Shown: positions 1-64,000 of the stretch, in pieces
Numbering within the stretch: position 1 is the stretch's first letter
Layout of the letters: each line of letters starts with the position of its first letter
DNA from: Streptomyces sp. NBC_01497
GTDB taxonomy: Bacteria > Actinomycetota > Actinomycetes > Streptomycetales > Streptomycetaceae
DNA: 64,000 nucleotides
Direction of reading: 5' to 3'
NCBI RefSeq assembly: GCF_036250695.1
Contig: NZ_CP109427.1
Location: 5,952,001 to 6,016,000, forward strand
Translations under genes and position numbers: made by a program
The notes under the pieces: model-generated
Databases searched by the model: none
What the model was told of the DNA's origin: nothing
What the model saw: the letters and a program-made list of their open reading frames with translations, nothing else

Positions 1-933
1 GCCGTACCCGGTCGACTTGGGAAGCTGCAGCAGCTGCGGCAGGACCAGCGAGATCGCGTAGAACGCCACACCGACCATCACGGACGCGAGGTTCGTCAGC
101 AGCACCTCGCGGCGCGCGCTGGTGCGCAGGTCCACCAGCGGGGCGGCGGAGCGCAGTTCCCAGACGCCCCAGGCCAGCAGGATCACGACGGCGAGGCCGA
201 ACAGGCCGAGCGTGGTGGGCGAGGCCCAGCCCCAGTCGCTGCCCTTCGTGATCGGCAGCAGCAGCGCCACGAGCCCGGCGGACAGACCGAGCGCGCCGGT
301 CTTGTCGAAGCGGCCCGGCGCGCGCAGCGGGGACTCCGGCACGGCGAGGACCGTCAGCCCCATGGACAGGACGCCGAGGCCCGCGGAACCGAAGAACAGG
401 GCGTGCCAGTCCGCGTTCTGCGCGACGAGCGCCGCGCCGGGCAGGGCCAGTCCGCCGCCGACGCCGATGGACGAACTCATCAGCGCCATCGCGGAACCGA
501 GCTTCTCGCGCGGCAGTTCGTCGCGCATGATGCCGATGCCGAGGGGTATCGCGCCCATCGCGAACCCCTGGAGCGCCCTGCCGACGATCATGATCAGCAG
601 ATCGTCGGTGAACGCGCAGACCAACGACCCGAAGACCATGATCGCGAGGCTGGTGAGCAGCATGCGCCGCTTGCCGTACAGATCGCCGAGCCGCCCCATG
701 ATCGGTGTGGCGACAGCGCCGGCGAGCAGGGTCGCCGTCAGCACCCAGGTCGCGTTCGAGGGGGCCGTGTGCAGGAGGGTGGGCAGATCCTTGATGACCG
801 GGACGAGCAGCGTCTGCATCACCGCGACGGTGATGCCCGCGAAGGCGAGGACGGGTACCACCGCGCCGGACCGGCGCCTGCCGGGATCCGGCGGGAGCGT
901 CCCGGCGTCATGATCGGTCGTCGTCTGCGGCAT
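1..933 (-). CDS. MFS drug-efflux transporter (partial, C-terminal end outside window)
   Basis: Reverse-strand gene that starts with ATG at 933 and runs off the left edge; 311 codons are visible. The protein begins MPQTTTDHDAG and then shows repeated hydrophobic segments. The loop after helix 2 carries GRLGDLYGKRR, the MFS motif A, and helices 4-5 carry GRALQGFAMGAIP and a glycine-rich motif C-like stretch (SSSIGVGGGLALPG). This pattern fits the DHA2 (14-helix, EmrB/QacA) proton-driven drug exporters of the inner membrane. A GGAGG Shine-Dalgarno sequence lies about seven bases before the ATG and supports this start. The divergent gene at 1591 is another DHA2-type carrier, so this is a back-to-back efflux pair separated by about 650 bases of low-complexity DNA. 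The substrate cannot be told. Family call is firm; length and C-terminus are unknown. Confidence 0.9.
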   Translation of the reverse strand, partial: MPQTTTDHDAGTLPPDPGRRRSGAVVPVLAFAGITVAVMQTLLVPVIKDLPTLLHTAPSNATWVLTATLLAGAVATPIMGRLGDLYGKRRMLLTSLAIMVFGSLVCAFTDDLLIMIVGRALQGFAMGAIPLGIGIMRDELPREKLGSAMALMSSSIGVGGGLALPGAALVAQNADWHALFFGSAGLGVLSMGLTVLAVPESPLRAPGRFDKTGALGLSAGLVALLLPITKGSDWGWASPTTLGLFGLAVVILLAWGVWELRSAAPLVDLRTSARREVLLTNLASVMVGVAFYAISLVLPQLLQLPKSTGYG

Positions 934-1174
934 GCGTGCGGCCTCCGTGAAGCGCGAAGTGACAGGGCGATGGTGGTGCGGGTGGTGCGGGTGCTGCGGT
1001 GATGCGGGTGGTGCGGATGGCGCTGGGCGGCCGACGGTTCGGGTGCGCTCCGGCGGTGCGGGTGATGGTGGTCGGGCTGGTGGTACGGGCGATACGTGCG
1101 GCACACGCCGGACAGGTGGTGCGGGTCTGACGCCCTCGCAGGGCCGAAGCGCCCTGACGGGGCGAAGGGCGCGA

Positions 1175-1223
1175 GCGGGATGGGCGGGATGGGAGGGATG
1201 AGCAGGATGGAAGGGATGCAGGG
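1175..1223. repeat. GGGATG-type degenerate short repeats in a gene-free spacer
   Basis: The spacer 934-1590 holds no credible gene. It contains G-rich degenerate repeats: GCGGGTGGT-like units at about 968-1030 and GGGATG/GGGATGG units here. Reading frames across them give only proline/isoleucine or glycine-rich low complexity. The spacer must also hold the promoters of the two divergent MFS genes. Confidence 0.55.
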
Positions 1224-1590
1224 GTCGAACGGGTGGAAAAGGGCGGACTGGTTGAACGGGTCGAGGCGGTCGGGCGGGACGGGCCGCAGGGGTGGGGCCC
1301 GTCCCGTCGTGCTCAGAGATCCGAGAGCGGTCCGGCGTGGTGGGACAGCGGTTCCGTGGCGGGCCGGGCGGCGTCGGACATCAGCCGGGGCGCCCTCGGC
1401 CCACCTGTGCGTGCCTTGTGAACGTTTTTCTGTGCGTACGCTATTCCGCCCGGCGGCCCCCACGTTGGGAGGGGCCTGCGGCCGAGGTGGCGGGCCGGGC
1501 GGGCCGACCGCGGGACGTACGACCAAGGGCCCCCACGGGTGGTCCGTTAATCGGATGTCAGGGGCACCGCTCCGCTGCGAGCATGACGGG

Positions 1591-3282
1591 ATGACCACCA
1601 CGCCCCCGGACCCGCCCGCGCAGGAGCCCTCACCCGTACGGGACACACCCCAGGACCAGGAGCCCCGCCGGTCTCAAGCGCAGGCGCGAGGAGCGCGGAC
1701 GCCCGCGGGGGCCTCGGCGGGGGCGGCGCCGTATGACGCCCCCGCTCAGGACCGGGCAGGAGACCGGACCCAGGACCGGGCAGGCGGACGGGCGGGGGAA
1801 CAGCCGCCCGCACGGCGGCCGCAGGCCCCCCTCGGCCGCGAACGGCCGCCGGGCCCGCGGAGCGGCCCCTCGCGCCGCGCACGCGCCGTGCCCACCTGGG
1901 CGGTGATCCTCATCGCCTGCGCCGGACAGTTCCTCGTCGTGCTCGACGTGTCAGTGGTCAACGTGGCACTGCCGTCGATGCGTACGGACCTCGGGATGAG
2001 CGAGGGCGGCCTGCAGTGGGTGCTCAACGCGTACTCGATCGCCTTCGCCGGTTTCATGCTGCTCGGCGGGCGGGCCGCGGACCTCTTCGGCCAGAAGCGG
2101 ACGTTCCTTCTCGGCCTCGCGGTCTTCGCGACGGCCTCGCTCGCGGGCGGCCTCGCGCAGGAGAGCTGGCAACTCCTCGGTGCCCGCGCGGTGCAGGGCC
2201 TGGGCGCGGCCGTCCTCGCGCCCGCGACGCTCACGCTGCTCACGTCCGCCGTCCCGGCCGGGCCCGCGCGGGTACGGGCCGTGGGCACCTGGGCGGCCGT
2301 GGGCGCCGCGGGCGGCGCGGCCGGCGGTCTCGTCGGCGGAACCCTCACCGACCTGCTGTCGTGGCGCTGGGTGCTGCTCATCAACGTGCCCGTGGGCGCG
2401 CTCGTCCTGGTGGGCGGGGCGCTGTGGCTCGCCGAGCACCGGGGCGGCCGGGGCCGGCGGCTCGACCTGCCGGGCGCCGTGCTGGTGACGGCGGGCCTCG
2501 CGGTGCTCTCGTACGGCATCGTGCATACGGAGCGCGGCGGGTGGGGCGCGGCGGCCACGCTCGTACCGCTCGCGGGCGGAGTGGTGCTGCTGGCCGGGTT
2601 CCTGGTGCTGGAGGCGCGCACGCGGGAGCCGCTGATGCCGCTCAAGGTCTTCCGGACGCGCGCGGTCGCAGCGGCGAACGCGGCGATGTTCGTCTTCGGC
2701 GCCACGAGCTTCGCCGTGTGGTTCTTCATGACGGTCTACGCGCAGAACGTGCTGGGCTACACGCCGTTCGAGGCGGGTGCGGCGCTGGTCCCCAGCTCGC
2801 TGAGCATCGTGTTCGGCTCCAAGATCGCGCCGGTGATGATGCACCGGATGGCACCGCGCGACGTGGCGGTGCTGGGCGGGGCCCTCGCGGCGTGCGGGTT
2901 CGCCTGGCAGTCCCTGCTGAGCGCGGACGGCGGCTACGCGACATCGATCATGGGCCCCGGCATCCTCATCATGCTGGGCCTCGGCCTGTCGGGCACCCCA
3001 CTCGCCGCGCTGGCCACGGGCAGCGCGGCCCCCGAGGACGCGGGCCTGGTGTCGGGCATCGTCAACACCTCAAGGACGATGGGCGGCGCGCTCGGCCTCG
3101 CCGTCCTGTCCACGGCGGCGGCCTCGCGCAGCGGCGGCGGCACGGACCCGGTCGCGCTGACCGCCGGCTACGCGCTGGCGTTCAGGATCGGCTGCGGGGT
3201 GACCGCGGCGGCGGTCCTGCTGATGCTCGTCTGGCTGCCCCGCAGACGCCCCCAGCGGATCACGCAGGGGGGCCGGGTCTGA
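1591..3282 (+). CDS. MFS drug-efflux transporter, DHA2/EmrB-QacA type
   Basis: A 563-residue protein. The first ~95 residues are a proline/arginine-rich hydrophilic tail, followed by about 14 membrane helices. Diagnostic motifs are QFLVVLDVSVVNVALP (DHA2 helix 1 motif with the membrane-embedded Asp), GGRAADLFGQKR (motif A), and GARAVQGLGAAVLAPATL (helix 4). It should export drugs or an endogenous metabolite by proton antiport. The start chosen is the ATG at 1591. A longer frame extends upstream to 1096 but translates the low-complexity spacer, so it was not used. There is no good Shine-Dalgarno; a weak GAGCAT hexamer six bases before the ATG makes a leaderless start possible. It is divergent from the partial DHA2 gene at 1-933. 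The long disordered N-terminal tail is unusual for the family. Confidence 0.9.
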   Translation: MTTTPPDPPAQEPSPVRDTPQDQEPRRSQAQARGARTPAGASAGAAPYDAPAQDRAGDRTQDRAGGRAGEQPPARRPQAPLGRERPPGPRSGPSRRARAVPTWAVILIACAGQFLVVLDVSVVNVALPSMRTDLGMSEGGLQWVLNAYSIAFAGFMLLGGRAADLFGQKRTFLLGLAVFATASLAGGLAQESWQLLGARAVQGLGAAVLAPATLTLLTSAVPAGPARVRAVGTWAAVGAAGGAAGGLVGGTLTDLLSWRWVLLINVPVGALVLVGGALWLAEHRGGRGRRLDLPGAVLVTAGLAVLSYGIVHTERGGWGAAATLVPLAGGVVLLAGFLVLEARTREPLMPLKVFRTRAVAAANAAMFVFGATSFAVWFFMTVYAQNVLGYTPFEAGAALVPSSLSIVFGSKIAPVMMHRMAPRDVAVLGGALAACGFAWQSLLSADGGYATSIMGPGILIMLGLGLSGTPLAALATGSAAPEDAGLVSGIVNTSRTMGGALGLAVLSTAAASRSGGGTDPVALTAGYALAFRIGCGVTAAAVLLMLVWLPRRRPQRITQGGRV

Positions 3283-3309
3283 GCCGTTCCGTCCGCGACG
3301 AGCCGGTGA

Positions 3310-3517
3310 CGGGGTCCGATGGCGCGGTTCAGGCAGCTCGCGCCACCGCATCCCGTTGCTGAGCCGATGGAATGATCCCGTTGATCACCTGGCGATGACC
3401 CCGCCGGCGACCACATCGGTTGTCCCTCGCCGGTAGCAGAGGCTCCGGCGCAGCCCACGCGGCGTCCGTCGGATGCCCCGGCCCACCATGAACGGAACAA
3501 CGAGTGATCCTGTACAA
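3310..3517 (-). pseudogene. IS5-family transposase N-terminal remnant, decayed
   Basis: Between the MFS and GNAT genes the reverse strand encodes a short stretch (to about 3517) reading PTDAAWA..EPLLPARDNRCGRR followed by GHRQVINGII. This is the conserved N-terminus of IS5-type transposases (T-D-x-x-W-x-x-L-E-P-L-L-P ... R-x-V-I-N-G-I). A few codons on, the frame is lost, and a second frame at about 3310-3351 reads MRWRELPEP, matching the downstream V-x-W-R-E-L-P-E-R motif. The DDE catalytic region is absent, so this is an inactive scar left by insertion and deletion. I see no clear terminal inverted repeats. The match is from memory of the family, not an alignment. Confidence 0.65.
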
Positions 3518-3526
3518 GCGGCACGG

Positions 3527-4144
3527 TCAGACCGACGGAGGACCAGCTGCTTGTGGCCGCCCACGGTGCTGGAACCACTCCGGCGCCAGGATCGACATCA
3601 CCGCCGCGTCCACCCGCCTGCCCTGCCAGAACAGCGCATCGCGCAACACGCCCTCGGCGACGAACCCCACCTTCTCGTAGACGCGACGAGCCCGCGGATT
3701 GAAGGCGTAGACCCCCAGCGAGACGCGGTGCGGCCCCAGTTGCTCGAAGCCGTACCCGACGATCAGCCGGGTCGCCTCCGTGCCCGAGCCGTGTCCGTAG
3801 GTGCCGGGCACCAGGCAGATGCGGAAGTTGCAGCTTTCGTTTCCCGGGTTCCACTCGTTGAGGACCGCCTCGCCGATGACGGTGCCCGTCGACTGCTCCA
3901 CCACGGCGAGATCCAGCCGGTCGTCCTGAACGCGACGGGTGCCGTACCAGGTCCGCAGACGCGCCTCATCCAGCCGGCCGTTGTCATGGCTGCCGGTCAG
4001 CCGTGATGCGTCCGCGTCCCGGAACATCGGCATCAGCGCGGACACATCATCCGCCGTGACCGGCCGGAGCAGAACCCGCTCCCCCCTCAGATCGGGCTTG
4101 CTGAGGAAGTCGGGACGCGAAGCACTTCGTACGTGATCGACCAT
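3527..4144 (-). CDS. GNAT-family N-acetyltransferase (RimJ/RimL-like)
   Basis: A 205-residue reading from the ATG at 4144. It opens with LRGERVLLRPVTADDVSALM, the beta-1/alpha-1 start of RimJ/RimL-type GNAT enzymes. The acetyl-CoA site shows as LVPGTYGHGSGTEATRLIVGY (R/Q-x-x-G-x-G/A variant), and the C-terminal FNPRARRVYEKVGF is the conserved N-x-x-x-x-x-x-Y-x-K-x-G-F motif. It should move an acetyl group from acetyl-CoA to an amine, either a protein N-terminus or a small molecule. An upstream GTG at 4195 is in frame, but the ATG at 4144 has a CAGAAT hexamer exactly six bases before it. I read this as a leaderless promoter and prefer that start. It stands alone and faces the neighbouring MFS gene. 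Confidence 0.85.
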   Translation of the reverse strand: MVDHVRSASRPDFLSKPDLRGERVLLRPVTADDVSALMPMFRDADASRLTGSHDNGRLDEARLRTWYGTRRVQDDRLDLAVVEQSTGTVIGEAVLNEWNPGNESCNFRICLVPGTYGHGSGTEATRLIVGYGFEQLGPHRVSLGVYAFNPRARRVYEKVGFVAEGVLRDALFWQGRRVDAAVMSILAPEWFQHRGRPQAAGPPSV

Positions 4145-4254
4145 CGCCGCATTCTGCCCAGCCGCGCCGTCCGGCGTCTCCCCGATATCCGTCACCCGTC
4201 ACATGACCAGGTCACCTGTGGTCAGGGCCTCTACCGTGATCGGAGGGACAGGCT

Positions 4255-4881
4255 CTAGAGCCAGCCCTGCCGGCGGGCGGCGCGGACCGCTTCCATGCGG
4301 TTGCGTGTGCTGGTCTTGCCGATGGCCGACGAGAGGTAGTTGCGCACCGTCGACTCGGACAGGTGCACCCGCCCCGCGATGTCCGCGACGGTCGAGCCGT
4401 CCGCCGCCGCGTTCAGCACGTCACGTTCACGGGCCGTCAGCGGACTCGGTCCCGCGCTCAGCGCCGCGGCGGCGAGGCCGGGATCGATCACCGTCTCGCC
4501 CGCGAGTACCCGCCGGATCGAGCCGGCCAGCTCCTCCACCGGGCCGTCCTTGACGAGGAACCCCGCCGCCCCCGCCTCCATGGCCCGGCGCAGGTAGCCC
4601 GGCCTGCCGAACGTGGTCAGGATCAGCACCCTGCACGCGGGCAGCCGCTCCCGCAGCTCGGCCGCCGCGTCGAGCCCACTGCGGCCGGGCAGTTCGATGT
4701 CGAGCAGCGCGACATCGGGCCGGGCCGCCAGCGCCTCGGCCACGATCGCGTCCCCGGTGGCGACCTGGGCGACGACCTCCAGGTCGTCCTCCATCCCGAG
4801 CAGCAGGGCGAGAGCGCCCCGCATCATGCCCTGGTCCTCGGCGAGCAGGACCCGTACACATCGCTCCGGGGTGTCCGTCAT
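4255..4881 (-). CDS. NarL/LuxR-type response regulator (DesR-like)
   Basis: A 208-residue two-domain regulator. The receiver domain (residues 9-125) has the acidic pair E15/D16, the phosphoacceptor D61 in LLDIELPG, T90 and K111 in FLVKDG. The LuxR helix-turn-helix (about 143-205) shows LTARERDVLNAAADGSTVADIA then LSESTVRNYLSSAIGK. It is the partner of the histidine kinase just upstream and, by analogy with DesK/DesR, probably regulates the linked ABC exporter operon. The 57-base gap from the kinase contains its own promoter-like TAATCT hexamer six bases before the ATG, so it may be made leaderless as well as from the operon. No Shine-Dalgarno is visible. Very secure family call. Confidence 0.95.
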   Translation of the reverse strand: MTDTPERCVRVLLAEDQGMMRGALALLLGMEDDLEVVAQVATGDAIVAEALAARPDVALLDIELPGRSGLDAAAELRERLPACRVLILTTFGRPGYLRRAMEAGAAGFLVKDGPVEELAGSIRRVLAGETVIDPGLAAAALSAGPSPLTARERDVLNAAADGSTVADIAGRVHLSESTVRNYLSSAIGKTSTRNRMEAVRAARRQGWL

Positions 4882-4887
4882 GCGCCC

Positions 4888-4893
4888 AGATTA
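4888..4893 (-). promoter_or_regulatory. -10 hexamer of a probable leaderless promoter for the response regulator
   Basis: Reading on the minus strand, TAATCT is followed by exactly six bases (GGGCGC) and then the ATG at 4881. It matches TANNNT, and no Shine-Dalgarno is present. The -35 is not clear. Confidence 0.5.
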
Positions 4894-4938
4894 GGGCGCG
4901 CCCCGGCACCGGTGTCCCGGTCCGCGGGGCCCGCTCCT

Positions 4939-6381
4939 TCAACTCCGGCTGCGGCGGAACAGGTCCCTGCCGCGACGCCGGGACACAGGCTCGCCCGCGG
5001 CGGTGGCCGAGCCCCCGGCGCCGCCGAGGGGGGAGTCCCCCGCGAAGGCGGCCGGGCCGCCGACGTGGCCCGGTCCGTCGCCGGCGTCAGCGGGCAGGTC
5101 GGCCGTCACCCGGAAGCCCGGCGCCCGCTGTTCGCTCTCCAGGAACCCTCCCGCGGCCGCGAGCCGCTCGCGCAGCCCCTTCAGGCCCGTGCCCGTCGAG
5201 GAGGCCACCAGATCGGGGTGCGTCCCCACCCCGTCGTCGGTGACGGTCACCCGTACCCGCTGCCCGGAGGCGGCCACCACGATCTCGCAGTGCGCCGCCG
5301 CGCTGTGCCGCACCACGTTCGTCACGGCCTCCCGGACCACCCAGCCGAGCAGCGCCTCCGTCTGCGGCTCCAGCGGCGGCCCCGACTGCCTTACGACGGT
5401 CTGGACCCCCGCGGCGGCCAGCGCGGAGCGTGCCCGGTCGAGGTCCGTCGCGAGGCTGCCCTCGCGGTATCCCGTGACCGCCTCCCGGACCTCTCTCAGC
5501 GCCTGCCGGCCCACCGACTCGATGTCCGAGACCTGTGTCAGGGCGTCCTCCAGCCGGTCCGGCGCCAGCCTGCGGGCCGCCTCGGCCTTGACCACGATCA
5601 CCGACAGCGTGTGCCCCAGCAGGTCGTGCAGGTCGCGGGAGAAGCGCAGCCGCTCCTGTTCCACCGCCGAGCGGGCCAGTTCCTGCCGTGTCGCCCGCAG
5701 TTGTGTCACGGTCTCCGACAGCGTCAGGATCGCCGCGGTCACCATCATCGAGATCGCGGTGCCGTAGGCGACCGCGATCGCGCCCCACCCGTCGTGGTAC
5801 GCGGCGACACCCGCCGCCGCGCAGCCCAGCACCAGCGCGCCCCAGCCGAGCGACCTGCCGCGCAGCACCGTGCCGCAGGCCAGCCCGAACAGCGGCAGGA
5901 ACAGCAGCCACGAACCGCCGTAGAGACCCGCCAGGCCGAACGTGATCAGCCCCATCGCGACGATCATCCAGTGGATCTCGGGGCTCTTGCGCTTGCGCGG
6001 GACGAAGGACCGGAACACCACTGACACGTAGAGGGAGTTGAAGGCCAGCAGGCCGATCACACCGATCCACGGGTCGGGCGTCTTGCCCTGCACGAGGTTG
6101 GAGAAGGAGCCGAGGCCCAGCAGTAGCCACGGCATCATCGCGAAGCCGTTCGGCGGACCCGGCCTGCGGCCGCTCGTGCGGCAGTCGTACGGCCCCGTGC
6201 CGGGGGCGCCGCCGGCCCCCGGGTCAGTGCCCGTGACCACCGCAGTCCCGGTCGGGCCGGCCGGGTCCGGCCGCCGCGCGCGGCCCTTCTGGCCCCTGCC
6301 GGGCCGCGGCAGGCCGGGGAACGGCGGAACAGGGAAGTCCCTGATGACCAGCGGCTCCCGCCGCTCGCGGCCCGGTGTCAT
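4939..6381 (-). CDS. Sensor histidine kinase (DesK-type, HisKA_3)
   Basis: A 480-residue membrane kinase. The hydrophilic N-terminus (~80 residues) is followed by five or six hydrophobic helices (about 82-225). A HisKA_3 dimerisation domain follows, with the phosphoacceptor H252 in RDLHDLLGHTLS. The HATPase domain has the N-box VVREAVTNVVRHS, a DDGVGT G1 box and GTGLKGLRERL as G2. It autophosphorylates and passes phosphate to the response regulator at 4255. The multi-helix sensor without an extracellular domain resembles the membrane-sensing DesK group. The ATG at 6381 overlaps the TGA of the permease gene by four bases (ATGA), so translation is coupled to the exporter. The frame stays open upstream, but that part is a shadow of the permease. 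Confidence 0.93.
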   Translation of the reverse strand: MTPGRERREPLVIRDFPVPPFPGLPRPGRGQKGRARRPDPAGPTGTAVVTGTDPGAGGAPGTGPYDCRTSGRRPGPPNGFAMMPWLLLGLGSFSNLVQGKTPDPWIGVIGLLAFNSLYVSVVFRSFVPRKRKSPEIHWMIVAMGLITFGLAGLYGGSWLLFLPLFGLACGTVLRGRSLGWGALVLGCAAAGVAAYHDGWGAIAVAYGTAISMMVTAAILTLSETVTQLRATRQELARSAVEQERLRFSRDLHDLLGHTLSVIVVKAEAARRLAPDRLEDALTQVSDIESVGRQALREVREAVTGYREGSLATDLDRARSALAAAGVQTVVRQSGPPLEPQTEALLGWVVREAVTNVVRHSAAAHCEIVVAASGQRVRVTVTDDGVGTHPDLVASSTGTGLKGLRERLAAAGGFLESEQRAPGFRVTADLPADAGDGPGHVGGPAAFAGDSPLGGAGGSATAAGEPVSRRRGRDLFRRSRS

Positions 6382-7151
6382 GTCGTCCTCGCCGACCTGC
6401 GGTAGGACAGGACGGCGTACGAACCGCACACCGCCAGCCACCCCAGCAGCACCGCCACGGTCTTCGCGTCGGGCGCGGAACCCGATGCCGTGGACCAGCC
6501 GAGCGCCGCGAACCGGTTCGCCGGGGTGTACACCGCGACCGTCCGCAGCCAGTGCGGGAAGAGGTCCACCGGGAACCACAGCCCGCCGATCACCGCGAGT
6601 CCCACCAGGGCGCCCACGTTGAGCACACCCGTCGTCTGCGCCGTCAACCGGTAGCCGTTGCCGATGCCGAACAGGGTGAACGGCAGCGCCCCGAGCCACA
6701 TCAGGCCGACCAGCACCGGCCACTGCCAGGCGTCCAGCCGGACCCCGTTGACCAGCGCGCCCGCCGCCAGCACCAGCAGCAGCGCGGGCAGCACCGTCAC
6801 CGACCCGGCGAGCGCCCGGCCCAGCACCACGCGTTCAGGCCGCATCGGCGTGGTCCTCAACTGGCGCAGCCAGCCCAGCTGTTTGTCCTCGGCGATACCC
6901 GTGCCCGTGCCGACCGCGGCCCCCAGCGCCCCGTAGGCCGCCATACCGATCATCGAGCTGATCCGCCACGCCGCGGCGTCCGCCGGGGGCTGCGCGCCCT
7001 GGCCGATACGGGTGAACAGCAGGTACATCAGCACCGGCATGCCCGCACCGAAGATCACGAAGCCGGGGTCGCGCAGGGTGCGCCGGACCTCCAGGCGGAC
7101 GTAGCGTCTCATCGTTCCTCTCGGCCGCTCCGTGCGGTTCGCCCCCGTCAT
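6378..7151 (-). CDS. ABC-2 type transporter permease
   Basis: A 257-residue inner-membrane protein with about six helices. A cytoplasmic start RRYVRLEVRRTLRDPGF is typical of ABC-2 (ABC export) permeases and is followed by hydrophobic blocks; GLWFPVDLFPHWLRTVAVYTP is a characteristic ABC-2 segment before the last helices. It pairs with the ATPase encoded just upstream to form a Linton/Higgins-type exporter (NatAB/DrrAB-like). Start at ATG 7151 overlaps the ATPase stop (ATGA), and its own stop overlaps the kinase start. An internal ATG (MRRYVRLE) is an alternative. The substrate is unknown; linkage to a DesKR-like pair suggests envelope stress or antibiotic export. Confidence 0.9.
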   Translation of the reverse strand: MTGANRTERPRGTMRRYVRLEVRRTLRDPGFVIFGAGMPVLMYLLFTRIGQGAQPPADAAAWRISSMIGMAAYGALGAAVGTGTGIAEDKQLGWLRQLRTTPMRPERVVLGRALAGSVTVLPALLLVLAAGALVNGVRLDAWQWPVLVGLMWLGALPFTLFGIGNGYRLTAQTTGVLNVGALVGLAVIGGLWFPVDLFPHWLRTVAVYTPANRFAALGWSTASGSAPDAKTVAVLLGWLAVCGSYAVLSYRRSARTT

Positions 7152-8284
7152 GCCCTCTCCTCCAGCCTGTCGTCGGCGCCCGCGCCGGAGCCCGGGCCCT
7201 GCTCCTGCGGGCCGTCCGCGTCCTCTTCCGTGCCCGCGTCGATGCCCGCGTGCGCGCTTGTGCTCGTGCCGTGCGCTTCGGTGCCGGTGCCGGTGCCGGT
7301 GCCGGTGCCGGTGCCGGTGCCGGTATTGGTGTCGGTGTCGCGGGTGAGGGCGAGGAACGCGTCCTCCAGCGTCGCCCCCGCCACCTCGATGTCCCGCACC
7401 ATGCCGAGCCCCGCGAGGGCGACCACCGTCGCGTCCGCGTCCGTCGTACGCAGCCGGACACGCCCCGACCGCACCTCGAAATCCCTGACTCCCGGCAGGT
7501 GTTGCAGGCCGTCTGGAGATCGCCCCGCCAGCTCGACCGAGACCAGCCGGCCGCCCGCGGACTCCTTCAGCCGCCGACCGGAGCCGTCGGCGACGACCCT
7601 GCCGCGGTGCAGGACGACGATGCGGTCCGCGAACGCGTCGGCCTCCTCCAGGTGGTGCGTGGAGAACAGCACGGTGTTGCCCCGGTCCGCGTACGCCCGC
7701 ATGGAGGCCCAGAACGACCGCCGCGCCTCCACGTCCAGCGCCGACGTCGGCTCGTCCAGGACGATCAACTCGGGCCCGCCCGCGATCGCGAGGGCGAAGC
7801 ACACCCGCTGGACCTGGCCGCCGGAGAGCTTGTCGACCCGCCGGTCATCCAGGCCCGCGAGCCCGGCCAGTTCGATCGCCTCGGCCACCGGCAGCGGCTG
7901 CGGGAACGTGGCGGCCACGAACGACACCAGCTCCCGCACCGTCACCCGCCGCACGGCCCGCCCGTCCTGCAGCATCGCGCCGACCCGCCCCTCGGCGACG
8001 GCGCGCGACGGCGGTCCGCCGAACAGCCGCACCGTGCCCGCGTCCGGCTCGTCGAGCCCGAGGAGCAGCCCGACCGCCGTCGACTTGCCCGCGCCGTTGC
8101 GCCCGAGCAGGGCGACGGTCTCACCGCGCCGGACGGTCAGGTCGATCCCGTCGACGGCGTGCACCGCGCCGAAGGACTTCCGTACCCGCTCGAAGGACAC
8201 GGCGGGCGCCTGCGCCGACGGCACGGTCCGTACCGTCGCCTCGGCTGCCCTGTCGGCGGGTGCTGTGCCCGCTGTCTGCCTCAT
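7148..8284 (-). CDS. ABC transporter ATP-binding protein (export type)
   Basis: A 378-residue ATPase starting at ATG 8284. It has Walker A GRNGAGKS, signature LSGGQVQRV, Walker B LIVLDEP and the switch His in LFSTHHLEEADAFADRI. The Walker A/B spacing and the C-terminal beta-rich domain fit the ABC-2 DrrA/NatA class. It powers the permease encoded next. After about residue 310 the protein ends in a low-complexity tail with an exact (Thr-Gly) run from a GTGCCG microsatellite, then acidic Gly/Glu-rich sequence. This tail is not part of the fold and is probably disordered. The start is supported by TACTTT seven bases upstream; a longer frame to 8350 begins inside the inverted repeat and is less likely. 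Confidence 0.92.
   Translation of the reverse strand: MRQTAGTAPADRAAEATVRTVPSAQAPAVSFERVRKSFGAVHAVDGIDLTVRRGETVALLGRNGAGKSTAVGLLLGLDEPDAGTVRLFGGPPSRAVAEGRVGAMLQDGRAVRRVTVRELVSFVAATFPQPLPVAEAIELAGLAGLDDRRVDKLSGGQVQRVCFALAIAGGPELIVLDEPTSALDVEARRSFWASMRAYADRGNTVLFSTHHLEEADAFADRIVVLHRGRVVADGSGRRLKESAGGRLVSVELAGRSPDGLQHLPGVRDFEVRSGRVRLRTTDADATVVALAGLGMVRDIEVAGATLEDAFLALTRDTDTNTGTGTGTGTGTGTGTEAHGTSTSAHAGIDAGTEEDADGPQEQGPGSGAGADDRLEERA
7281..7322 (-). repeat. Seven-copy GTGCCG hexanucleotide repeat inside the ABC ATPase gene
   Basis: Seven perfect copies of GTGCCG (plus strand) with degenerate copies on the right. On the coding strand it encodes alternating Thr-Gly in the C-terminal tail. The six-base unit means copy-number change adds or removes residues without a frameshift. 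Confidence 0.9.
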
Positions 8285-8294
8285 GTCTTCGAAA

Positions 8295-8348
8295 GTACGG
8301 GGTGCCCGGCGCGCTGGGCAGATGCGGATGTTCACCAACACCCCGTAC
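8295..8348 (-). promoter_or_regulatory. Promoter region with a perfect 10-bp inverted repeat upstream of the ABC/HK operon
   Basis: GTACGGGGTG at 8295-8304 and its exact complement CACCCCGTAC at 8339-8348 are 34 bases apart. The proximal arm overlaps a TACTTT -10-like hexamer (8292-8297) that sits seven bases before the ATG at 8284; the distal arm lies at about -50 to -60. It is a good candidate operator, possibly for the linked response regulator. Confidence 0.5.
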
Positions 8349-8460
8349 AAATGTCATGCGCCGACGATCACGGCCCCGTGGCGCCGCGTGCCGGCCTACC
8401 CGCAACTGCCCGCGCGGGCCGAGCACATGGGCCCCGGATACGGCCGACGGCCGACGGCGC

Positions 8461-8502
8461 ACGGGTACGGCGCACGGGTACGGCGCACGGGTACGGCGCA
8501 CG
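8461..8502. repeat. 13-bp tandem repeats in gene-free spacer
   Basis: Three copies of ACGGGTACGGCGC in tandem, followed to about 8630 by degenerate CGCACACGGCCCA-like units. The spacer 8349-8660 holds no gene that I can support. Confidence 0.7.
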
Positions 8503-8660
8503 CAGGCGGCCCACCGCACACGCGTGCGCCCTACCGCGCACCGCCCCCGCACACGAAGCACCTCCGTCGGCGCCCGCAAGAGGAGCCCGCACACGGCCCA
8601 CCGCACACGGCCCATCCCACACGGCCCGTTGGCATCCGCCCGGTGGCATCCCGCAGACAC

Positions 8661-8699
8661 GGGAGGGGCCGCCCCGGCGCTGCCGGGACGACCCCTCCC
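8661..8699 (-). terminator. Strong hairpin terminator after the small gene at 8732
   Basis: 17-base arms at 8661-8677 and 8683-8699 (GGGAGGGGYCGYCCCGG) with a five-base loop and only two G-U/A-C deviations. It lies 32 bases past the stop of the small reverse gene and supports that gene being real. Confidence 0.75.
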
Positions 8700-8731
8700 A
8701 GGTGGTCGTCTGCTGCTGGGCCCCCGGCCCG

Positions 8732-8899
8732 TCAGACCGTGATCTTCGCGGGACGGCGGTGTCTGCCGTGCGCCTGCGAGGCCGAGTCGTCGGCGGCCGC
8801 GGCACCCCCGCGGTGCTTTGCGTGGATCCCGGCTGCACCCTGATCGGCGGCCGCGGACCGCGGACGCTCCTCGACGGTGTCGTTTCGGGCTTCGGACAT
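8732..8899 (-). CDS. Small basic/low-complexity protein of unknown function (55 aa)
   Basis: A short reverse ORF from ATG 8899, MSEARNDTVEERPRS... ending ...GRHRRPAKITV. It is hydrophilic with an Ala-rich middle and a basic C-terminus; it has no signal peptide or membrane helix. Third codon positions are almost all G or C, and a very strong hairpin terminator follows the stop at the right distance, so I believe it is transcribed and translated. The ribosome binding site is poor (GGGGTGA about 14 bases upstream). I do not recognise a family. It lies between the ABC operon promoter and the large unknown gene at 9047, all on the reverse strand. Confidence 0.55.
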   Translation of the reverse strand: MSEARNDTVEERPRSAAADQGAAGIHAKHRGGAAAADDSASQAHGRHRRPAKITV

Positions 8900-9046
8900 G
8901 GTGGGAAGTCACCCCGTTGTGATCGCTGCTTGTGCTGGCCCAGGGTCGCGTCCGGTCGGCGACCGCCGTGCACGACGACGACCGCGCCCACAGCGCGGCT
9001 ACCGACGGTGTCCGCCCGGCCCCGACCGCGTCACCCTGGTCGAATT

Positions 9047-10942
9047 CTAGCCACGTACCTCTCGGCCACTGATCGACACCCCGCGCATCGCCCCCTGTTG
9101 CTGGAGGGGCGCCTGTTGCAGGGGAACCGGTCTGCACAGGGAAGGAGTCCCCACGACGGCTCCCGGTTCCCTGTGCGCCGCCCCCGCGGCGGGAGGCGAG
9201 GTACGGGCGGGGCCGTATGGAGCCGTGCCGGCATCCCTGTCCCCGGCCGGATCCGGCGTGTCCTTGCAGGTGTTGCCGGGGACATCGGCCGGCTCACGCA
9301 CCTGCGCCACCGCGCACGGCGCGGCGGCCGTCGCGTACGGCAGCCGGAGAACGCCGTCGGAGGTCCACAGGCCTGCCCCGGGCAGCCAGCCGGCCGGCGC
9401 GGACAGCAGCCGCAGCCGCCGCCCCGAGGGTCTCCAGAGGCCGAGACACGTACCGTCGGGCCCGTCGACCCGCAGGGCCACCGCGCAGCTCTCCGGTGTG
9501 AGCACCTGGCCCGGCTGCACCGCGAACGGGGTCAGCACGCGGTCCGCGATCCGCAGGCACTCGGGGAAGCGGACCGGGCGCATGCTGCCGAGCACCCCCC
9601 AGCCGATCCTGTCGTGCCCCGGAGCGTTCGAGCGGATCAGCAGCAGACCGCTGTCCGGGTCGGCGAGCAGCAGCCGGTCGTCGCTGTCCTCGGTGATCTG
9701 CAGCAGGGGTGACGTCTCGCCACCACGCCCCAGGTCGACGGCGATCGCCTTCACCACCCCGTCGGCCTCCCGGTCGAGTGCGAGCAGCCGCCCCGAGCGG
9801 TCCAGCCAGGCGCCGCCGGAACAGCGGCCCGGCACCTGGGTGACCAGTTCCGGCCCGAACGCCCCGCCCGCGACCAGCCAGATCGCGGTGGTGTGCGCGC
9901 CCGGCGCCAGCGCGTAGACGAGGTCCCCGCCAGGAGCCGGCGGCAGCAGCGTGATGAGCGGGCAGTCGACGGCGCCGAGCGCCAGCTCGCCGGTGCCGGG
10001 GCCGGTCGGGTAGAGCAGCGAGAAGGCGTACGTGTCCGCCACCCGGCGGCAGATGAGCACCCGGCCGTCGGCCAGCGGCTGTACCTGGCTGTCCGCCTCC
10101 TCGGGCTGGTCGAGGGGGAGCGGCACGGCGTACGGCTCCGGCCCGTCGAGGGTCCAGCGCTCGGGGAACCAGACGGGCGGCGACCCGGCGGGGGCCCCGA
10201 CGGGGCGCGCGGGGGCCAGACGGGCCCCGTAGCCGCCCTCCGCGGCGATCGTGAGAGCCGGGGGGCCGGGCGCGAAGGCGGGGGCCTCGATGTCGGCCGG
10301 GGCCCTGAGCGCGGCCCCGGCCCTCACGGCGGCCGTCAGGGCCGCCGAGGAGGCCGCAGGGATGGCCGGGCGGGACGGGAGGGCCCGCGCCGGCGGCGGT
10401 ACGGGCACGGTCATCTCCTCGGGCGCGGCCGTCCCTTGGGGCGCGGTCACCCTCGGGGGCGCGGCGTTCGGGCTGGGCGCGGCCACTCTCGCGGGCGCGG
10501 TGTCCGGGCGGGGCGCGGTCGCCGCCGGTCCCGTACCCGCCGGTCCCGGAACCGCTCCCGGCAGCGGCGCGGACTTCCCCGTCCCGTCGGTGCGCCGGGC
10601 AGCGGCGGCGGATGCGCCACCGGCCTCGCGCGCCTCGTGCGCCGGCTGTCGCGTCGCCGCGTGCGTCACGCCTGCTCCTGCCGGTTCGTCCGCCGGGGAC
10701 CGGTCGGCGCCGGGGCGCGCCCCTCGCGCTCCCCGTACCGCCGTGGTGTCCCCGGACGTTCCCGCCTCGGTGGCGCCCGGGTCGTCCACTGCTCCCGCGT
10801 CCCTCGCTCCCGCGTCGCTCTCGAACGGTGCCGCGCCGCGCGGCCCGGACCCGGCCGGGTCCGTCGCTCCGGTGGGCCGGGGGCCTGTCGGTCCCGTCAC
10901 GGTGGGCCTCGTCTCGGCGACGAGTGCCGTCATCGGTGTCAT
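9047..10942 (-). CDS. Uncharacterised protein, disordered N-terminus plus propeller-like domain
   Basis: About 631 residues from ATG 10942. GGAGGTGA lies seven bases upstream, and a second ATG nine bases downstream is possible. Residues ~1-240 are Pro/Ala/Thr-rich and probably disordered. Residues ~250-560 contain repeated short beta-strand-like units with Asp/Gly turns (QVQPLADGRVLICRRV, LVYALAPGAHTTAIWLVAG, WLDRSGRLLALDREADG, LLLADPDSGLLLIRS), as in beta-propellers. No signal peptide or membrane helix is seen, so it is likely cytoplasmic. I do not recognise a named family. It diverges from the siderophore-binding lipoprotein gene, and the iron box at 11091 lies between them, so it may share iron control. 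It could not be an ABC or NRPS component on any motif I can see. Confidence 0.75.
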   Translation of the reverse strand: MTPMTALVAETRPTVTGPTGPRPTGATDPAGSGPRGAAPFESDAGARDAGAVDDPGATEAGTSGDTTAVRGARGARPGADRSPADEPAGAGVTHAATRQPAHEAREAGGASAAAARRTDGTGKSAPLPGAVPGPAGTGPAATAPRPDTAPARVAAPSPNAAPPRVTAPQGTAAPEEMTVPVPPPARALPSRPAIPAASSAALTAAVRAGAALRAPADIEAPAFAPGPPALTIAAEGGYGARLAPARPVGAPAGSPPVWFPERWTLDGPEPYAVPLPLDQPEEADSQVQPLADGRVLICRRVADTYAFSLLYPTGPGTGELALGAVDCPLITLLPPAPGGDLVYALAPGAHTTAIWLVAGGAFGPELVTQVPGRCSGGAWLDRSGRLLALDREADGVVKAIAVDLGRGGETSPLLQITEDSDDRLLLADPDSGLLLIRSNAPGHDRIGWGVLGSMRPVRFPECLRIADRVLTPFAVQPGQVLTPESCAVALRVDGPDGTCLGLWRPSGRRLRLLSAPAGWLPGAGLWTSDGVLRLPYATAAAPCAVAQVREPADVPGNTCKDTPDPAGDRDAGTAPYGPARTSPPAAGAAHREPGAVVGTPSLCRPVPLQQAPLQQQGAMRGVSISGREVRG

Positions 10943-11060
10943 CGGTGCGTCACCTCCGGCCAAGAAGCTAGTTTTCGTACTTCCTGCCGAACAACGGGAG
11001 ACGGGTGTCTTCACACGTACGAGTGGCGGCGGGTGGATTTGCCGGGGGTTGTGGGGGTGC

Positions 11061-11109
11061 TTGTGCTGGCGAATGAGAATGTGATTAAGGTTAGGCACGC
11101 CTTACCTGA
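11061..11109 (+). promoter_or_regulatory. Promoter and DmdR/IdeR-type iron box of the siderophore-binding lipoprotein
   Basis: TTAGGCACGCCTTACCTGA at 11091-11109 matches the actinobacterial DtxR/IdeR/DmdR consensus at about 13 of 19 positions. It is the right part of a near-palindrome AGGTTAGGC-AC-GCCTTACCT. A possible -35 TTGTGC (11061) and -10 TAAGGT sit just upstream, so Fe2+-loaded repressor would cover the promoter. Confidence 0.7.
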
Positions 11110-11130
11110 AACGCCCCTCTAGGAGCACAG

Positions 11131-12162
11131 ATGTCCATACGTCGTCGCGGCGCCCTCGCCGCGGTCGCGTTCGCCGCCGCCCTGTCCCTCGCCGCGTGCG
11201 GCTCGTCCGACGGCGGTGGGTCCGGCAAGAGCGACAACGACTCGGCCAAGAAGGCCGATGTCGCGACCGGCGGCAAGGACTTCACGAAGGCCGGCGAGAA
11301 GACGGCGTCCTTCGGGACGACCGCGAAGCCCGGCCAGTTCCCGCGCACCATCACCATGGCGATGGGGAAGACCACCATCCCGAAGCAGCCGAAGCGGGTC
11401 GTGGTCCTGGACATCGGCGAGTTCGACAACGTCGTCTCGCTCGGCATCAAGCCGGTCGGCTGGGCGCCCACGCAGCAGGGCGAGGCGATGCCCGCCTACC
11501 TGAAGGACACGGGCCACCCGCAGCAGGTCGGCACGATCAGCAACCTCAACCTGGAGGCGATCGCCAACCTCCACCCCGACCTGATCCTCGGCAGTCAGCT
11601 GCGCGCCGCGGACAAGTACAAGGAACTCTCGAAGATCGCGCCCACGGTGTTCTCGGTGCGGCCCGGCTACACGTGGAAGTCCAACTACCTCCTGAACGCC
11701 GCCGCGCTGGACAGGACGGCCGAGGCGAAGGCGAAGCTCGCCGCGTACGACACGAAGGTCGCCGGGCTCAAGAAGTCCCTCGGCGCCGACAAGCCGACCA
11801 TCTCCATGGTCCGCTACATGCCGGGCCGGCTGCGGCTGTACGGCGAGGACTCGTTCATCGGCACGATCCTGCAGGACGTCGGCCTGCCGCGCCCGAAGAA
11901 CCAGCAGGAGCATGAGCTCGCGACCGAGATCAGCCCTGAGAAGATCGACTCGGCGAACGCGGACTGGATCTTCAGCGGCGTCTACGGCGACGCGTCGAAG
12001 ACCGACGAGAACGCGGCGACGACGAACCCGCTGTGGAAGAACCTTCCCGCGGTGAAGGACGGGCACGCGAAGACGGTCAAGGACGAGACCTGGTACCTCG
12101 GCCTCGGGGTCACCGCCGCGTACTCGGTCCTCGACGACCTGCGCGGCTACCTCGTGAAGTAG
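11131..12162 (+). CDS. Iron-siderophore ABC transporter substrate-binding lipoprotein
   Basis: A 343-residue exported lipoprotein. The basic start MSIRRR, a hydrophobic run and the lipobox LSLAAC (Cys about residue 23) direct lipidation outside the membrane. The body is a FecB/FepB (periplasmic binding protein class III, PF01497) fold: KRVVVLDIGEFDNVVSLGIKPVGW, LEAIANLHPDLILGSQ and a long interdomain helix near 190-215. It captures a ferric siderophore and delivers it to an FecCD-type permease, which is not encoded here. AGGAG lies five bases before ATG 11131. An iron box overlaps the promoter, as expected for iron-starvation induction. A strong terminator directly follows, so it is monocistronic. 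The siderophore is unknown. Confidence 0.93.
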   Translation: MSIRRRGALAAVAFAAALSLAACGSSDGGGSGKSDNDSAKKADVATGGKDFTKAGEKTASFGTTAKPGQFPRTITMAMGKTTIPKQPKRVVVLDIGEFDNVVSLGIKPVGWAPTQQGEAMPAYLKDTGHPQQVGTISNLNLEAIANLHPDLILGSQLRAADKYKELSKIAPTVFSVRPGYTWKSNYLLNAAALDRTAEAKAKLAAYDTKVAGLKKSLGADKPTISMVRYMPGRLRLYGEDSFIGTILQDVGLPRPKNQQEHELATEISPEKIDSANADWIFSGVYGDASKTDENAATTNPLWKNLPAVKDGHAKTVKDETWYLGLGVTAAYSVLDDLRGYLVK

Positions 12163-12167
12163 TCGCC

Positions 12168-12205
12168 CCCGCCCCCTGCCCGGCACCTCCCGGGCAGGGG
12201 GCGGG
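12168..12205 (+). terminator. Terminator after the siderophore-binding gene
   Basis: Perfect 16-base stem, CCCGCCCCCTGCCCGG (12168-12183) with its complement at 12190-12205 and a six-base loop, starting five bases after the stop codon. Confidence 0.85.
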
Positions 12206-12271
12206 CCGCCGCGTGCCCCGCCGCCCGCCGGGGCTCGCGCCCCCGCTCCACCCCCCGCCGCGGTACCCGCA

Positions 12272-12330
12272 CGTGCCGGGGTCCGTACCGTCCCGGCGCC
12301 TTGCCGTGCCGGAGTCCGTACCCTTCCGGC
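12272..12330. repeat. Imperfect 26-bp direct repeat in spacer
   Basis: Two copies (12272-12297 and 12305-12330) of a CGTGCCGGGGTCCGTACC-type unit differing at about three bases, period 33. They lie between the terminator and the Nif3 gene; no gene is seen here. Confidence 0.6.
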
Positions 12331-12397
12331 TCCGCACCGGGCGGCCCCCGCGGGGAGCCCCCGCGACCGCCCCGCACGCGCACCGCCCCGCGCCAGG

Positions 12398-12403
12398 TAG
12401 CCT
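12398..12403 (+). promoter_or_regulatory. -10 hexamer of a probable leaderless promoter (Nif3 operon)
   Basis: TAGCCT, then six bases, then the GTG start at 12410; no Shine-Dalgarno is visible. Confidence 0.5.
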
Positions 12404-12409
12404 TCAGGC

Positions 12410-13294
12410 GTGCCCCGTCTGTCCGAAGTCCTCGCCGAGCTGGATGCGCTCTGGCCGCCCGACCGCGCCGAGCAGTGGGACGCCGTCGGCACGGTCTGCG
12501 GTGACCCCGGCGCGAACGTCGAGCGGGTGCTGTTCGCCGTGGACCCGGTCCAGGACATCGTCGACGAGGCCGTCGCGCTCGGCGCGCAGCTCGTCGTCAC
12601 CCACCACCCGCTCTATCTGCGCGGCACCACCACCGTCGCCGCCGACACCTTCAAGGGGCGGGTTGTCCACACGCTGATCAGCCAGGGCATCGCCCTGCAC
12701 GTCGCGCACACCAACGCGGACACCGCGGATCCGGGCGTCTCCGACGCCCTCGCGGGCGCGCTCGGGCTGCGCGTGGTGGGGCCCCTGGTCCCGGACGCCA
12801 CCGACCCGGCGGGCCGCCGCGGTCTGGGCCGCGTCTGCGAACTGGACGCTCCCACCTCGCTGCGGAACTTCGCCGCACGCGCGGCGCACCGCCTGCCGGC
12901 CACCGCGCAGGGCGTCCGCCTCGCGGGCGACCCGGAAGCACCGGTCCGCAGGGTCGCGGTCAGCGGCGGATCCGGCGACGGCCTCTTCGCCGAGGCGCGT
13001 GCCGCCGGCGTCGACGCGTTCCTGACCGCGGACCTGCGCCACCACCCGGCCTCCGAGGCCACCCAGCACTCCCCACTGGGCCTGGTCGACGCCGCGCACT
13101 GGGCCACCGAGTGGCCCTGGTGCGAGCAGGCCGCCTCCCAGCTGGACGAGATCTCCGACCGCCACGGATGGGACCTGCGGGTCCACGTCTCCGAGACGGT
13201 CACCGACCCTTGGTCGTCGCACTTCGCGTCGTCGCCGCGCCCCGCGCCGCCGACGCCCGCCCTGACCACGAACCCACCGGGAGCCCCCAACTGA
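12410..13294 (+). CDS. Nif3-like dinuclear metal center hexameric protein
   Basis: 294 residues. The family signature is clear: DAVGTVCGDPGANVERVLFAVD near the N-terminus (in place of the usual D-N-x-G), LVVTHHPLYLRG with the metal-binding HH pair, VAHTNADTADPGVSDALA with the second metal His/Asp, and C-terminal DAFLTADLRHHPA with further ligands. Nif3/YbgI proteins form a toroid with a two-metal site in each subunit; biochemical role is debated (GTP cyclohydrolase I type 2 annotation is common). The GTG start at 12410 has no Shine-Dalgarno, but TAGCCT lies six bases upstream. The stop overlaps the CTG start of the next gene, so this is the first gene of a three-gene operon. The N-x-G to C-x-D change at the start of the motif is slightly unusual. 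Confidence 0.93.
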   Translation: MPRLSEVLAELDALWPPDRAEQWDAVGTVCGDPGANVERVLFAVDPVQDIVDEAVALGAQLVVTHHPLYLRGTTTVAADTFKGRVVHTLISQGIALHVAHTNADTADPGVSDALAGALGLRVVGPLVPDATDPAGRRGLGRVCELDAPTSLRNFAARAAHRLPATAQGVRLAGDPEAPVRRVAVSGGSGDGLFAEARAAGVDAFLTADLRHHPASEATQHSPLGLVDAAHWATEWPWCEQAASQLDEISDRHGWDLRVHVSETVTDPWSSHFASSPRPAPPTPALTTNPPGAPN

Positions 13295-14034
13295 ACGCCG
13301 CGCCAGCCGACCAGCTCCGACTCCTCGACGTCCAGGCCCTCGACGTACGGCTGTCGCAGCTCGACCACCGCCTCTCCTCGCTGCCCGAGCACGCCGAGCT
13401 CGAAGCGCTCGGCAAGGACGCCACCCAGCTGCGTGACCTGCTGGTGGCCGCCCAGACCGAGGAGAGCGACACCGCCCGCGAGCAGACCAAGGCCGAGCAG
13501 GACGTCGACCAGGTGCGCCAGCGCGCCGCCCGCGACCAGCAGCGGCTGGACTCGGGTGCCGCGACCTCCCCGAAGGACCTGGAGAACCTCCAGCGCGAGA
13601 TCGCCTCGCTCGCCAAGCGCCAGGGCGACCTGGAGGACGTCGTCCTCGACGTGATGGAGCGCCGCGAGTCCGCCCAGGAGCGGGTCGCCGAGCTCACCGG
13701 CCGGCTCTCCGGCGTGCAGGCCGCGACGGAGGAGGCCGCCGCCCGCCGGGACGCCGCGACCCAGGGCCTCGACGCCGAGATCGCGGGCCTGTCCAAGGAC
13801 CGTGACGCGATCGCCGCCTCGGTGCCCGCGGACCTGATCAAGCTGTACGAGAAGCTGCGCGCCCAGCAGGACGGCGTGGGGGCGGCCCGCCTGTACCAGC
13901 GCCGGTGCGAGGGCTGCCGGCTGGAGCTGAACATCACCGAGCTCAACGACGTCCGCGCCGCCGCGGCTGACACCGTGGTGCGCTGCGAGAACTGCCGGCG
14001 CATCCTCGTACGTACGGCGGACTCGGGCCTCTAG
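13291..14034 (+). CDS. Coiled-coil zinc-ribbon protein (C4-type zinc ribbon)
   Basis: 247 residues beginning LNAAPADQLRLLDVQALDVRL. Residues 20-175 form a long coiled coil rich in Glu/Gln/Arg/Ala heptads; the C-terminus holds a four-cysteine zinc ribbon, RRCEGCRLEL (C-x2-C) and VRCENCRRIL (C-x2-C). Proteins of this family (DUF164/CdsZ-like) are thought to be nucleic-acid or ribosome-associated. The only start that fits the family length is CTG at 13291, which overlaps the Nif3 stop as CTGA and has GGGAG seven bases upstream. No in-frame ATG or GTG is near. It is sandwiched between nif3 and the RNase H fusion, an arrangement conserved in streptomycetes to my knowledge. Confidence 0.9.
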   Translation: MNAAPADQLRLLDVQALDVRLSQLDHRLSSLPEHAELEALGKDATQLRDLLVAAQTEESDTAREQTKAEQDVDQVRQRAARDQQRLDSGAATSPKDLENLQREIASLAKRQGDLEDVVLDVMERRESAQERVAELTGRLSGVQAATEEAAARRDAATQGLDAEIAGLSKDRDAIAASVPADLIKLYEKLRAQQDGVGAARLYQRRCEGCRLELNITELNDVRAAAADTVVRCENCRRILVRTADSGL

Positions 14035-14052
14035 CAGCGGCGGCGCGGACGG

Positions 14053-15204
14053 GTGGTGGCGGTGACCAGGTACGACGTCGAGGCGGACGGTGGTTCCCGG
14101 GGGAATCCGGGACCCGCGGGCTATGGCGCCGTCGTCCTGGACCCGGTGAGCGGTGAGACCCTGGCGGAGGTGGCGGAGTACCTCGGGGTCGCCACGAACA
14201 ACGTGGCCGAGTACCGGGGCCTGATCGCGGCCCTGCGCGCCGCGCACGCTCTCGACCCGGACGCCGAGATCCGCGTGCGCATGGACTCCCGTCTCGTCGT
14301 CGAGCAGATGTCGGGCCGCTGGCAGATCAAGAACGCGGAGCTGCGCGCGCTCGCCGAGGAGGCGGCCGGTGTCTTCCCGCGTGAGCGGGTCGCGTACGAG
14401 TGGATCCCGCGCGAACGCAACCGGCACGCCGACCGGTTGGCGAACGAGGCGATGGACGCGGGCACGCGCGGTGAGCGCTGGGACCCGTCCGCGTCGACGG
14501 CCGCCCTGGACGCGGGCTCCGTGGCCGTGACCTCGTCCGCCTCCGCTCCCGCCGTCGGCTGGGGCTCGGCCCCCGACCTGGGCGCCCCCACCACGTTCGT
14601 CCTGCTGCGGCACGGCGAGACCGCCCTCACCCCCGAGAAGCGGTTCTCCGGCAGCGGTGGCGGTGACCCCGAACTCTCCGCCGAGGGACGGCGCCAGGCC
14701 GCCGCCGTCGCGGCCTCGCTCGCCGCGCGCGGCACGATCCAGGACATCGTCTGCTCACCGCTGCTCCGCTGCCGGGAGACGGCCGGTGCCGTGGCCGAGC
14801 GCCTCGGCCTCGGCGTCACGGTGGAGGACGGTCTGCGCGAGACCGACTTCGGGGCCTGGGAGGGCCTGACCTTCGCCGAGGTGCGCGAGCGCTACCCGGA
14901 CGACATGGCCGCCTGGCTCGCCTCGCCGGAGGCCGCGCCCACCGGGGGCGGCGAGAGCTTCGTCACGGTCGGGGTGCGCGTCGAGGCGGCGCGCCGCCGC
15001 CTGGTGGAGCGCTTCGCGGGCCGCACGGTGCTCGTCGTCACCCACGTCACACCGATCAAGACGCTCGTACGGCTCGCGCTCGGCGCGCCGCCCGCGTCGA
15101 TGTTCCGGATGGAGCTCTCGGCCGCCGCGACCTCCGTGGTGGCGTACTACGCGGACGGCAACGCCTCGGTGCGCCTGTTCAACGACACGTCCTACCTCGG
15201 CTGA
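14053..15204 (+). CDS. Bifunctional RNase HI / acid phosphatase (CobC-like histidine phosphatase)
   Basis: 383 residues with two enzymes fused. The N-terminal RNase HI domain (1-135) has the acidic residues D in VEADGGSRGNPG, E in NNVAEYRGL, D in RMDSRLVVEQM and D in ERNRHADRLANEA. It would cut the RNA strand of RNA:DNA hybrids. A Ser/Ala linker leads to a histidine-phosphatase domain (~178-380) with LLRHGET (catalytic RHG), CSPLLRCRETA, the acid/base ETDFGAWEGL and VVTHVTPIK (second His). That domain resembles CobC alpha-ribazole phosphatase and may act in cobalamin nucleotide-loop assembly or on small phosphates. GTG at 14053 is used; GTG 14062 is equally possible. The gap from the previous gene is 18 bases, so it shares its operon. 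Confidence 0.94.
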   Translation: MVAVTRYDVEADGGSRGNPGPAGYGAVVLDPVSGETLAEVAEYLGVATNNVAEYRGLIAALRAAHALDPDAEIRVRMDSRLVVEQMSGRWQIKNAELRALAEEAAGVFPRERVAYEWIPRERNRHADRLANEAMDAGTRGERWDPSASTAALDAGSVAVTSSASAPAVGWGSAPDLGAPTTFVLLRHGETALTPEKRFSGSGGGDPELSAEGRRQAAAVAASLAARGTIQDIVCSPLLRCRETAGAVAERLGLGVTVEDGLRETDFGAWEGLTFAEVRERYPDDMAAWLASPEAAPTGGGESFVTVGVRVEAARRRLVERFAGRTVLVVTHVTPIKTLVRLALGAPPASMFRMELSAAATSVVAYYADGNASVRLFNDTSYLG

Positions 15205-15294
15205 GGGCGCGCGCCGCCCCGCCGGGTACGGGAGCCCGAAGGCCCGGGGATCTGTTGGCGCCCGTCGCGGCGGACCTGCGGCATGCTCGCCATG

Positions 15295-16077
15295 ACATGG
15301 CAACTCGCCCAGTTCGTCGAGGAGTTCCATGGCGTGGCGGGTGCCTTCCTCGACGAGGAGGCGACGCTGTGCACGATGCTGCTGGGCGTCGGCGGGACGG
15401 TGCGCCTGGCCGGTCCTTACACGTACGACCCGATGGCACGCGCGCCCGAACGCGGTTCGGCTGGTGGTATGGGCGCGACGCGGGCCCTGTGACGGGGCTG
15501 TTCGGGTGGACACCCCCGTTCGTGCCCCTGCTCGGCCCGATGCCCGCGCGGGCCGTCGCCGCACTGCCGGGGGCTCCGGCCGCCGGGAAGTCCGCACCGG
15601 TGACAGGGGCCCGGGGGCCCGCCGCTCCCGTAGGGTCCTTCGTGCGCGCCTCGGCGTGCGGGCGGCGTCCGCACCGCCGGCGGCTGCGGCCTGGCGGGTC
15701 CGAGACGTCAGGCCCCGCGCCGCACAGCCGGTCCAGTTCGATGCGGATCGCCGTCCGCAGCGCATCGTGCTGCGGACCGAGTCTGAACTGCTCGTCGCTC
15801 CACCGCTCACGTCTTCCGGCTGGATGACGCGACGGTGCCCCCGCCCCGCCCCTGCCCCGCCCCCGCCTGAAGGCCGGGCGCGCGCGGCCGGGTTGGCCGA
15901 ACTTCCGCTCGTGAGCGCGTGGCTCAGCGTGTTCAGTGGGGAGGCGCTGGCTGATGCCCGGGCCGCCGCCGACATCGAACGCCGGTTCGTGGAAGGGCGG
16001 TTGCTCCTGTGGAAAGCCGACGGCGTCCCCGTGGCGAGCCGGGCGGGGCGCGTGCCCGACCGCTCCCGGCGACCGGG
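15295..16077 (+). pseudogene. GNAT acetyltransferase pseudogene, frameshifted and C-terminally truncated
   Basis: Three collinear pieces in three plus-strand frames together look like one two-domain GNAT protein. Piece 1 (15295-~15455) reads MTWQLAQFVEEFHGVAG, LGVGGTVRLAGPYTYD. Piece 2 (~15456-15600) reads FGWWYGRDAGPVTGLFGWTP and PFVPLLGPMPARAVAAL. Piece 3 (~15860-16077) reads LPLVSAWLSVFSGEAL, IERRFVEGRLLLWKADGVPVA. The order fits proteins whose N-terminal half ends in a Y/F-R-L-x segment and whose C-terminal half begins D-x-x-L-x-x-x-W. The acetyl-CoA binding half is missing; the coding similarity stops just before the convergent aldolase gene. Piece 1 alone is an open frame to 15492 and could be misannotated as a small gene. 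An alignment would settle the frameshift points. Confidence 0.65.
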
Positions 16078-16081
16078 AGGG

Positions 16082-16711
16082 TCAGACCCGGCGGGTGTCC
16101 TGCAGCGTGGACGCCTCGCGGGCGAGCGCCTCGACCCGGTCCCAGTCGCCCGCCTCGACGGCGTCCTGCGGAACCATCCAGGTGCCGCCGACGCAGCTGA
16201 CGTTGGGCAGCGCGAGATAGCTCGGCGCGGCCTCGGCGGTGATGCCGCCGGTCGGGCAGAACCGCGCGAGCGGCAGCGGGCCGGACAGGGACTTCAGATA
16301 CGGGATCCCGCCGGCGGCCTCGGCGGGGAAGAACTTCATCTCGGTGATGCCGCGTTCCAGCAGCGCCACGACCTCAGAGGTGGTCGACACACCCGGCAGG
16401 TACGGCACGCCCGACGCCTCCATGGCGGCGAGGAGTGTGTCCGTCCAGCCCGGGCTCACGAGGAAGCGGGCGCCGGCCGCCACGGACTCGGTGACCGCCT
16501 CGGGGGTGAGGACCGTGCCCGTGCCGACGACGGCGTCGGGCACCTCGGCGGCGATCGCCTTGACGGCGTCGAGGGCGGCGGGCGTGCGGAGTGTCATCTC
16601 GATCGCGGGCAGTCCGCCCGCGACGAGGGCGCGGGCGAGCGGCACCGCGCCCGCGGCGTCCTTGAGTACGACGACAGGGATCACGGGGGCGAGGTCGAGC
16701 ACGGAGGTCAT
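16082..16711 (-). CDS. eda: KDPG/KHG aldolase (2-dehydro-3-deoxy-phosphogluconate aldolase)
   Basis: 209 residues forming a class I aldolase barrel. Glu in AIEMTLRTPAA is the catalytic base, Lys in MKFFPAEAAGG is the Schiff-base lysine, and GTGTVL and FCPTGGI bind phosphate. The enzyme splits 2-keto-3-deoxy-6-phosphogluconate into pyruvate and glyceraldehyde-3-phosphate (Entner-Doudoroff and sugar-acid catabolism), in the cytoplasm. The ATG at 16711 has CAGGAT six bases upstream and TTGCGT eighteen bases further up. That is a good leaderless promoter, so the longer frame to 16768 is rejected. Two palindromes 20 bp apart overlap and precede the -35, suggesting repression by a LacI- or GntR-type regulator not encoded here. 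No edd or kdgK neighbour is present. Confidence 0.93.
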   Translation of the reverse strand: MTSVLDLAPVIPVVVLKDAAGAVPLARALVAGGLPAIEMTLRTPAALDAVKAIAAEVPDAVVGTGTVLTPEAVTESVAAGARFLVSPGWTDTLLAAMEASGVPYLPGVSTTSEVVALLERGITEMKFFPAEAAGGIPYLKSLSGPLPLARFCPTGGITAEAAPSYLALPNVSCVGGTWMVPQDAVEAGDWDRVEALAREASTLQDTRRV

Positions 16712-16717
16712 GGCGAC

Positions 16718-16775
16718 ATCCTGCCGCGCCACGGGCACATAACGCAACGCGCGTTGCACAGGATGCAACGCGTTG
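16718..16775 (-). promoter_or_regulatory. eda promoter with two palindromic operators 20 bp apart
   Basis: Minus-strand promoter TTGCGT (16742-16747), 18-base spacer, CAGGAT (16718-16723). GCAACGCGCGTTGC at 16744-16757 is a perfect 14-bp palindrome overlapping the -35. CAACGCGTTG at 16766-16775 is a perfect 10-bp palindrome. Their centres are exactly 20 bp apart, about two helical turns. Central CG dyads are typical of LacI/GalR operators. Confidence 0.7.
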
Positions 16776-16817
16776 GATCCGGTCGCCGTGGGCGGGCGCC
16801 CCGTGGCGACCGCCCCG

Positions 16818-17633
16818 TCAGTGGATCTCGCTCACCACCACGTCGATGCGCCACGTCCGGCCCGCTCGCGCGGGCGCCTCGGCCTCGACCGTGTGACCCA
16901 GCTCCCGCAGGGTCTCCACCAGGGCCCCCGGGGTCTTCGGCGCGGCGCCCGCGGTCAGCAGGTCACGCACGAGACGCCCCTTCGTCGCCTTGTTGAAGTG
17001 GCTGACGACGGACCGCTTCTCCTCGCCCGTCACCTCGTCCCGGCGGGAGTGCAGCACCCGCACGCTCGCCGTACGGCCGGCCAGTTCACCCTTGGGCTGC
17101 CACGCGCTCACGTACGCCGAGGACCGCAGGTCCAGCACCAGCCCGCCGCCGGCGGCCTCCACGGCCTCGGGCAGGGCCGTCGCCATCGGCGCGCGCCAGT
17201 AGGCCCCGAGCGCCCCGATGCCCGGCAGCTTCACCCCCATCGAGCAGCGGTACGAGGGGATGCGGTCGCCGACCCGTACCGCGCCCCAGAGTCCCGAGAA
17301 GATCAGCAGGGAGGCGTCGGCGCGGCGCCCGGCCGCCGCGTCCAGCGTGGCGAGGCCCAGCGCGTCGTACAGGACGCCCGTGTAGACCTCCCCGGCCGGC
17401 CGGGTGCCCGCGGTGCGCAGCGCCGCGTTCTTCGCGATCTCGCCGCGCAGCCCCTCGCTCAGGCCGAGCACCTCACGGGCCTTGTCCTCGTCGGCCGCGC
17501 ACAGCTCCACCAGTTCGTCCAGCACGGCGGCGCGCGCCGGGGCGAGGTCCGGCAGCGACAGCGCCTGAGGCTTCAGCGGGGCCCCGCGGCCGGGCGCGGC
17601 CTTTCCTTCGGACGGCGGCAAGAGCACGAGCAC
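16818..17633 (-). CDS. yaaA: Peroxide stress protein YaaA (UPF0246)
   Basis: 271 residues. The N-terminus LVLLPPSEGKA is the hallmark of the YaaA/UPF0246 family. The family segments Y-T-G-V-L-Y-D-A-L (about 83-91), LLIFSGLWGAVRVGDRIPSYRCSMGVKLPG split around the conserved SGLWG..R..D.IP..R, and FNKATKGRLVRDL follow. In E. coli YaaA lowers free intracellular iron during peroxide stress and binds DNA; the family role here is inferred. The start is GTG 17633, with GTG 17627 as an alternative; GAGGAG lies seven bases upstream of the first. It is single, with rnpB diverging from it. The length matches the family. Confidence 0.92.
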   Translation of the reverse strand: MLVLLPPSEGKAAPGRGAPLKPQALSLPDLAPARAAVLDELVELCAADEDKAREVLGLSEGLRGEIAKNAALRTAGTRPAGEVYTGVLYDALGLATLDAAAGRRADASLLIFSGLWGAVRVGDRIPSYRCSMGVKLPGIGALGAYWRAPMATALPEAVEAAGGGLVLDLRSSAYVSAWQPKGELAGRTASVRVLHSRRDEVTGEEKRSVVSHFNKATKGRLVRDLLTAGAAPKTPGALVETLRELGHTVEAEAPARAGRTWRIDVVVSEIH

Positions 17634-17787
17634 GGCGGCGACTCCTCGGGGGTGGCGGGTGCGACGGACGCGCCGACCGGCGGGCCGCGCCCGCCCGCCA
17701 GCGTAGGCGAACGCCGCGGGCCACCGCCCGGGCCGCCGGTGCCCGGGGCCACCGGTACGGACCGCGTCCCGCCTCCTCGCGGGCGGG

Positions 17788-17793
17788 TAACAT
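17788..17793 (+). promoter_or_regulatory. -10 element of rnpB
   Basis: TAACAT lies about nine bases before the inferred 5' end of RNase P RNA; no good -35 was recognised. Confidence 0.4.
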
Positions 17794-17802
17794 GTTCCGC
17801 AC

Positions 17803-18213
17803 GGCAGACGAGCCGGCTGGACGGTCGCGTCAAGATCACTGATCTTGCCGAGGAACGTCCGGGCTCCACAGGGCAGGGTGGTGGGTAACGCCCACCCGGG
17901 GTGACCCGCGGGACAGTGCCACAGAGAACAGACCGCCGGGGGCCTCGGCCCCCGGTAAGGGTGAAACGGTGGTGTAAGAGACCACCAGCGCCCGAGGTGA
18001 CTCGGGCGGCTAGGTAAACCCCACCCGGAGCAAGGTCAAAAGGGGACCCCGCGAGGGATCCCTGCGCGGACGTTCGAGGGCTGCCCGCCCGAGTCCGCGG
18101 GTAGACCGCACGAGACCGGCGGCAACGCCGGTCCTAGATGGATGGCCGTCTCTCCGGCCGCCGCGAGGCGACCGGATGACAGAACCCGGCGTACAGGCCG
18201 ACTCGTCTGCCGC
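17803..18213 (+). ncRNA. rnpB: RNase P RNA (class A)
   Basis: About 410 nt. The 5' end GGCAGACGAGCCGG pairs with the 3' end CCGACTCGTCTGCC (P1 helix), which sets the boundaries. Conserved class A elements are in order: GAGGAACGTCCGGGCTCCAC, ACAGAGAACAGACCGCC, GGGTGAAACGGTGGTGTAAG, then CTAGATGGATGGCCGTC and TGACAGAACCCGGCGTACAG near the 3' end. The RNA is the catalytic subunit that matures tRNA 5' ends. A short T run (TTTT at 18214) follows the 3' end. No protein gene overlaps it. Ends are accurate to a few bases only. Confidence 0.95.
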
Positions 18214-18334
18214 TTTTACGCCCGACCTGGGAAAAGGCTCCGGGAGTCAGGCCTGGTCCGATCCCCGGGGACATTTCTGGGGACGACGATCCGGCCTCCG
18301 ACCCGCTCGACGGGCTCCCCGCTCCCCCCGCTCC

Positions 18335-19651
18335 TCACTCCGCGAGCGGTGGCCCCGGCCCCAGCCATTCGCACAGCAGTACGGTCGCATCGTCCTGCAG
18401 TTCGCCCTGGTGGTAGTCGAGGAACGTGTGGGAGAAGCGGCGGACGGTCTCCGAGACGCTCAGTCCGTCGTCCGGGTACTGGGTGAGGACCGAGATGAAG
18501 CGGTCGAGGCCGAACTCCTGGCCGTGCGGGCGCCGCGCCTCCGTGATGCCGTCCGTGTAGAGCGTGACACGGTCCCCGGGCCGTAGCTGCTGGTGGCAGA
18601 GCGTCGTCTCCAGGTCGCCCAGGCCGGTGCCGAGCGGGTACGCGGGCCTGCACTTCAGCTTGATCGCGGCCCCGTCGCGCAGGACGAGCGGCGGATGGTG
18701 CCCGAAGCTGGCCCAGGTCAGCAGCCCGGAGGCGGTGTCCAGGACGGCGAGGACGGCGGTGGCGTACCGCACGTCACCGAGCTGGCCGCCCAGCTCCTCC
18801 TCGATGACGGCGCCGGTCTCGGGGATGCCGGCGCCGCGGCGGCGGGCGCTGCGGGAAGCCGCGACGGCGAGGGCCGCCGTCTGGCCTGCGGCGGTGTCGT
18901 GGCCCATCGCGTCGAAGATCGACATGTAGACCAGTGAGCCGGCCGTGGCGTAGTCGTAGGCGTCACCACTGATCCGGTACGAGGGCTCCAGCGTGGCGCA
19001 GACGGCCACCCGCGAGTCCGTGTAGGTGCGCGGCGGGATCAGCTGCCACTGCGCCTCCGCTGCCACGTTCATCGGCTGGGTGCGGTTGAGGCGCGCGTAG
19101 GTGTCACTGTGCCCGCGCTTGGTCGAGACGGCCAGCGCCACGAGGGTCGCCAGCGCCGTGGCGTCCTCCCGGACGGTTTCGCCGTCCTCGACGGCGCCGA
19201 CGAACATCAGGCCGAGGCGTTCCTTGCCGTTGAACATCGGCACCCAGTACGCGACGCCTTCGGCCGGGGGCGTCCCGACCGGGAGGATCGTGCCGTACTG
19301 GTAGGCGCGGCCGGCGTCGGTGCCCTCGATCTTCAGCACCCGCTCCACGGCCGCCCCCGTCCGCGCCCCGGCGATGAGGTGGAGCGCGCGGCGTTCGACG
19401 TCACCGACGTAGATCCGTACCTCGGTGAAGCCCGCTGCTTTCGCGTGCTCGCTCACCGTGTCCGGGAGGTCGTCGAGTGCCGTGGTGCCGATGACTTTGA
19501 GCAACGCCGCGAGCATGCGCTCGCCACTGTTGTCCTGATCCCTCACGTCGGCACTTCCAGGGATTCGGCGGAGAGCGGTATCCCGGTCCACTCCCCGGGG
19601 GGAGTCGCTCGCGGGCCTGTCGGGGCATGGGGTCTTTTGTGGCATTTCCAT
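18335..19651 (-). CDS. GAF-domain PP2C/SpoIIE-family serine phosphatase
   Basis: 438 residues from ATG 19651; ATG 19645 is also possible. Residues ~45-200 look like a GAF sensor (EHAKAAGFTEVRIYVGDVERRAL, YWVPMFNGKERLGLMFVG, ATLVALAVSTKRG). Residues ~225-435 are a SpoIIE/RsbU PP2C domain with SGDAYDYA and FDAMGHDTAAG (metal-binding Asp residues), SFGHHPPLVLRDG, LYTDGITEAR and DDATVLL. It should remove phosphate from an STAS anti-anti-sigma factor, so releasing a stress or developmental sigma factor. No anti-sigma partner adjoins it, but the HATPase anti-sigma-like gene lies 2 kb away. The frame stays open far upstream through a poly-leucine run, but that is the microsatellite and antisense of the next gene. 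Confidence 0.9.
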   Translation of the reverse strand: MEMPQKTPCPDRPASDSPRGVDRDTALRRIPGSADVRDQDNSGERMLAALLKVIGTTALDDLPDTVSEHAKAAGFTEVRIYVGDVERRALHLIAGARTGAAVERVLKIEGTDAGRAYQYGTILPVGTPPAEGVAYWVPMFNGKERLGLMFVGAVEDGETVREDATALATLVALAVSTKRGHSDTYARLNRTQPMNVAAEAQWQLIPPRTYTDSRVAVCATLEPSYRISGDAYDYATAGSLVYMSIFDAMGHDTAAGQTAALAVAASRSARRRGAGIPETGAVIEEELGGQLGDVRYATAVLAVLDTASGLLTWASFGHHPPLVLRDGAAIKLKCRPAYPLGTGLGDLETTLCHQQLRPGDRVTLYTDGITEARRPHGQEFGLDRFISVLTQYPDDGLSVSETVRRFSHTFLDYHQGELQDDATVLLCEWLGPGPPLAE

Positions 19652-19917
19652 GAATATGACGAGCCTACGGCACCTCGGCGGGAAGGAGCGGAAGGCAAGC
19701 GGAGCAGGGCGTCGGGCTCCCGTGTACGCCGCTGACGCGGGTGGGGAGGGAGTGGCCAGGAGTCGGAGTGGAACGGCGCCTGCGGGCGAGGGCGCCGCAC
19801 AGGGGAACGGGCCGATCGCCGTGAGTGAGGGGCGACCGCGGGCCGTCGGGCCCCGGGCCGCCGGGCCGGCGGGGTGTCCGCCGCGGGGTTCCGGGAGCGT
19901 CCGGGCCACGCGATGCC

Positions 19918-19977
19918 GCAGAAGCAGAAGCAGAAGCAGAAGCAGAAGCAGAAGCAGAAGCAGAAGCAGAAGCAGAA
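19918..19977. repeat. Ten-copy GCAGAA hexanucleotide microsatellite
   Basis: Ten perfect GCAGAA units in the 557-base spacer (19652-20208) between two reverse-strand genes. It keeps several frames open (poly-Leu, Phe-Cys, Lys-Gln, Glu-Ala, Arg-Ser), all of which I regard as artefacts. No gene is supported in this spacer. It lies about 270 bases upstream of the phosphatase start, in its likely promoter/leader region. Confidence 0.95.
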
Positions 19978-20208
19978 GCCCGGGCCGGGGCTGGCGTCGC
20001 GGGCGGTACCGGAGCCCGGTGACGGAGGCGGCACGCGGGGCGCACCGGACAAGGGGAACGGGTGCGGGGAGCGGGTCCAGGGCCCGAACGAGGCCGCGTG
20101 GCCGGCCGGGCTGTCGGCGGCACGTCGAGACGCCGGCGGCACGCCGCGGCATCGGCCGCCGGTCAGTGCGTCGTCGCCTCGGCTGCCGGGCAGGGCAACC
20201 GCGGTCCG

Positions 20209-21123
20209 TCAGGACATGGCGTCGAGGAGCGACCTGAGGAACGGGACCGTGTCCTGCGGCGGGTTCGCCTCGGCGCTCAGCCGGTCCATGATCAGCGAGT
20301 ACTGGTCGATCTCTTCCTGCTTGTCCAGGTAGATGGCGCCGGTGAGCTGCTCCAGGTAGATCTTGTCCGGGAGGTCGGGCTCCGCGAACCGCAGGAGGGT
20401 GACCGGGGTCCCGGCGGCGGCCAGCGCGCCCACGCTGAACGGGGCGATCTGCAGGGTGACGTTGGGCCGGTCGGTCATCCTGATCAGGTGCTCCAGCTGG
20501 GCGCGGACCACCTCGGGTCCGCCGAAGGGGCGCCGCAGCACGGCCTCGTCCAGGACGGCCCACAGGATGGGCGCTTCCGCTACGTACAGGAGTTTCTGGC
20601 GCTCCAGCCGGAGTTCGACCAGCCGGTCGATCTTGGACATGGGGGAGTCCGGGTAGCCGAGGCGGGTGACGACGCGCGCGTAGTCCTGCGTCTGGAGCAG
20701 GCCCGGCAGGAACTGGACCTCGTAGGAGCGGATGAGGGAGGCGGCCTCCTCCAGACCGACATGCAGCTCGAACCAGTCCTCCAGCACGTCGTTGTACTGG
20801 TGCCACCAGCCCGGCAGGTTGGCCTGCCTGGCCATCTCCACGTACTCGGCCCGCTCGTCCTCGCCGAGGACGCGGTAGAGGGTCAACAGGTCGGCCACGT
20901 CCCGCTGTTTGAAGCCGACCTGACCGCGTTCGAGGCGGGTGATCTTGGCGTCCGACGCGCGGATCGACCGGCCCGCGTCCACCCGGGTGATGCCGCTTTC
21001 CTGGCGGAGCCGGCGCAGTCGGGCGCCCAGGACGATGCGCAGGGCCGTAGGACCGATGCGGGGCTGGTCGAGGTAGCGCCTCAGCGAAGGCTGCTCGCCG
21101 CCCGGCTGCGGTATGGCGCTCAT
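20209..21123 (-). CDS. XRE-family regulator with DUF5753 domain (WhiJ-like)
   Basis: 304 residues. An N-terminal helix-turn-helix (about 28-85) reads LGARLRRLRQESGITRVDAG then ITRLERGQVGFKQRDVADLL. It is followed by the DUF5753 sensor-like domain (~100-300) with YEVQFLPGLLQTQDYARVV, AVLDEAVLRRPFGG and LQIAPFSVGA. Proteins of this type (WhiJ and relatives) repress developmental genes in streptomycetes and usually travel with a DUF397 protein and an anti-sigma-like ATPase, exactly as here. GGGAG lies five bases before ATG 21123. It does not overlap the DUF397 gene; about 280 bases separate them, so each may have its own promoter. Confidence 0.94.
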   Translation of the reverse strand: MSAIPQPGGEQPSLRRYLDQPRIGPTALRIVLGARLRRLRQESGITRVDAGRSIRASDAKITRLERGQVGFKQRDVADLLTLYRVLGEDERAEYVEMARQANLPGWWHQYNDVLEDWFELHVGLEEAASLIRSYEVQFLPGLLQTQDYARVVTRLGYPDSPMSKIDRLVELRLERQKLLYVAEAPILWAVLDEAVLRRPFGGPEVVRAQLEHLIRMTDRPNVTLQIAPFSVGALAAAGTPVTLLRFAEPDLPDKIYLEQLTGAIYLDKQEEIDQYSLIMDRLSAEANPPQDTVPFLRSLLDAMS

Positions 21124-21403
21124 GACAACTCCCGAACGGGGCTACGCGGACATGGAGGCCCCAGTCTTCCACTCGGGGCCCGTCCTCGTACAGCGGGAGC
21201 GCCGGTCCGGCCGGGCTTTTGCGAACTCCGGGCCATCGATCCGTCACTCACCGTTCAGAGCTGGCGAGTTGTGTTCACTTATGGTGATGGTGCGTCAGTT
21301 CTCGGGCCTTCGGTGCCGCGTGCGGCCCGCCCCCGGTCCTCGCGACGTCAACGCGTCCGGGGCCGTGCGGCGGTCGTGCGGCGGTCGTGCCCGGAGAACA
21401 CCC

Positions 21404-21640
21404 TCAGAGGGTCATCGGGTCGAACTCCCCGTCCTTCGCGCCTGCGACGAAAGCGGCGATCTCGGCGCGGGTGTAGACGAGCGCGGGACCTTGCGGGTGG
21501 CGGGAGTTGCGCACCGCGATGCTGCCGTCCTCCAGCGCCGCGACCTCCACGCAGTTGCCGCCGGGGGCGCTGTGCCTGCTTTTCCGCCAGGCGGCACCCT
21601 CGATCAGGTCGGACCGTGTCCCGTTTTCAATCTGTCGCAT
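21404..21640 (-). CDS. DUF397 domain protein
   Basis: 78 residues. The DUF397 core is clear: AAWRKSRHSAPGGNCVEVA, then ALEDGSIAVRNSRHPQGPALVYT and AEIAAFVAGAKDGEFD. Members are small cytoplasmic partners of WhiJ/XRE-DUF5753 regulators and are thought to antagonise or modulate them. ATG 21640 is preceded by GGAGT at nine bases. The frame continues upstream through the operator-like region to 21799, but that extension lacks family similarity. It diverges from the HATPase gene at 21830. Confidence 0.93.
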   Translation of the reverse strand: MRQIENGTRSDLIEGAAWRKSRHSAPGGNCVEVAALEDGSIAVRNSRHPQGPALVYTRAEIAAFVAGAKDGEFDPMTL

Positions 21641-21691
21641 TCCGCCCACTCCTGTGGTTGTGCGTAGTTCTGACCTGGCGCCAGCGACCGC

Positions 21692-21780
21692 AATTGCAGA
21701 TGCACTTGCGGAATCAATTGCGCCTTGCCGAACTGTAATTGCAGATGCAGTTGCGACGCCATCCTTCGCGGGGGGATAGT
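21692..21780. promoter_or_regulatory. Divergent control region with two 19-bp direct repeats
   Basis: AATTGCAGATGCACTTGCG (21692-21710) and AATTGCAGATGCAGTTGCG (21737-21755) are 45 bp apart and differ at one base. The second copy overlaps a -35-like TTGCGA (21751), which with GATAGT (21775, 18-base spacer) makes a plus-strand promoter for the HATPase gene. The block is notably AT-rich for this genome and is a likely operator for the XRE-DUF5753 regulator. Confidence 0.65.
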
Positions 21781-21829
21781 GGGTGCCGATCACCTGCAAG
21801 TGACATATGACTGCTCGACGGAGATCGCG

Positions 21830-22483
21830 ATGACACCCCCCACGTCCCGACCGTCCGGCGCCTTACCGGGAGGGACCGTCGGCCGTCTGCTGGGTCGCGT
21901 GTCCCGCGACGCCTTCCCGTACGACGACGTGACGGCGACCGCCCCCGGCCGATGCCTGGCACGCGCCCTGCCGGCCGACGGCCGGGCGGTCGGCGAGGCC
22001 CGCAGATTCACCGGATTCACGCTCAGGGACTGGGCGCTGGGGCCGCTGGTCGACAACGCGGCACTCATCGTCTCCGAACTCCTGAGCAACGCGCTGCGCT
22101 ACGGGCTCGCGGGGAGTCCGGCGGCACGCTCCTCCGCGCCGCCCGCCGTCTGGCTCGGCCTGCTGCTTCGGCGGGGGACCGTGCTGTTCGCGGTCTGCGA
22201 CCACAGCGCGTCCGTCCCCGAGGTCAGGGAGCCGGACTACTACGCCCAGTCCGGCCGGGGCCTGCACATCATCGAGTGCCTCAGCGAGACCTGGGGCTGG
22301 ACGACACCCGACACGGACGGCAAGGCCGTCTGGGCGGCGATCTCGTGTCCGGGAGCGGGCGGTGAGACCGGCGGCGGCGTGGCCTTGCCGGGTCCGGCGC
22401 TCTCGTCGGGACCTCCGCGGGCCGCGCGGTCCGGCGCGTTGCCGCTGAGCCGGGCGGCCGGCGCCCTCGGCGTCGAGAAGTAG
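21830..22483 (+). CDS. HATPase-domain anti-sigma-factor-like protein (RsbW/SpoIIAB type)
   Basis: 217 residues. The GHKL fold shows as LIVSELLSNALRYGLAG (N-box with the Mg-chelating Asn), VCDHSASVPEV (G1 region) and SGRGLHIIECLSETWGW (G2 lid). These short standalone HATPases act as anti-sigma kinases on STAS proteins or as partners of DUF397/XRE systems. The ATG at 21830 has GGAG seven bases upstream; the longer frame to 21725 runs through the control region. With the XRE-DUF5753 and DUF397 genes it completes the WhiJ-type triad. The ~50 residue Gly/Pro-rich C-terminus is outside the fold. The G1 box D-H-S instead of D-x-G/N is a variant common in this group. Confidence 0.9.
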   Translation: MTPPTSRPSGALPGGTVGRLLGRVSRDAFPYDDVTATAPGRCLARALPADGRAVGEARRFTGFTLRDWALGPLVDNAALIVSELLSNALRYGLAGSPAARSSAPPAVWLGLLLRRGTVLFAVCDHSASVPEVREPDYYAQSGRGLHIIECLSETWGWTTPDTDGKAVWAAISCPGAGGETGGGVALPGPALSSGPPRAARSGALPLSRAAGALGVEK

Positions 22484-22520
22484 CCCGCGGACGACCGGGA
22501 AGCGGGGCCGGCCGAAGGGC

Positions 22521-22564
22521 CGTGGATGCTGCGACGCCGCCGCCGCGGCGCCGCAGCATCCACG
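22521..22564. terminator. Bidirectional terminator between convergent genes
   Basis: Perfect 13-base arms CGTGGATGCTGCG (22521-22533) and the complement at 22552-22564, with a GC-rich inner stem. It lies 38 bases after the HATPase stop and 54 bases after the hydrolase stop on the other strand. Confidence 0.85.
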
Positions 22565-22617
22565 CGGCCACCGGTCGAACGCCTCCCGTTGAGCGCCGCC
22601 CAGCTGTGCGCCGGGGG

Positions 22618-23724
22618 TCAGGCGTCGCCCGGCGGTGCCTGAAGCAGTGCGTACGCCGTCGCCACGAAGGTGTCCCGGAGCCGGAAGCGCCGCGTGGCGA
22701 CGGCGGCCAGCGCGGTGTCCGTACCGGGGGCGAAGCCCAGGAAGGCCTGCTGGCCGCTGGTGGCGCCCGCGTGGAAGTAGACGGGGCCGTGCTCGCTCTC
22801 GTGCCGGAACCAGGTGAGGGTGTGCACGTCGCGGTGGCCCCGGCCGCGTGCCAGCACGTCCCGCCGCATCGCGAGCAGGGCGTCCTCCAGCGGTGAGCCG
22901 GCGGGCCGCAGGTGCGCCTCGACGAAGGCGAGCAGGTCGCCCGGGGTGGCGCGGACCGCCCCCGCGGCCTGGAAGCCCCCGATGAGCAGCGGGGGCGTCG
23001 CCGTCCGACCGTCCGCGCGGTGGCCCGTCGCGTCCACCGGCCCGGCGCCGGGGGCCGCGGGGGACAGGGCCGTGGCGGTGAGTCCCAGCGGAGCCAGGAC
23101 GCCGTCGGTGAGCAGGCTCTCCCAGGGGGTCCCGGTGGCCGCCGCGAGGGCGTGGCCCAGGGCGGCCACGCCGAAGTTGGAGTAGTGCCACCGGGTACCG
23201 GGCCGGTGGCGGGGGCGGGCCCCGAGGAACGCCCGGACGACGCGTTCCGCCGGGTAGTGCGCGTACGGGTTGCTCCGCCACTGCCGCAGCGCGCCCGGGT
23301 AGAGGTCGGCGGGCAGCGACGGCAGCCCGGAGGTGTGGGTGATGAGGTGCGTGAGGGTGAGGGGATGGGGTCCGGGGCGGCGTCCCGGAGCCAGGTACGC
23401 CTGCGCCGGGTCGCCCGCGCCCACCGCGCCCTCGGACAGCAGGCGCCCGAGCAGCAGACCGGTGTACGGCTTGGAGGCCGACCCCGTCTCGTACCGCAGC
23501 AGTTCGCGCGGGGTCGGCGGAGCCGGTGCCGTACCGCCGCAGCGGATGGCGCGGCGGCCGCGGCGCGCGCAGGCGAAGACCACGTCCGGCGCGTCCACCG
23601 CGCGGACCGCCTCGTCGAGGGCCGCCGTCAGGGCGTCGACGGCGGAGGTCCCCCCGCCGGTGGCGCCCCGGTCCGCCGCGGCGGCCGGGCGCGCGGGTCG
23701 CGGCGTGTCGTAGGGGGCGCTCAC
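22618..23724 (-). CDS. Beta-lactamase-fold serine hydrolase, last gene of the five-gene peptide operon
   Basis: 368 residues. It has the three motifs of class C beta-lactamase/DD-peptidase-like hydrolases: SASK (S-x-x-K, the nucleophile) in TGSASKPYTGLLLGRLL, YSN in WHYSNFGVAALG, and HAG in YFHAGATSGQQ. No signal peptide is present, so it acts in the cytoplasm, unlike true beta-lactamases. Typical activities are esterase or D-amino-acid peptidase. GTG 23724 overlaps the upstream stop as GTGA, so it is translationally coupled to the peptide operon. A possible role is cleaving or deacylating the operon's product. The role is inference; the family is secure. Confidence 0.9.
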   Translation of the reverse strand: MSAPYDTPRPARPAAAADRGATGGGTSAVDALTAALDEAVRAVDAPDVVFACARRGRRAIRCGGTAPAPPTPRELLRYETGSASKPYTGLLLGRLLSEGAVGAGDPAQAYLAPGRRPGPHPLTLTHLITHTSGLPSLPADLYPGALRQWRSNPYAHYPAERVVRAFLGARPRHRPGTRWHYSNFGVAALGHALAAATGTPWESLLTDGVLAPLGLTATALSPAAPGAGPVDATGHRADGRTATPPLLIGGFQAAGAVRATPGDLLAFVEAHLRPAGSPLEDALLAMRRDVLARGRGHRDVHTLTWFRHESEHGPVYFHAGATSGQQAFLGFAPGTDTALAAVATRRFRLRDTFVATAYALLQAPPGDA

Positions 23725-24791
23725 GCGGGCGCCGCTGCGGGCGGCGGGGCGTCGGACAGCGCCGCCATGGCGCGGGACGTGGCCAGGGTGGAGGCGAAGG
23801 CCGCGACGAGAGTCGGGTGGTACACGGCGTCGAAGACCTGGTCGGGATCGCCCTCGGGCACGGTGCGCAGCGCGGGCATCGCGCCGTCCGGCCGCTGGGC
23901 GGTGGCGAAGCCCTGCCAGGCGCGTGCGTCGAGCGTCGCCGCGGGCAGGCATGCGTCGACCACGAGCAGTTCGCCGAGCAGGTCCCAGCGCTCCAGGTCC
24001 AGCCAGTCGTCCAGCCACGCGGGCAGCCAGGTGGCGAGGTAGTCGGCGAGGCCGCCGGGCAGCGCGCCGGGGTCGCGTCCCCACTCGGTGAGGTGGAAGA
24101 CGGTGTGGGTGATGTCGTACGCGATGTGGCCCTCGACGGTCCACGGCTCGGGCCTCGCGGCGAGCCAGGTGCGGCGCAGGTCCGCGTGCAGGTCGGGGAC
24201 CTGTCCCGAGCCGGCCGGCTCCGCCGCGTCGGGCGCCGCCAGGGCCGCGTACCGGCGCCGGAACGCGGTGAGGCCCAGCCGGCGGACCGGTTTGACCTCG
24301 AACGCGGCCCAGCTGTCCAGGCGTTGGTTGAGCCGGACCGCCTCCTCGACCGCGGGATCGGCGTACCCCAGTTCCCGGAACGGGAGATAGACCTCGAACG
24401 GGATGGGGGAGATCGGCTCGGTCCGCTGGCCCCGCACCAGCATGTGCCCGCTGTCCAGTGCCTCGTGCCAGACATGGTCGAGCAGCCGCCGCACCAGGTC
24501 CGACTGACGGGAGCCGGCCACGCCCTCGCGGAAGAGCACCGCGCCGATCATGGCCAGCTCGCCGATGGGCTTGAACCGTTCGAGGAAGCCCGTCTCGGGG
24601 TCCGCGTCGGGGTCGAGGCGGAAGCCGTCGCGGTGCGCGTACAGCCACTCGACCGCCTGCGCGCCGACCGTGTGGACGAGCGCGGTGTCCGCCGGTGCCG
24701 GTGCCGGTGCGGTGAGAGTGCCGGCACCGGGCCCGCCACGCGCGGCGGTTGCGCCCGCCGGGGTACCGCTGGTCGGGGTGTCGTCCGTCAT
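23721..24791 (-). CDS. Uncharacterised protein D of the peptide operon, paralogue of the gene at 24788
   Basis: 356 residues. A ~40-residue Gly/Ala/Pro-rich start precedes a helical domain with ERFKPIGELAMIGAVLFREG, LLDHVWHEALDSG, DITHTVFHLTEWGRDP, LATWLPAWLDDWLDLERWDL and FATAQRPDGAMPAL, then YHPTLVAAFASTLA at the end. Each block has a counterpart in the same order in the neighbour at 24788, so the two are tandem paralogues. The A-Q-x-x-D-G repeat and long helices resemble an alpha/alpha barrel (LanC or terpene-cyclase-like toroid), but no catalytic motif is certain; H-T-V-F-H is a possible metal or catalytic site. ATG 24791 overlaps the upstream stop (ATGA). I do not recognise a characterised family. 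Confidence 0.8.
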   Translation of the reverse strand: MTDDTPTSGTPAGATAARGGPGAGTLTAPAPAPADTALVHTVGAQAVEWLYAHRDGFRLDPDADPETGFLERFKPIGELAMIGAVLFREGVAGSRQSDLVRRLLDHVWHEALDSGHMLVRGQRTEPISPIPFEVYLPFRELGYADPAVEEAVRLNQRLDSWAAFEVKPVRRLGLTAFRRRYAALAAPDAAEPAGSGQVPDLHADLRRTWLAARPEPWTVEGHIAYDITHTVFHLTEWGRDPGALPGGLADYLATWLPAWLDDWLDLERWDLLGELLVVDACLPAATLDARAWQGFATAQRPDGAMPALRTVPEGDPDQVFDAVYHPTLVAAFASTLATSRAMAALSDAPPPAAAPA

Positions 24792-25735
24792 GCCGGCGCT
24801 CCCTGTCTGCCGGCCGCCGGGCCGAGGGTGAGCGCGGCGGCGAAGGCGGCCATGAGTGTGGAGTGGTAGCGGCCGCGAAAGTCCCGCTGTACGGCGCGGC
24901 CCTCGGGTCCCGGTCCGATCTCGGGCAGTCCGCCGTCGGCGTCCTGCGCGGCGGCCAGGGCCGACCACGCCCCGGCCAGCAGGTCCGCGCCGGGCGGCGA
25001 GGGCAGTGACGCGGCCACGGCGAGCAGTTCCGCCGTCAGGTCCCACTGGTCGTCCTGCACGCAGGAGTCGAGCCACGCGGGCAGCCACTGCCCGAGGTAC
25101 GAGGCGATGTCGTCCGGGACGCCCGCCGCCTCGCCGCCCCAGTCGGTGAGGTGGAAGACCACGTGCGTGAGGGCGTATCCGGAGGCGTTCTCGAACGTCC
25201 AGGGCTCGGGCAGGCCGCCGAGCCAGGTGGCGCGCAGCGCGTCGGCCACTGGCCGGTGCGGGGGGAAGCCCGCGCGGCGCTCGGAGTTGAGCAGGCCGAG
25301 CCGCCGGTTCGGCAGCTGTTCCGTCAGGCGCCAGCCGCGGGTGCGGACCGTGGCCGAGGCGAGATCCTCGAAGCCGGCGTGCCGCAGGCCGGCGGAGGCG
25401 AAGGCCGCGTACACCTCCAGGGCGTACGTGCCGAACGGTTCGAGCCGCAGCAGTTCGTGGAAGACCGCCCCGTCCTCGGTGAGCCGCCAGGCGTGGCGCA
25501 GCAGGTCGCAGGCGGTGGTGTGCAGCGGATCGCCGGGCGTGGTGGCCCGGCGAACCGAGACGCACACCTGGGCCAGCTCACCCAGGGGCTTCCAGGTGCG
25601 GTTGACGTCGCCGTCCAGGGCGAGGGCGTCCTCGCCGAGCCGGAACTGCGACCGGTTCGCCGCGACCCAGCGCAGGGCCGCCTCGCCGACCGTGCGGACC
25701 GCCGGTGCCGAGGGCGCCCTCGCGGGCGCCGTCAC
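24788..25735 (-). CDS. Uncharacterised protein C of the peptide operon, paralogue of the gene at 23721
   Basis: 315 residues. It shows WKPLGELAQVCVSVRRA, LLRHAWRLTEDGAVFHELLRLEPFG, GYALTHVVFHLTDWGGEA, LGQWLPAWLDSCVQDDQWDL, LAAAQDADGGLPEIG and YHSTLMAAFAAALTLG, matching protein D block for block. It is predicted to be mostly helical and cytoplasmic, with no signal or membrane segments. The shared H-x-V-F-H-L-T-x-W-G motif is the most conserved stretch and could be functional. GTG 25735 overlaps the stop of the previous gene (GTGA). The duplication followed by divergence suggests a heterodimer or two sequential steps on one substrate. Function unknown. Confidence 0.8.
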   Translation of the reverse strand: MTAPARAPSAPAVRTVGEAALRWVAANRSQFRLGEDALALDGDVNRTWKPLGELAQVCVSVRRATTPGDPLHTTACDLLRHAWRLTEDGAVFHELLRLEPFGTYALEVYAAFASAGLRHAGFEDLASATVRTRGWRLTEQLPNRRLGLLNSERRAGFPPHRPVADALRATWLGGLPEPWTFENASGYALTHVVFHLTDWGGEAAGVPDDIASYLGQWLPAWLDSCVQDDQWDLTAELLAVAASLPSPPGADLLAGAWSALAAAQDADGGLPEIGPGPEGRAVQRDFRGRYHSTLMAAFAAALTLGPAAGRQGAPA

Positions 25736-26511
25736 GACGCTCCGGACCTCGCCCGCAGGGCCTGGGCCACATGCGTGTGGAGGGAGACGCGCGAGTCGTC
25801 CGCGCCCATCCGCGCGACGAACTCCAGGCCCGCGTCGAGGCCCAGCGTGCTCGGCACGCCGTCCACGACGGCCAGCCAGCGGCCCGTGCCGGCCGCCTGC
25901 AGCCAGTCGCGGCGGCGCACGGCCCGTACGAACCCGCGCGCCACGTCGACGGGTCTGCGGGCGGCGACCCGGGCGATCCCCGAGCCCGAACCGGGCACGG
26001 CCAGTGCGGCGAGCACCGCGAGCTGATGGCCCAGTGTCTGCCAGGGGGCGTCGTCGAGCCAGTCGGTGGTCGGCTCGGCGCAGGGGGCGGGCCCGTCGGC
26101 GGGGGCGCCCGGGGGCCCGGGAGCGGAGTCGTCCGGCGCTGGGTCCGTACGGGTGAGGGTGCCGACCGTCCCCGGGCTCTCCGCGAGCCGCAGGAGGGTG
26201 TCCGTCATCGCCCAGTGGCTCCACGCCGAGACCGCCGGCGCGTCGGAGCCCGGTGGGAAGACCGTGACGGCCTGCTGGAACAGGGTGAGGTCACCGTTGT
26301 CGGCGGGGCGGCCGAGCAGCACGCTCGGGAGCAGAACGTCGGAACCGAGAACCCGCACCGCCGCGAGTCCCAGGCCGTCGTCCGCGCTGATTCCGGCACC
26401 ACCGCACACACCGCCGAAGTGGTCCCCGCCCCGAAGAGCGGAGACCACCTCGAACGCGAGCTCCTGCACCGCACCCGTCAGGCGGGTGGAGGTACCTGGC
26501 TGCTCGGTCAT
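25732..26511 (-). CDS. Uncharacterised protein B of the peptide operon
   Basis: 259 residues from ATG 26511. The N-terminal half reads LTGAVQELAFEVVSALRGG, GISADDGLGLAAVRVLGSD and WSHWAMTDTLLRLAESPG. A Pro/Asp-rich linker (~125-150) leads to a helical C-terminal half, LGHQLAVLAALAVPGSG, RPVDVARGFVRAVRRRDWLQAA and FVARMGADDSRVSLHTHVAQAL. No membrane helix, signal or known catalytic motif is visible. It follows the small peptide gene by nine bases, and its stop overlaps the start of protein C, so all are co-transcribed. I do not recognise a family. In RiPP-like logic it could be a leader-binding or modifying protein, but that is inference. Confidence 0.78.
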   Translation of the reverse strand: MTEQPGTSTRLTGAVQELAFEVVSALRGGDHFGGVCGGAGISADDGLGLAAVRVLGSDVLLPSVLLGRPADNGDLTLFQQAVTVFPPGSDAPAVSAWSHWAMTDTLLRLAESPGTVGTLTRTDPAPDDSAPGPPGAPADGPAPCAEPTTDWLDDAPWQTLGHQLAVLAALAVPGSGSGIARVAARRPVDVARGFVRAVRRRDWLQAAGTGRWLAVVDGVPSTLGLDAGLEFVARMGADDSRVSLHTHVAQALRARSGAS

Positions 26512-26520
26512 CGACTTCCG

Positions 26521-26709
26521 TCAGCCCTTCTTCGGCCGCGGGGTCGGAGGCGAAAGCAGCAGCGAGCCCGCACCACTGGCCAGGGCCAGGGCCGCGCACT
26601 CCCGCGTGTCGCGGAAGGTGCCGCCTGCTTCGAGTGGGTTGAGGGCCGCTTCGAGGTCCGTGTCCTGAAGCTCGGTGAGTTCGCGGGTCACGGGTGCGAC
26701 GGAAGCCAT
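26521..26709 (-). CDS. 62-residue peptide, candidate precursor heading a five-gene operon
   Basis: ATG 26709, with AAAGGGG nine bases upstream; the in-frame ATG 26718 is too close to that site. The peptide starts MASVAPVTRELTELQDTDL, an acidic amphipathic leader-like half. A G-G pair (about residues 29-30) and TFRDTRECAALALASGAGS follow, then LLLSPPTPRPKKG, a hydrophobic/Pro/basic tail. It has one Cys and several Ser/Thr. An acidic leader, a Gly-Gly step and a distinct C-terminus as the first gene of an operon of unknown enzymes is the pattern of a ribosomally made modified peptide. No lanthipeptide synthetase, YcaO, radical-SAM or exporter gene is nearby, so any modification chemistry would be new. 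It might instead be a small structural protein. Confidence 0.75.
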   Translation of the reverse strand: MASVAPVTRELTELQDTDLEAALNPLEAGGTFRDTRECAALALASGAGSLLLSPPTPRPKKG

Positions 26710-26785
26710 CCCCACCATCCCCTTTCAATCGACGTATTGCGCCTTGCGGGACCATCACAACACACATGGGACATAAGCGGCAAAA

Positions 26786-26814
26786 CATACAAGGATGCCT
26801 GAATCGCTGCACAA
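26786..26814 (-). promoter_or_regulatory. Promoter of the peptide operon
   Basis: On the minus strand TTGTGC (26809-26814), a 17-base spacer, then TGTATG (26786-26791), about 77 bases before the peptide ATG. The leader 26719-26820 is clearly richer in A/T than its surroundings. Confidence 0.5.
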
Positions 26815-26915
26815 TGCAGAGTTCACGACGCAGAGTGCGGCGTCACCCTCCCCGACGCGGGACGGCGTGCGGGGGACAGGGCGTGGGCACGGTGGCCGCC
26901 CGAAGGACCACCGCG

Positions 26916-26941
26916 CGGGCGGCCACCGGGGTGGCCGCCCG
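26916..26941 (-). terminator. Hairpin terminator after the serine protease gene
   Basis: Perfect 11-base arms CGGGCGGCCAC (26916-26926) and complement (26931-26941) with a CGGG loop. It starts six bases past the protease stop on the minus strand and separates it from the peptide operon. Confidence 0.8.
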
Positions 26942-26947
26942 CCGCCG

Positions 26948-28069
26948 TCAGCCGATCTCGGCGCCCAGGGCCGTGAGCGCGGCGGGCACGGGCTGGAAGT
27001 AAGTCTCCCCACCCGCGGCGCAGTTGCCGTTGCCTCCCGACGTCAGCCCCAGCGCGGTGGAGCCGTCGAAGAGCGGGCCGCCGCTGTCGCCCGGCTCGGC
27101 GCACACCGAGGTCTTGATGAGGCCGCTGACCGTTCCTTCCTCGTAGTTGACGGTCGCGTCCAGACCGGTGACCTCGCCGGTGTGGGTCCCGGTGGTGCTG
27201 CCACTGCGCTCCACGCTCTGTCCGACCAGCGCCTCACCCGCCGAGGTGATCGGCTGGGTCGTGCCGTTGTAGAGGTCGACGTCGCTGGGGTGCGCGATGG
27301 TGCTCGTGTACTTGACGAGCGAGTAGTCGTGCGTGGGGAAGACCGCGGTCTCGGTCTGGGCGACCTCGGCCCCGTTCTCCGTGTCCGACCAGGTCTTGAC
27401 GGCCTTGCCGCAGTGGCCCGCCGTCAGGAAGTAGGGGACGCCCGCCTTGACCACGTTGAAGCCGAGCGAGCAGCGGGCACCGTCGCCCCAGATGGCGTCC
27501 CCGCCCGAGAGGAACACCGACAGCCTGCCGGGGTTTCGTTCGAGCACGGCCCGGCTGCCCAGATCGTCGACGATTCTGTTCAGGCGGGCCAGTCTGGCGT
27601 CGTCCACCGTGCGGTCCGCGCTCACCACGACCTTGTCCGCCTTCGGGTCGATGACCCAGGACGTGCCGGTCATCATGGCCTTGGCCCGCAGCGTCGCGGC
27701 GGCGGCCCGCAGGTCCACCAGCGAGTTCGACACGAGGCGGGGCGTCGCGCCCCCGGCCCGTACGGTGTCGGCGGCCGACTCGTCGAGGACGTTGACGACG
27801 AGCCGGCGGTGCGTCGAGTCGTAGAAGACCCCCTGCGACGTGTCGTCGAAGCGGGCCGCCAGCGAACCGGCCGAGGCGGCCGACATGCCCTCGGGTCCCG
27901 GTGGGGCGGGGGCGGCGACCCCCGCGTGGGCAGGTGCGGTGGCGGCGAGGAGGGCGGCCGCGGTCAGTGCGAGGGCGCCGGCACCGGTCAGTCGGGCGCG
28001 CCGGGGCGAGACGTGTCTGTACTGCAACTCAGAGCCCTTCGGGGACAGAGGTTCGGCACGGACACTCAT
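26948..28069 (-). CDS. Secreted S1-family serine protease (streptogrisin/alpha-lytic type)
   Basis: 373 residues: signal peptide (~1-49, hydrophobic core then APAHAG), a pro-region (~50-180), and a mature protease (~190-373). The catalytic triad is visible: His in FLTAGHCGK, Asp in THDYSLVKY and Ser in AEPGDSGGPLF. Cys pairs around the His and Ser match streptogrisins, which are secreted, self-activated proteases. The first ~28 residues form an unusually long basic n-region (RHVSPRRARLTG), so the true start may be internal. ATG 28069 lacks a Shine-Dalgarno. It lies upstream of the peptide operon on the same strand but is separated by a terminator. Confidence 0.93.
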   Translation of the reverse strand: MSVRAEPLSPKGSELQYRHVSPRRARLTGAGALALTAAALLAATAPAHAGVAAPAPPGPEGMSAASAGSLAARFDDTSQGVFYDSTHRRLVVNVLDESAADTVRAGGATPRLVSNSLVDLRAAAATLRAKAMMTGTSWVIDPKADKVVVSADRTVDDARLARLNRIVDDLGSRAVLERNPGRLSVFLSGGDAIWGDGARCSLGFNVVKAGVPYFLTAGHCGKAVKTWSDTENGAEVAQTETAVFPTHDYSLVKYTSTIAHPSDVDLYNGTTQPITSAGEALVGQSVERSGSTTGTHTGEVTGLDATVNYEEGTVSGLIKTSVCAEPGDSGGPLFDGSTALGLTSGGNGNCAAGGETYFQPVPAALTALGAEIG

Positions 28070-28320
28070 GGGGGACGAGACGTTCCGAGTCGCGTCCGCG
28101 CCCGGTTTTGACGACTAGTTCCCGTCCTGCGGGCAGAGCGGTGTGATCGACGCCGATTTCGCACGTGCGGGTAGCGCCCTCCCGCCAACCGGCCGCTCCG
28201 GCGCGCCGTACCGACGGACTCCCTCTAAGGACCTGTCCCCGGACCCGCCGCCGGCGTCGTCCGAGGACCCGTCAGCGTCGCCCGTACGGGGGAGCGGTGG
28301 CGGCCCCCCGGCCCGGGGAC

Positions 28321-28349
28321 GGCGGCCGGGCCGGGCGTTCCCGGCCGCC
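28321..28349 (-). terminator. Hairpin downstream of the phosphatase gene
   Basis: 10-base arms GGCGGCCGGG (28321-28330) and complement (28340-28349), nine-base loop, about 36 bases after the stop at 28386. The rest of the 28070-28385 spacer holds only the protease promoter; no clear -10/-35 was chosen. Confidence 0.55.
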
Positions 28350-28385
28350 CCGGGGCGGGAGCGCCCCGGGACGGCTCGGTACCCG

Positions 28386-28844
28386 TCACCGGGTCCCGGC
28401 CCGCGTCGCGGGGAAGCGCGTGACGTACCTTCGCTGCCACGGCGTCTCCACCGCCCGCGCGCAGTAGTGCGCGCGCACGTACGCCACCGCCTCGCCCGCC
28501 GGGACGCCGTCCAGCACGGCGAGTGCGGCCAGCGCGGTGCCCGTCCGGCCCCGGCCGCCGCCGCACGCGATCTCGACGCGGTCGCCGGGCGCCCGCTCCC
28601 ACGCCTCGCGCAGCAGTCGCGCCGCCTCCTGACGGTCGGACGGGAGGCGGAAGTCGGGCCATCTCAGCCAGTGCGCCTCCCAGGACGCGGCAGGCGGGCG
28701 GCGGCCCAGCAGGTACAGCCCGTAGGTCGGCTCCGGTCCGGCGGGCAGCCGGTGGCGCAGGCCCCGGCCGCGCACGAGGCGGCCTGAGGGCAGGCGCAGC
28801 ACACCCGGGTCGGTGGGCGCCCAGGGCGCGGTCGGCGGCGACAT
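28386..28844 (-). CDS. Protein-tyrosine/dual-specificity phosphatase-like protein
   Basis: 152 residues. The active-site loop is CGGGRGRTG (C-x5-R-T) in VEIACGGGRGRTGTALAAL, preceded by a beta strand and followed by a helix, as in cysteine phosphatases. The residue before Cys is Ala, not the usual His, which may raise the Cys pKa and change activity. WLRWPDFRLPSD would hold the general-acid Asp (WPDFRLP). It is cytoplasmic. ATG 28844 is preceded by TACGCT at exactly six bases and no Shine-Dalgarno, so it is probably leaderless. It is separate from the serine hydrolase operon upstream (about 87 bases). Substrate unknown. Confidence 0.85.
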   Translation of the reverse strand: MSPPTAPWAPTDPGVLRLPSGRLVRGRGLRHRLPAGPEPTYGLYLLGRRPPAASWEAHWLRWPDFRLPSDRQEAARLLREAWERAPGDRVEIACGGGRGRTGTALAALAVLDGVPAGEAVAYVRAHYCARAVETPWQRRYVTRFPATRAGTR

Positions 28845-28850
28845 CCGGTG

Positions 28851-28856
28851 AGCGTA
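28851..28856 (-). promoter_or_regulatory. -10 hexamer of a probable leaderless promoter (phosphatase gene)
   Basis: Minus strand TACGCT, six bases (CACCGG), then ATG 28844. Confidence 0.5.
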
Positions 28857-28931
28857 GTGCGCGGGCGGGGGCCGGAGCGGGAATGCCGCGCGACCACCCC
28901 GCGTCAGGAACCGGCGGCGCCCGCCGCCGCG

Positions 28932-30080
28932 TCAGCGGCCCGGGCGGGTCCCGGCGGCACGTACGGCGTACGCGGTGTGCGCGCTGTCGTGGAAGGCGCG
29001 CCGTACGGCGGCGATGCCCTCGCCCGCCCGCGTCGGGTGGACCCGGTTCGTCAGCAGCACCGCGTACAGACCGGCCGCCGGGTCGACCCACAGGCTCGTG
29101 CCCGTGAATCCGGTGTGGCCGTACGAGTCGGGGCCGAAGGCCGTGCCGACCGGTGAGCCCACCGGGTCGAGGCCCTGCCAGGCCAGGCACCTGCGCAGCC
29201 CGAGGCCGTCCGTGTGCGGGGCCGTCATCAGGGCGTAGGTGTCCGGGCGCATCAGTGTCCTGGCGCCGCCCGCGAGTGAGGCGCCCAGCCGCTCCATGTC
29301 GTCGAGCGGGGCGAAGAGGCCCGCGTGGCCGCAGACGCCGCCGAGCACCACCGCGTTCTCGTCGTGCACCTCGCCGACGACGACCCGGCCGCGCCAGGGG
29401 CAGTCCTCGGTGGCGACGGCCCGGGCACGGCCCGCGGCGTCCGGTGTGAAACCCGTGCCGGACATGCCGAGCGGCGCGCACACCGTCTCCTCGACCAGGG
29501 TGTCCAGCGGTGTGCCGGACGCGGCCTCGGCGATCAGCCCGAGCAGCATGAACCCCTGCGAGGAGTAGACGACCCGGGTGCCGGGCGGGGCGGCCGGCAG
29601 GGTGCCGAGCGCGGCGAGCAGGGACGCGCGCGTCGGATGATCGCGGTACATCGGCACACCGCCCGGCAACCCCGAGGTGTGGGTGAGCAGTTGGGCGACG
29701 GTCAGCGGCGCACGCGGCGTCCCCACGTACTGCGGGAGGTGGTCGCCCACGGTGTCCGTGAGGGCGAGCACACCCCGGTCGATGAGGACCGTCACGGCGA
29801 GACCCACCACCGGCTTCGTCACCGACGCGAGGTCCCACAGGTCGGTGCCGTCGAGCGGGTGCGGGCCGCTGGCGGCGGCACCGCGCTCGCGAGGCCTGCC
29901 CGGTGCGGCACCGTCCGGTGCGGCGCCGCCCGCCGCGGGTGGGCGCGGGGTGACCGGGCGGGCCCGGGTGCCCGTCCAGCCGCGGTCGAGCACGGTGTCC
30001 GCCGTTCCCACCGACCAGGCCGCCCCGGAGAACACCCCTTGCGTGCGGGCCTGTTCGAGGATCGATCGCAGCGCGCTCAC
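28932..30080 (-). CDS. Beta-lactamase-fold serine hydrolase of the catabolic locus
   Basis: 382 residues. Class C type motifs: SVTK (S-x-x-K) in WDLASVTKPVVGLAVTVL, YSS in VVYSSQGFMLLGL (Y-x-N position changed to Ser) and HTG in GHTGFTGTSLW. No signal peptide is seen, so it is cytoplasmic and more likely an amidase, esterase or peptidase than a resistance enzyme. A low-complexity insert (~40-75) interrupts the N-terminal region. GTG 30080 overlaps the IclR stop (GTGA), so the two are coupled. It probably acts on the compound imported by the divergent ABC system, with creatininase and enolase enzymes further along. The Ser in place of Asn in the second motif is noteworthy. Confidence 0.9.
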   Translation of the reverse strand: MSALRSILEQARTQGVFSGAAWSVGTADTVLDRGWTGTRARPVTPRPPAAGGAAPDGAAPGRPRERGAAASGPHPLDGTDLWDLASVTKPVVGLAVTVLIDRGVLALTDTVGDHLPQYVGTPRAPLTVAQLLTHTSGLPGGVPMYRDHPTRASLLAALGTLPAAPPGTRVVYSSQGFMLLGLIAEAASGTPLDTLVEETVCAPLGMSGTGFTPDAAGRARAVATEDCPWRGRVVVGEVHDENAVVLGGVCGHAGLFAPLDDMERLGASLAGGARTLMRPDTYALMTAPHTDGLGLRRCLAWQGLDPVGSPVGTAFGPDSYGHTGFTGTSLWVDPAAGLYAVLLTNRVHPTRAGEGIAAVRRAFHDSAHTAYAVRAAGTRPGR

Positions 30081-30916
30081 GCCCGGCCCCCGTCCCGGCC
30101 GGCGGGCACGACTCCCAGACGCGGCGGCCCGCCGAGGCCCGCCGAGACCGTGCGCGCCGCCGCCCGCACCATGGGCCCGAACAGTTCCACGGCCGCGTCG
30201 TCCAGGGCGAACGTCAGGCCACGCACGGCGATCGCGCCCACGGCCCGGCCGTCCGCGTCGAGCACCGGGGCCGCCACCGCGCGCGCGTCCTCCTCCTCGT
30301 ACTCGTCGTCCAGCGCGTAGCCGCGCCGCACGGTCGCCGCCAACTCCGCTCGTACGTCCTGAGGTTCGGCGAGTGCTCCGGCGCCGGGCGTGCGGGGCGG
30401 GGCGGCGCCGGCCAGCACGTCCGAGACCTCTTCCGCAGGCAGCGCCGACAGCATCGCGAGGCCGGCGGCGGTGTGGTGCAGCGGGGCACGGCCGCCGGGG
30501 CGGGTGCTCATCCGGTACTCCCGCGCGGGCTCCGACAGTTCGAGGAAGACGGCGTCACCGGCGTCGCGCACCGCGTAGTACGCGAGGAGGCCGGTGCGCC
30601 GGCGCAGGTCGGCGAGGACGGGCCGGGCGAGCCGGAGGTCGCGCCCCGCGTCGAGCGCGGCGGCGGCGAGGCCCAGCAGCCGGGGGCCCGGCCGGTAGCT
30701 GCCGCCCTCGGCGGGCTGGGCGAAACCGTACTCGGCCATGGTGCGCAGGTGGCGGTGGACGGTCGGTTTCGTCAGGCCCGTACGCCGGGCGATGTCCCCG
30801 AGGCGGTGCGGGCCGCCGCCCCCCTCGACCAGTGCTTCGAGCACCTCCATCGCCTTGTCGACCGGACCCTTGACGGGCTCCTCTGCGCTGCGACGGGTGT
30901 TGACCGGTTTCCCCAT
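30077..30916 (-). CDS. IclR-family transcriptional regulator
   Basis: 279 residues. The N-terminal winged helix reads GPVDKAMEVLEALVEGGGGP, LGDIARRTGLTKPTVHRHLR and TMAEYGFAQ. The C-terminal effector domain (~100-260) holds LHHTAAGLAMLSALP and a C-terminal AVRGLTFALDDAAVELFGP. IclR proteins control catabolic operons, usually binding the intermediate. It sits between the hydrolase (coupled to it) and the divergent ABC importer and probably controls both from the shared 55-base control region. Start ATG 30916 is preceded by TAAGCT at seven bases; the frame to 30946 would run into the operator. Confidence 0.92.
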   Translation of the reverse strand: MGKPVNTRRSAEEPVKGPVDKAMEVLEALVEGGGGPHRLGDIARRTGLTKPTVHRHLRTMAEYGFAQPAEGGSYRPGPRLLGLAAAALDAGRDLRLARPVLADLRRRTGLLAYYAVRDAGDAVFLELSEPAREYRMSTRPGGRAPLHHTAAGLAMLSALPAEEVSDVLAGAAPPRTPGAGALAEPQDVRAELAATVRRGYALDDEYEEEDARAVAAPVLDADGRAVGAIAVRGLTFALDDAAVELFGPMVRAAARTVSAGLGGPPRLGVVPAGRDGGRA

Positions 30917-30977
30917 GTCGCTTAGCTTAACCCAACCGCATTCCATCTGACGGAACGGATGTGCTGTTCAATGGAAC
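30917..30977. promoter_or_regulatory. Divergent IclR / ABC importer control region with candidate operators
   Basis: TTCCATCTGACGGAA (30941-30955) and GTTCAATGGAAC (30966-30977) are two imperfect dyads with TTCC/GGAA or GTTC/GAAC arms, as in IclR operators. A TAAGCT hexamer serves the regulator on the minus strand. The second dyad overlaps the first codons of the binding-protein gene. Confidence 0.5.
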
Positions 30978-32542
30978 GAATACGTCAGGGGCGGGCGCGC
31001 CGCGACGGACCGCCCCGCCGCGACGTGCTGCGTCTGGGAGCCCTCGTCGTGCCGGCTCTCGCCGCGCCCGCCCTGCTCACGGGGTGCGGCGCCGACCCCG
31101 CGAGCGACGCAGGCAATGTCCTGCGGCTGTCCCAGACCGGCGACCCGAAGACGATGGACCCGCAGAAACAGGGCGACATGACGTCGATGAACGCCCTGAT
31201 CAACATCTTCGACACGCTCACCGCACGCGGTCTCGACGGCGCCCTGCACCCCGGCCTCGCCCTCACCTGGACCGTCACCTCACCGCTGACCTGGCGCTTC
31301 ACCCTGCGGCCCGGCGTGAAGTTCCACAACGGTGAACCCTGCGACGCGGCGGCGGTGAAGTTCAGCATCGAGCGGCTGCTCGATCCGGCCACCAAGTCGC
31401 CCATCGTCGAGCTGCGTTACGTCAAGAGCGTCTCCGTCGTCGACGAACACACCGTCGACCTGCACACCTCCCTGCACGACCCGATCATCCCCGAGAAGGT
31501 CTCCCTGTTCGGCGGGGTGGTCCTGCCGCCCCGCTACCTGGCCCGCGTCGGCGACAACGGCTTCGCCGCGCACCCCGTGGGCACCGGGCCCTTCACCTTC
31601 GTCAGCTGGCAGCGCGACCACCAACTGCGCCTGCGGGCCAACCCGCACCACTGGGCAGGCCACCCCAAGGTCGACGAGCTGGTCTTCACCCCGGCCCCCA
31701 ACGCCTCCTCCTCGCTGGCCGCCCTCCAGAGCGGCGGTGTCGACCTCGTCACGGGCCTCACCCCGGACGCCGCCCAGCAGTTGGACGGCTACACCGGTGT
31801 GTCCCTGGACAGCTACACCGGCATCCGCACCTCGTACCTCTCGCTCAACACCCTCGACAAGGGGCCGCTGCACGACAAGCGGGTGCGGCAGGCGCTCAAC
31901 CACGCGGTGGACGTGCCGCTGCTCGTGAAGGCCGTCCTCGGCGGCAAGGCCACCGAGGTCCCCGCGATGATCCCGCGCGGCGCCTTCGGCTTCGACGCCT
32001 CCCTCAAGCCGTTCACCCGCTCCCTCGCCACCGCCCGCAGGCTGCTGGCCGAGGCCGGCTACCCGCACGGCTTCTCCACCCAGCTCACCGCCTCCAACAT
32101 CGACGCCAACGTCGCGGAGGCCATCTCCGGCCTGCTGGCGCGGGCCGGCGTCGACGCCAAGGTGAACCTCCTCGACCCCGGTACCTACGCGGACCGGCTG
32201 ACCTCGAACGACCACGGCGCCCTCGGCCCGATGTACCTGGCCGCGAGCACCGTATGGACCCTGGACGGCGAGAGCATGATCCAGTCGAACGTACGCAGCG
32301 ACCGCAGGCAGAGCCGCTGGCACAGCAAGGAGGCCGACCGGCTCGTCGACATCGAGGAACTCGCCGTCGAACCCGCCCGGCGCAAACAGGCCTTCTCCGA
32401 CCTGCAGCGGCTGATGCTGGACGAGGCGCCCTTCGTGTCGCTCTACCAGATCGACAACATCTTCGCCCGCAACCAGCGGCCGCACTGGAAACCCGGCCCC
32501 GCCGGGGTCCTGTCCATGGCGAGCGCGGAGGTCTCCCGATGA
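30971..32542 (+). CDS. Oligopeptide-type ABC transporter substrate-binding lipoprotein (SBP family 5)
   Basis: About 523 residues. It carries a twin-arginine-like start PRRDVLRLGALVVPALAAP ending in the lipobox LLTGCG, so it may be a Tat-exported lipoprotein. The SBP_bac_5 signature (LTWTVTSPLTWRFTLRPGVKFHNGEP) and LNHAVDVPLLVKAVLGG are typical of DppA/OppA-like proteins. It captures a peptide, glycoside or opine-like solute. ATG 30971 is used; ATG 30959 is in frame but lies within the control region, and neither has a good Shine-Dalgarno. Its stop overlaps the first permease start (ATGA), beginning a five-gene importer operon under probable IclR control. Confidence 0.92.
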   Translation: MERIRQGRARRDGPPRRDVLRLGALVVPALAAPALLTGCGADPASDAGNVLRLSQTGDPKTMDPQKQGDMTSMNALINIFDTLTARGLDGALHPGLALTWTVTSPLTWRFTLRPGVKFHNGEPCDAAAVKFSIERLLDPATKSPIVELRYVKSVSVVDEHTVDLHTSLHDPIIPEKVSLFGGVVLPPRYLARVGDNGFAAHPVGTGPFTFVSWQRDHQLRLRANPHHWAGHPKVDELVFTPAPNASSSLAALQSGGVDLVTGLTPDAAQQLDGYTGVSLDSYTGIRTSYLSLNTLDKGPLHDKRVRQALNHAVDVPLLVKAVLGGKATEVPAMIPRGAFGFDASLKPFTRSLATARRLLAEAGYPHGFSTQLTASNIDANVAEAISGLLARAGVDAKVNLLDPGTYADRLTSNDHGALGPMYLAASTVWTLDGESMIQSNVRSDRRQSRWHSKEADRLVDIEELAVEPARRKQAFSDLQRLMLDEAPFVSLYQIDNIFARNQRPHWKPGPAGVLSMASAEVSR

Positions 32543-33540
32543 CCGGCGTGACGCTCTCTCCCACCCCCTCCCCGGGAACCCGGGACACCGCCGGCGCCCG
32601 GCGTGGCGACGGCGGCCGGGTCGCGCGCCTGATCCTCACCCGCCTCGGCACCGCCGTCCTGGTCCTGTTGTGCACGGCCACCGTCTCGTTCTTCCTGGTA
32701 CGGCTCTCCGGCGACCCGGTCAAGCTGCTCCTGCCGCCCGACGCCACCTCCCACCAGGAAGCCACGCTGCGCGCGAGCCTCGGCCTGGACCGGCCACTGA
32801 TCACGCAGTACCTGGACTACCTGTGGGGGCTGCCGCGCCTGGACTTCGGGACCTCGCTGTTCTACAACGAACCCGTCAGCCACGTCCTCGCCGCCCGGCT
32901 GCCCGCGACCCTCGAACTCGCCGCGGGTGCCATCGTGGTGACCTTGGTCATCGCGGTACCCGCGGGCATCTTCGCGGCCATGCGCCGGGGCCGGGCCTCC
33001 GACCGGGGTGTGATGGCGGGGGTGCTGCTCGGCCAGTCCACCCCGCCGTTCTGGGTCGGCATCCTGCTGATCCTGGTCTTCGCCGTCGGCCTGCACGCGC
33101 TGCCGGCGTCCGGGTACGGGACGTTCGCCAACCTGGTCCTGCCGTCGGTCACCCTCGCCGTGTACTCCGTCGCCGTGGTGGCCCGCCTGTTGCGGTCCTC
33201 GCTGATCGACGTGCTCTCCTCGGACCACATCCGCACCGCGCGAGCCAAGGGTTTCGGGCCCCTCAAGATCGTCTTCGTGCACGCGCTGCGCAACGCGTCG
33301 CTGCCCGTCATCACCGTCGTCGGACTGGAGGTCGGCAGCCTCCTCGGCGGCGCCATCCTCACCGAACAGGTCTTCTCCTGGCCCGGCGTGGGACAGCTGA
33401 CCATCGAGGCCATCTCCAACCGCGACTTCCCGCTCGTGCAGGCCACCGTCATGTTCTTCGCCGCCGTGTTCGTCGTGGTGAACCTGCTCGTCGACCTCTC
33501 CTACAGCCTCCTCGACCCGAGGGTGAGGGCGTCCCGATGA
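32539..33540 (+). CDS. ABC transporter permease (DppB/OppB-like)
   Basis: 333 residues with six helices. LILTRLGTAVLVLLCTATVSF is the conserved first helix of DppB proteins, and the EAA-type loop SLIDVLSSDHIRTARAKGFG precedes the last helices. It forms half of the inner-membrane channel with the next gene. Start and stop both overlap neighbours by ATGA. The N-terminal ~35 residues are a Thr/Pro/Gly-rich hydrophilic tail. Confidence 0.94.
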   Translation: MTGVTLSPTPSPGTRDTAGARRGDGGRVARLILTRLGTAVLVLLCTATVSFFLVRLSGDPVKLLLPPDATSHQEATLRASLGLDRPLITQYLDYLWGLPRLDFGTSLFYNEPVSHVLAARLPATLELAAGAIVVTLVIAVPAGIFAAMRRGRASDRGVMAGVLLGQSTPPFWVGILLILVFAVGLHALPASGYGTFANLVLPSVTLAVYSVAVVARLLRSSLIDVLSSDHIRTARAKGFGPLKIVFVHALRNASLPVITVVGLEVGSLLGGAILTEQVFSWPGVGQLTIEAISNRDFPLVQATVMFFAAVFVVVNLLVDLSYSLLDPRVRASR

Positions 33541-34454
33541 CCGTCACATCCGCCACCGCCACCACCGCGCCCCCGCCCGGTGCCGTGCGGCAGCGCTCCA
33601 CCCGGGCCGTCGCCGTCCGCGCCCTGCTGCACAACAAACTGGCCGTCGCCGCGCTCGCCGTCCTCGCGGTCATGCTGATCGCGGCGGTGTGCGCACCGCT
33701 GATCGCGCCGGCCGACCCCAACGCGCAGGACCTGCTGATGCGGCTGAAGCCGCCTGCCTGGGAACACGGCGGCAGCAGTGCCCACCTGCTGGGCACCGAC
33801 CAGCTCGGCCGGGACATGCTCTCGCGTGTCATCTACGGCACCCGTGTGTCCCTCCTCGTCGGTGCGAGCGCCGCGCTCCTCGCCGGGGTGGTCGGCACCC
33901 TCGTCGGGCTCGCCTCCGGCTACCTGGGCGGCTGGCCCGACAAGGTGCTGATGCGGCTCGCCGACGTCCAACTCGCCTTCCCCGCCATCCTGCTGGCGCT
34001 CGCCATCGTCGGCTTCCTCGGCTCCGGGCTCTGGTACGTGATCCTCGTGCTCGGCTTCACCGGCTGGGTCTCCTACGCCCGGGTCGTACGTTCCGAGGTG
34101 CTGTCGCTGCGTTCGCGCGACTTCGTCACCGAGGCGCGGGCGATCGGCGCGAGCGATCCCGCGATCATGCGCCGCCATCTGCTGCCCAACGTGATGGCAC
34201 CGCTCGCCACCATCGGCACCCTGCACATCGCGGCGGCCATCGTCGCCGAGGCGTCACTCAGCTACCTCGGCCTCGGCGTGCCGAAGGAGACCGTCACCTG
34301 GGGCTCCATGCTCGCCGACGGCCAGCTCTACCTCGGCACCTCGTGGTGGGTCGCCGTCTTCCCCGGCGTCGCGCTGATGCTCACCTCACTCGCCGTCAAC
34401 ATCACTGGAGACGCCCTGCGGGACGTCGCGGACCCGAAGGCGTACCGCCGATGA
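33537..34454 (+). CDS. ABC transporter permease (DppC/OppC-like)
   Basis: 305 residues. DppC features: AVCAPLIAPADPNAQDL, HLLGTDQLGRDMLSRVIYG, and the EAA loop EVLSLRSRDFVTEARAIGA. It has six helices and pairs with the DppB-like permease. It is translationally coupled on both sides (ATGA overlaps). Its place between the first permease and two ATPases is the classical dpp/opp order. Confidence 0.94.
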   Translation: MTVTSATATTAPPPGAVRQRSTRAVAVRALLHNKLAVAALAVLAVMLIAAVCAPLIAPADPNAQDLLMRLKPPAWEHGGSSAHLLGTDQLGRDMLSRVIYGTRVSLLVGASAALLAGVVGTLVGLASGYLGGWPDKVLMRLADVQLAFPAILLALAIVGFLGSGLWYVILVLGFTGWVSYARVVRSEVLSLRSRDFVTEARAIGASDPAIMRRHLLPNVMAPLATIGTLHIAAAIVAEASLSYLGLGVPKETVTWGSMLADGQLYLGTSWWVAVFPGVALMLTSLAVNITGDALRDVADPKAYRR

Positions 34455-35302
34455 CACCTCCACCCACCACACCGCCACCGCGGCAGGACCCGGCCGGCCT
34501 CCGGGAGCCCGTGCTGTCCGTCGAGGACCTCAGCGTCGACTTCCGGCTCGACTCCGGCGTCGTGCACGCCGTGCGCGGGGTCAGCTGGCAGGTCGCCGCC
34601 GGGGAGACGCTCGCCGTGGTGGGGGAGTCGGGCAGCGGCAAGACGGCGAGCGCGCTGTCCGTGCTGCGGCTGAACCCCGAACCGCCCTGCGTCTACGCGG
34701 GCGGCCGGATCCTCTTCGCCGGCGAGGACCTGCTGGCCTGCGGCGAGAAGCGCCTCGGCCGCATCAGGGGCGGCGCGATCTCCATGGTCTTCCAGGACCC
34801 GATGACCAGCCTCGACCCACTGCAACGCGTGGGCACGCAGGTCGCCGAGGTGCTGCGGCACCACCAGGGCGTCTCCCGGGCCGAGGCCCGCGACGCGGCG
34901 GTCGCCGCGCTCGACGAGGTCGGCATCCCCGACGCGGCACGCCGCTACCGCCAGTACCCGCACGAGCTGTCCGGCGGTCTGCGGCAGCGCGTGATGATCG
35001 CCGCCGCGCTGGTGGGCCGCCCGCAGGTGCTCATCGCGGACGAGCCGACGACGGCGCTCGACGTCACCGTGCAGCGCCAGATCCTCGACCTGATCGTCGA
35101 GTTGAGGGCACGGCACGGCATGGCGGTGGTGCTGATCACGCACGACCTCGGGGTGGTCGCCGAGACCGCGGACCGGGTCGTCGTCATGAACCGCGGGGAG
35201 GTCGTCGAGTCCGGCGACGTCCTCGGTGTCTTCGAACGTCCCGAGGACCCGTACACACGGGCGTTGCTCGCCGCGACGCCGCGATTGGAGCGGACGGCAT
35301 GA
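34451..35302 (+). CDS. ABC transporter ATP-binding protein (DppD/OppD-like)
   Basis: 283 residues. Walker A GESGSGKTA, signature LSGGLRQRV, Walker B VLIADEP and the H-loop ITHDLGVVAE. Residues DPYTRALLAATP form the start of the oligopeptide/dipeptide C-terminal extension (oligo_HPY), here shorter than usual and lacking the full cysteine cluster. It drives import together with the next ATPase. A Pro/Thr-rich start (~20 residues) precedes the domain. ATGA overlaps on both ends. Confidence 0.94.
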   Translation: MTPPPTTPPPRQDPAGLREPVLSVEDLSVDFRLDSGVVHAVRGVSWQVAAGETLAVVGESGSGKTASALSVLRLNPEPPCVYAGGRILFAGEDLLACGEKRLGRIRGGAISMVFQDPMTSLDPLQRVGTQVAEVLRHHQGVSRAEARDAAVAALDEVGIPDAARRYRQYPHELSGGLRQRVMIAAALVGRPQVLIADEPTTALDVTVQRQILDLIVELRARHGMAVVLITHDLGVVAETADRVVVMNRGEVVESGDVLGVFERPEDPYTRALLAATPRLERTA

Positions 35303-36156
35303 GCAGTGTTCCCCTGCTGGAACTGTCCGGCCTGCGCAAGGAGTTCGGCGGGCGGCGCGGCCACCGGGTGGCCGCGGTCGACGGTGTGTCGCTCAGCGTG
35401 CACGAGGGCGAGACCCTGGCCCTCGTGGGGGAGTCCGGCTGCGGCAAGACCACCCTGACCCGGCTGCTGCTGCGGCTGACCGAACCCACCGCCGGCACGG
35501 TCTCCTTCGACGGGCGTGACCTCGCGGCCCTGTCGGCGGGCGAACTGCGGTCCGTGCGACGCGAGATGCAGGTCGTCCTGCAGGACCCCTACTCCAGCAT
35601 GAACCCCCGGCTGCGGATCGCCGACATCGTCGCCGAGCCGCTCGTCACGCACGACCCCGCGATGCGCGGCCGGCGCGGCGGTGCCCGCACCCGCCTGCGC
35701 GAGCGGGTGGGCGAACTCCTGGAGTCCGTCGGCCTCGACGCCGGCATCCAGAACCGCTACCCGCACGAGTTCTCCGGCGGCCAGCGCCAGCGCATCTCCA
35801 TCGCGCGGGCCCTCGCGCTCTCGCCCCGGCTGGTCGTCCTGGACGAGCCGACCAGCGCACTCGACGTGTCCGTGCAGGCCTCGGTCCTGGACCTGCTCGC
35901 CGCCCTCCAGCGCGAGCACGGACTCACCTATGTCTTCGTCTCGCACAACCTCGCCGTGGTCCGGCAGGTGGCCGACCGGGTGGCGGTGATGCGCGCGGGC
36001 CGGCTGGTCGAGGTGGGGGACGCGGCCTCGGTGTTCGCCTCGCCCCGCGACCCGTACACCCGCGAACTGCTCGACGCGGTGCCGGACCCGGACCCCCGCG
36101 CGGCCCGGCGCCGCCGTGCCGCCGCCGGACGCGGGAGCGAGGTGGTGACGGAGTGA
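35299..36156 (+). CDS. ABC transporter ATP-binding protein (DppF/OppF-like)
   Basis: 285 residues. Walker A GESGCGKTT, signature FSGGQRQRI, Walker B LVVLDEP, H-loop VSHNLAVVRQ. DPYTRELLDAVPDPDPR marks the family's C-terminus. It is the second ATPase and the end of the importer operon. The stop is followed by ~255 bases of GC-rich spacer with no obvious simple terminator. Confidence 0.94.
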   Translation: MSSVPLLELSGLRKEFGGRRGHRVAAVDGVSLSVHEGETLALVGESGCGKTTLTRLLLRLTEPTAGTVSFDGRDLAALSAGELRSVRREMQVVLQDPYSSMNPRLRIADIVAEPLVTHDPAMRGRRGGARTRLRERVGELLESVGLDAGIQNRYPHEFSGGQRQRISIARALALSPRLVVLDEPTSALDVSVQASVLDLLAALQREHGLTYVFVSHNLAVVRQVADRVAVMRAGRLVEVGDAASVFASPRDPYTRELLDAVPDPDPRAARRRRAAAGRGSEVVTE

Positions 36157-36412
36157 GGGCCGCGGCCGCGCCGGGGGCCGGGCGCCGGGCCCCCGGCACG
36201 GCGGCGGGCACGGGCCCGACCCCCTCGGTCCCTGCGCGCGGGAGCGCGCACACGGGTCCGGCGGCGACGCGGTGTGCGCGTACGGAGCCGGGCGCGGGTT
36301 CGGTTCCCTGTACGGGGTCGGCCCCGGCTGCGCGTACGGGGTCGGGCTCCGGCGCGGCGGCGGGTACGGCCAGGGGTTCGGGCGTGCCCGGATCCGGGCC
36401 GTCGCACCCCGC
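36157..36412. other. Low-complexity spacer, no gene
   Basis: 256 GC-rich bases between the convergent ATPase and ROK genes. It holds degenerate GCGTACGGGGTCGG-like direct repeats (about 36270-36370). Open frames here give only Arg/Pro/Gly low complexity. No clean terminator was picked. Confidence 0.5.
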
Positions 36413-37369
36413 CTACAGGTGGGACAGGACGAGCCCCGCCCCGCCCAGGAGCGCGATGTCGTCCACGTCCGCGCCCCCCACCACGACTCTCGGCTGCTCC
36501 GCGCCCGAGGCCGCCACGTTCCCGCGCAGCCGCGTCTCCAGGAGCGAGCGGAAGTGCTCGCCGCCCTCCCTGGCCTCCCCGTGCAGGACGAACAGGCCGG
36601 GCGCGAACAACTGCTGGATGTTCACCAGACCCAGCACCAGGTTGTCCGCGTACTCCGCCACCAGCGCCCGCGCGGCGGCGTCCTCGCGCGCCACCAGCGA
36701 GCGCAGCCCGGCGTCGGCGCCGAGGCCCAGCGCCGCCGCGCGGGCGACGAGCCAGCGGGTCGTCGCGACCGTCTTCCAGCAGCCGGTGTTCCCACAGGTG
36801 CAGCGCTCGTCACCGGCCGTCACCGTCATGTGCGCGCCGCTGCGCCCGCCCTGGGGAGCCAGCACCTCGCCCTCGTACAGGATGCCGACGCCCAGGACCT
36901 CACCCGTCGACACCGACGCGAACGTCCGCCTGCCCCGGCCCGGACCGAACCACCGGTCTCCCAGCACCTGGAGGCGGGCCCGGTGCTCCACCCGTACCGG
37001 CACGCCCGTCAGGGCGCCGAGGCGGTCCTTCACCGGGTACCCGTGCAGCGCCGGCACGTCGTTGACCTCGACGATCAGCCCGGCCGCCGGGTCCACGATG
37101 CCCGCTGCCGCCACACCGATGCCGGCCGGCGGGCGGGCGGCGAACACCCGTGCCGCCTCGGCCAGCGCCGCGTCGACCTCCCCACGCCCCCGCGCACCCG
37201 GGGCGTACGCCGCCTCGGAGCGTTCCAGCACGCGGCCGGACATGCTCAGCACCGCCGCGCGCACCCGGCCGGGCACCAGCTCCACGGCGCCCAGGGTCCG
37301 CACCGGCGCGGACGCCGGCGCCTCGACCCGGGGCTCGACCAACCGCAACCGCGTAGTTCTCTGCGCCAT
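36413..37369 (-). CDS. ROK-family protein, probably not a functional sugar kinase
   Basis: 318 residues. ROK features: FASVSTGEVLGVGILYEGEV (phosphate-binding-like), then the zinc site GAHMTVTAGDERCTCGNTGCW with His and three Cys. However, the segment VPVRVEHRARLQVLGDRWFG has Glu-His-Arg where ROK kinases have E-N-D with the catalytic Asp, and the N-terminal ATP motif (LGAVELVPGRVRAAV) is degenerate. There is no helix-turn-helix, so it is not a full ROK repressor. It may be a sugar-sensing or regulatory protein for the locus. CAGAGT lies seven bases before ATG 37369. It diverges from the creatininase gene, with 42 bases between. Confidence 0.85.
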   Translation of the reverse strand: MAQRTTRLRLVEPRVEAPASAPVRTLGAVELVPGRVRAAVLSMSGRVLERSEAAYAPGARGRGEVDAALAEAARVFAARPPAGIGVAAAGIVDPAAGLIVEVNDVPALHGYPVKDRLGALTGVPVRVEHRARLQVLGDRWFGPGRGRRTFASVSTGEVLGVGILYEGEVLAPQGGRSGAHMTVTAGDERCTCGNTGCWKTVATTRWLVARAAALGLGADAGLRSLVAREDAAARALVAEYADNLVLGLVNIQQLFAPGLFVLHGEAREGGEHFRSLLETRLRGNVAASGAEQPRVVVGGADVDDIALLGGAGLVLSHL

Positions 37370-37411
37370 GCCGCGAACTCTGCCACGTCAGCGTTTCCTG
37401 GAGACAGCACT

Positions 37412-38317
37412 GTGAGTCAACGAAATATGTCCGAGCTGCCCTGGCGCGAAGCCCGTGCCGCGGGAGCGGAGGGCGTCACGCTCCTGCCCATCGGGTCGCA
37501 GGAGCAGCACGCGGCCCACCTGCCGCTCGCCACCGACACCCTGCTCGTCGAGGCCGTCGTGGACCGGGCACTGGAGATCCTCGCCGAGGAGGAGCAGGTC
37601 CCGGGCGCTCCTGGGACCGATGTGCTGCGACTGCCGGTCCTGCCCTACGGGCACAGTCCCCACCACCTCTTCGCCGCGGCCCTCTCCCTGTCCGCGCCGA
37701 CCCTCTCCGCTGTGCTCGGCGATCTCCTCGGCTCGCTCGTCACCAGCGGCTGCCGCCGGATCATGATCGTCAACGGGCACGGCGGCAACGACGAGATCAT
37801 GCGCCTCGCCGTCAAGCGCTTCGCGCTGCGGCCGGAGGCCGAGGGCGTCACGCTCGCCGCCTGCTCGTACTGGACCGTCACGGCGGACGGCGGCGAAGCG
37901 CCCGGTGGCGCGGGCGAGGCCGGTGCCCGCACGGCCGAGCGCCCCGAGGTGACCCCCGGTCACGCCGGCTGGTTCGAGACCTCGCTGATGCTGGCCGCCC
38001 ATCCGGGGCTCGTCCAGACGCCCGTGGCGGCCCGCGAGCCCGTCGTACCGCCTCCGCTGTTCGACAACCCGCCCTATCCGGGGCTCACCACCGAACGCCA
38101 CGGCGAGTGGGCCCGGGTCGGCGGTGCCACCGACGACGCGTCCGGCGCCGACCGGGACGCCGGACGCCGGCTCCTCGACGCCCGTGCCCTCGGACTCGCC
38201 CGCGCCGTGCGGGCCTTCGACGCCGCCACCCGCCCCGGGCTCCGGTCCGAGCCCGCACCCGAACCCGCGGGCGCTGCCGCACCCGCACCCGCGCCCGCCC
38301 ACCAAGGAGAAGAATGA
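37412..38317 (+). CDS. Creatininase-family amidohydrolase
   Basis: 301 residues. Metal ligands of the family are visible: Glu in PIGSQEQHAAHLPLATDTLL with His and Asp following, and NGHGGND in the middle. The family opens lactams and amides (creatinine, formamides, mycofactocin precursors). GTG 37412 has GGAG eight bases upstream; the internal ATG five codons on is possible. A low-complexity Pro/Ala C-terminal tail (~20 residues) is extra. It overlaps the enolase gene (ATGA), so the two act in one pathway. With the peptide-type importer and serine hydrolase it suggests breakdown of an amide- or lactam-containing compound. Not mycofactocin, because no mft genes are near. Confidence 0.9.
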   Translation: MSQRNMSELPWREARAAGAEGVTLLPIGSQEQHAAHLPLATDTLLVEAVVDRALEILAEEEQVPGAPGTDVLRLPVLPYGHSPHHLFAAALSLSAPTLSAVLGDLLGSLVTSGCRRIMIVNGHGGNDEIMRLAVKRFALRPEAEGVTLAACSYWTVTADGGEAPGGAGEAGARTAERPEVTPGHAGWFETSLMLAAHPGLVQTPVAAREPVVPPPLFDNPPYPGLTTERHGEWARVGGATDDASGADRDAGRRLLDARALGLARAVRAFDAATRPGLRSEPAPEPAGAAAPAPAPAHQGEE

Positions 38318-39441
38318 AGATCACGGACGTCGACGTGCAGGTGGTCAACCTCCCGTTGGTCAACCCGTTCACCAGCTCGTTCGAGACCAAGACCGGGGAG
38401 ACCCGCACGGTCGTGCGCATCCGCACCGACGACGGCGTCGAGGGCTGGGGCGAGACCATGTGGGGCCGGCCGGTCGCCGCGATCGTGCGGTCGATCGCGA
38501 AGGACCTGATCGGGACCAGCCCGTTCGCCCTGGAGGCCTTCCACCGCAAGCAGCACATGGTGCCCTTCTTCTACGGCTACCTCGGCTACGCGGCCATCGC
38601 CGCCCTCGACGTGGCCTGCTGGGACGTCATGGGCAAGGCCACCGGCCAGTCCGTGACCGATCTGCTCGGCGGTCCGGTCCGCGACGAGGTGCCGATCACC
38701 GCGCTCATCACCCGCGCCGACGCGCCGGGCGCGAGCCGGGACGCGCTGCCCGGCGCCCTCGCCGACCACGCGGCCCGGGTCGTCGCAGAGGGCGGTTTCC
38801 GCGCCGTGAAGCTCAAGGGCACCACGGACGTGGACGGCGATGTGGCGATCCTGCGTGCCCTGCGCGCCGCGCTGCCCGCCGTCGACCTGCGGGTGGACCC
38901 CAACGCGGCCTGGTCCGTGCCTGATTCGGTACGGGCCGGGATCGCGCTTGAGGAGCTCGACCTGGAGTACCTGGAGGACCCGTGCAGCGGCATCGACGGC
39001 ATGAGCCAGGTGCACGCCCGCGTCCGTATCCCGCTGTGCACCAACATGTGCGTCGTGCGGTTCGAGGACTTCGCGCCCGCGATGCGGCTGAACGCGGTCG
39101 ACGTGATCCACGGTGACGTCTACAAGTGGGGCGGCATCGCGCCGACCAAGGCGCTCGCCGCCCACTGCGAGACGTTCGGACTCGGCATGAACCTGCACAG
39201 CGGCGGCGAGTTGGGCATCGCGACCGCCGCGCACCTCGCGGTCGTGGCCAGCACCCCGGTGCTCTCGCGCGCCATCGACTCCATGTACTACCTGCACTCC
39301 GACGACATCATCGAGCCGCTGGAACTCGCCGGCGGCAGGCTGCGGGTGCCGACCGGGCCCGGCCTCGGCGTACGGGTGGACGAGGACAAGCTGCGGCACT
39401 ACGCGGCGGTCAACGAGCGGGAGGGTGACCTCACGGGCTGA
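38314..39441 (+). CDS. Mandelate racemase / enolase-superfamily protein (glucarate-dehydratase-like)
   Basis: 375 residues. An N-terminal capping domain (KITDVDVQVVNLPLVNPFTS) is followed by the barrel with the K-x-K pair in RAVKLKGT, metal ligands Asp in DLRVDPNAAW, Glu in EYLEDPC and Asn in LCTNMCVVRF. The D-H dyad is in VIHGDVYKWGG and GMNLHSGGELGIA. The D/E/N ligand set and H-S-G-G/N-x-L-G motif match the glucarate dehydratase subgroup, which abstracts a proton alpha to a carboxylate and eliminates water. AAGGAG lies before ATG 38314, and the ATG overlaps the creatininase stop. The substrate is a sugar acid or related hydroxy acid; exact identity unknown. It ends the operon at a strong terminator. 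Confidence 0.92.
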   Translation: MKITDVDVQVVNLPLVNPFTSSFETKTGETRTVVRIRTDDGVEGWGETMWGRPVAAIVRSIAKDLIGTSPFALEAFHRKQHMVPFFYGYLGYAAIAALDVACWDVMGKATGQSVTDLLGGPVRDEVPITALITRADAPGASRDALPGALADHAARVVAEGGFRAVKLKGTTDVDGDVAILRALRAALPAVDLRVDPNAAWSVPDSVRAGIALEELDLEYLEDPCSGIDGMSQVHARVRIPLCTNMCVVRFEDFAPAMRLNAVDVIHGDVYKWGGIAPTKALAAHCETFGLGMNLHSGGELGIATAAHLAVVASTPVLSRAIDSMYYLHSDDIIEPLELAGGRLRVPTGPGLGVRVDEDKLRHYAAVNEREGDLTG

Positions 39442-39549
39442 TGCCCCGGGGGCGTCAGGAGCGGCACGCGCTGGTTCCGCGCCCGGCCACGACCGGTGTG
39501 CCCGGCGCGCTCCGGGTGCCCGGCTGCTCGCGTGCCTCTCCGGCCGCCA

Positions 39550-39598
39550 AGCCCCTCTTACCCCTCAAGCCCCTCAAGCCCCTCATACCCCTCACACC
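39550..39598. repeat. 9-bp degenerate tandem repeat (CCCCTCAAG-like)
   Basis: Five consecutive CCCTC-plus-four units (CCCTCTTAC, CCCTCAAGC twice, CCCTCATAC, CCCTCACAC) just before the terminator. They lie within the 418-base spacer 39442-39859, which contains no gene. Confidence 0.7.
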
Positions 39599-39611
39599 CC
39601 GAGGTTCCGGG

Positions 39612-39654
39612 TGCCCCACGGGCCCGTCGCGAGCTGCGACGGGCCCGTGGGGCA
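39612..39654. terminator. Very strong hairpin terminator after the catabolic operon
   Basis: Perfect 19-base arms TGCCCCACGGGCCCGTCGC (39612-39630) and complement (39636-39654) with a five-base loop. Confidence 0.9.
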
Positions 39655-39715
39655 TGGCGCACCCCTACGCCGACTCCGTGATCTGTGGCCCACGTCACAT
39701 CGCGCCCCTTGAGTG

Positions 39716-39748
39716 CTTGTCCCGGGCCGCCACGTAGTGAGGGACAAG
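39716..39748. promoter_or_regulatory. Inverted repeat upstream of the Y-x4-D lipoprotein
   Basis: CTTGTCCC (39716-39723) and GGGACAAG (39741-39748) are perfect complements with a 17-base gap, about 110 bases before the ATG. It could be an operator or leader hairpin. Confidence 0.4.
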
Positions 39749-39859
39749 ACGCGCCACCCGGACCCCGGTTCCCGCCACGGGGCGCCGGCGGCGCACGAGA
39801 AGCCCGGCCAGCAGGGCCGCGTGGAGCTCTCGTACACGTCTCGTGAGGGGACAGCTTCG

Positions 39860-40507
39860 ATGAACGGTTCGATGACAACGCGTGGGAACAGGAAGCGCCG
39901 GATCTCGTCCACCGCGGGCCTCGGCCTCTCGCTCGCGGCCGTGGCCGCGTTCGCGGCGGCCTGCGGTGGCAGCTCCGACTCCGCCTCGGGATCCGGAAGT
40001 TCGGCCCCCGGTGACACGCCGAGCAGCAGCGCGAGCGCGCCCGCCGCCGCTGGTTCGGGCTCCGGCTCGGGGGCGGCCACGGCGGTGTCGAGCATCGACA
40101 CCAAGAGCGGCGACATGGGCACCTATCTGACCGACGGCTCCGGCAAGACGCTGTACCTGTTCGCCCAGGACACGCACGCCGCGTCCACCTGCGACGGCAG
40201 TTGCGCGAGCGGATGGCCCCCGGTGACGGCCAAGGCCGCCCCGAAGGCCGGATCCGGTGTGACCTCGGCCAAGCTGACCGTCGTCAAGCGTTCCGACGGC
40301 ACGATGCAGGTGGCCTACGCGGGCCACCCGCTCTACTACTTCTCCGGCGACTCCGCCGCCGGGGACACCAAGGGCCAGGGCGTGGACGGCTTCGGCGCCA
40401 AGTGGTGGCTCGTGGGACCGGACGGCAAGCAGATCACCAAGACGGCGGCGCCGACCGCGAGTGACAGCGGCAGCAGCGGCTCCGACGCCGGTGGCGGCTG
40501 GTCGTGA
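39860..40507 (+). CDS. Lipoprotein with secreted Y-x4-D repeats (PF03640-like)
   Basis: 215 residues. Basic start, hydrophobic run and lipobox AAFAAAC give a lipidated exported protein. A Ser/Gly/Ala-rich linker (~40-80) precedes two repeats, YLTDGSGKTLYLFAQDTHAA followed by STCDGSCASGWPPV, and HPLYYFSGDSAAGDTKGQG followed by WWLVGPDG. The Y-x4-D signature and C-x3-C pair define this family, whose function is unknown but sometimes linked to extracellular redox. GAGGGGA lies about nine bases before ATG 39860. It overlaps the permease gene (GTGA), an unusual partner that suggests the lipoprotein serves that membrane protein. Confidence 0.9.
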   Translation: MNGSMTTRGNRKRRISSTAGLGLSLAAVAAFAAACGGSSDSASGSGSSAPGDTPSSSASAPAAAGSGSGSGAATAVSSIDTKSGDMGTYLTDGSGKTLYLFAQDTHAASTCDGSCASGWPPVTAKAAPKAGSGVTSAKLTVVKRSDGTMQVAYAGHPLYYFSGDSAAGDTKGQGVDGFGAKWWLVGPDGKQITKTAAPTASDSGSSGSDAGGGWS

Positions 40508-41739
40508 GCTCCGCCGCGGCCGGGCCGGGGGACGGGGGCGGCCCGGCCGCGGCGCCCGGCGGTGTGGACCCGCACACCGGGCTGCGCCGCACGATCGGGC
40601 CCTGGGCCTTCCTCGGTGTCACGGTGGCCTCGCTCGGCGGCCCGCTCGCGCTCGCCGCGCTGTACGCGCCGTCGATCGTCGCCGACGCGGGCGGCTCCGC
40701 CGGGCTGTCCGTACTCGCCGCCGCGGTCGTGTTCGGCTTCCCGCTGGCGATCTGGCTGCGCTACTCGCGCGACATCGCGTCCGCGGGCGGGCAGTTCGCG
40801 TTCGTGGAGGCGGCGGCCGGCCGGCGCGTCGCGCAGGTGCAGGCGGCGATCTGGATCGTCAGCTATGTGCTCTACCTGCTCGACACCACGGGCTCCGTCG
40901 TCTACGACACCCTGCCCGCGGTGTGGCCCGGTATCCGGCCCTACCAGAGCGCGCTGGAGATCGCGATCCCGGTGTTCCTCGCGGCGGTGATGCTGGCGGG
41001 CCGCGCGGTCACACTGATCACGACCGGTGTGATCGCCGCGGGACAGCTGGTGCTGGTGGCGATCCTGGACGGGGTCGCCGTCCACCACGCCGCCCCCGCC
41101 GCGTCGTTCGGTACGGGCGCGCAGGCGGGGCCGCTCGCCACCTCCATCGGGCAGACGGCACTGCTGTACGTGTGCGGCAGCCTGCCGCTGTTCCTCGGCG
41201 GCGAGGTGGTGGCGCCGCGCACCCGCACGGTCCGGCGCGGCCTGGTGGCCGGTTACCTGCTGGTCGCGGCCGGTGTGATCGTCGCGGTGTTCCCGCTCGC
41301 CGCCGATCCCGCGTTCCTGCGCGCGCCCATCCCCGGCATGTCGGTCGTGCGGGTCTTCGTCGGAAACCCCCTGGCCGTCGCCGTCGGCGTGGGGGTCGCG
41401 GTCAGTGTGGTCGGTGTGATGCTGGTCGAATACCTCGCGCTCAGCCGGCTGCTGACCGTGGTGACCCGGCTCTCCCTGCGCCGGGGTACGGCGTGGCTCG
41501 GCGCGGCGCTGGTCGTCGCGGGACCGGTCAGCCTGATCGATCCCGACGCGTTCTACGACAGCCTGATCAAGCCGTCGCTGTTCGCCCTGTGGCTCAGCCA
41601 GTTGATGGTGTTCGCGGTGTATCCCCGGTACGCGGTGCGCAGGGGCTCGAACCCTCTCGTGTCGTACGGGCTGGGGGCCGTGGGGGTCGCTTTCGCGCTC
41701 TACGGCCTGTGGGCGGTGTGGCACCACGCGGTCAGCTGA
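40504..41739 (+). CDS. APC-superfamily amino-acid-permease-like membrane protein
   Basis: 411 residues with about 11-12 helices. TIGPWAFLGVTVASLGGPLAL and AGGQFAFVEAAAGRRVAQVQA resemble the helix 1 and 2/3 segments of APC permeases (G-x-x-x-A/S-x-G-G-x-Y/F). It would import or exchange an amino acid or polyamine. The C-terminal half is shorter and less conserved than in classical members, so the assignment to a subfamily is uncertain. GTG 40504 overlaps the lipoprotein stop. The coupling suggests that the lipoprotein may receive or deliver something at the outer face. Confidence 0.82.
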   Translation: MSSAAAGPGDGGGPAAAPGGVDPHTGLRRTIGPWAFLGVTVASLGGPLALAALYAPSIVADAGGSAGLSVLAAAVVFGFPLAIWLRYSRDIASAGGQFAFVEAAAGRRVAQVQAAIWIVSYVLYLLDTTGSVVYDTLPAVWPGIRPYQSALEIAIPVFLAAVMLAGRAVTLITTGVIAAGQLVLVAILDGVAVHHAAPAASFGTGAQAGPLATSIGQTALLYVCGSLPLFLGGEVVAPRTRTVRRGLVAGYLLVAAGVIVAVFPLAADPAFLRAPIPGMSVVRVFVGNPLAVAVGVGVAVSVVGVMLVEYLALSRLLTVVTRLSLRRGTAWLGAALVVAGPVSLIDPDAFYDSLIKPSLFALWLSQLMVFAVYPRYAVRRGSNPLVSYGLGAVGVAFALYGLWAVWHHAVS

Positions 41740-41832
41740 GGCAAGGGCGGGGCCTTACGGGGCCCGGTCCGGGAGCCCGCCGCCCGCTGTTGCCGGCGGC
41801 CGGTTCGGGGCCCGCCGTCCGCATCCGGCTCC

Positions 41833-41869
41833 GGGGTCCCACCTCGCTGCGACGGGGGTCCCACCTCGC
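41833..41869. repeat. 15-bp direct repeat (22-bp period) in spacer
   Basis: GGGGTCCCACCTCGC occurs at 41833-41847 and 41855-41869, in the spacer between convergent genes. Confidence 0.7.
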
Positions 41870-41928
41870 GGCACCGGGGCCCGGACCGGGTGCCGTTTCC
41901 CGCGCTCCGGGTCGGCCCCCGGGGCCGC

Positions 41929-42276
41929 TCAGGAGCGCGAGCGTTCGTCCACGCGCCGCAGGTGCCCCGCGAACACCCGGGCCGCGTCCGGGGTGAGCGT
42001 GCGCAGCGCCACCATTGCCGTCACGATCACGTCGCACAACTCGGCTTCCACATCCTGCCAGCTGTGGGTGAACCCCTTGCGCGGGTTCTGCCCGGTGGCG
42101 CCGATGACGGCGGCCGCGACCTCGCCGGTCTCCTCGGTGAGCTTGAGCAGCCGCAGCAGGCGCTCCTGTTCGGCGGGCAGCGTGCCGCGCGCGTCGAGCC
42201 ACCCGTGCAGCCGCTCCACGGCTGCCCAGGGGTCGTCGCCGGACGGGACACGCCTCGCGGGTTCCTGCTGCTCCAT
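41929..42276 (-). CDS. MazG-like nucleotide pyrophosphohydrolase
   Basis: 115 residues, all helical. The MazG/iMazG metal motif E-E-x-x-E ... E-x-x-D is present as KLTEETGEVAAAVIG and DVEAELCDVIVTAM. Such small MazG-like enzymes cleave (d)NTPs to monophosphates and clear aberrant nucleotides. It diverges from the dehydrogenase gene with 69 bases between, and both look leaderless (CACACT six bases before this ATG). The stop lies near a GC-rich spacer. Substrate preference cannot be told. Confidence 0.9.
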   Translation of the reverse strand: MEQQEPARRVPSGDDPWAAVERLHGWLDARGTLPAEQERLLRLLKLTEETGEVAAAVIGATGQNPRKGFTHSWQDVEAELCDVIVTAMVALRTLTPDAARVFAGHLRRVDERSRS

Positions 42277-42345
42277 CCCCGCAGTGTGACAGGACCGTCA
42301 GGGCCTCGCCGCTGCCCGTTCGCCCGTGGCGGGTAGTTTCGGCCC
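42277..42345. promoter_or_regulatory. Compact divergent leaderless promoter pair
   Basis: Only 69 bases separate the two start codons. TAGTTT (42334-42339) is six bases before ATG 42346 on the plus strand, and CACACT (42283-42288 complement) is six bases before ATG 42276 on the minus strand. Neither gene has a Shine-Dalgarno. Confidence 0.5.
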
Positions 42346-43287
42346 ATGAGGATCGCAATTCTGGACGACTACCAGCACGTCGCACTCTCCTTCGCCGACT
42401 GGGGCTCCCTCGACGCGGAGGTCCGCGTCTTCCACGAGCCGTTCGCCGACGAGGACACGCTGGTGCGGGAACTGGCCGGGTTCGACGTGGCCGTGGCGAT
42501 GCGGGAGCGCACGCCGTTCCCTGCCGAACTCCTGCGCCGGCTGACCGACCTGCGGCTGCTCGTCACCACCGGCAAGGGCAATCGCGCCATCGACGTGGCC
42601 GCCGCCGGCGAACTCGGCATCACCGTCTCCTGCACCGGCTACATCTCGGCGCCGACCGCCGAGCTGACCTGGGCGCTGATCCTGTCGGCCGTGCGCAACA
42701 TCCCGGCGGAGAACCGTTCCGTACGCGAGGGGGGCTGGCAGACCGGCGTCGGCGGCGACCTGAACGGGCGGACACTCGGCCTGCTCGGCCTCGGCCGTCT
42801 CGGCGTGCGCGTCGCGGCGATCGGGCAGGCCTTCGGGATGGAGACCATCGCCTGGAGCCAGAACCTCACCGCCGAGCGGGCGGCGGAACACGGCGTCAGC
42901 GCGGTCACCAAGGAGGAACTGTTCGCGAGGGCCGACATCGTGTCGGTGCACCTCGTCCTCAGCGACCGCAGCAGGGGCCTGGTCGGGGCCGCCGAGTTCG
43001 CCGCGATGAAGCGGAAGGCGCTGCTGGTCAACACCTCGCGCGGACCGATCGTCGACGAGGACGCGCTGCTCGCGGCGCTGCGCGAGCGGCGGATCGGCGG
43101 CGCCGCGCTCGACGTCTTCGGCCAGGAGCCGCTGGCGGCGCGCCATCCGCTGCGGTTCCTGGACAACGCCCTCCTGACGCCGCACGTCGGGTACGTCACG
43201 CGGGACACGTACGAGGTGTTCTACCGCGACGCGGTCGAGGACATCGCGGCGTGGGCGGCGGGCTCGCCGGTCCGCGTACTGACCTGA
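42346..43287 (+). CDS. D-isomer-specific 2-hydroxyacid dehydrogenase family protein
   Basis: 313 residues. The NAD-binding fold shows GLLGLGRLGVRVA (G-x-G-x-x-G). The catalytic Arg is in VNTSRGPIVDE, Glu in DVFGQEPL and His in LTPHVGYV. It interconverts a 2-keto and a D-2-hydroxy acid with NAD(P)H. The N-terminus RIAILDDYQHVA is common in PGDH-like proteins of unknown substrate. ATG 42346 is probably leaderless. It stands alone and faces the SDR gene; no phosphoserine genes are near, so it is not likely to be serA. Confidence 0.93.
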   Translation: MRIAILDDYQHVALSFADWGSLDAEVRVFHEPFADEDTLVRELAGFDVAVAMRERTPFPAELLRRLTDLRLLVTTGKGNRAIDVAAAGELGITVSCTGYISAPTAELTWALILSAVRNIPAENRSVREGGWQTGVGGDLNGRTLGLLGLGRLGVRVAAIGQAFGMETIAWSQNLTAERAAEHGVSAVTKEELFARADIVSVHLVLSDRSRGLVGAAEFAAMKRKALLVNTSRGPIVDEDALLAALRERRIGGAALDVFGQEPLAARHPLRFLDNALLTPHVGYVTRDTYEVFYRDAVEDIAAWAAGSPVRVLT

Positions 43288-43394
43288 CCTGACCGGCGTG
43301 CGGGCCCGGCGGCGGGCGGCGGGGTGGGGCTCCGGGCCGGGGCCGCCGCCGGCCCGCCGGACCGGCCCGGGCCGTGAGGTGTTCTCGCCCGTGG

Positions 43395-44177
43395 TCAGCC
43401 GCGGCCGATGTAGGGCATCGCGGTCGCGAGGACCGTGGCGAACGGGATGTTGGCCTCCAGCGGCAGCTCCGCCATGTGCCGTACGGTCCTCGCGACATCG
43501 GCCACGTCCATCAGCGGCTCCGGCATCAGGCGCCCGTCCGCCTGGGGGACCCCGTGCGCCATCCGGTCCGTCATGTCGGTGGCGGCGTTGCCGATGTCGA
43601 TCTGCCCGCAGGCGATCCGGTACGGCCTGCCGTCCAGGGACAGCGACTTGGTCAGGCCCGTCAGACCGTGCTTGGTCGCGGTGTACGGCGCGGAGCCGGG
43701 GCGCGGCGCGTGCGCGGAGACCGAACCGTTGTTGATGATCCGGCCGCCCTGCGGGTCCTGTGCCTTCATCCGGCGAAACGCGGCCTGCGCGCAGAGGAAC
43801 GACCCGGTGAGATTGGTCGCGACGACCTTGTGCCAGGCGGACAGCGGGAGTTCCTCGAACGGGACACCACCGGGACCGAAGGTGCCCGCGTTGTTGAAGA
43901 GCAGGTCGAGGCGCGGGTCGAAGCCGGCGGCGGCGCCGAAGAGGCGCTCGACGTCGTCGGGATCCGAGACGTCCGCGGCGACGCAGAGGGCCCGGACACC
44001 GTCGATGCCGTCCCTGGTCCGCTCCAGGGTTTCCCGCCGCCGCCCGGCGAGCACCAGCGTCCAGCCGGCGGCGCCGAGCTCACGCGCGACGGCCTGCCCG
44101 ACGCCGGAACCGGCTCCGGTGATGAGGGCCACGCGGGCGGACGGGGAGGGCGGCGGAGTACGGCGGGGCTCGGTCAT
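43395..44177 (-). CDS. Short-chain dehydrogenase/reductase (SDR)
   Basis: 260 residues. [12 protein letters not shown] (cofactor site), NNAG (FNNAGTFGP), catalytic Ser in NGSVSAHAP and Y-x-x-x-K in [11 protein letters not shown] classical SDR that oxidises or reduces an alcohol/ketone; RRR after strand 2 favours NADPH. ATG 44177 has TAGCCT exactly six bases upstream and no Shine-Dalgarno. It ends convergent to the hydroxyacid dehydrogenase. Substrate unknown. Confidence 0.93.
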
Positions 44178-44183
44178 GAGCCG

Positions 44184-44189
44184 AGGCTA
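44184..44189 (-). promoter_or_regulatory. -10 hexamer of a probable leaderless promoter (SDR gene)
   Basis: Minus strand TAGCCT, six bases (CGGCTC), then ATG 44177. Confidence 0.5.
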
Positions 44190-44321
44190 GCGTCGTACCC
44201 CCGCCCGCGGCACGGGCCGGGATCCCGGGGGGGGACCGCCCCCGGCCGGCGCCCCGGTCCCGCCGGGCACGGACTCCTACCGAGGCCGCCCCCGGTCCCG
44301 GATGACCCCGCTGCCTGCCGG

Positions 44322-45305
44322 TCAGTGCCCGGCGTCCTGCGGGTAGTGGACGCCCAGCCGCTCCCGTACGGCGTCCAGGGTCCGCATCACCGCCAGCGTG
44401 CCCGCGAGCGGGACGAGGGACGACTCGGTGCGTCCTGCCGCCAGGCAGGCGCCCACCTCGGCCGCCTCGTGCTGCATGCCGTGCAGCGCCGACCGCGCGC
44501 GGACGACCTCCGCTTCCGCGCCCGCGCGGTGCAGGACGAACGAGTCCGGGTCGAAGAAACCCTCGGGCAGATCGATCCGGCCCCGGCTTCCGGTGACCGT
44601 CGCGCGGGTGCCGGAATGGCCGTCGAGGCCGCAGGTCAGGACGGCGACCGCGCCGCTGTCCCAGCCGAGGAGCATCCCCGTGTTCACGTCCACGCCCTCG
44701 GGCGAGAGCTGTGCGTCGGCCTGGATCCTGGACGGCTCACCGAGCAGCAGCTGCGCGAAGGACACCGGGTACACGCCCAGGTCGAGCAGCGCCCCGCCGC
44801 CCAGCTCGGGGTCGCGCATCCGGTGGTCGGGGGCGAAGGGACCAGTGACCCCGAAGTCGGCCTGGACCGAACGCACTTCGCCGATGGCCCCGTCCCGCAC
44901 CAGCTCCACCAGCCGACGCACCACGGGATTGCAGTACGTCCACATCGCCTCCATCAGGAACAGGTCCCGCTCCCGCGCGAGCGTCACCAGCTCCTGCGCC
45001 TCGCGGGTGTTGAGCGTGAACGGCTTCTCGCACAGCACCGCCTTGCCCGCCTCCAGTGCCGCGCCCGCCGCGGCCCGGTGCGCGGAGTGCGGCGTCGCGA
45101 CGTACACCGCGTCCACCTCCGGGTCGGCGAACAGGCCCGCCCAGTCCCCGTACGCCTGCGGGATGTCGAACCGGTCGGCGAACGTCTTCGCCGACGCCTC
45201 GTTCCGCGACGCGACGGCCACGACCCGCGCGTCGTCCAGCGCCTGTACGTCCTGGGTGAACCGCGCCGCTATACCGCCGGTCGCCACCACGCCCCATCGT
45301 GTCAC
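44322..45305 (-). CDS. Gfo/Idh/MocA-family oxidoreductase
   Basis: 327 residues. N-terminal NAD(P) fold VTRWGVVATGGIAARF (G-x-G-x-I-A), then AVASRNEASAKTFADRF and CEKPFTLN with the family's conserved E-K-P. The C-terminal alpha/beta domain includes GGGALLDLGVYPV. It oxidises or reduces a sugar, cyclitol or dihydrodiol; the D-L-G-V-Y-P pattern is like the trans-dihydrodiol/xylose dehydrogenase group. GTG 45305 with GGGAGCA four bases upstream is chosen. The frame to 45356 has no such site. It diverges from the Bcr/CflA gene. Confidence 0.92.
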   Translation of the reverse strand: MTRWGVVATGGIAARFTQDVQALDDARVVAVASRNEASAKTFADRFDIPQAYGDWAGLFADPEVDAVYVATPHSAHRAAAGAALEAGKAVLCEKPFTLNTREAQELVTLARERDLFLMEAMWTYCNPVVRRLVELVRDGAIGEVRSVQADFGVTGPFAPDHRMRDPELGGGALLDLGVYPVSFAQLLLGEPSRIQADAQLSPEGVDVNTGMLLGWDSGAVAVLTCGLDGHSGTRATVTGSRGRIDLPEGFFDPDSFVLHRAGAEAEVVRARSALHGMQHEAAEVGACLAAGRTESSLVPLAGTLAVMRTLDAVRERLGVHYPQDAGH

Positions 45306-45386
45306 GTTCTGCTCCCTTTTTCCCTGTCGTCCGAAGCCGTCGACAGCTGCGAGCATATGAAATGACTCGACGACCTAGGAGATGTC

Positions 45387-46919
45387 ATGCCGGCCGGCGG
45401 CCCTTCCGTCAACGCAGAGCCCACGCCCCCCAGCCCCCGTCCCGTTCCCGGCACCACCCCCGGCGCCTCCCCCCTTCCCTCCTGTGGTGCGGGCCGCGTC
45501 CCTGACCCGGACACGACGACCGTCCCCGCCCCGCGCGACGGGGCCGCCTCCGGCCCAGGACCGGTGACCGCCCAGGACGAGGGCCCGGTGTCCGTACGCG
45601 GCCCGGGCGACGCCGCCGCGTCCGCCCGCCGTGCCGGACTGCTCCTCACCCTCGTGCTCGGCGGTCTCACCGCCCTCCCGCCGCTGTCCACCGACATGTA
45701 CCTCCCGGCACTCCCCGCCGTGACCGACGCGCTGCACGCGCCGGCCGCCACCGTGCAGGTCACGCTCACCGCCTGCCTCATCGGCATGGCGCTCGGCCAG
45801 ATCGTCATAGGCCCGATGAGCGACAAATGGGGCCGACGCCGTCCGCTGCTCGTCGGCATGAGCGTGTACGTGGTCGCGAGCATCGTCTGTGCCCTGGCCC
45901 CCAACGCCGAAGTGCTCATCGCCGTACGCCTGGTCCAGGGCCTCGCCGGGGCGGCCGGCGTCGTCATCTCCCGCGCCGTCGCCCGCGACCTGTTCGAGGG
46001 CGTCGCGATGGCCCGGTTCTTCTCCAGCCTCATGCTGGTCTCGGGCGTCGCCCCGATCGTCGCGCCCGTCTTCGGCGGCCAGATGCTCCGCTTCACCGAC
46101 TGGCGGGGCATCTTCGTGGTGATCACCGTCGTGGGCGCGCTGCTCACCCTCGTCGCGGCGAAATGGCTGCACGAGACGCTGCCGCCCGAGCGCAGGCACG
46201 GCGGCGGCGTGGGCGCCGCACTGCGCACGATGCGGGGCCTCCTCGCGGACCGGGCGTTCAGCGGTTACCTGCTCACCGGCACGCTCTCGTTCACCGCGCT
46301 GTTCGCGTACGTGTCCGCCTCGCCGTTCGTCATGCAGGTCATCTACGGCGCGTCGCCGCAGACGTACAGCCTCCTGTTCGGCGTCAACGCGGTCGGCTCG
46401 GTCGGCGTCGGCCAGCTCAACGGGCGCGTGCTCGTGGGCCGGTTCAGCATGCACAAGATCATGGGCTGCGGGATCGTGCTGATCACGGCCGCCGCGAGCG
46501 CCCTGCTGCTCATGACCACGGGCGTCTTCGGCCGCGTCGGGATCCTCGCCGTCGAGGCCGGTCTGTTCGCGCTGATGACGGGCATGGGCCTGGTCAACGC
46601 CAACGCGAACACGCTGGGCCTCACCCGCGCCTCGCACGCGGCGGGCTCCGCCTCCGCCCTGCTCGGCACGTCGTCGTTCCTCCTCGGCTCGCTCGCCTCC
46701 CCGCTGGTGGGCGTCGCGGGCGAACACACGGCCGTCCCGATGGCCCTCGTCCAGCTGTTCTGCTCGGTGGGCGCGGCCGTGGCCTTCCTCACACTCGTAC
46801 GCCCCTGGCGGCGCGAGGGGTCCGGTCCGGCCGAGGGGCCGCGGGGAGGCCGGATCGCCCGGCGGGGACGCCCGGCCGGGCGGCCCGCGGGCCCGGGGAG
46901 CCGGCAGCGCGCACGGTGA
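45387..46919 (+). CDS. Bcr/CflA-family multidrug efflux MFS transporter
   Basis: 510 residues. An ~80-residue Pro/Gly-rich tail precedes 12 helices. STDMYLPALPAVTDAL is the helix 1 signature of the Bcr/CflA family. GQIVIGPMSDKWGRRRPLLVG is motif A, and RLVQGLAGAAGVVISRAVARD belongs to helices 4-5. It exports drugs such as bicyclomycin or chloramphenicol analogues, or peptides/cysteine, by proton antiport. AGGAG is five bases before ATG 45387. The basic C-terminus (RRGRPAGRP) is low complexity. Confidence 0.93.
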   Translation: MPAGGPSVNAEPTPPSPRPVPGTTPGASPLPSCGAGRVPDPDTTTVPAPRDGAASGPGPVTAQDEGPVSVRGPGDAAASARRAGLLLTLVLGGLTALPPLSTDMYLPALPAVTDALHAPAATVQVTLTACLIGMALGQIVIGPMSDKWGRRRPLLVGMSVYVVASIVCALAPNAEVLIAVRLVQGLAGAAGVVISRAVARDLFEGVAMARFFSSLMLVSGVAPIVAPVFGGQMLRFTDWRGIFVVITVVGALLTLVAAKWLHETLPPERRHGGGVGAALRTMRGLLADRAFSGYLLTGTLSFTALFAYVSASPFVMQVIYGASPQTYSLLFGVNAVGSVGVGQLNGRVLVGRFSMHKIMGCGIVLITAAASALLLMTTGVFGRVGILAVEAGLFALMTGMGLVNANANTLGLTRASHAAGSASALLGTSSFLLGSLASPLVGVAGEHTAVPMALVQLFCSVGAAVAFLTLVRPWRREGSGPAEGPRGGRIARRGRPAGRPAGPGSRQRAR

Positions 46920-47001
46920 CGGAACCGGGTACGGACGGCGCTGTCACCGGCACCCAGTACGGTTCTCCCCAGTACCACCCGTGCCGTCCGGGGGAGCCCC
47001 T

Positions 47002-47817
47002 ATGAGCAGTGCCACCGCCACCAGTAAGAGCGAGAGGCGGATCAGTCCCGTGTTCCTGGGGATCGCCGCCGTCATGGCGGTCTCCGGCTGGGGCGTCTGG
47101 ACGGGGTTCGCGGACAACGCGGGCTTCGCGGTCTTCCTCTTCGTCGTGTCCGCGTGGGTCGTCTCGCTGTGCCTGCACGAGTACGCGCACGCCCGCACCG
47201 CCCTGCACAGCGGGGACATCACGATCGGGGCCAAGGGCTACCTCACGCTCAACCCGCTCAAGTACACGCACGCCCTGCTGAGCATCGTGCTGCCGGTGAT
47301 CTTCGTGATCATGGGAGGCATCGGCCTGCCCGGTGGCGCGGTCTACATCGAGCGGGACCGGGTGCGGGGTCGCTGGAAGCACAGTGCGATCTCGGCCGCG
47401 GGCCCGCTCACCAACGCGCTGTTCGCCGTCGTGTGCACGTCGCCGTTCTGGCTGGGCGGCCTGGACGGCATGCCGCTGCAGTTCCGGGAGGCGCTGGGAT
47501 TCCTCGCGTTCCTGCAGGTGTCCGCGACGCTGCTGAACTTCGTCCCCGTACCGGGGCTGGACGGGTACGGCGTGATCGAGCCCTGGCTCTCGCAGAAGAT
47601 CCGCCGGCAGATCGCGCCGTTCGCGCCGTTCGGCCTGATCGCGGTGTTCGTCGTCCTCTACCAGGGCACGGTCAACAACGCGTTCTTCGACCTGATCGAC
47701 GGGATCCTGGGGCACCTCGGGGTGGACCAGAACTCCGTGTACTGCGGACAGAACCTCTTCCAGTTCTGGAAATCGCCGAACCCGATGTGCTCCGTCCCCG
47801 GCATCTTCGGGTCCTGA
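47002..47817 (+). CDS. M50-family membrane metalloprotease (site-2-protease-like)
   Basis: 271 residues with about five or six membrane helices. The zinc motif HEYAHA (H-E-x-x-H) lies in SLCLHEYAHARTALHSGD, and the third ligand is in VPVPGLDGYGVIEPW (the N/L-x-D-G motif). It fits the small S2P group that cleaves within membranes, often activating anti-sigma or stress pathways. ATG 47002 has GGGGGAG at about six to eight bases. A strong bidirectional terminator follows. The extracytoplasmic C-terminus has a Cys pair (YCGQN, NPMCSVPG). The substrate is unknown. Confidence 0.9.
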   Translation: MSSATATSKSERRISPVFLGIAAVMAVSGWGVWTGFADNAGFAVFLFVVSAWVVSLCLHEYAHARTALHSGDITIGAKGYLTLNPLKYTHALLSIVLPVIFVIMGGIGLPGGAVYIERDRVRGRWKHSAISAAGPLTNALFAVVCTSPFWLGGLDGMPLQFREALGFLAFLQVSATLLNFVPVPGLDGYGVIEPWLSQKIRRQIAPFAPFGLIAVFVVLYQGTVNNAFFDLIDGILGHLGVDQNSVYCGQNLFQFWKSPNPMCSVPGIFGS

Positions 47818-47843
47818 GGCACGGTGCCGCGCCGTCGCGGCGC

Positions 47844-47882
47844 GCGGGTGGCCCGGAGCGTTCGCCGCTCCGGGCCACCCGC
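47844..47882. terminator. Bidirectional terminator between M50 protease and beta-helix genes
   Basis: Perfect 17-base arms GCGGGTGGCCCGGAGCG (47844-47860) and complement (47866-47882) with a five-base loop between convergent genes. Confidence 0.88.
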
Positions 47883-47955
47883 CGTTCGCCGTCCGTCCTC
47901 GGGACCAGGGGTCGGCTGGTCAGGGGACCCGGGGGTCAGCGGCGGGGGAGCGGGC

Positions 47956-49854
47956 TCACGGGTAGCTCGTCACCTTCGCGAGTCCCACCTCGGCGTCCGA
48001 GGGCCCGCCCGTCGTGTTGATGACGTGCGCGATCGTGCCCTGCCCCCCGCCCAGCGAGAACGTGAGCATGCTGTGGAAGCGGACCCCGGAGCGCCGCGGC
48101 GCCGCGAAGGCCCGGTCGGCGACGATGGTCGGGTCGCTGGTGAGGTTGCAGTAGCTGCCGAGCCCCCACGCCTCGTGCTCGCGCACGCCGTCCGCCACCT
48201 CGTACGCCGGCCAGCCCCGGTGTGCGCCCTCGTTCCAGGCAGCCTGGTTGGGCGGGTCGTAGGGCATCTCGTTCTGGAAGAAGTACGTACGGCCCCGCTC
48301 GCCGGACCAGCTCACCTGGGCCTTTTGGTGGTGTTCGACGAACAGCCCGTACACCGTCACGTCGTCCCCGCTCACCAGCAGGCCCGTGTCGGAGGTGTTC
48401 TTCGTCCAGCCCACACCCGAGCCGTGGTCCGCGCGCCACAGCCAGGTGTTGTCGATGATGACGTCGTCGCTGTTGACGACGATCGAGTTCTTCGCCTTGC
48501 CCACGCCCGCGCCGCCGACACGGACGAACACGTCGTGCAGGGAGCTCGGGTTGTGCGTGTGGGAGTGGCGTGAACCGTCCGGTCCGACACGTACGAGCGC
48601 GTCGCTGCTCTGCGCCCCCGCGTCCACCAGCAGTCCCGCGATCTTCACCCCGTCCACGTCCGCGACGTCGAGTGCCGTGACACCGCCGTCGGGGATGAGC
48701 GTGGCGAGACCGAGACCGAGCACGACCGTGTCGGGTTCGGTGATCTTCAGCGGCTGCGCGAGGTGGTACACCCCGGGCGTGATCAGCAGGTGCTTGCCCT
48801 GGGCGAGGGCCGAGTTGAGCTCCGCCGCACTCGCGCCCGGCTGCGCTATGTGGAAGTCGCCGAGCGGTACGTCCGTACCGGCCGCGCGCTGCGCCTCCCA
48901 ACTCGTGTTGTGGCTGTCGCGGCGCACGGCGGGGACGAACACCTGCCACGCGCCGGCCTTGTCCACGTGCAGGAACGGCTTCTCCCGTACGACCGGGGTG
49001 CGCGCCACGTTGGTGAACGGCGGCGAGGGGAAACTGGTCGCCGGCGCGTTGTCGGTGCCGACGAAGACGATGTTCCAGTTGAAGCCCAGCCAGCCGCCGA
49101 CCACCGAGTTGCGGGTGATCCACTGCTGCTGGGTGCCCGAGGACACCTGGCCCGTGATCAGGCTGTCCGCGATGAAGCCGCCGCTGGAGTAACCGCCGTC
49201 GTCCAGCTGGAGGTTGCCGGTCAGGTAGATCCGCCGGTAGAAGGTGGCCTGCGAGACGGCCCAGCGGTCCGTGCCGCTGCGGGGCACCGGGTGGATGTTC
49301 TCCGCCCCGCGCCAGAAGTTCGTCAGTGTGCCCTTGCCGTGGGCGTCGCCGTCCACGTGCAGGGTATTGGAGATCGTCACGTCCGCCGGCTGCGCGCCGA
49401 GCCCCGCGACCTGGGTGTAGTAGCCGAGGTTGACGTCGACGTCGTAGCCGCCGGGCTTGAACAGCACCGCGTAGCGGCCGGTACCGAATTCGGCCTGCTT
49501 CTGCTGCGCGAAGATCGCGTCCAGCGTCGACTGGACGGTGTCCGTGTCCATGGAGGAGTCGAACACGTAGACGTTGGGCCCGAGATCGGGGTCACCCGCC
49601 GCGTGTTGTGCGGGCGGCGGCGGAGTGGCGGCCGCGGCCGTCGTGGCCGAGGCGGCCCGCTCCGCCGTCGTGGTGGACGCGGCCGCGGCCGGGGTCGTCA
49701 TGGCCGCCGCGCCACCGGCGGCGAGTGCGCCCGACGCGAGCAGGAAGCCCCGTCTGCGCAGGTTCGACGATTCCGGGGCGGTGGGGCCGGCGGAGGCGTC
49801 ATCGGTGGTGGGGTGCGCCGGGGGAGTGGGGAGTTCGGGGAAATCAAGGGGCAC
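47956..49854 (-). CDS. Tat-exported right-handed beta-helix (pectate-lyase-like) protein
   Basis: 632 residues. The twin-arginine signal SNLRRRGFLLASGALAAGG sends it out folded. Then an Ala/Thr-rich linker and from ~90 on repeated beta-strand turns (TLTNFWRGAENIHPV, TWLWRADHGSGVGW, VTVYGLFVEHHQKAQVSW) typical of parallel beta-helices. Streptomycete relatives are often labelled adenylyl cyclase, but I see no cyclase motif. The fold points to binding or modifying a polysaccharide. GTG 49854 has AAGGGA about ten bases upstream. The 219-base spacer before 50074 contains no gene. The function is uncertain. Confidence 0.82.
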   Translation of the reverse strand: MPLDFPELPTPPAHPTTDDASAGPTAPESSNLRRRGFLLASGALAAGGAAAMTTPAAAASTTTAERAASATTAAAATPPPPAQHAAGDPDLGPNVYVFDSSMDTDTVQSTLDAIFAQQKQAEFGTGRYAVLFKPGGYDVDVNLGYYTQVAGLGAQPADVTISNTLHVDGDAHGKGTLTNFWRGAENIHPVPRSGTDRWAVSQATFYRRIYLTGNLQLDDGGYSSGGFIADSLITGQVSSGTQQQWITRNSVVGGWLGFNWNIVFVGTDNAPATSFPSPPFTNVARTPVVREKPFLHVDKAGAWQVFVPAVRRDSHNTSWEAQRAAGTDVPLGDFHIAQPGASAAELNSALAQGKHLLITPGVYHLAQPLKITEPDTVVLGLGLATLIPDGGVTALDVADVDGVKIAGLLVDAGAQSSDALVRVGPDGSRHSHTHNPSSLHDVFVRVGGAGVGKAKNSIVVNSDDVIIDNTWLWRADHGSGVGWTKNTSDTGLLVSGDDVTVYGLFVEHHQKAQVSWSGERGRTYFFQNEMPYDPPNQAAWNEGAHRGWPAYEVADGVREHEAWGLGSYCNLTSDPTIVADRAFAAPRRSGVRFHSMLTFSLGGGQGTIAHVINTTGGPSDAEVGLAKVTSYP

Positions 49855-50073
49855 GAGATGGCCGTCCCTTCGACAACGACGGACGGCGCGCGCGAGCCCA
49901 GCCGAACGAACGGCCGTACGGGCACGTGACGTCCGAACTGCACGTGGACTGCGCCGGCCCGGTGGGTCGGCCCTTATTTCACGGCTTGATTGAACGCGTG
50001 TGAGAAGGGGGCGTCAAGGGTGCGGAGTTGAGGCCGGTGGGGCCGGTGCGGAACGGCGGCGGCCGTACGGGCG

Positions 50074-50682
50074 TCAGCAGCCGCCCGAGGCCGCGCGGGC
50101 GGAGATCCGGTACGTGTCGACCGAAGCGGAGCCGTATCCCGAACCGCTCGCGTCCGGAACGTCGAAGTCCATGTCGTCCCCGGCGCCGACCGTGACGGTC
50201 AGGCAGGCCGGGTTGCGGCCCTCGTCACTGATGAGGTAGCGCGTCGTGGAAGGGACGTCGTCGACGTCGTCCTCGTCCGCGGAGCCGTCGGGCGCGTCGA
50301 GCGGCTGGATCTTCAGGCTCCGGGCCGGACCGTCCCGCAGCGCCTCGGCGTCGGCGAGGGCGTCGGTCACCGAGCTCCGGTAGTCCGTCACGTCGCCGCC
50401 GCGGTTGAGGTCGAACGCCGCGTCATCGGCGATCCCCAGGATCTCGTCGTCCGACCAGGTGTCGTCGTCGTGCACGTGGAGCGAGGCGACGAGCCAGCCG
50501 ATGGCGAACAGCGTGCAGAGCACGAGGATCGCCCGGCGGACCTGGAGGGTGCTCTGCGGGGTTCCCACACTCGACGCGACTGCGGGCTGCCACGACTGCG
50601 ACCGCCACAGCAACTGCTGGGTCCGGATCGCCAGGCCGAGGACCAGGGCCAGGGCCAGGAGGGCGGCGACGATCGAGAACAC
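50074..50682 (-). CDS. Uncharacterised membrane-anchored protein, paralogue of the next gene (copy 1)
   Basis: 202 residues. Two N-terminal helices (FSIVAALLALALVLGLAI and AILVLCTLFAIGWLVASL) flank a basic loop with AVASSVGTP. Then an acidic extracytoplasmic domain with the shared motif HDDDTWSDDEILGIADDAA and STTRYLISDEGRNPACLTVTV, ending SGGC. The same layout and motifs occur in the gene at 50844, so they are tandem duplicates. ACLTVTV and a terminal Cys could form a disulfide. I do not recognise the family. The gap between the two genes is about 160 bases. Confidence 0.8.
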   Translation of the reverse strand: MFSIVAALLALALVLGLAIRTQQLLWRSQSWQPAVASSVGTPQSTLQVRRAILVLCTLFAIGWLVASLHVHDDDTWSDDEILGIADDAAFDLNRGGDVTDYRSSVTDALADAEALRDGPARSLKIQPLDAPDGSADEDDVDDVPSTTRYLISDEGRNPACLTVTVGAGDDMDFDVPDASGSGYGSASVDTYRISARAASGGC

Positions 50683-50843
50683 GGAAGGACCCCCGGGCGG
50701 CGCTGACGTGGCATGGACGGGTCAATCGTAACGAGCGGTGGCCGCTTCCCGCCGGACGGGCCCACCCCTGCGTGCGACGGTGGTGACCCCGCGTGCGCGA
50801 CGGCGCGGGTGCGGACGCGGTGTGCCCGGACCGCGTGCGTGCG

Positions 50844-51437
50844 TCAGCAGGCGCCGCGCGCCGCGGTGGCGGACAGGTCGTAGGTGTCGATGCGGGAGGC
50901 GCCCGCGTCGTCCGGGTCGGCGCCGCCCGGTACGGGGACGAGGATCGGGGCGCCCTCGGTGGACGTGACCGTCAGGCAGGCGGCATGCCGGCCGTGGTCG
51001 CTGATGACGTATCGGGTGCTGTCGGCGCCGTCGTCCGCGTCGTCCGGAACGGTGGGTGAGGTCTCGGTCGTCAGCAGTCCCGGACCATCCCCGTCGCGCA
51101 TCGCGTCCTCGACGGCGGCGTTCACCGCGCTCTCGGGACTCGACACGGAGTCGGCGTCGCTGAGGCTGTCCGCCGCGTCCCGGGCGATCCCCAGGACCTC
51201 GCCGTCCGACCAGGTGTCCGCGTCATGAGCGTTGATCATGGCGATCAGGCCGCCGACGGCGATGAGCGAACAGACGAAGAAGACCGCGCGGCGCAGCACC
51301 AGAAGGGGCTCCGGGGCCCTGACGCTCGACGCGACGGCCGGCACCAGCGACCGGGCCCGTCCCAACTGTTTCTGCGTCAGGACGAAACAGCTGGGAAAGA
51401 CGACGGTGAGCACCGCGAAGAAGATGACGTAGGGCAT
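50844..51437 (-). CDS. Uncharacterised membrane-anchored protein, paralogue of the previous gene (copy 2)
   Basis: 197 residues from ATG 51437, with GGGGGAGGGG just upstream. The N-terminal helices (YVIFFAVLTVVFPSCFVL and AVFFVCSLIAVGGLIAMI) flank AVASSVRAP, as in its neighbour. The outer domain has HDADTWSDGEVLGIARDAA and STRYVISDHGRHAACLTVTS, ending ARGAC. The T-W-S-D-x-E-x-L-G-I-A motif is the most conserved part of the pair. The longer frame to 51608 is not supported. Function unknown; likely a cell-envelope protein. Confidence 0.8.
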   Translation of the reverse strand: MPYVIFFAVLTVVFPSCFVLTQKQLGRARSLVPAVASSVRAPEPLLVLRRAVFFVCSLIAVGGLIAMINAHDADTWSDGEVLGIARDAADSLSDADSVSSPESAVNAAVEDAMRDGDGPGLLTTETSPTVPDDADDGADSTRYVISDHGRHAACLTVTSTEGAPILVPVPGGADPDDAGASRIDTYDLSATAARGAC

Positions 51438-51517
51438 GGCGGCCCCTCCCCCGGTTCCGCAAGATTGTCGTGGCCGGGACAACGCTATCGGGGGGAGCCG
51501 GGCGTTCGTCGAGGAGG

Positions 51518-51703
51518 TCAGCCCCTCTGTGACGAAGCCGTTGCCGTCCGCGCACGCCGAAGGTAGTACCAGGCCATGTTGGACGACAGGCCCGCGAGGA
51601 GCACCCACACGATGCCGATCCAGTCGCCCTGGACGAAGGAGAGCACGGCCGCCGCGACGGCGAGCGCGCAGACGACGAGGGCGTAGACGGCGAGGCGGGG
51701 CAT
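51518..51703 (-). CDS. Small membrane protein (61 aa)
   Basis: ATG 51703 with AGGAG nine bases upstream. The sequence is MPRLAVYALVVCALAVAAAV, then a short loop with DWIG, then a second hydrophobic stretch VWVLLAGLSSNMAWYYLRR. It has two helices and a basic cytoplasmic tail. Unknown family; its place beside the paralogous envelope proteins suggests a shared envelope role. Confidence 0.7.
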   Translation of the reverse strand: MPRLAVYALVVCALAVAAAVLSFVQGDWIGIVWVLLAGLSSNMAWYYLRRARTATASSQRG

Positions 51704-51798
51704 GAGGTGCTGCTCCTGTCGGACGGGGGAGACCGGGTCCCGCACAGTCTCCCCCATCCGCCCCGCCCGCTCCGCCGTCCCCGTCCGGCCCGCGGAGG

Positions 51799-52545
51799 TC
51801 AGATGTCCGTGAGGCGCACTCCCGCGTGCGCCTTGTAACGCCGGTTGACCGAGATCAGGTTCGCCACCAGCGACTCCACCTGGTGCGCGTTGCGCAGCCG
51901 CCCCGCGAAGACGCCCCGCATGCCGGTGATCCGGCCGGCGAGCGCCTGCACGATGTCCGTGTCCGCCCGGGACTCGCCGAGCACCATCACGTCCGTGTCG
52001 ATCGACTCCACCTCGGCGTCCTGCAGGAGCACGGCCGAAAGGTGGTGGAAGGCAGCGGTCACGCGCGCCCCGGGCAGCAGCGCCGCGGCCTGTTCCGCGG
52101 CGCTGCCCTCCTCGGGCGTCAGCGCGTAGGCGCCCTTCTTGTCGAAGCCGAGGGGGTTGACGCAGTCCACGACCAGCTTGCCCGTCAGCTCCTCCGCCAG
52201 GGACTGCAGGGTCTTCGCGTGGCCGTCCCAGGGCACCGCGACGATGATCACATCGCTGCGGCTCGCGCACGTCGCGTTGTCCGCGCCCTCGACGCCGTGG
52301 CCGAGTTCGTCGGCGGCGGCCCGGGCGCGCTCCGCCGACCGGGATCCGATGATCACCTTCTGACCGGCGAGCGCCAGCCGGTAGGCGAGGCCGCGGCCCT
52401 GGTCCCCGGTGCCGCCGAGCACGCCGACGACGAGACCCGACACGTCGGGCAGCTCCCAGGGGTCCTTGGCGGGAGGCTTGGGAGCGGGGGAGCCGGCGGC
52501 CGAGCCGTTCGCGGAGGTGCCGGAATCGCTGGATGAGGAAGTCAT
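51799..52545 (-). CDS. NADPH-dependent F420 reductase
   Basis: 248 residues. After a ~35-residue Ser/Pro-rich tail, VVGVLGGTGDQGRGLAYRLA is the NADP-binding motif (G-G-T-G-x-Q-G) of F420:NADPH oxidoreductase, followed by VIIGSRSAERA (NADPH-specific S-R). VVDCVNPL and AFHHLSAVLL are family segments. It passes hydride between NADPH and coenzyme F420, feeding F420-dependent reductases common in actinomycetes. ATG 52545 has AGGAG only two to three bases upstream, which is close. It diverges from an unrelated hypothetical gene. The long N-terminal tail is absent in archaeal enzymes. Confidence 0.92.
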   Translation of the reverse strand: MTSSSSDSGTSANGSAAGSPAPKPPAKDPWELPDVSGLVVGVLGGTGDQGRGLAYRLALAGQKVIIGSRSAERARAAADELGHGVEGADNATCASRSDVIIVAVPWDGHAKTLQSLAEELTGKLVVDCVNPLGFDKKGAYALTPEEGSAAEQAAALLPGARVTAAFHHLSAVLLQDAEVESIDTDVMVLGESRADTDIVQALAGRITGMRGVFAGRLRNAHQVESLVANLISVNRRYKAHAGVRLTDI

Positions 52546-52624
52546 GGCTCCTACCCTTCCCTTTCGGGTGAGGTCTTGGCCACTCCGGGATGCTGGGCGC
52601 CGGCCTCCGGCAGGATGCGGGGCC

Positions 52625-53410
52625 ATGGATGCCGTACGCGTCGCCCTGTTGCGCGAGGTGCTCGCCGCCACCCGATGGCCTTCGGAGGCCAGGGGGTTCG
52701 CCGGTGCGCTGCGCTCGTGCGTCGTACCCCGGGGCGGGGGCCTGCTACTCGTGGGGACCAGGGGGTACGAGCCGTGGCACCTGGCCGCCCATCTCGTGGA
52801 CGAGGCCGCCTGGTCGGGGCAGCCGGAGCTCGCGCCCACCCTCGTACGGCACGAGGTGCCGCCGGACGCGCCCGCGCACCTGATGGTCGGGCTCGGCCGC
52901 CTGGAGGGGGCGGGGCGCGGCGAGACGCTGCTGGTGGTGGCGCCGGGACCGGCGGACGCCGGGCTGCTGGAGCGGGTGCACGGGGCGCGGCGGGCCGGGG
53001 CGACGGTCTTCTCGCTGGACGGCGGGGACCCGCGGATGCACGCGCTGGCGCACGAGGCGCTGACCGTGGCGGGTGCCGCCGGCGCCGGGGGTGCCGGGCG
53101 CGGCGGGTGGGACGAGAGCGCAGGCGCCGCGCGCGCCGCCGGCCCGGCCGGTGGCGCCGGGCGCCTCGCCGCGGGCCTTCCCGGGGCGGACACCGGCGCG
53201 GACGTGGGCACGGGCGTCCTGCCGGCCGGGCTCGCCGGGATCCCTGGTCGGCGCCCGGAGGCCGGTGTGGACTTCGACACAGTGCAGCATCTGGTGAGCG
53301 CTGCGGTCGGGGAGTCCGCACGGCCCGCCGCGCGCGGCAGGCGCCGGTTCAGGGACCGGCTCTCCCTGCTCGCGGACCGGCTCACGGCACCGCCGCCCGC
53401 CCGCTGGTGA
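52625..53410 (+). CDS. Uncharacterised protein with low-complexity linker
   Basis: 261 residues. An N-terminal domain (1-145) reads LREVLAATRWPSEARGFAGAL, YEPWHLAAHLVDEAAWSG, GRGETLLVVAPGPADAGLLE and FSLDGGDPRMHALAHEALTV. A Gly/Ala-rich linker (~150-205) leads to a basic C-terminus, VDFDTVQHLVSAAVGE and FRDRLSLLADRL. No signal or membrane helix. The alternating strand/helix pattern (LLVVAPG..., TVFSLDGGD...) resembles a Rossmann-like fold. I do not recognise the family; it seems conserved in streptomycetes by memory only. ATG 52625 has only a weak upstream site. Confidence 0.75.
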   Translation: MDAVRVALLREVLAATRWPSEARGFAGALRSCVVPRGGGLLLVGTRGYEPWHLAAHLVDEAAWSGQPELAPTLVRHEVPPDAPAHLMVGLGRLEGAGRGETLLVVAPGPADAGLLERVHGARRAGATVFSLDGGDPRMHALAHEALTVAGAAGAGGAGRGGWDESAGAARAAGPAGGAGRLAAGLPGADTGADVGTGVLPAGLAGIPGRRPEAGVDFDTVQHLVSAAVGESARPAARGRRRFRDRLSLLADRLTAPPPARW

Positions 53411-53504
53411 CGCCCGCTCGCGCCGCCGCGTGACTCCCGTACCCCTGACCGTCTCCCCGATTTCGCTTGCACGGTGCACGTAAGAGAACGGAACATGGCA
53501 CCTC

Positions 53505-54851
53505 GTGCCACATTTCTTCCGCCGTGCCCTGGCGATCCTGCCCGACCTGACCCCGCTGCGCGCGCTGCCCGACTTCCGGCTGCTCTGGTTCCAGGGGCTC
53601 GTGACGTCCTTCGGCAGCTCCATGACGATGGTGGCCCTGCCGCTGCAGATCAAGGAGCTGACGGACTCGCCGCTCGCGGTCGGCGCGATGGGCGGGGTCG
53701 AACTCGTGCCGCTGATCGCCTTCGGCCTCTACGGGGGCGCGCTCGCCGACGCCGTCGACCGCCGCAAGGTCATCCTCCTCTCGGAGGCGGGTCTCGGCGT
53801 GCTGGCCCTGGTCCTGCTGGCCAACTCGCTGCTGCCGCACCCCGCGCTGTGGCCGCTGTACGTGGTCGCGGCGGCCGTCTCCGCGCTGTCCGGGCTCCAG
53901 CAGCCCGCGCTCGGCTCGCTGATCGCGCGGATCGTCCCGCACGACCAGCTCACGGCCGCGTCCGCGCTCAACTTCATGCGCGGTCAGCTCGCCGCCGTGG
54001 TGGGCCCGTCGCTCGCGGGCGTGGTCGTCGCGTACGTGGGGCTGCCGGTGGCGTACACGGTGACGGTGATCGGCTTCCTGCTGACCGTGCCGATGTGCCT
54101 GCGGCTCGCGCCCGCCCCGCCGTCGGGCGTGACCTCGCGGCCGTCGCTGCGCAGCGTGGTGGAGGGCGCGCGCTACGCGTGGAGCAAACCGGTACTGCTC
54201 GGTACCTACGCGATGGACGTCGCGGCGATGTTCTTCGCGTACCCGGTGACGCTGTTCCCCTTCCTCGCGGACGAGCTGGACGCCAAGTGGGCGCTGGGGC
54301 TGATGTACAGCGCCATACCCTTCGGCTCGATGCTCGTGACCTCGACGAGCGGCTGGGCGTCCAGGACGCGCCGCCACGGCCGGATGGTCGCGCTCGGCGC
54401 GGGCAGTTGGGGCCTCGCGATGGCGGCGGCCGGTCTGATGTCGCACATCTGGCTCATCCTGCTGTGCCTGGCGGTCGCGGGGGCCGGGGACATGCTCAGC
54501 GGACTGGCCCGGCACACCATCTGGGACCAGACGATCCCCGACGAGCTGCGCGGACGGCTCGCGGGCATCGAGGTCCTCTCGTACAGCTGCGGGCCGCAGC
54601 TCGGGCAGGTACGGGCGGGCACCACGGCGGGGCTGACGGGCACGCGCCCCGCGATCTGGGGCGGTGGCTTCGCCTGCGTGGCGGCGGTGGGGCTGCTGGC
54701 GGTGGCGCTGCCGAAACTGCTGAGCTACAACGCGGACACCGATCCGGACGCCCTGCGCAGGCGCGCCCAGAAGGAGAAGGAGGCGGCGGCGCGGGTGGCG
54801 GCGGAGACCGTCGCGGGCCCTTCCGGCACGCCGGAGGTCGCGGGGGCGTAG
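53505..54851 (+). CDS. MFS transporter (EntS-like)
   Basis: 448 residues with 12 helices. DFRLLWFQGLVTSFGSSMTMVALP and LYGGALADAVDRRKVILLSE (motif A) are typical of the EntS/YfiS-type MFS group, which includes siderophore exporters. LQQPALGSLIARIVPHDQLT is a family segment. A cytoplasmic C-terminal tail (~40 residues) is charged and Ala/Glu-rich. GTG 53505 sits in the 3' arm of a small TGGCAC-CTC-GTGCCA hairpin (53496-53510), which may hide the start; ATG 53495 is in another frame. Substrate unknown; the iron genes lie 3 kb away. Confidence 0.88.
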   Translation: MPHFFRRALAILPDLTPLRALPDFRLLWFQGLVTSFGSSMTMVALPLQIKELTDSPLAVGAMGGVELVPLIAFGLYGGALADAVDRRKVILLSEAGLGVLALVLLANSLLPHPALWPLYVVAAAVSALSGLQQPALGSLIARIVPHDQLTAASALNFMRGQLAAVVGPSLAGVVVAYVGLPVAYTVTVIGFLLTVPMCLRLAPAPPSGVTSRPSLRSVVEGARYAWSKPVLLGTYAMDVAAMFFAYPVTLFPFLADELDAKWALGLMYSAIPFGSMLVTSTSGWASRTRRHGRMVALGAGSWGLAMAAAGLMSHIWLILLCLAVAGAGDMLSGLARHTIWDQTIPDELRGRLAGIEVLSYSCGPQLGQVRAGTTAGLTGTRPAIWGGGFACVAAVGLLAVALPKLLSYNADTDPDALRRRAQKEKEAAARVAAETVAGPSGTPEVAGA

Positions 54852-54909
54852 CGCGGGTGCGTGATCGTCCACGATCCGGAACGCCCCGACTGCATGTACG
54901 TGCCATCTT

Positions 54910-54915
54910 TACGAT
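54910..54915 (+). promoter_or_regulatory. -10 hexamer of a probable leaderless promoter (BASS gene)
   Basis: TACGAT, then six bases, then GTG 54922; no Shine-Dalgarno in the gap. Confidence 0.55.
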
Positions 54916-54921
54916 GCCCCG

Positions 54922-56121
54922 GTGTCACCCGAAGAGCAGAACCAGACCAGCGACGGGACCGCGCGACGGTCCCCGTCCCCCGCCGGCTCCGCCCGGCCCG
55001 CCACGGCCCCCGGTGCGGCCGGGGCCGCAGGGCCCTGCGCCTCGCCCCCCGCGGCCGCGTCCCGCCGGCCCCTCGCGGCCCCGGAGCACCCGGAGCCCGC
55101 GAAACCCGCACAGCACCCGGTGCCGGGAGACTCCGGGGCGTCCCCGTCGCCCGGCGCGTCCGCGGGACGCGGGACGGCGTCCGGGACCGACAAGGCCGCC
55201 CACCGGGCGGTCACGGTCTTCCCGCTGCTCATCCTCGCGGCGGGCGCCCTCGGCATGATCCGGCCCTCGGCCTTCACCGGCTGGGGTACGGCGACCCCGT
55301 GGATGCTCGGCACCGTCATGTTCTGCATGGGACTCACGCTGACCCTGCCCGACTTCAAAGCGGTCGCCAAGCGGCCTTGGGCGGTGGGACTCGGCCTGGT
55401 CGCGCACTACGTGATCATGCCGGGGCTCGGCTGGGTGATCGCCACCCTGCTCGGCCTGCCGCCGCAGCTCGCCGCCGGCGTCATCCTGGTGGGCTGCGCG
55501 CCCAGCGGTACGGCCTCGAACGTCGTGGCGTACCTGGCGCGCGGCGACGTCGCCCTTTCGGTGTCGGTCGCGACGGTGTCCACCGTGCTCGCGCCGCTGC
55601 TCACACCGCCGCTGACCCTGCTGCTCGCCGGCCAGTTCCTGGACGTGGACGCGGGCTCGATGGTCACGGACATCCTCAAGCAGGTGCTGCTGCCGGTCGT
55701 CGCGGGTGTGCTCGTACGCCTGCTCGCGGGGCGCTGGGTGAACCGGGTCCTCGGGGTGCTGCCGTGGATCTCCGCGCTGGTCGTGGCGCTCATCGTGGTG
55801 ACGGTGGTGGCGGGCAGCGCGGAGCTGATCAAGAACGCGGCGGCGCTGGTCCTGCTGGCCGTGGTCCTGCACAACGGGCTGGGGCTCGCCCTCGGTTACG
55901 GGGCGGGCGCGCTGTCCCGGCTGGGCAAGCCGGCCAGCCGCGCGATGGCGTTCGAGGTCGGAATGCAGAACTCGGGGCTGGCCGCGTCGCTGGCGACCGC
56001 GCACTTCAGCGCGGAGGCGGCGCTCCCGGCGGCCATCTTCTCCGTCTGGCACAACGTCTCGGGGGCCGTGGTGGCGGCGTGGATGGCGCGCCGCGACCGG
56101 CGGACGGTGGCGGCGGACTGA
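54922..56121 (+). CDS. Bile acid:sodium symporter (BASS) family transporter
   Basis: 399 residues. The first ~90 are disordered Pro/Ala-rich; then ~10 helices follow. FCMGLTLTLPDFKAVAKRPW and GCAPSGTASNVVAYLARGDVALSV (split: G-C-x-P-x-G-x-x-S-N) are the BASS core motifs forming the two Na+ sites, and EVGMQNSGLAASLA is the second. It carries an organic anion (pantoate, pyruvate or similar) with Na+. Start GTG 54922 is directly where a TACGAT promoter would begin the mRNA. The long N-terminal tail is atypical. Confidence 0.92.
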   Translation: MSPEEQNQTSDGTARRSPSPAGSARPATAPGAAGAAGPCASPPAAASRRPLAAPEHPEPAKPAQHPVPGDSGASPSPGASAGRGTASGTDKAAHRAVTVFPLLILAAGALGMIRPSAFTGWGTATPWMLGTVMFCMGLTLTLPDFKAVAKRPWAVGLGLVAHYVIMPGLGWVIATLLGLPPQLAAGVILVGCAPSGTASNVVAYLARGDVALSVSVATVSTVLAPLLTPPLTLLLAGQFLDVDAGSMVTDILKQVLLPVVAGVLVRLLAGRWVNRVLGVLPWISALVVALIVVTVVAGSAELIKNAAALVLLAVVLHNGLGLALGYGAGALSRLGKPASRAMAFEVGMQNSGLAASLATAHFSAEAALPAAIFSVWHNVSGAVVAAWMARRDRRTVAAD

Positions 56122-56388
56122 CGGGGAGGGCCGGGAGCGTGGTCCGGGGATCGCGGTCCCGGGACCGGTCCCCCGGAGCCGGCCCCGGGGGACCGTACCC
56201 GTCGGGGGCGCTCTCCGCTCTCCGCTCCCCGCACCGCGGACCCCCGCAGGGCTGCTCCGCGCGGGCTCCGGCCCCCCGCGCGGGCCACGGACCCTCTGCG
56301 GGCCCCGGCCCCGCGACGGTCCCGGGGCCCGCGGTCCCGGGGCCCTGCGGGCGGCGGGCGCGGGGGCGCCGCTCCGGGGGCGGTCCGC
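56122..56388. other. GC-rich gene-free spacer
   Basis: Between the convergent BASS and SPOR genes. It contains degenerate CGGGG/GGCCCCG palindromic stretches that could act as terminators, and no credible gene. Confidence 0.5.
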
Positions 56389-56613
56389 TCAGGTGCCCGG
56401 CGTGTTGCCGCCGTCGGGGCGCTGCGGGTCGGCGTCCCACTCCTCGTTGCGCTCCTTGACCTTCTCCATCGCGTGTTCCGCCTCCGTGCGGGACGCGTAG
56501 GGGCCGAAGCGGTTCTTGGCGGGGCACTGGAGCCCCTCCTCCACCGTCTTGTGCTGGAGGCAGTAGTACCACTCGCCCGCCTTGGGCTCCGTGCGCTTCT
56601 TGAACAGGGCCAT
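56389..56613 (-). CDS. Small SPOR-like protein
   Basis: 74 residues from ATG 56613, with GAAGGGA just upstream; the longer frame to 56709 is rejected. The core GEWYYCLQHKTVEEGLQCPA and RFGPYASRTEAEHAMEKVKE resembles a single SPOR-type repeat (F/Y-x-C-x-x-H ... G-P-Y-x-x-x-x-x-A) as found in streptomycete SPOR-like proteins. Two Cys and one His could bind metal. It lacks a membrane anchor, unlike most SPOR proteins. Function unknown; it diverges from methionine aminopeptidase. Confidence 0.82.
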   Translation of the reverse strand: MALFKKRTEPKAGEWYYCLQHKTVEEGLQCPAKNRFGPYASRTEAEHAMEKVKERNEEWDADPQRPDGGNTPGT

Positions 56614-56740
56614 CGTCCGTCCCTTCCCCTCTGAGTCCGTGCTGTGGGTGCTGACCGTAGCGTCCCCTGCCGTCCTACCCCGTGCCGTGCCGTGCGCCTC
56701 ATCCGTCATGCTGCCCCGCCGGTGCGGGCGGGACGCTGGT

Positions 56741-56746
56741 TAGACT
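56741..56746 (+). promoter_or_regulatory. -10 hexamer of a probable leaderless promoter (map gene)
   Basis: TAGACT followed by six bases and ATG 56753. Confidence 0.55.
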
Positions 56747-56752
56747 CGCCGC

Positions 56753-57610
56753 ATGTCTGGCCAGCAGCTTCTCGTCCCCGGAAAAATCTCTCCCGCGCGC
56801 TCCGTCCCCGCGGCCATTCCCCGGCCGCCGTACGTCGGAAAGCCCCTGCCCGACCCGTACGACGGACCGGACGTGCAGAGCGCGGAGACCGTCGAACTCA
56901 TGCGGATCGCGGGCCGTATCGCCGCCGACGCCCGTGAGGAGGCCGCGAAGCACATCGCGCCCGGCGTGACCACCGACGAGCTCGACCGCGTCGCGCACAC
57001 CTACCTGTGCGACCACGGCGCCTATCCCTCGACGCTCGGCTACCGGGGCTTCCCCAAGTCGCTGTGCACCTCCGTCAACGAGGTCATCTGTCACGGGATC
57101 CCGGACTCCACGGTGCTGCGGGACGGGGACATCGTCAATCTGGACGTCACGGCCTACATCAACGGCGTGCACGGCGACACCAACGCCACCTATCCGTGCG
57201 GGGATGTGGACGAGGAGTCGAGGCTGCTGGTCGAGCGGACCAAGGAGTCGCTGAGCCGGGCCATCAAGGCCGTACGGCCCGGCCGGCAGATCAACATCAT
57301 CGGGCGCGTGATCGAGTCGTACGCGAAGCGGTTCGGCTACGGCGTCGTGCGGGACTTCACCGGGCACGGCATCAACACGGCCTTCCACTCCGGGCTGGTC
57401 GTCCCGCACTACGACAGCCCGCACGCGACCACCGTCATCCGTGAGGGCATGACCTTCACCATCGAGCCGATGCTGACACTCGGCTCGTACGAGCACGACA
57501 TGTGGGACGACGGCTGGACGGTCGTCACGAAGGACCGCGGGCGCACCGCGCAGTTCGAACATACGCTGGTCGTGACGGCGACCGGGGCGGAGATCCTCAC
57601 CCTGCCGTGA
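56753..57610 (+). CDS. map: Type I methionine aminopeptidase
   Basis: 285 residues. A ~40-residue N-terminal extension with P-x-x-P elements precedes the pita-bread fold. Metal ligands are Asp in VNLDVTAYI, Asp in [10 protein letters not shown], His in DFTGHGIN, Glu in FTIEPML and Glu in QFEHTL. It removes the initiator Met from nascent proteins. No Shine-Dalgarno is present, but TAGACT sits six bases before the ATG. The extension is like that of the long actinobacterial MetAP form. Actinomycetes usually have two or three map genes, so this one need not be essential. Confidence 0.95.
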
Positions 57611-57694
57611 GTCCTCTTGCCGTGGTTCCTCCCCGGGGTACGGTTTTACCGACAGGGCGTCGGGAAGTGGCACAAGAGGAGCGAGGCTGGTCGG

Positions 57695-57713
57695 TTAGGT
57701 AAGGCTAAGCTAA
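57695..57713 (+). promoter_or_regulatory. DmdR/IdeR iron box upstream of heme oxygenase
   Basis: TTAGGTAAGGCTAAGCTAA matches the consensus TTAGGTTAGGCTAACCTAA at 17 of 19 positions, 67 bases before the GTG. Confidence 0.88.
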
Positions 57714-57780
57714 GCTCGCTGTGCTGTCCTGCCTTGTCCCGTCCCGTCCGGTCGTCCCCCTTGTTCCGGAGGTTCCGCCC

Positions 57781-58440
57781 GTGTCGACAGCCACCGTCCC
57801 CTTCTCCACTCGCATCCGCGAGGCCTCGGCCGTGCAGCACCAGGCCGCGGGCACCTCCGCGTTCATGAGCGGCCTCCTCGGCGGCAGGCTCGGGCTCGAC
57901 GCCTTCACCCGGTACACCGAGCAGCTGTGGTTCGTCTACGCGGCCCTCGAAGGCGGTGCGACCGGGGACGGCCTCGCGTCCGACCCCGTCGCCGGTCCCT
58001 TCGTGCGGCCGGAACTCTCCCGTACGCCGGAGCTGGCCCGCGACCTGGCGTACCTGCGCGGCCCCGACTGGCGTCGCGACCTGGCGCCCCTGCCCGCGAC
58101 GGCCGCCTACGCGGCCCGGATCGAGGACTGCGCGGCGGCCTGGCACGGCGGCTACGTGGCCCACCACTACACGCGCTACCTCGGCGACCTGTCCGGCGGG
58201 CAGGTGGTCGGGGACCGTGCGGCCAAGCAGTGGGGCTTCGCGCACCGGGGCGACGGCGTACGTTTCTACGCGTTCGACGGCATCGACAACCCCGCCGCGT
58301 TCAAGCGCGCGTACCGGGCGAGCCTCGACGCGCTGCCGGTGGACGGACCGGAGAAACTGCGGATCGTGGAGGAGTGCCGCACCGCCTTCGAGTTCAACCG
58401 CGCGGTCCTGCGCGAACTGGGCGAGCTCTACCCGGGCTGA
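57781..58440 (+). CDS. Heme oxygenase (biliverdin-producing)
   Basis: 219 residues, all helical. The proximal heme His is in EASAVQHQAAG, and the distal helix signature HHYTRYLGDLSGGQ is intact with the flexible G-x-L-S-G-G. It opens heme to biliverdin, CO and Fe2+, letting the cell use heme iron. GGAGG lies eight bases before GTG 57781. The iron box upstream predicts expression in iron starvation. Its last 13 bases overlap the end of the convergent MFS gene. Confidence 0.95.
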   Translation: MSTATVPFSTRIREASAVQHQAAGTSAFMSGLLGGRLGLDAFTRYTEQLWFVYAALEGGATGDGLASDPVAGPFVRPELSRTPELARDLAYLRGPDWRRDLAPLPATAAYAARIEDCAAAWHGGYVAHHYTRYLGDLSGGQVVGDRAAKQWGFAHRGDGVRFYAFDGIDNPAAFKRAYRASLDALPVDGPEKLRIVEECRTAFEFNRAVLRELGELYPG

Positions 58441-59642
58441 GCGCGGTGCCGCACCCGCGGCGCCTGGAGCGCCAGCGCCACCGCGCTCCAGAGCGCCCCG
58501 ATCAGGAACGTGCCGCGCACCGTGACCAGCGGCAGGACCAGACCGCCCGTCAGCGCGCCGAGGGCCACGCCCGCGTTGAACGCCGCCGAGTTGGCCGCCA
58601 CGGCCGTCTCGGTGCGGCCGGGCGCCACCCGCAGCACCAGCGCCTGGGACGCCATCACGACCGGCGCGAGTGCCACCCCCAGCAGCGCCAGCGCCGCCGT
58701 CGCCGCCCACCGGGTGCCGCCCGCCGCCCACAGGGCGGTCATCGCGACGCTCTGGAGCGCCACGGGCACCGCCAGCATCGCCCAGGGCAGTCGGTCGAGC
58801 AGCGGGCCCGCCCCCACGATGCCCGCGAGCGCCGCGACCCCGAACACCAGCAGCAGCGGACCGACCGCCGAGCCGGGGAAGCCGCTCACCTCCGTCAGGA
58901 ACTTCTCGATGTAGGTGAACCCGGTGTACGCGCCCGCGCCCGAGAGGGCGGTCGTCGCCAGCACCACACCGAACGCCCGCCGGTCGGGCGCAGGACCGAA
59001 CGCGGCGTGGCCGGTGCCGGGCCGCGTCGTCGGCAGGCAGGCCGCGACGAGTACGAGCGCCACCGCCCCGAGGCAGGCCAGCACCGCGAACGGCGCGTGC
59101 CAGCCGCCGTGCCGGCCGAGCCAGGTGCCCGCGGGCACCCCGAGCGCCGTCGCCAGCGACCCGCCGACCGACAGCACCCCGATGACCCGGCCCCTGCGCT
59201 CCGGGGCGAACAGGCCCACCGCGGCCGGACCCATGACCGCCCAGAACAACGCCTGCGCGAGCGCCGTCGCGACCCGCGCGCCGAGCAGCACCCCGTACGA
59301 ACCGGCCACCGCGGACAGCCGGCTCGCGACCACCAGGACGGCGAGGACGGCGGCCAGTACGTAGCGGTGCGGCACCGCGCGCATGGCGCGCGCCAGCGGG
59401 AGGGAGAACACGGCCACGGTGACGCCGTATCCCGTGACCAGAGCGCCCACGGCCGCGAGCGGCACGCGCAGATCGTGCGCGACGTCGCCGAGCAGGCCGA
59501 CCGGGAGGTTCTCCGTGGTGTTGAAGGTGAACGCGGCGAGCATCAGGCCCGCCACGGCGAGCGCCCCGCGCACGGCGCCGGGGCCGGTATCGGTGAGGCG
59601 GGCATCGGCGGGGCGCCGGGCGGGCAGGGGATCGGCACTCAA
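58428..59642 (-). CDS. MFS transporter (DHA1, sugar/drug efflux-like)
   Basis: 404 residues with 12 helices: FNTTENLPVGLLGDVAHDL, LAQALFWAVMGPAAVGLFAP and RVIGVLSVGGSLATALGVPAG fit the AraJ/YdhP-like DHA1 group. TTG 59642 with AGGAGG four bases upstream is the best start. It diverges from an ArsR-type regulator likely to control it. Its 3' end overlaps heme oxygenase tail-to-tail, so convergent transcription may interfere. Confidence 0.9.
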   Translation of the reverse strand: MSADPLPARRPADARLTDTGPGAVRGALAVAGLMLAAFTFNTTENLPVGLLGDVAHDLRVPLAAVGALVTGYGVTVAVFSLPLARAMRAVPHRYVLAAVLAVLVVASRLSAVAGSYGVLLGARVATALAQALFWAVMGPAAVGLFAPERRGRVIGVLSVGGSLATALGVPAGTWLGRHGGWHAPFAVLACLGAVALVLVAACLPTTRPGTGHAAFGPAPDRRAFGVVLATTALSGAGAYTGFTYIEKFLTEVSGFPGSAVGPLLLVFGVAALAGIVGAGPLLDRLPWAMLAVPVALQSVAMTALWAAGGTRWAATAALALLGVALAPVVMASQALVLRVAPGRTETAVAANSAAFNAGVALGALTGGLVLPLVTVRGTFLIGALWSAVALALQAPRVRHRAQPG

Positions 59643-59846
59643 GGGTCCTCCTGGAACGCGCAGGGGGGAGCGGGACGGGAGCGGAGCACGAGCAGGACGC
59701 GGGCGGGGCGCCGGCGGGACGCGAGCGCGCCGGGTGGCCGGGGTGGCCGGGCCGGTCCGTCCGAAAGGAGCGTCGCCGCCCCGGTGTCGCCCGCTCTACT
59801 CTTTCGGCCTGAGCCGAATCACCGCCGCCGGGAGACGACCCCCGCC

Positions 59847-60887
59847 ATGCCGCTCCACCTGCACCTGCGCACCGAGGACCTGGCCCGCTGCCGTTTCGCG
59901 GTGTCGCCGCTGTGCCAGACCCATGAGGCCCTGCGGCTGCTGCGCCGCACCGGGCGGCACCGCTACCACCGCGCGTGGCTCGCCCGGGTACGGGCGGTGG
60001 CGGACGGACTCGACCTGTCCGACCTGTGGCTGTTCATGCCCCGGGGCCGTGGGTACACGCCCGATTTCCTCGGGCCGCCGCCCGTCGGCCCCGCCGGAGT
60101 GTTCGAGGACGAGATCGCACGGATGCGGGCCACCGACCCGGCCATGGCCCGGGTGGAGATGGCGCGTTCGCTCCAGTGCACGCCCGGGGCGCTCGAATCG
60201 CCGCGCGGACAGCGGCTGCTGGCGGATCCGGCCGCCGCCGTGGGCCTGCTCGCCGATGTCACCGAGCGCGCCTGGCGGGCTCTGCTCGCGCCCGACTGGC
60301 CCCGGTTGCGGGGCCTGTTGGAGGCCGACATCGGCTACCGGTCCCGGCGGCTCGCAGCCGGGGGACTCGAAGCGCTCTTCGCCGACCTCGACACACGGGT
60401 GGTGTGGTCGGCGGACAGTGGGACTTTGCGGGTGGGAGACGTGTTTCCCGGTTTCCCCGTGACACAGCGGCTGGACGGGCGAGGTGTGCTGCTGATGCCC
60501 AGTGTGTTCGTGTGGCCGGACGTCGTCAGTGGTTTCGCGCCGCCGTGGCAGCCGACGATCCTGTATCCGGCGCGGGGCATCGGACAGCTGTGGGGCCGGG
60601 GCGAGTGGTCCGGCGCCGCGGGGACGGCCGCGGGGGAGAGGGCCGCCGAGGCCGTCCGGGCCCTCGGGCGGCTCCTGGGCGCGAACAGGGCCCGGCTGCT
60701 GGCCGGTCTCGACGCGCCCGCGTCCACCACGGAACTGGCGCACCGGCACGGCCTCGCGGCCTCGTCCGTGTCGGAGCACCTGGCGGTGCTGCGCGGCGCG
60801 GGGCTGCTCACGTCACGGCGCCACGGCCATCAGGTGCTCTACGAACGGACGGACCTCGGGCGCCGACTGGCCCGCCCCGCCGGGTGA
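59847..60887 (+). CDS. ArsR-type regulator with large N-terminal domain (DUF5937-like)
   Basis: 346 residues from ATG 59847. Residues 1-240 form a large N-terminal domain starting MPLHLHLRTEDLARCRFAVSP (typical of the streptomycete DUF5937-type regulators), and residues ~260-346 a winged helix, STTELAHRHGLAASSVSEHLA then LLTSRRHGHQVLYERTDLG. It lacks ArsR metal cysteines, so the ligand is unknown. It likely represses the divergent MFS gene; ~200 bases separate their starts. Confidence 0.87.
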   Translation: MPLHLHLRTEDLARCRFAVSPLCQTHEALRLLRRTGRHRYHRAWLARVRAVADGLDLSDLWLFMPRGRGYTPDFLGPPPVGPAGVFEDEIARMRATDPAMARVEMARSLQCTPGALESPRGQRLLADPAAAVGLLADVTERAWRALLAPDWPRLRGLLEADIGYRSRRLAAGGLEALFADLDTRVVWSADSGTLRVGDVFPGFPVTQRLDGRGVLLMPSVFVWPDVVSGFAPPWQPTILYPARGIGQLWGRGEWSGAAGTAAGERAAEAVRALGRLLGANRARLLAGLDAPASTTELAHRHGLAASSVSEHLAVLRGAGLLTSRRHGHQVLYERTDLGRRLARPAG

Positions 60888-60890
60888 CCG

Positions 60891-61010
60891 GCACACACGG
60901 ACGGCTCCCGGCACACACGTGCCCCGCCCGGCGCTCGCGGACGGCTCCCGGCACACACGTGCCCCTCCCGGCACACACGTGCCCCTCCCGGCACACACGT
61001 GCCCCGCCCG
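60891..61010. repeat. 20-bp tandem repeats (GCACACACGTGCCCCTCCCG)
   Basis: GCACACACG begins at 60891, 60911, 60951, 60971 and 60991, all on a 20-base grid; the unit at 60931 is degenerate. Each copy holds an ACACGTG core. It lies after the ArsR-type gene, in the spacer to the convergent PhzF-like gene; no gene is seen in 60888-61122. Confidence 0.9.
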
Positions 61011-61122
61011 GCGCGCCCGGACGGCTCCCGGCGCGGAGCCGGGGGCCGGCTCACTGTCAGGGCCGTGGGGGCGATCCCGCGCAGGCGGCCGCCACCCGGT
61101 GCGACTCCGGTATCCGCCCGTC

Positions 61123-61800
61123 TCACGCGGCGAACCGCACCCGGCCGCCCAGCTCGATCTCGCCGTTCGGCGCGGGCGCCGTCAGCAGCTGGGAGCCCCT
61201 GCCCTGGGTGATGTTGAGCGCCCGGCCGAGGTGCGCCGTCAGCAGGAGGGCCGCCGCGCCGGTGGCCTCGTCCTCGACGATCACCTCGTCGCGGCGCGGG
61301 AACGCGCGCGCCCTGACGCGGCCCGCCGCCTCGTCCTCCCATGCCCACGCGTACAGCCAGCCCTCGCCGGGCGGCGGCGCGGGCAGCGCGTCGACCTCGG
61401 CGGGCGAGTCGAACCGCCGCAGCGTGCGCGGCGGTACCCACTCGGGACGCGCCGTGATCCAGGTGAACTCGCCGTCCTGGCGTACCCACACCTCGCCCGC
61501 CTCGACGTGCACCGACTCCACGTCGAGCAGCCAGGCCGCGCCGACGAGGGGGTGTCCGGCGAACGGGAGCCGCAGGCCCGGCGCGTAGATGTCGACCACA
61601 CCGCGCTCCGGGTCGTCCACGAAGACCGTCTCGCTGTACCCCAGCCGGTCCGCGAGGGCTTGCCGTGCCGGCCGCTCGCGGTACGCCCTGCCGTCCCTGA
61701 CGACCCCCAGGGTGTTGCCGTGCCGCCCGTCGGCGGCGCAGAAGACCCGCAGGACGTCGAGGTCCTTCACGGGCTCTGCCCGCTGCCGTTGGTCTGTCAC
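61123..61800 (-). CDS. PhzF-family isomerase-like protein
   Basis: 225 residues. Family motifs: LDVLRVFCAADGRHGNTLGVV, the catalytic Glu in LGYSETVFVDD, LPFAGHPLVGAAWLL, and C-terminal GRGSQLLTAPAPNGEIELGG. PhzF-type enzymes isomerise by proton transfer with the conserved Glu; family members are often of unknown role, and this one has no phenazine genes nearby. It is shorter than usual PhzF (about 280), so part of a lobe is trimmed. GTG 61800 has TTGAAT six bases upstream; TTG 61812 is an alternative. Confidence 0.85.
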   Translation of the reverse strand: MTDQRQRAEPVKDLDVLRVFCAADGRHGNTLGVVRDGRAYRERPARQALADRLGYSETVFVDDPERGVVDIYAPGLRLPFAGHPLVGAAWLLDVESVHVEAGEVWVRQDGEFTWITARPEWVPPRTLRRFDSPAEVDALPAPPPGEGWLYAWAWEDEAAGRVRARAFPRRDEVIVEDEATGAAALLLTAHLGRALNITQGRGSQLLTAPAPNGEIELGGRVRFAA

Positions 61801-61969
61801 GCGGGAATTCAAGCATCCCCGCGCGGCCCGACTCTCCTTGGGGATCGCTTGACCAAATTTTGACCTGTGCTAATGGATCACGTGGCCGTTCGGTGACCGC
61901 GATGCGCCGGTACGTGAGAAATGAGATCCGGATCACTGGACGTGCGGCTTTGGGTCAGGTAAGCCTTCG

Positions 61970-61988
61970 TTAAGTTAGGCATGCCTCG
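61970..61988 (+). promoter_or_regulatory. Probable iron box upstream of efeO
   Basis: TTAAGTTAGGCATGCCTCG matches the DmdR/IdeR consensus at about 13 of 19 positions and includes a perfect AGGCATGCCT dyad. An adjacent AGGTAAGCCT (61958) may be a second half-site. Confidence 0.6.
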
Positions 61989-62065
61989 CTTCGGCGGGTG
62001 TACCGGGCCGACCGGTCCGCCCCCGTTGCGACACCTCGTACCGCGTTGCCGTACCGAACGCGGAG

Positions 62066-62119
62066 AACCGCAGCACCGAACACCGCAGTACCGAACCGCA
62101 GCACCGAACACCGCAGTAC
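62066..62119. repeat. 26-bp perfect direct repeat in the efeO leader
   Basis: Two perfect 26-base copies (62066-62091 and 62094-62119) made of AACCGCAGCACCGAACACCG plus CAGTAC, period 28. They lie between the iron box and the efeO start; frames across them are open but low complexity. No gene is seen in 61813-62255. Confidence 0.85.
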
Positions 62120-62255
62120 AAGGGCCGCCGCCACGGACCAACGCCCCACCGTCGTCAAGAACACGAGAAGTACAGGCGTCAAGAACCGCCGCCGTACCGC
62201 ACCACGCCCGCCGTCCCGAACCGTCGTCGCACCGACCCCATCCGTGGAGCCCCGC

Positions 62256-63410
62256 ATGCGCCCTGTCCGTCTCTCCGTCGTCACCGCCGCCGCGGCGGTG
62301 GCCGCCCTGACCGCCGTCACGGGATGCGCCGACAAAACCGACGCCGCCTCCGGCGGTGCGAAGGGCGGGGACGGCGCCGTTCACGTGACCGCCAAGGACG
62401 ACTCCTGCACGGTCTCGAAGACGACCTTCCCGGCCGGCCACCTCCAGCTCGCCGTCGAGAACCAGGGCTCACGGGTCACGGAGGTCGAACTCCTCTACCC
62501 CGACGGCCGGATCGCCACCGAGCGGGAGAACCTCGGCCCGAGCACCCGCGCCACCGTCACCGCCGAGGTGAAGGCGGGCACCTACAACATCGCCTGCATC
62601 CCCGGCATGAAGGGCGAGGGCATACGCAAGAAGGTCACGGTCACCGGCGGGACGGCCGCCAAGCGGAACCCCGCGATGGACGCCGCGGTCAACGCGTACC
62701 GCGTGTACGCGCAGGCACAGGCGGACGACACGCTGCCCAAGGTGAAGGTGTTCACGGACGCCGTGCGCGCGGGTGACATCACCGCCGCCCAGAAGGCGTT
62801 CGCGCCGTCCCGCGTCGGCTGGGAGCGCACCGAGCCGGTCGCCGAGTCCTTCGGTGACATCGACCCGAAGACCGACACCCGCGCCGACGGCCTGGAGCCC
62901 GGCCAGAAGTGGACCGGCTGGCACGCGCTGGAGAAGCAGCTCTGGCAGGACAAGAAGCTCTCCCCGAACGCGAAGGCGCTCGCCGACCAGCTGGACGCGG
63001 ACCTCGCGAACTGGCAGCAGCGTGTGGGCAAGGCCGTGATCACCCCCACCTCCATGGCCAACGGCGCCAAGGAACTGCTGGACGAGGTCGCCACCAGCAA
63101 GATCACCGGTGAGGAGGACCGCTACAGCCACACCGACCTGTCCGACTTCCAGGCCAACGTCGACGGCGCGCAGAAGGCGTACGAACTGCTCAAGCCGATC
63201 GCGCAGAAGAACGACCCCGCCCTCGTCACCGAACTCGACAAGCAGTTCACCGCGATCGACCAGCTCCTCGCCAAGTACCACGACACGAACAGCTCCGACG
63301 GGTTCCTGGCCTATACGAAGGTCACCGCGCCCCAGCGCAAGGGACTGTCCGACGGTGTCAACGCGCTGGCGGAACCGCTGTCGAAGCTCGCCGCAGCGGT
63401 TGTGAAGTAA
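62256..63410 (+). CDS. efeO: EfeO-type iron uptake lipoprotein (cupredoxin + M75 imelysin domain)
   Basis: 384 residues from ATG 62256, with GGAG seven bases upstream. Basic start, hydrophobic run and the lipobox TAVTGC make it a lipoprotein. The N-terminal cupredoxin-like domain (~42-135) has DDSCTVSKTTFPAGHLQLAV and YNIACIPGMKGEG; the M75 helical domain follows with GWHALEKQLW (H-x-x-E metal site). It binds iron outside the cell and hands it to an EfeU permease, which is not in the window. Seven bases separate it from efeB. An iron box and a direct repeat precede it. Confidence 0.93.
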   Translation: MRPVRLSVVTAAAAVAALTAVTGCADKTDAASGGAKGGDGAVHVTAKDDSCTVSKTTFPAGHLQLAVENQGSRVTEVELLYPDGRIATERENLGPSTRATVTAEVKAGTYNIACIPGMKGEGIRKKVTVTGGTAAKRNPAMDAAVNAYRVYAQAQADDTLPKVKVFTDAVRAGDITAAQKAFAPSRVGWERTEPVAESFGDIDPKTDTRADGLEPGQKWTGWHALEKQLWQDKKLSPNAKALADQLDADLANWQQRVGKAVITPTSMANGAKELLDEVATSKITGEEDRYSHTDLSDFQANVDGAQKAYELLKPIAQKNDPALVTELDKQFTAIDQLLAKYHDTNSSDGFLAYTKVTAPQRKGLSDGVNALAEPLSKLAAAVVK

Positions 63411-63416
63411 GCCGCT

Positions 63417-64000
63417 GTGAACGAGACCTCCCCTCAGACGCCGGACCCCGACGACGGCCGGGACCAGCAGCGCCCCGCGCCGTCGCGGCGTGCACTGCTC
63501 GGCTGGGGCGGTGCCGGGCTCGCGCTCGGCGCCGCCGCGGCGGGTGGCGGTGTGGCGGCCGCGATGAGCGGCTCCTCCGACGCCCCCGCGCCCACGTCGG
63601 CCGCCGACACCGGCGCGGCGGTCGCCTTCCACGGCGCCCACCAGGCCGGCATCGCGACCCCCGTCCAGGACCGCCTGCACTTCGCGGCGTTCGACGTGAC
63701 CACCAAGGACCGCGCGGAACTCGTCCAGTTGCTCAAGGACTGGACGCGGGCCGCCGAGCGGATGACGGCCGGGCGCGAGATCGGCGGCGGCGCGGTACCG
63801 GCCGTCGCGGAGGCACCGCCGGACGACACGGGGGAGGCCGCCGGACTCAAACCGTCGCGGCTCACCCTCACCGTCGGCTTCGGCCCGTCCCTCTTCGCGG
63901 ACGGCCGCTTCGGGCTGGACGGCCGGCGGCCGGACGCGCTCGTCGACCTGCCGAAGTTCCCCGGCGACAACCTCGAAGCGGCCCGCAGCGGCGGCGACCT
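63417..64000 (+). CDS. efeB: EfeB-type DyP peroxidase (partial, 3' end outside window)
   Basis: The first 194 codons are visible from GTG 63417. The Tat signal PSRRALLGWGGAGLALGAAA sends a folded, heme-loaded protein out. Then FHGAHQAGIATPVQDRLHFA is the DyP/EfeB start, with LTVGFGPSLFADGRFGL further on. The distal G-x-x-D-G and heme His lie beyond the window. It oxidises Fe2+ or heme-derived substrates for the EfeUOB importer. Coupled to efeO by a seven-base gap. Confidence 0.92.
   Translation, partial: MNETSPQTPDPDDGRDQQRPAPSRRALLGWGGAGLALGAAAAGGGVAAAMSGSSDAPAPTSAADTGAAVAFHGAHQAGIATPVQDRLHFAAFDVTTKDRAELVQLLKDWTRAAERMTAGREIGGGAVPAVAEAPPDDTGEAAGLKPSRLTLTVGFGPSLFADGRFGLDGRRPDALVDLPKFPGDNLEAARSGGD

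Follow-up and report, generated by a model that had tools for sequence, protein, structure and literature searches.

A minus-strand group of five genes in Streptomyces sp. NBC_01497, headed by a gene for a small peptide, raises the question of whether this peptide is the precursor of a RiPP and how the neighboring proteins would act on it. The window, which is the whole stretch of DNA analyzed, comprises 64,000 nt (NZ_CP109427.1, positions 5,952,001-6,016,000), and all coordinates are window positions. On balance, we favor a RiPP-type operon in which DUF6895 barrel proteins would epimerize the precursor, gene 2 would supply a helical companion and an S12 hydrolase would trim the peptide next to a D-residue.

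Organization of the operon

The five genes form a real and strongly conserved operon, and all frames of the original prediction were present (Table 1), as were the nine-base gap and the three overlaps assigned to it. The peptide gene starts with ATG at 26709 and its stop codon (26523-26521) is followed after nine bases by gene 2. The junction of genes 2 and 3 is a GTGA overlap (GTG start at 25735), that of genes 3 and 4 an ATGA overlap, and that of genes 4 and 5 again a GTGA overlap (GTG start at 23724). Of the three proteins originally described as unknown, two are paralogues of the named family DUF6895.

Table 1. Features of the operon and its flanking elements in the window.
Feature	Position	Strand	Evidence
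Lower-GC upstream region, probable promoter	26719..26830	-	51% GC over 26720-26830 vs. 70-79% in genes
Precursor-like peptide, 62 aa	26521..26709	-	Homologues, co-occurrence with gene 2
Conserved block GTFRDTREC, residues 30-38	26596..26622	-	G30, R33, D34, C38 invariant in 45 homologues
Conserved tail LLLSPPTPRPKKG, residues 50-62	26524..26562	-	Invariance in 45 homologues
Gene 2, all-helical protein of 259 aa without a known family	25732..26511	-	No Pfam/NCBIfam match; model pLDDT 87.7
Gene 3, putative peptide epimerase of 315 aa (DUF6895 paralogue A)	24788..25735	-	PF21836 E 1.8e-88
Gene 4, putative peptide epimerase of 356 aa (DUF6895 paralogue B)	23721..24791	-	PF21836 E 1.3e-74
Gene 5, serine hydrolase of 368 aa (S12/PF00144)	22618..23724	-	PF00144 E 3.8e-47
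Perfect 19-bp hairpin, probable terminator	22522..22563	-	Fold z -3.35 over 22505-22620

An AT-rich promoter had been proposed upstream of the operon. The drop in GC content agrees with this, but a promoter scan of the upstream region found no sigma-70 consensus site. An SD-like AAAGGGG (26719-26725) ends nine bases upstream of the ATG and directly abuts an alternative start at 26718, which would give a peptide of 65 aa. The strong terminator expected at the far end is probably represented by the perfect hairpin, but this lacks a T-run, and the terminator consensus scan therefore gave it no score.

No exporter or transporter is encoded among the five genes, which counts against the RiPP/epimerase reading. 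A search of the genome contigs for related loci returned a single locus (L003). In the literature, the tail motifs of the peptide were unmatched and no title was found that names the operon. A gene for a streptogrisin-like protease (26948-28069) was also considered as a member of the system. Only in the window and in locus L060 does it lie directly upstream in the same orientation; at 19 other loci with tandem DUF6895 genes, a protease of 34-40% identity is encoded on the opposite strand, its midpoint falling 4.3-4.7 kb downstream from where gene 2 starts. We did not count the protease as a member of the system.

The enzymes and the helical protein

Scores against PF21836 were 297.1 and 251.6 bits for genes 3 and 4 (curated cut-off 23.8), which places both proteins in DUF6895. 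They are 39% identical, and both retain the family-wide residues (K49, E53, H191, D232, E236 and H291 in gene 3; K74, E78, H229, D270, E274 and H325 in gene 4), a set that would suit acid/base chemistry. The conserved Lys is down to 47% across 15 DUF6895 sequences from other contexts, which counts against epimerization as proposed here. In the DUF6895 tree, the second tandem copies formed a nearly clean group (56 of 58 tips, support 0.88) and the first tandem copies were intermixed with single copies. The gene contexts of the family are diverse, and DUF6895 pairs also occur together with an unrelated short peptide at eight other loci. The radical-SAM and oligopeptidase genes are not shared by all eight of these loci.

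By its title, a paper describes a DUF6895 protein as a lasso-peptide epimerase (Shi et al., ACS Catal. 2026, doi 10.1021/acscatal.5c08590, as listed in the references of PMC13352647), and epimerization by genes 3 and 4 is suggested by analogy to this other family member, which may belong to a different DUF6895 subfamily. Since a member of the family has a reported epimerase function according to that reference list, the original view of an undescribed chemistry is weakened.

It is possible, though less likely than epimerization, that the DUF6895 barrels perform another peptide modification (e.g., cyclization, hydration or transfer) within what would still be a RiPP pathway. The model of gene 4 is an (alpha/alpha)6 barrel (pLDDT 83.3), whose best structural neighbors are terpene cyclases and glycosidases (GH105, GH88), and this speaks for such a modification, as do the diverse contexts of the family. 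Epimerization of a Leu-rich stretch would also leave unexplained the near-invariant Cys38 of type I precursors, which was present in 45/45 homologues and in 42/43 sequences of the block-anchored alignment described below. However, among the 28 type II precursors listed, 26 lack Cys in the last 52 residues, so that a Cys-based reaction would not be general. The family-wide residues would fit acid/base chemistry, and epimerase is the only function that we found for DUF6895 in the literature, as given by the reference list of PMC13352647.

For the model of gene 2, the fold search gave weak alpha/alpha-toroid matches only and no clear relative; the protein may be a companion or recognition subunit. 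The RiPP recognition element (RRE) is a winged-helix fold. None was recognized in the operon, which counts against the RiPP/epimerase reading; the model of gene 2 is all-helical, and the protein has no Pfam match.

Gene 5 reached 161.5 bits against PF00144 (cut-off 27) and is a member of this family. The motifs SxxK, YxN and HxG are present (S82, K85, Y181, N183, H318, G320), and among aligned relatives the catalytic residues were retained in 94/94 (S and K), 93/94 (Y) and 91/94 (H). A signal sequence is not obvious, N-terminal hydropathy is low, and the protein looks cytosolic. Any D-specificity of gene 5 is a guess, because its best sequence matches are generic beta-lactamase-fold proteins; both D-peptidases and class C beta-lactamases are among its sequence relatives.

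The peptide and its linkage to gene 2

The peptide had no Pfam or NCBIfam match. Homologues numbered 259 at E<=0.01, and none of the 120 matches listed contained a Pfam domain. Among 45 aligned homologues picked from these 120, the invariant residues of the tail were L51, L52, P54, P55, T56, P57, R58, P59 and K61. Only the second Gly of the supposed Gly-Gly step was invariant. In the precursor flavor of the window, variation affects the N-terminal ~20 residues and some six positions that separate the conserved central block GxFRDSREC from the conserved tail. The pN/pS of the middle stretch was 0.79 in an alignment anchored on the middle block (54 of 58 loci fit the pattern, 43 of equal length were used), in which the anchor favors conservation of the block and conservation of the tail is understated because six of the 43 sequences have a shifted tail. 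A conserved leader with a variable C-terminus had been expected, and the reverse was found within this flavor. A conserved leader and a variable core are usual, but not obligatory, for RiPP pathways, and we count the deviation against the RiPP/epimerase reading.

Three precursor flavors share one plan, with an acidic block, a Leu/Ala-rich stretch, a Ser and a Pro-containing polar tail. The tails are SPPTPRPKKG, SPKEPKEPK and EPIED..GVVQNLACARAF, and tails and lengths differ between flavors that have the same gene 2/DUF6895/S12 set. Conservation of the peptide up to its C-terminus, which the original prediction had named as evidence against itself, was thus seen in part, in one flavor, but the differences between flavors argue against a fixed structural subunit.

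The peptide and gene 2 were found in the identical 60 of 199 Streptomyces genomes, 13-52 bases apart, and this linkage is greater than expected by chance. A precursor-like peptide was present at 93 of 97 examined gene 2 loci, all of which had been selected for DUF6895: at all 58 loci with tandem DUF6895 genes and at 35 of the 39 with a single one. It was not found at three of the 39 single-DUF6895 loci (L075, L174, L187), which counts against the RiPP/epimerase reading. Occurrence of the larger genes mostly without the peptide, which would have spoken against the original prediction, was not observed, and the peptide is dedicated to the operon enzymes as predicted. A short precursor gene fixed beside modifying enzymes, as seen at these loci, is a general RiPP feature.

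The strict one-to-one linkage would also be seen with subunits, and together with the near-invariant tail within a flavor and the lack of an exporter in the operon it could mean that the peptide serves a gene 2/DUF6895 complex as a small subunit, structural or regulatory, with the S12 hydrolase acting on another substrate. We consider this unlikely in view of the variation between flavors, the variable middle stretch, a tandem copy in G006 and the unrelated peptide beside DUF6895 pairs at other loci. It is highly improbable that the operon is a defense or toxin-antitoxin module whose toxin would be small and hydrophobic: a short peptide with a hydrophobic core does head the operon and the distribution is patchy (60/199 genomes), but PADLOC defense profiles matched 0/5 proteins at E<=0.01, and the partners are four large proteins rather than a single antitoxin, three of them with enzyme-like folds or residues.

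Proposed pathway and related systems

In the favored RiPP/epimerase reading, the maturation proteins would recognize the acidic middle block and the polar Pro/Lys tail of the precursor. The two DUF6895 (alpha/alpha)6-barrel enzymes would epimerize at least one residue, with the Leu/Ala/Gly-rich stretch that precedes Ser-Pro as the likeliest site, and gene 2 would hold the precursor or the enzymes. The cytosolic-looking S12 hydrolase, whose fold includes D-amino-acid-specific peptidases, would then cut beside the D-residue and release the product.

As predicted, none of these known types was recognized in the operon: the Pfam and NCBIfam profiles gave no match to LanB/M/C, YcaO, lasso or radical-SAM domains among the five genes. 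The lasso B2 family PF13471 had no match in the genome at E<=0.001, with 21 of 54 first-look candidates scored. Among the matches listed for 199 genomes, inspection by eye revealed no DUF6895 gene beside PF13471, which counts against the RiPP/epimerase reading; the nearest listed pair on one contig, ~72 kb apart (G121), was rejected as a lasso link. The DUF6895 lasso epimerase of Shi et al. shares the Pfam family of genes 3 and 4, a comparison made at the family level, but here the precursor is different, the B2 match is lacking at the above threshold, and tandem copies, an additional helical protein and an S12 hydrolase are present.

If the proposal is right, epipeptides (YydF/YydG) are alike in combining a short peptide with epimerization. 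YydG is a radical-SAM enzyme, and the yyd genes further include those for a protease and an exporter; the operon studied here has no radical-SAM domain and so differs from epipeptides. A passage of PMC10373908 states that bioactivity of YydF requires only epimerization, sets YydG beside PoyD-type epimerases and names GrmL as putative epimerase of the linaridin grisemycin. Linaridins resemble our proposal in containing multiple D-residues and in having a putative epimerase of an unusual kind, but at the family level they were unmatched by all five genes in the Pfam/NCBIfam profiles. MslH, the epimerase of MS-271 with a published structure (PMC10406935), is likewise a peptide epimerase acting on a precursor, as proposed here for DUF6895, but the DUF6895 profile of gene 4 matches no PDB chain below E 0.036, and its model is the barrel described above.

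Some S12 peptidases prefer D-residues. ClbP, alkaline D-peptidase and 3wwx share the fold and the catalytic Ser/Lys/Tyr with gene 5, which differs in looking cytosolic and in lying within a peptide operon. A term search in a review of the proteases that remove RiPP leaders (PMC10885120) gave no match for lactamase or S12.

With its near-invariant tail in 60/199 Streptomyces genomes, the peptide looks more like a conserved signal, or one acting on its own producer, than like a diversifying toxin. A rather doubtful extension is that the operon represents an undescribed D-amino-acid RiPP class of Streptomyces and related genera, which would use only barrel epimerases and a D-specific S12 hydrolase to make a genus-wide signal or developmental factor and not a weapon, as the near-invariant tail would indicate. 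As part of this extension, the product would combine a mixed-chirality Leu/Ala-rich stretch with a charged Pro-rich tail, possibly as a gramicidin-like membrane helix.

If the favored reading is true, close to one third of the sampled Streptomyces (60/199) would harbor a peptide pathway overlooked by searches based on known RiPP core enzymes, since the operon contains none of those enzymes. It would provide peptide epimerases that are built on a barrel and lack a radical-SAM domain, together with a possible D-specific maturation peptidase, and would take DUF6895 beyond one lasso pathway to at least two further types of precursor. The conserved peptide would then have a testable role in Streptomyces biology.

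The five-gene operon and its surroundings

The minus-strand operon of five genes that had been proposed from the sequence was confirmed. It starts with the gene for a peptide of 62 residues (MASVAPVTRELTELQDTDLEAALNPLEAGGTFRDTRECAALALASGAGSLLLSPPTPRPKKG), followed after nine bases by gene 2, whose product of 259 residues had no match in the Pfam or NCBIfam profile searches. Genes 3 and 4 code for two DUF6895 (PF21836) proteins with 39% identity to each other, and gene 5 for a serine hydrolase (PF00144/S12). The last four genes are joined by GTGA, ATGA and GTGA overlaps, and the operon ends with a perfect 19-bp hairpin. None of the five genes contains a TTA codon. The closest named homologues point to Streptomyces as the genus of the window's genome.

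Positions of the operon genes and of surrounding features in the window
Feature	Position	Remark
GCAGAA hexanucleotide tandem repeat	19918-19979	10.3 copies, 100% match
HTH_31-DUF5753 regulator	20209-21123	downstream of operon
DUF397 protein	21404-21799	downstream of operon
Opposite-strand frame	21725-22483	downstream of operon; HATPase_c_2 match slightly under cut-off
Gene 5, S12 hydrolase	23724-22618	operon
Gene 4, DUF6895	24791-23721	operon
Gene 3, DUF6895	25735-24788	operon
Gene 2	26511-25732	operon
Peptide gene	26709-26521	operon
Trypsin-fold protease with alpha-lytic-protease prodomain	26948-28069	directly upstream of operon
Second PF00144 serine hydrolase	28932-30080	E 1.6e-55; ~2 kb upstream of operon

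Besides the window, the trypsin-fold protease was present in the same place and on the same strand only at locus L060. Among the clusters listed, no neighbors of the HTH_31-DUF5753, DUF397 or HATPase_c_2 type were shared across loci.

Linkage of the peptide gene to gene 2

We surveyed 121 loci picked by DUF6895, restricted to the larger regions (L003, L033-L112, L153-L192; the shorter L004-L032 were excluded). Gene 2 was found in 97 of them, of which 58 have two or more DUF6895 stretches and 39 a single one; the latter include L095, a tandem-type locus broken off at a contig end. At loci with gene 2, the S12 hydrolase comes next wherever the contig is long enough, except at L174. All 58 tandem loci have a peptide: an anchored pattern identified 54 of them, and tblastn with inspection the other four (L047, L077, L177 and L104, where the frame is broken). 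At L104 the peptide stop is lost and the frame continues into that of gene 2, due to either a genuine mutation or an error in sequencing. A peptide was also present at 35 of the 39 single-DUF6895 loci; L071 is broken off at a contig end, and no peptide was seen in L075, L174 and L187.

Since the loci were selected by DUF6895, its rate in this survey is built in. Linkage was tested independently by genome-wide profile searches with gene 2 and the peptide, for type I (tandem) precursors only. Gene 2 matched with at least 188 bits in 60 of 199 Streptomyces genomes, and the peptide profile matched (E <=1.1e-10) in the identical 60; the peptide always shares its contig and strand with gene 2 and precedes the gene 2 match by 13-52 bases. 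One further peptide match, in G036 (E 3.4e-4), had no gene 2 match and was left out of the count. G006 carries two copies of the peptide, arranged in tandem. Weaker gene 2 matches in 11 additional genomes raised the total to 71/199; nine of these 11 have single-DUF6895-type loci among those fetched, and G009 and G182 lie outside the fetched set. DUF6895 itself was present in 92/199 genomes of the genus sample, 57/101 of the family sample and 32/394 of the class sample, these samples overlapping one another. The peptide and genes 2-5 are one conserved system.

Precursor types and probable selection on the peptide

Three precursor types follow a common plan. In type I (tandem DUF6895, including the window), a variable N-terminus is followed by a GxFRDSREC block, then by a hydrophobic stretch in which about six residues vary, and by a LLLSPPTPRPKKG tail. 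Type II (single DUF6895, 29 loci) shows EPEAPxSDAPxYxPEAxG, LLLLLLL and SPKEPKEPKxK. Type III (single DUF6895; L056, L086, L153, L154 and L155) has a Leu/Ala stretch, S-x-[NDE]-P and roughly EPIEDxxxGVVQNLACARAF. In one example of each type, the hydropathy maximum was at the Ser or just N-terminal of it.

For 43 type I peptides of equal length, pN/pS was low in the block (0.29) and the tail (0.35) and higher in the variable stretch (0.79), where the anchor favors the block and six shifted rows understate the conservation of the tail. This pattern argues that the peptide is most likely translated and under selection. The original prediction of a conserved leader with a variable C-terminus was not supported, as the tail is fixed within type I.

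Proposed function of the DUF6895 proteins

DUF6895 pairs also occur with a different conserved short peptide (e.g., MPENTNPKPIEDEDIEVVAHGEDEEAEAGCIVNNSSDIS in L085) at eight other loci (L085, L087, L088, L092, L094, L167, L168, L170). This peptide, which is acidic in part and ends in a CIVNNSS-like sequence, is present in all eight, as is an MFS gene. In L085, L087, L088, L092 and L094, a prolyl oligopeptidase occurs together with a radical-SAM gene. In seven of the eight, the paired DUF6895 genes flank a further radical-SAM gene; L170 shows only a short matching frame there. This set is a separate, RiPP-like cluster. In L070, L079, L080 and L176, a double-length DUF6895 match is preceded by a small conserved protein (..KALDFLRTSGLVDL..VAGYVLAWERYVLVVAN..). 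A methyltransferase-like gene adjoins DUF6895 in L158 (PF13578) and L165 (by eye), and L158 also has a cytochrome P450 (PF00067) nearby.

A 2026 title in the reference list of PMC13352647 names a DUF6895 protein as lasso-peptide epimerase. Because DUF6895 is tied to several unrelated precursors and one member is named an epimerase, the DUF6895 proteins of the operon would most likely epimerize the precursor. The names of S12 relatives of gene 5 include D-peptidases. Some S12 enzymes prefer D-residues, and since some are D-peptidases, an S12 hydrolase adjoining a putative epimerase suggests cleavage at a D-residue. In the proposed mechanism, the gene 2 protein and the DUF6895 barrels would bind the block and tail, the barrels would epimerize residues of the Leu-rich stretch by acid/base chemistry, and the gene 5 hydrolase would trim the peptide; the first step is based on family membership, the remaining ones are inferred.

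A lanthipeptide system was ruled out by the lack of LanB/M/C matches in Pfam or NCBIfam among the five genes, and a lasso peptide system by the lack of a lasso B2 family match in the window's genome at E<=0.001. By the proposed mechanism, epipeptides show the closest resemblance in the way of working; a statement in PMC10373908 says that their activity requires epimerization only. Unlike epipeptides, the operon has no radical-SAM enzyme and hence is not a member of this group. Literature searches, with most subscription journals outside their coverage, gave no paper naming the operon among the titles and passages listed; the system is new within the literature searched, and the enzyme family, going by the title, already has a reported function. 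We conclude that the operon is a real and widespread peptide pathway, which is probably functional.
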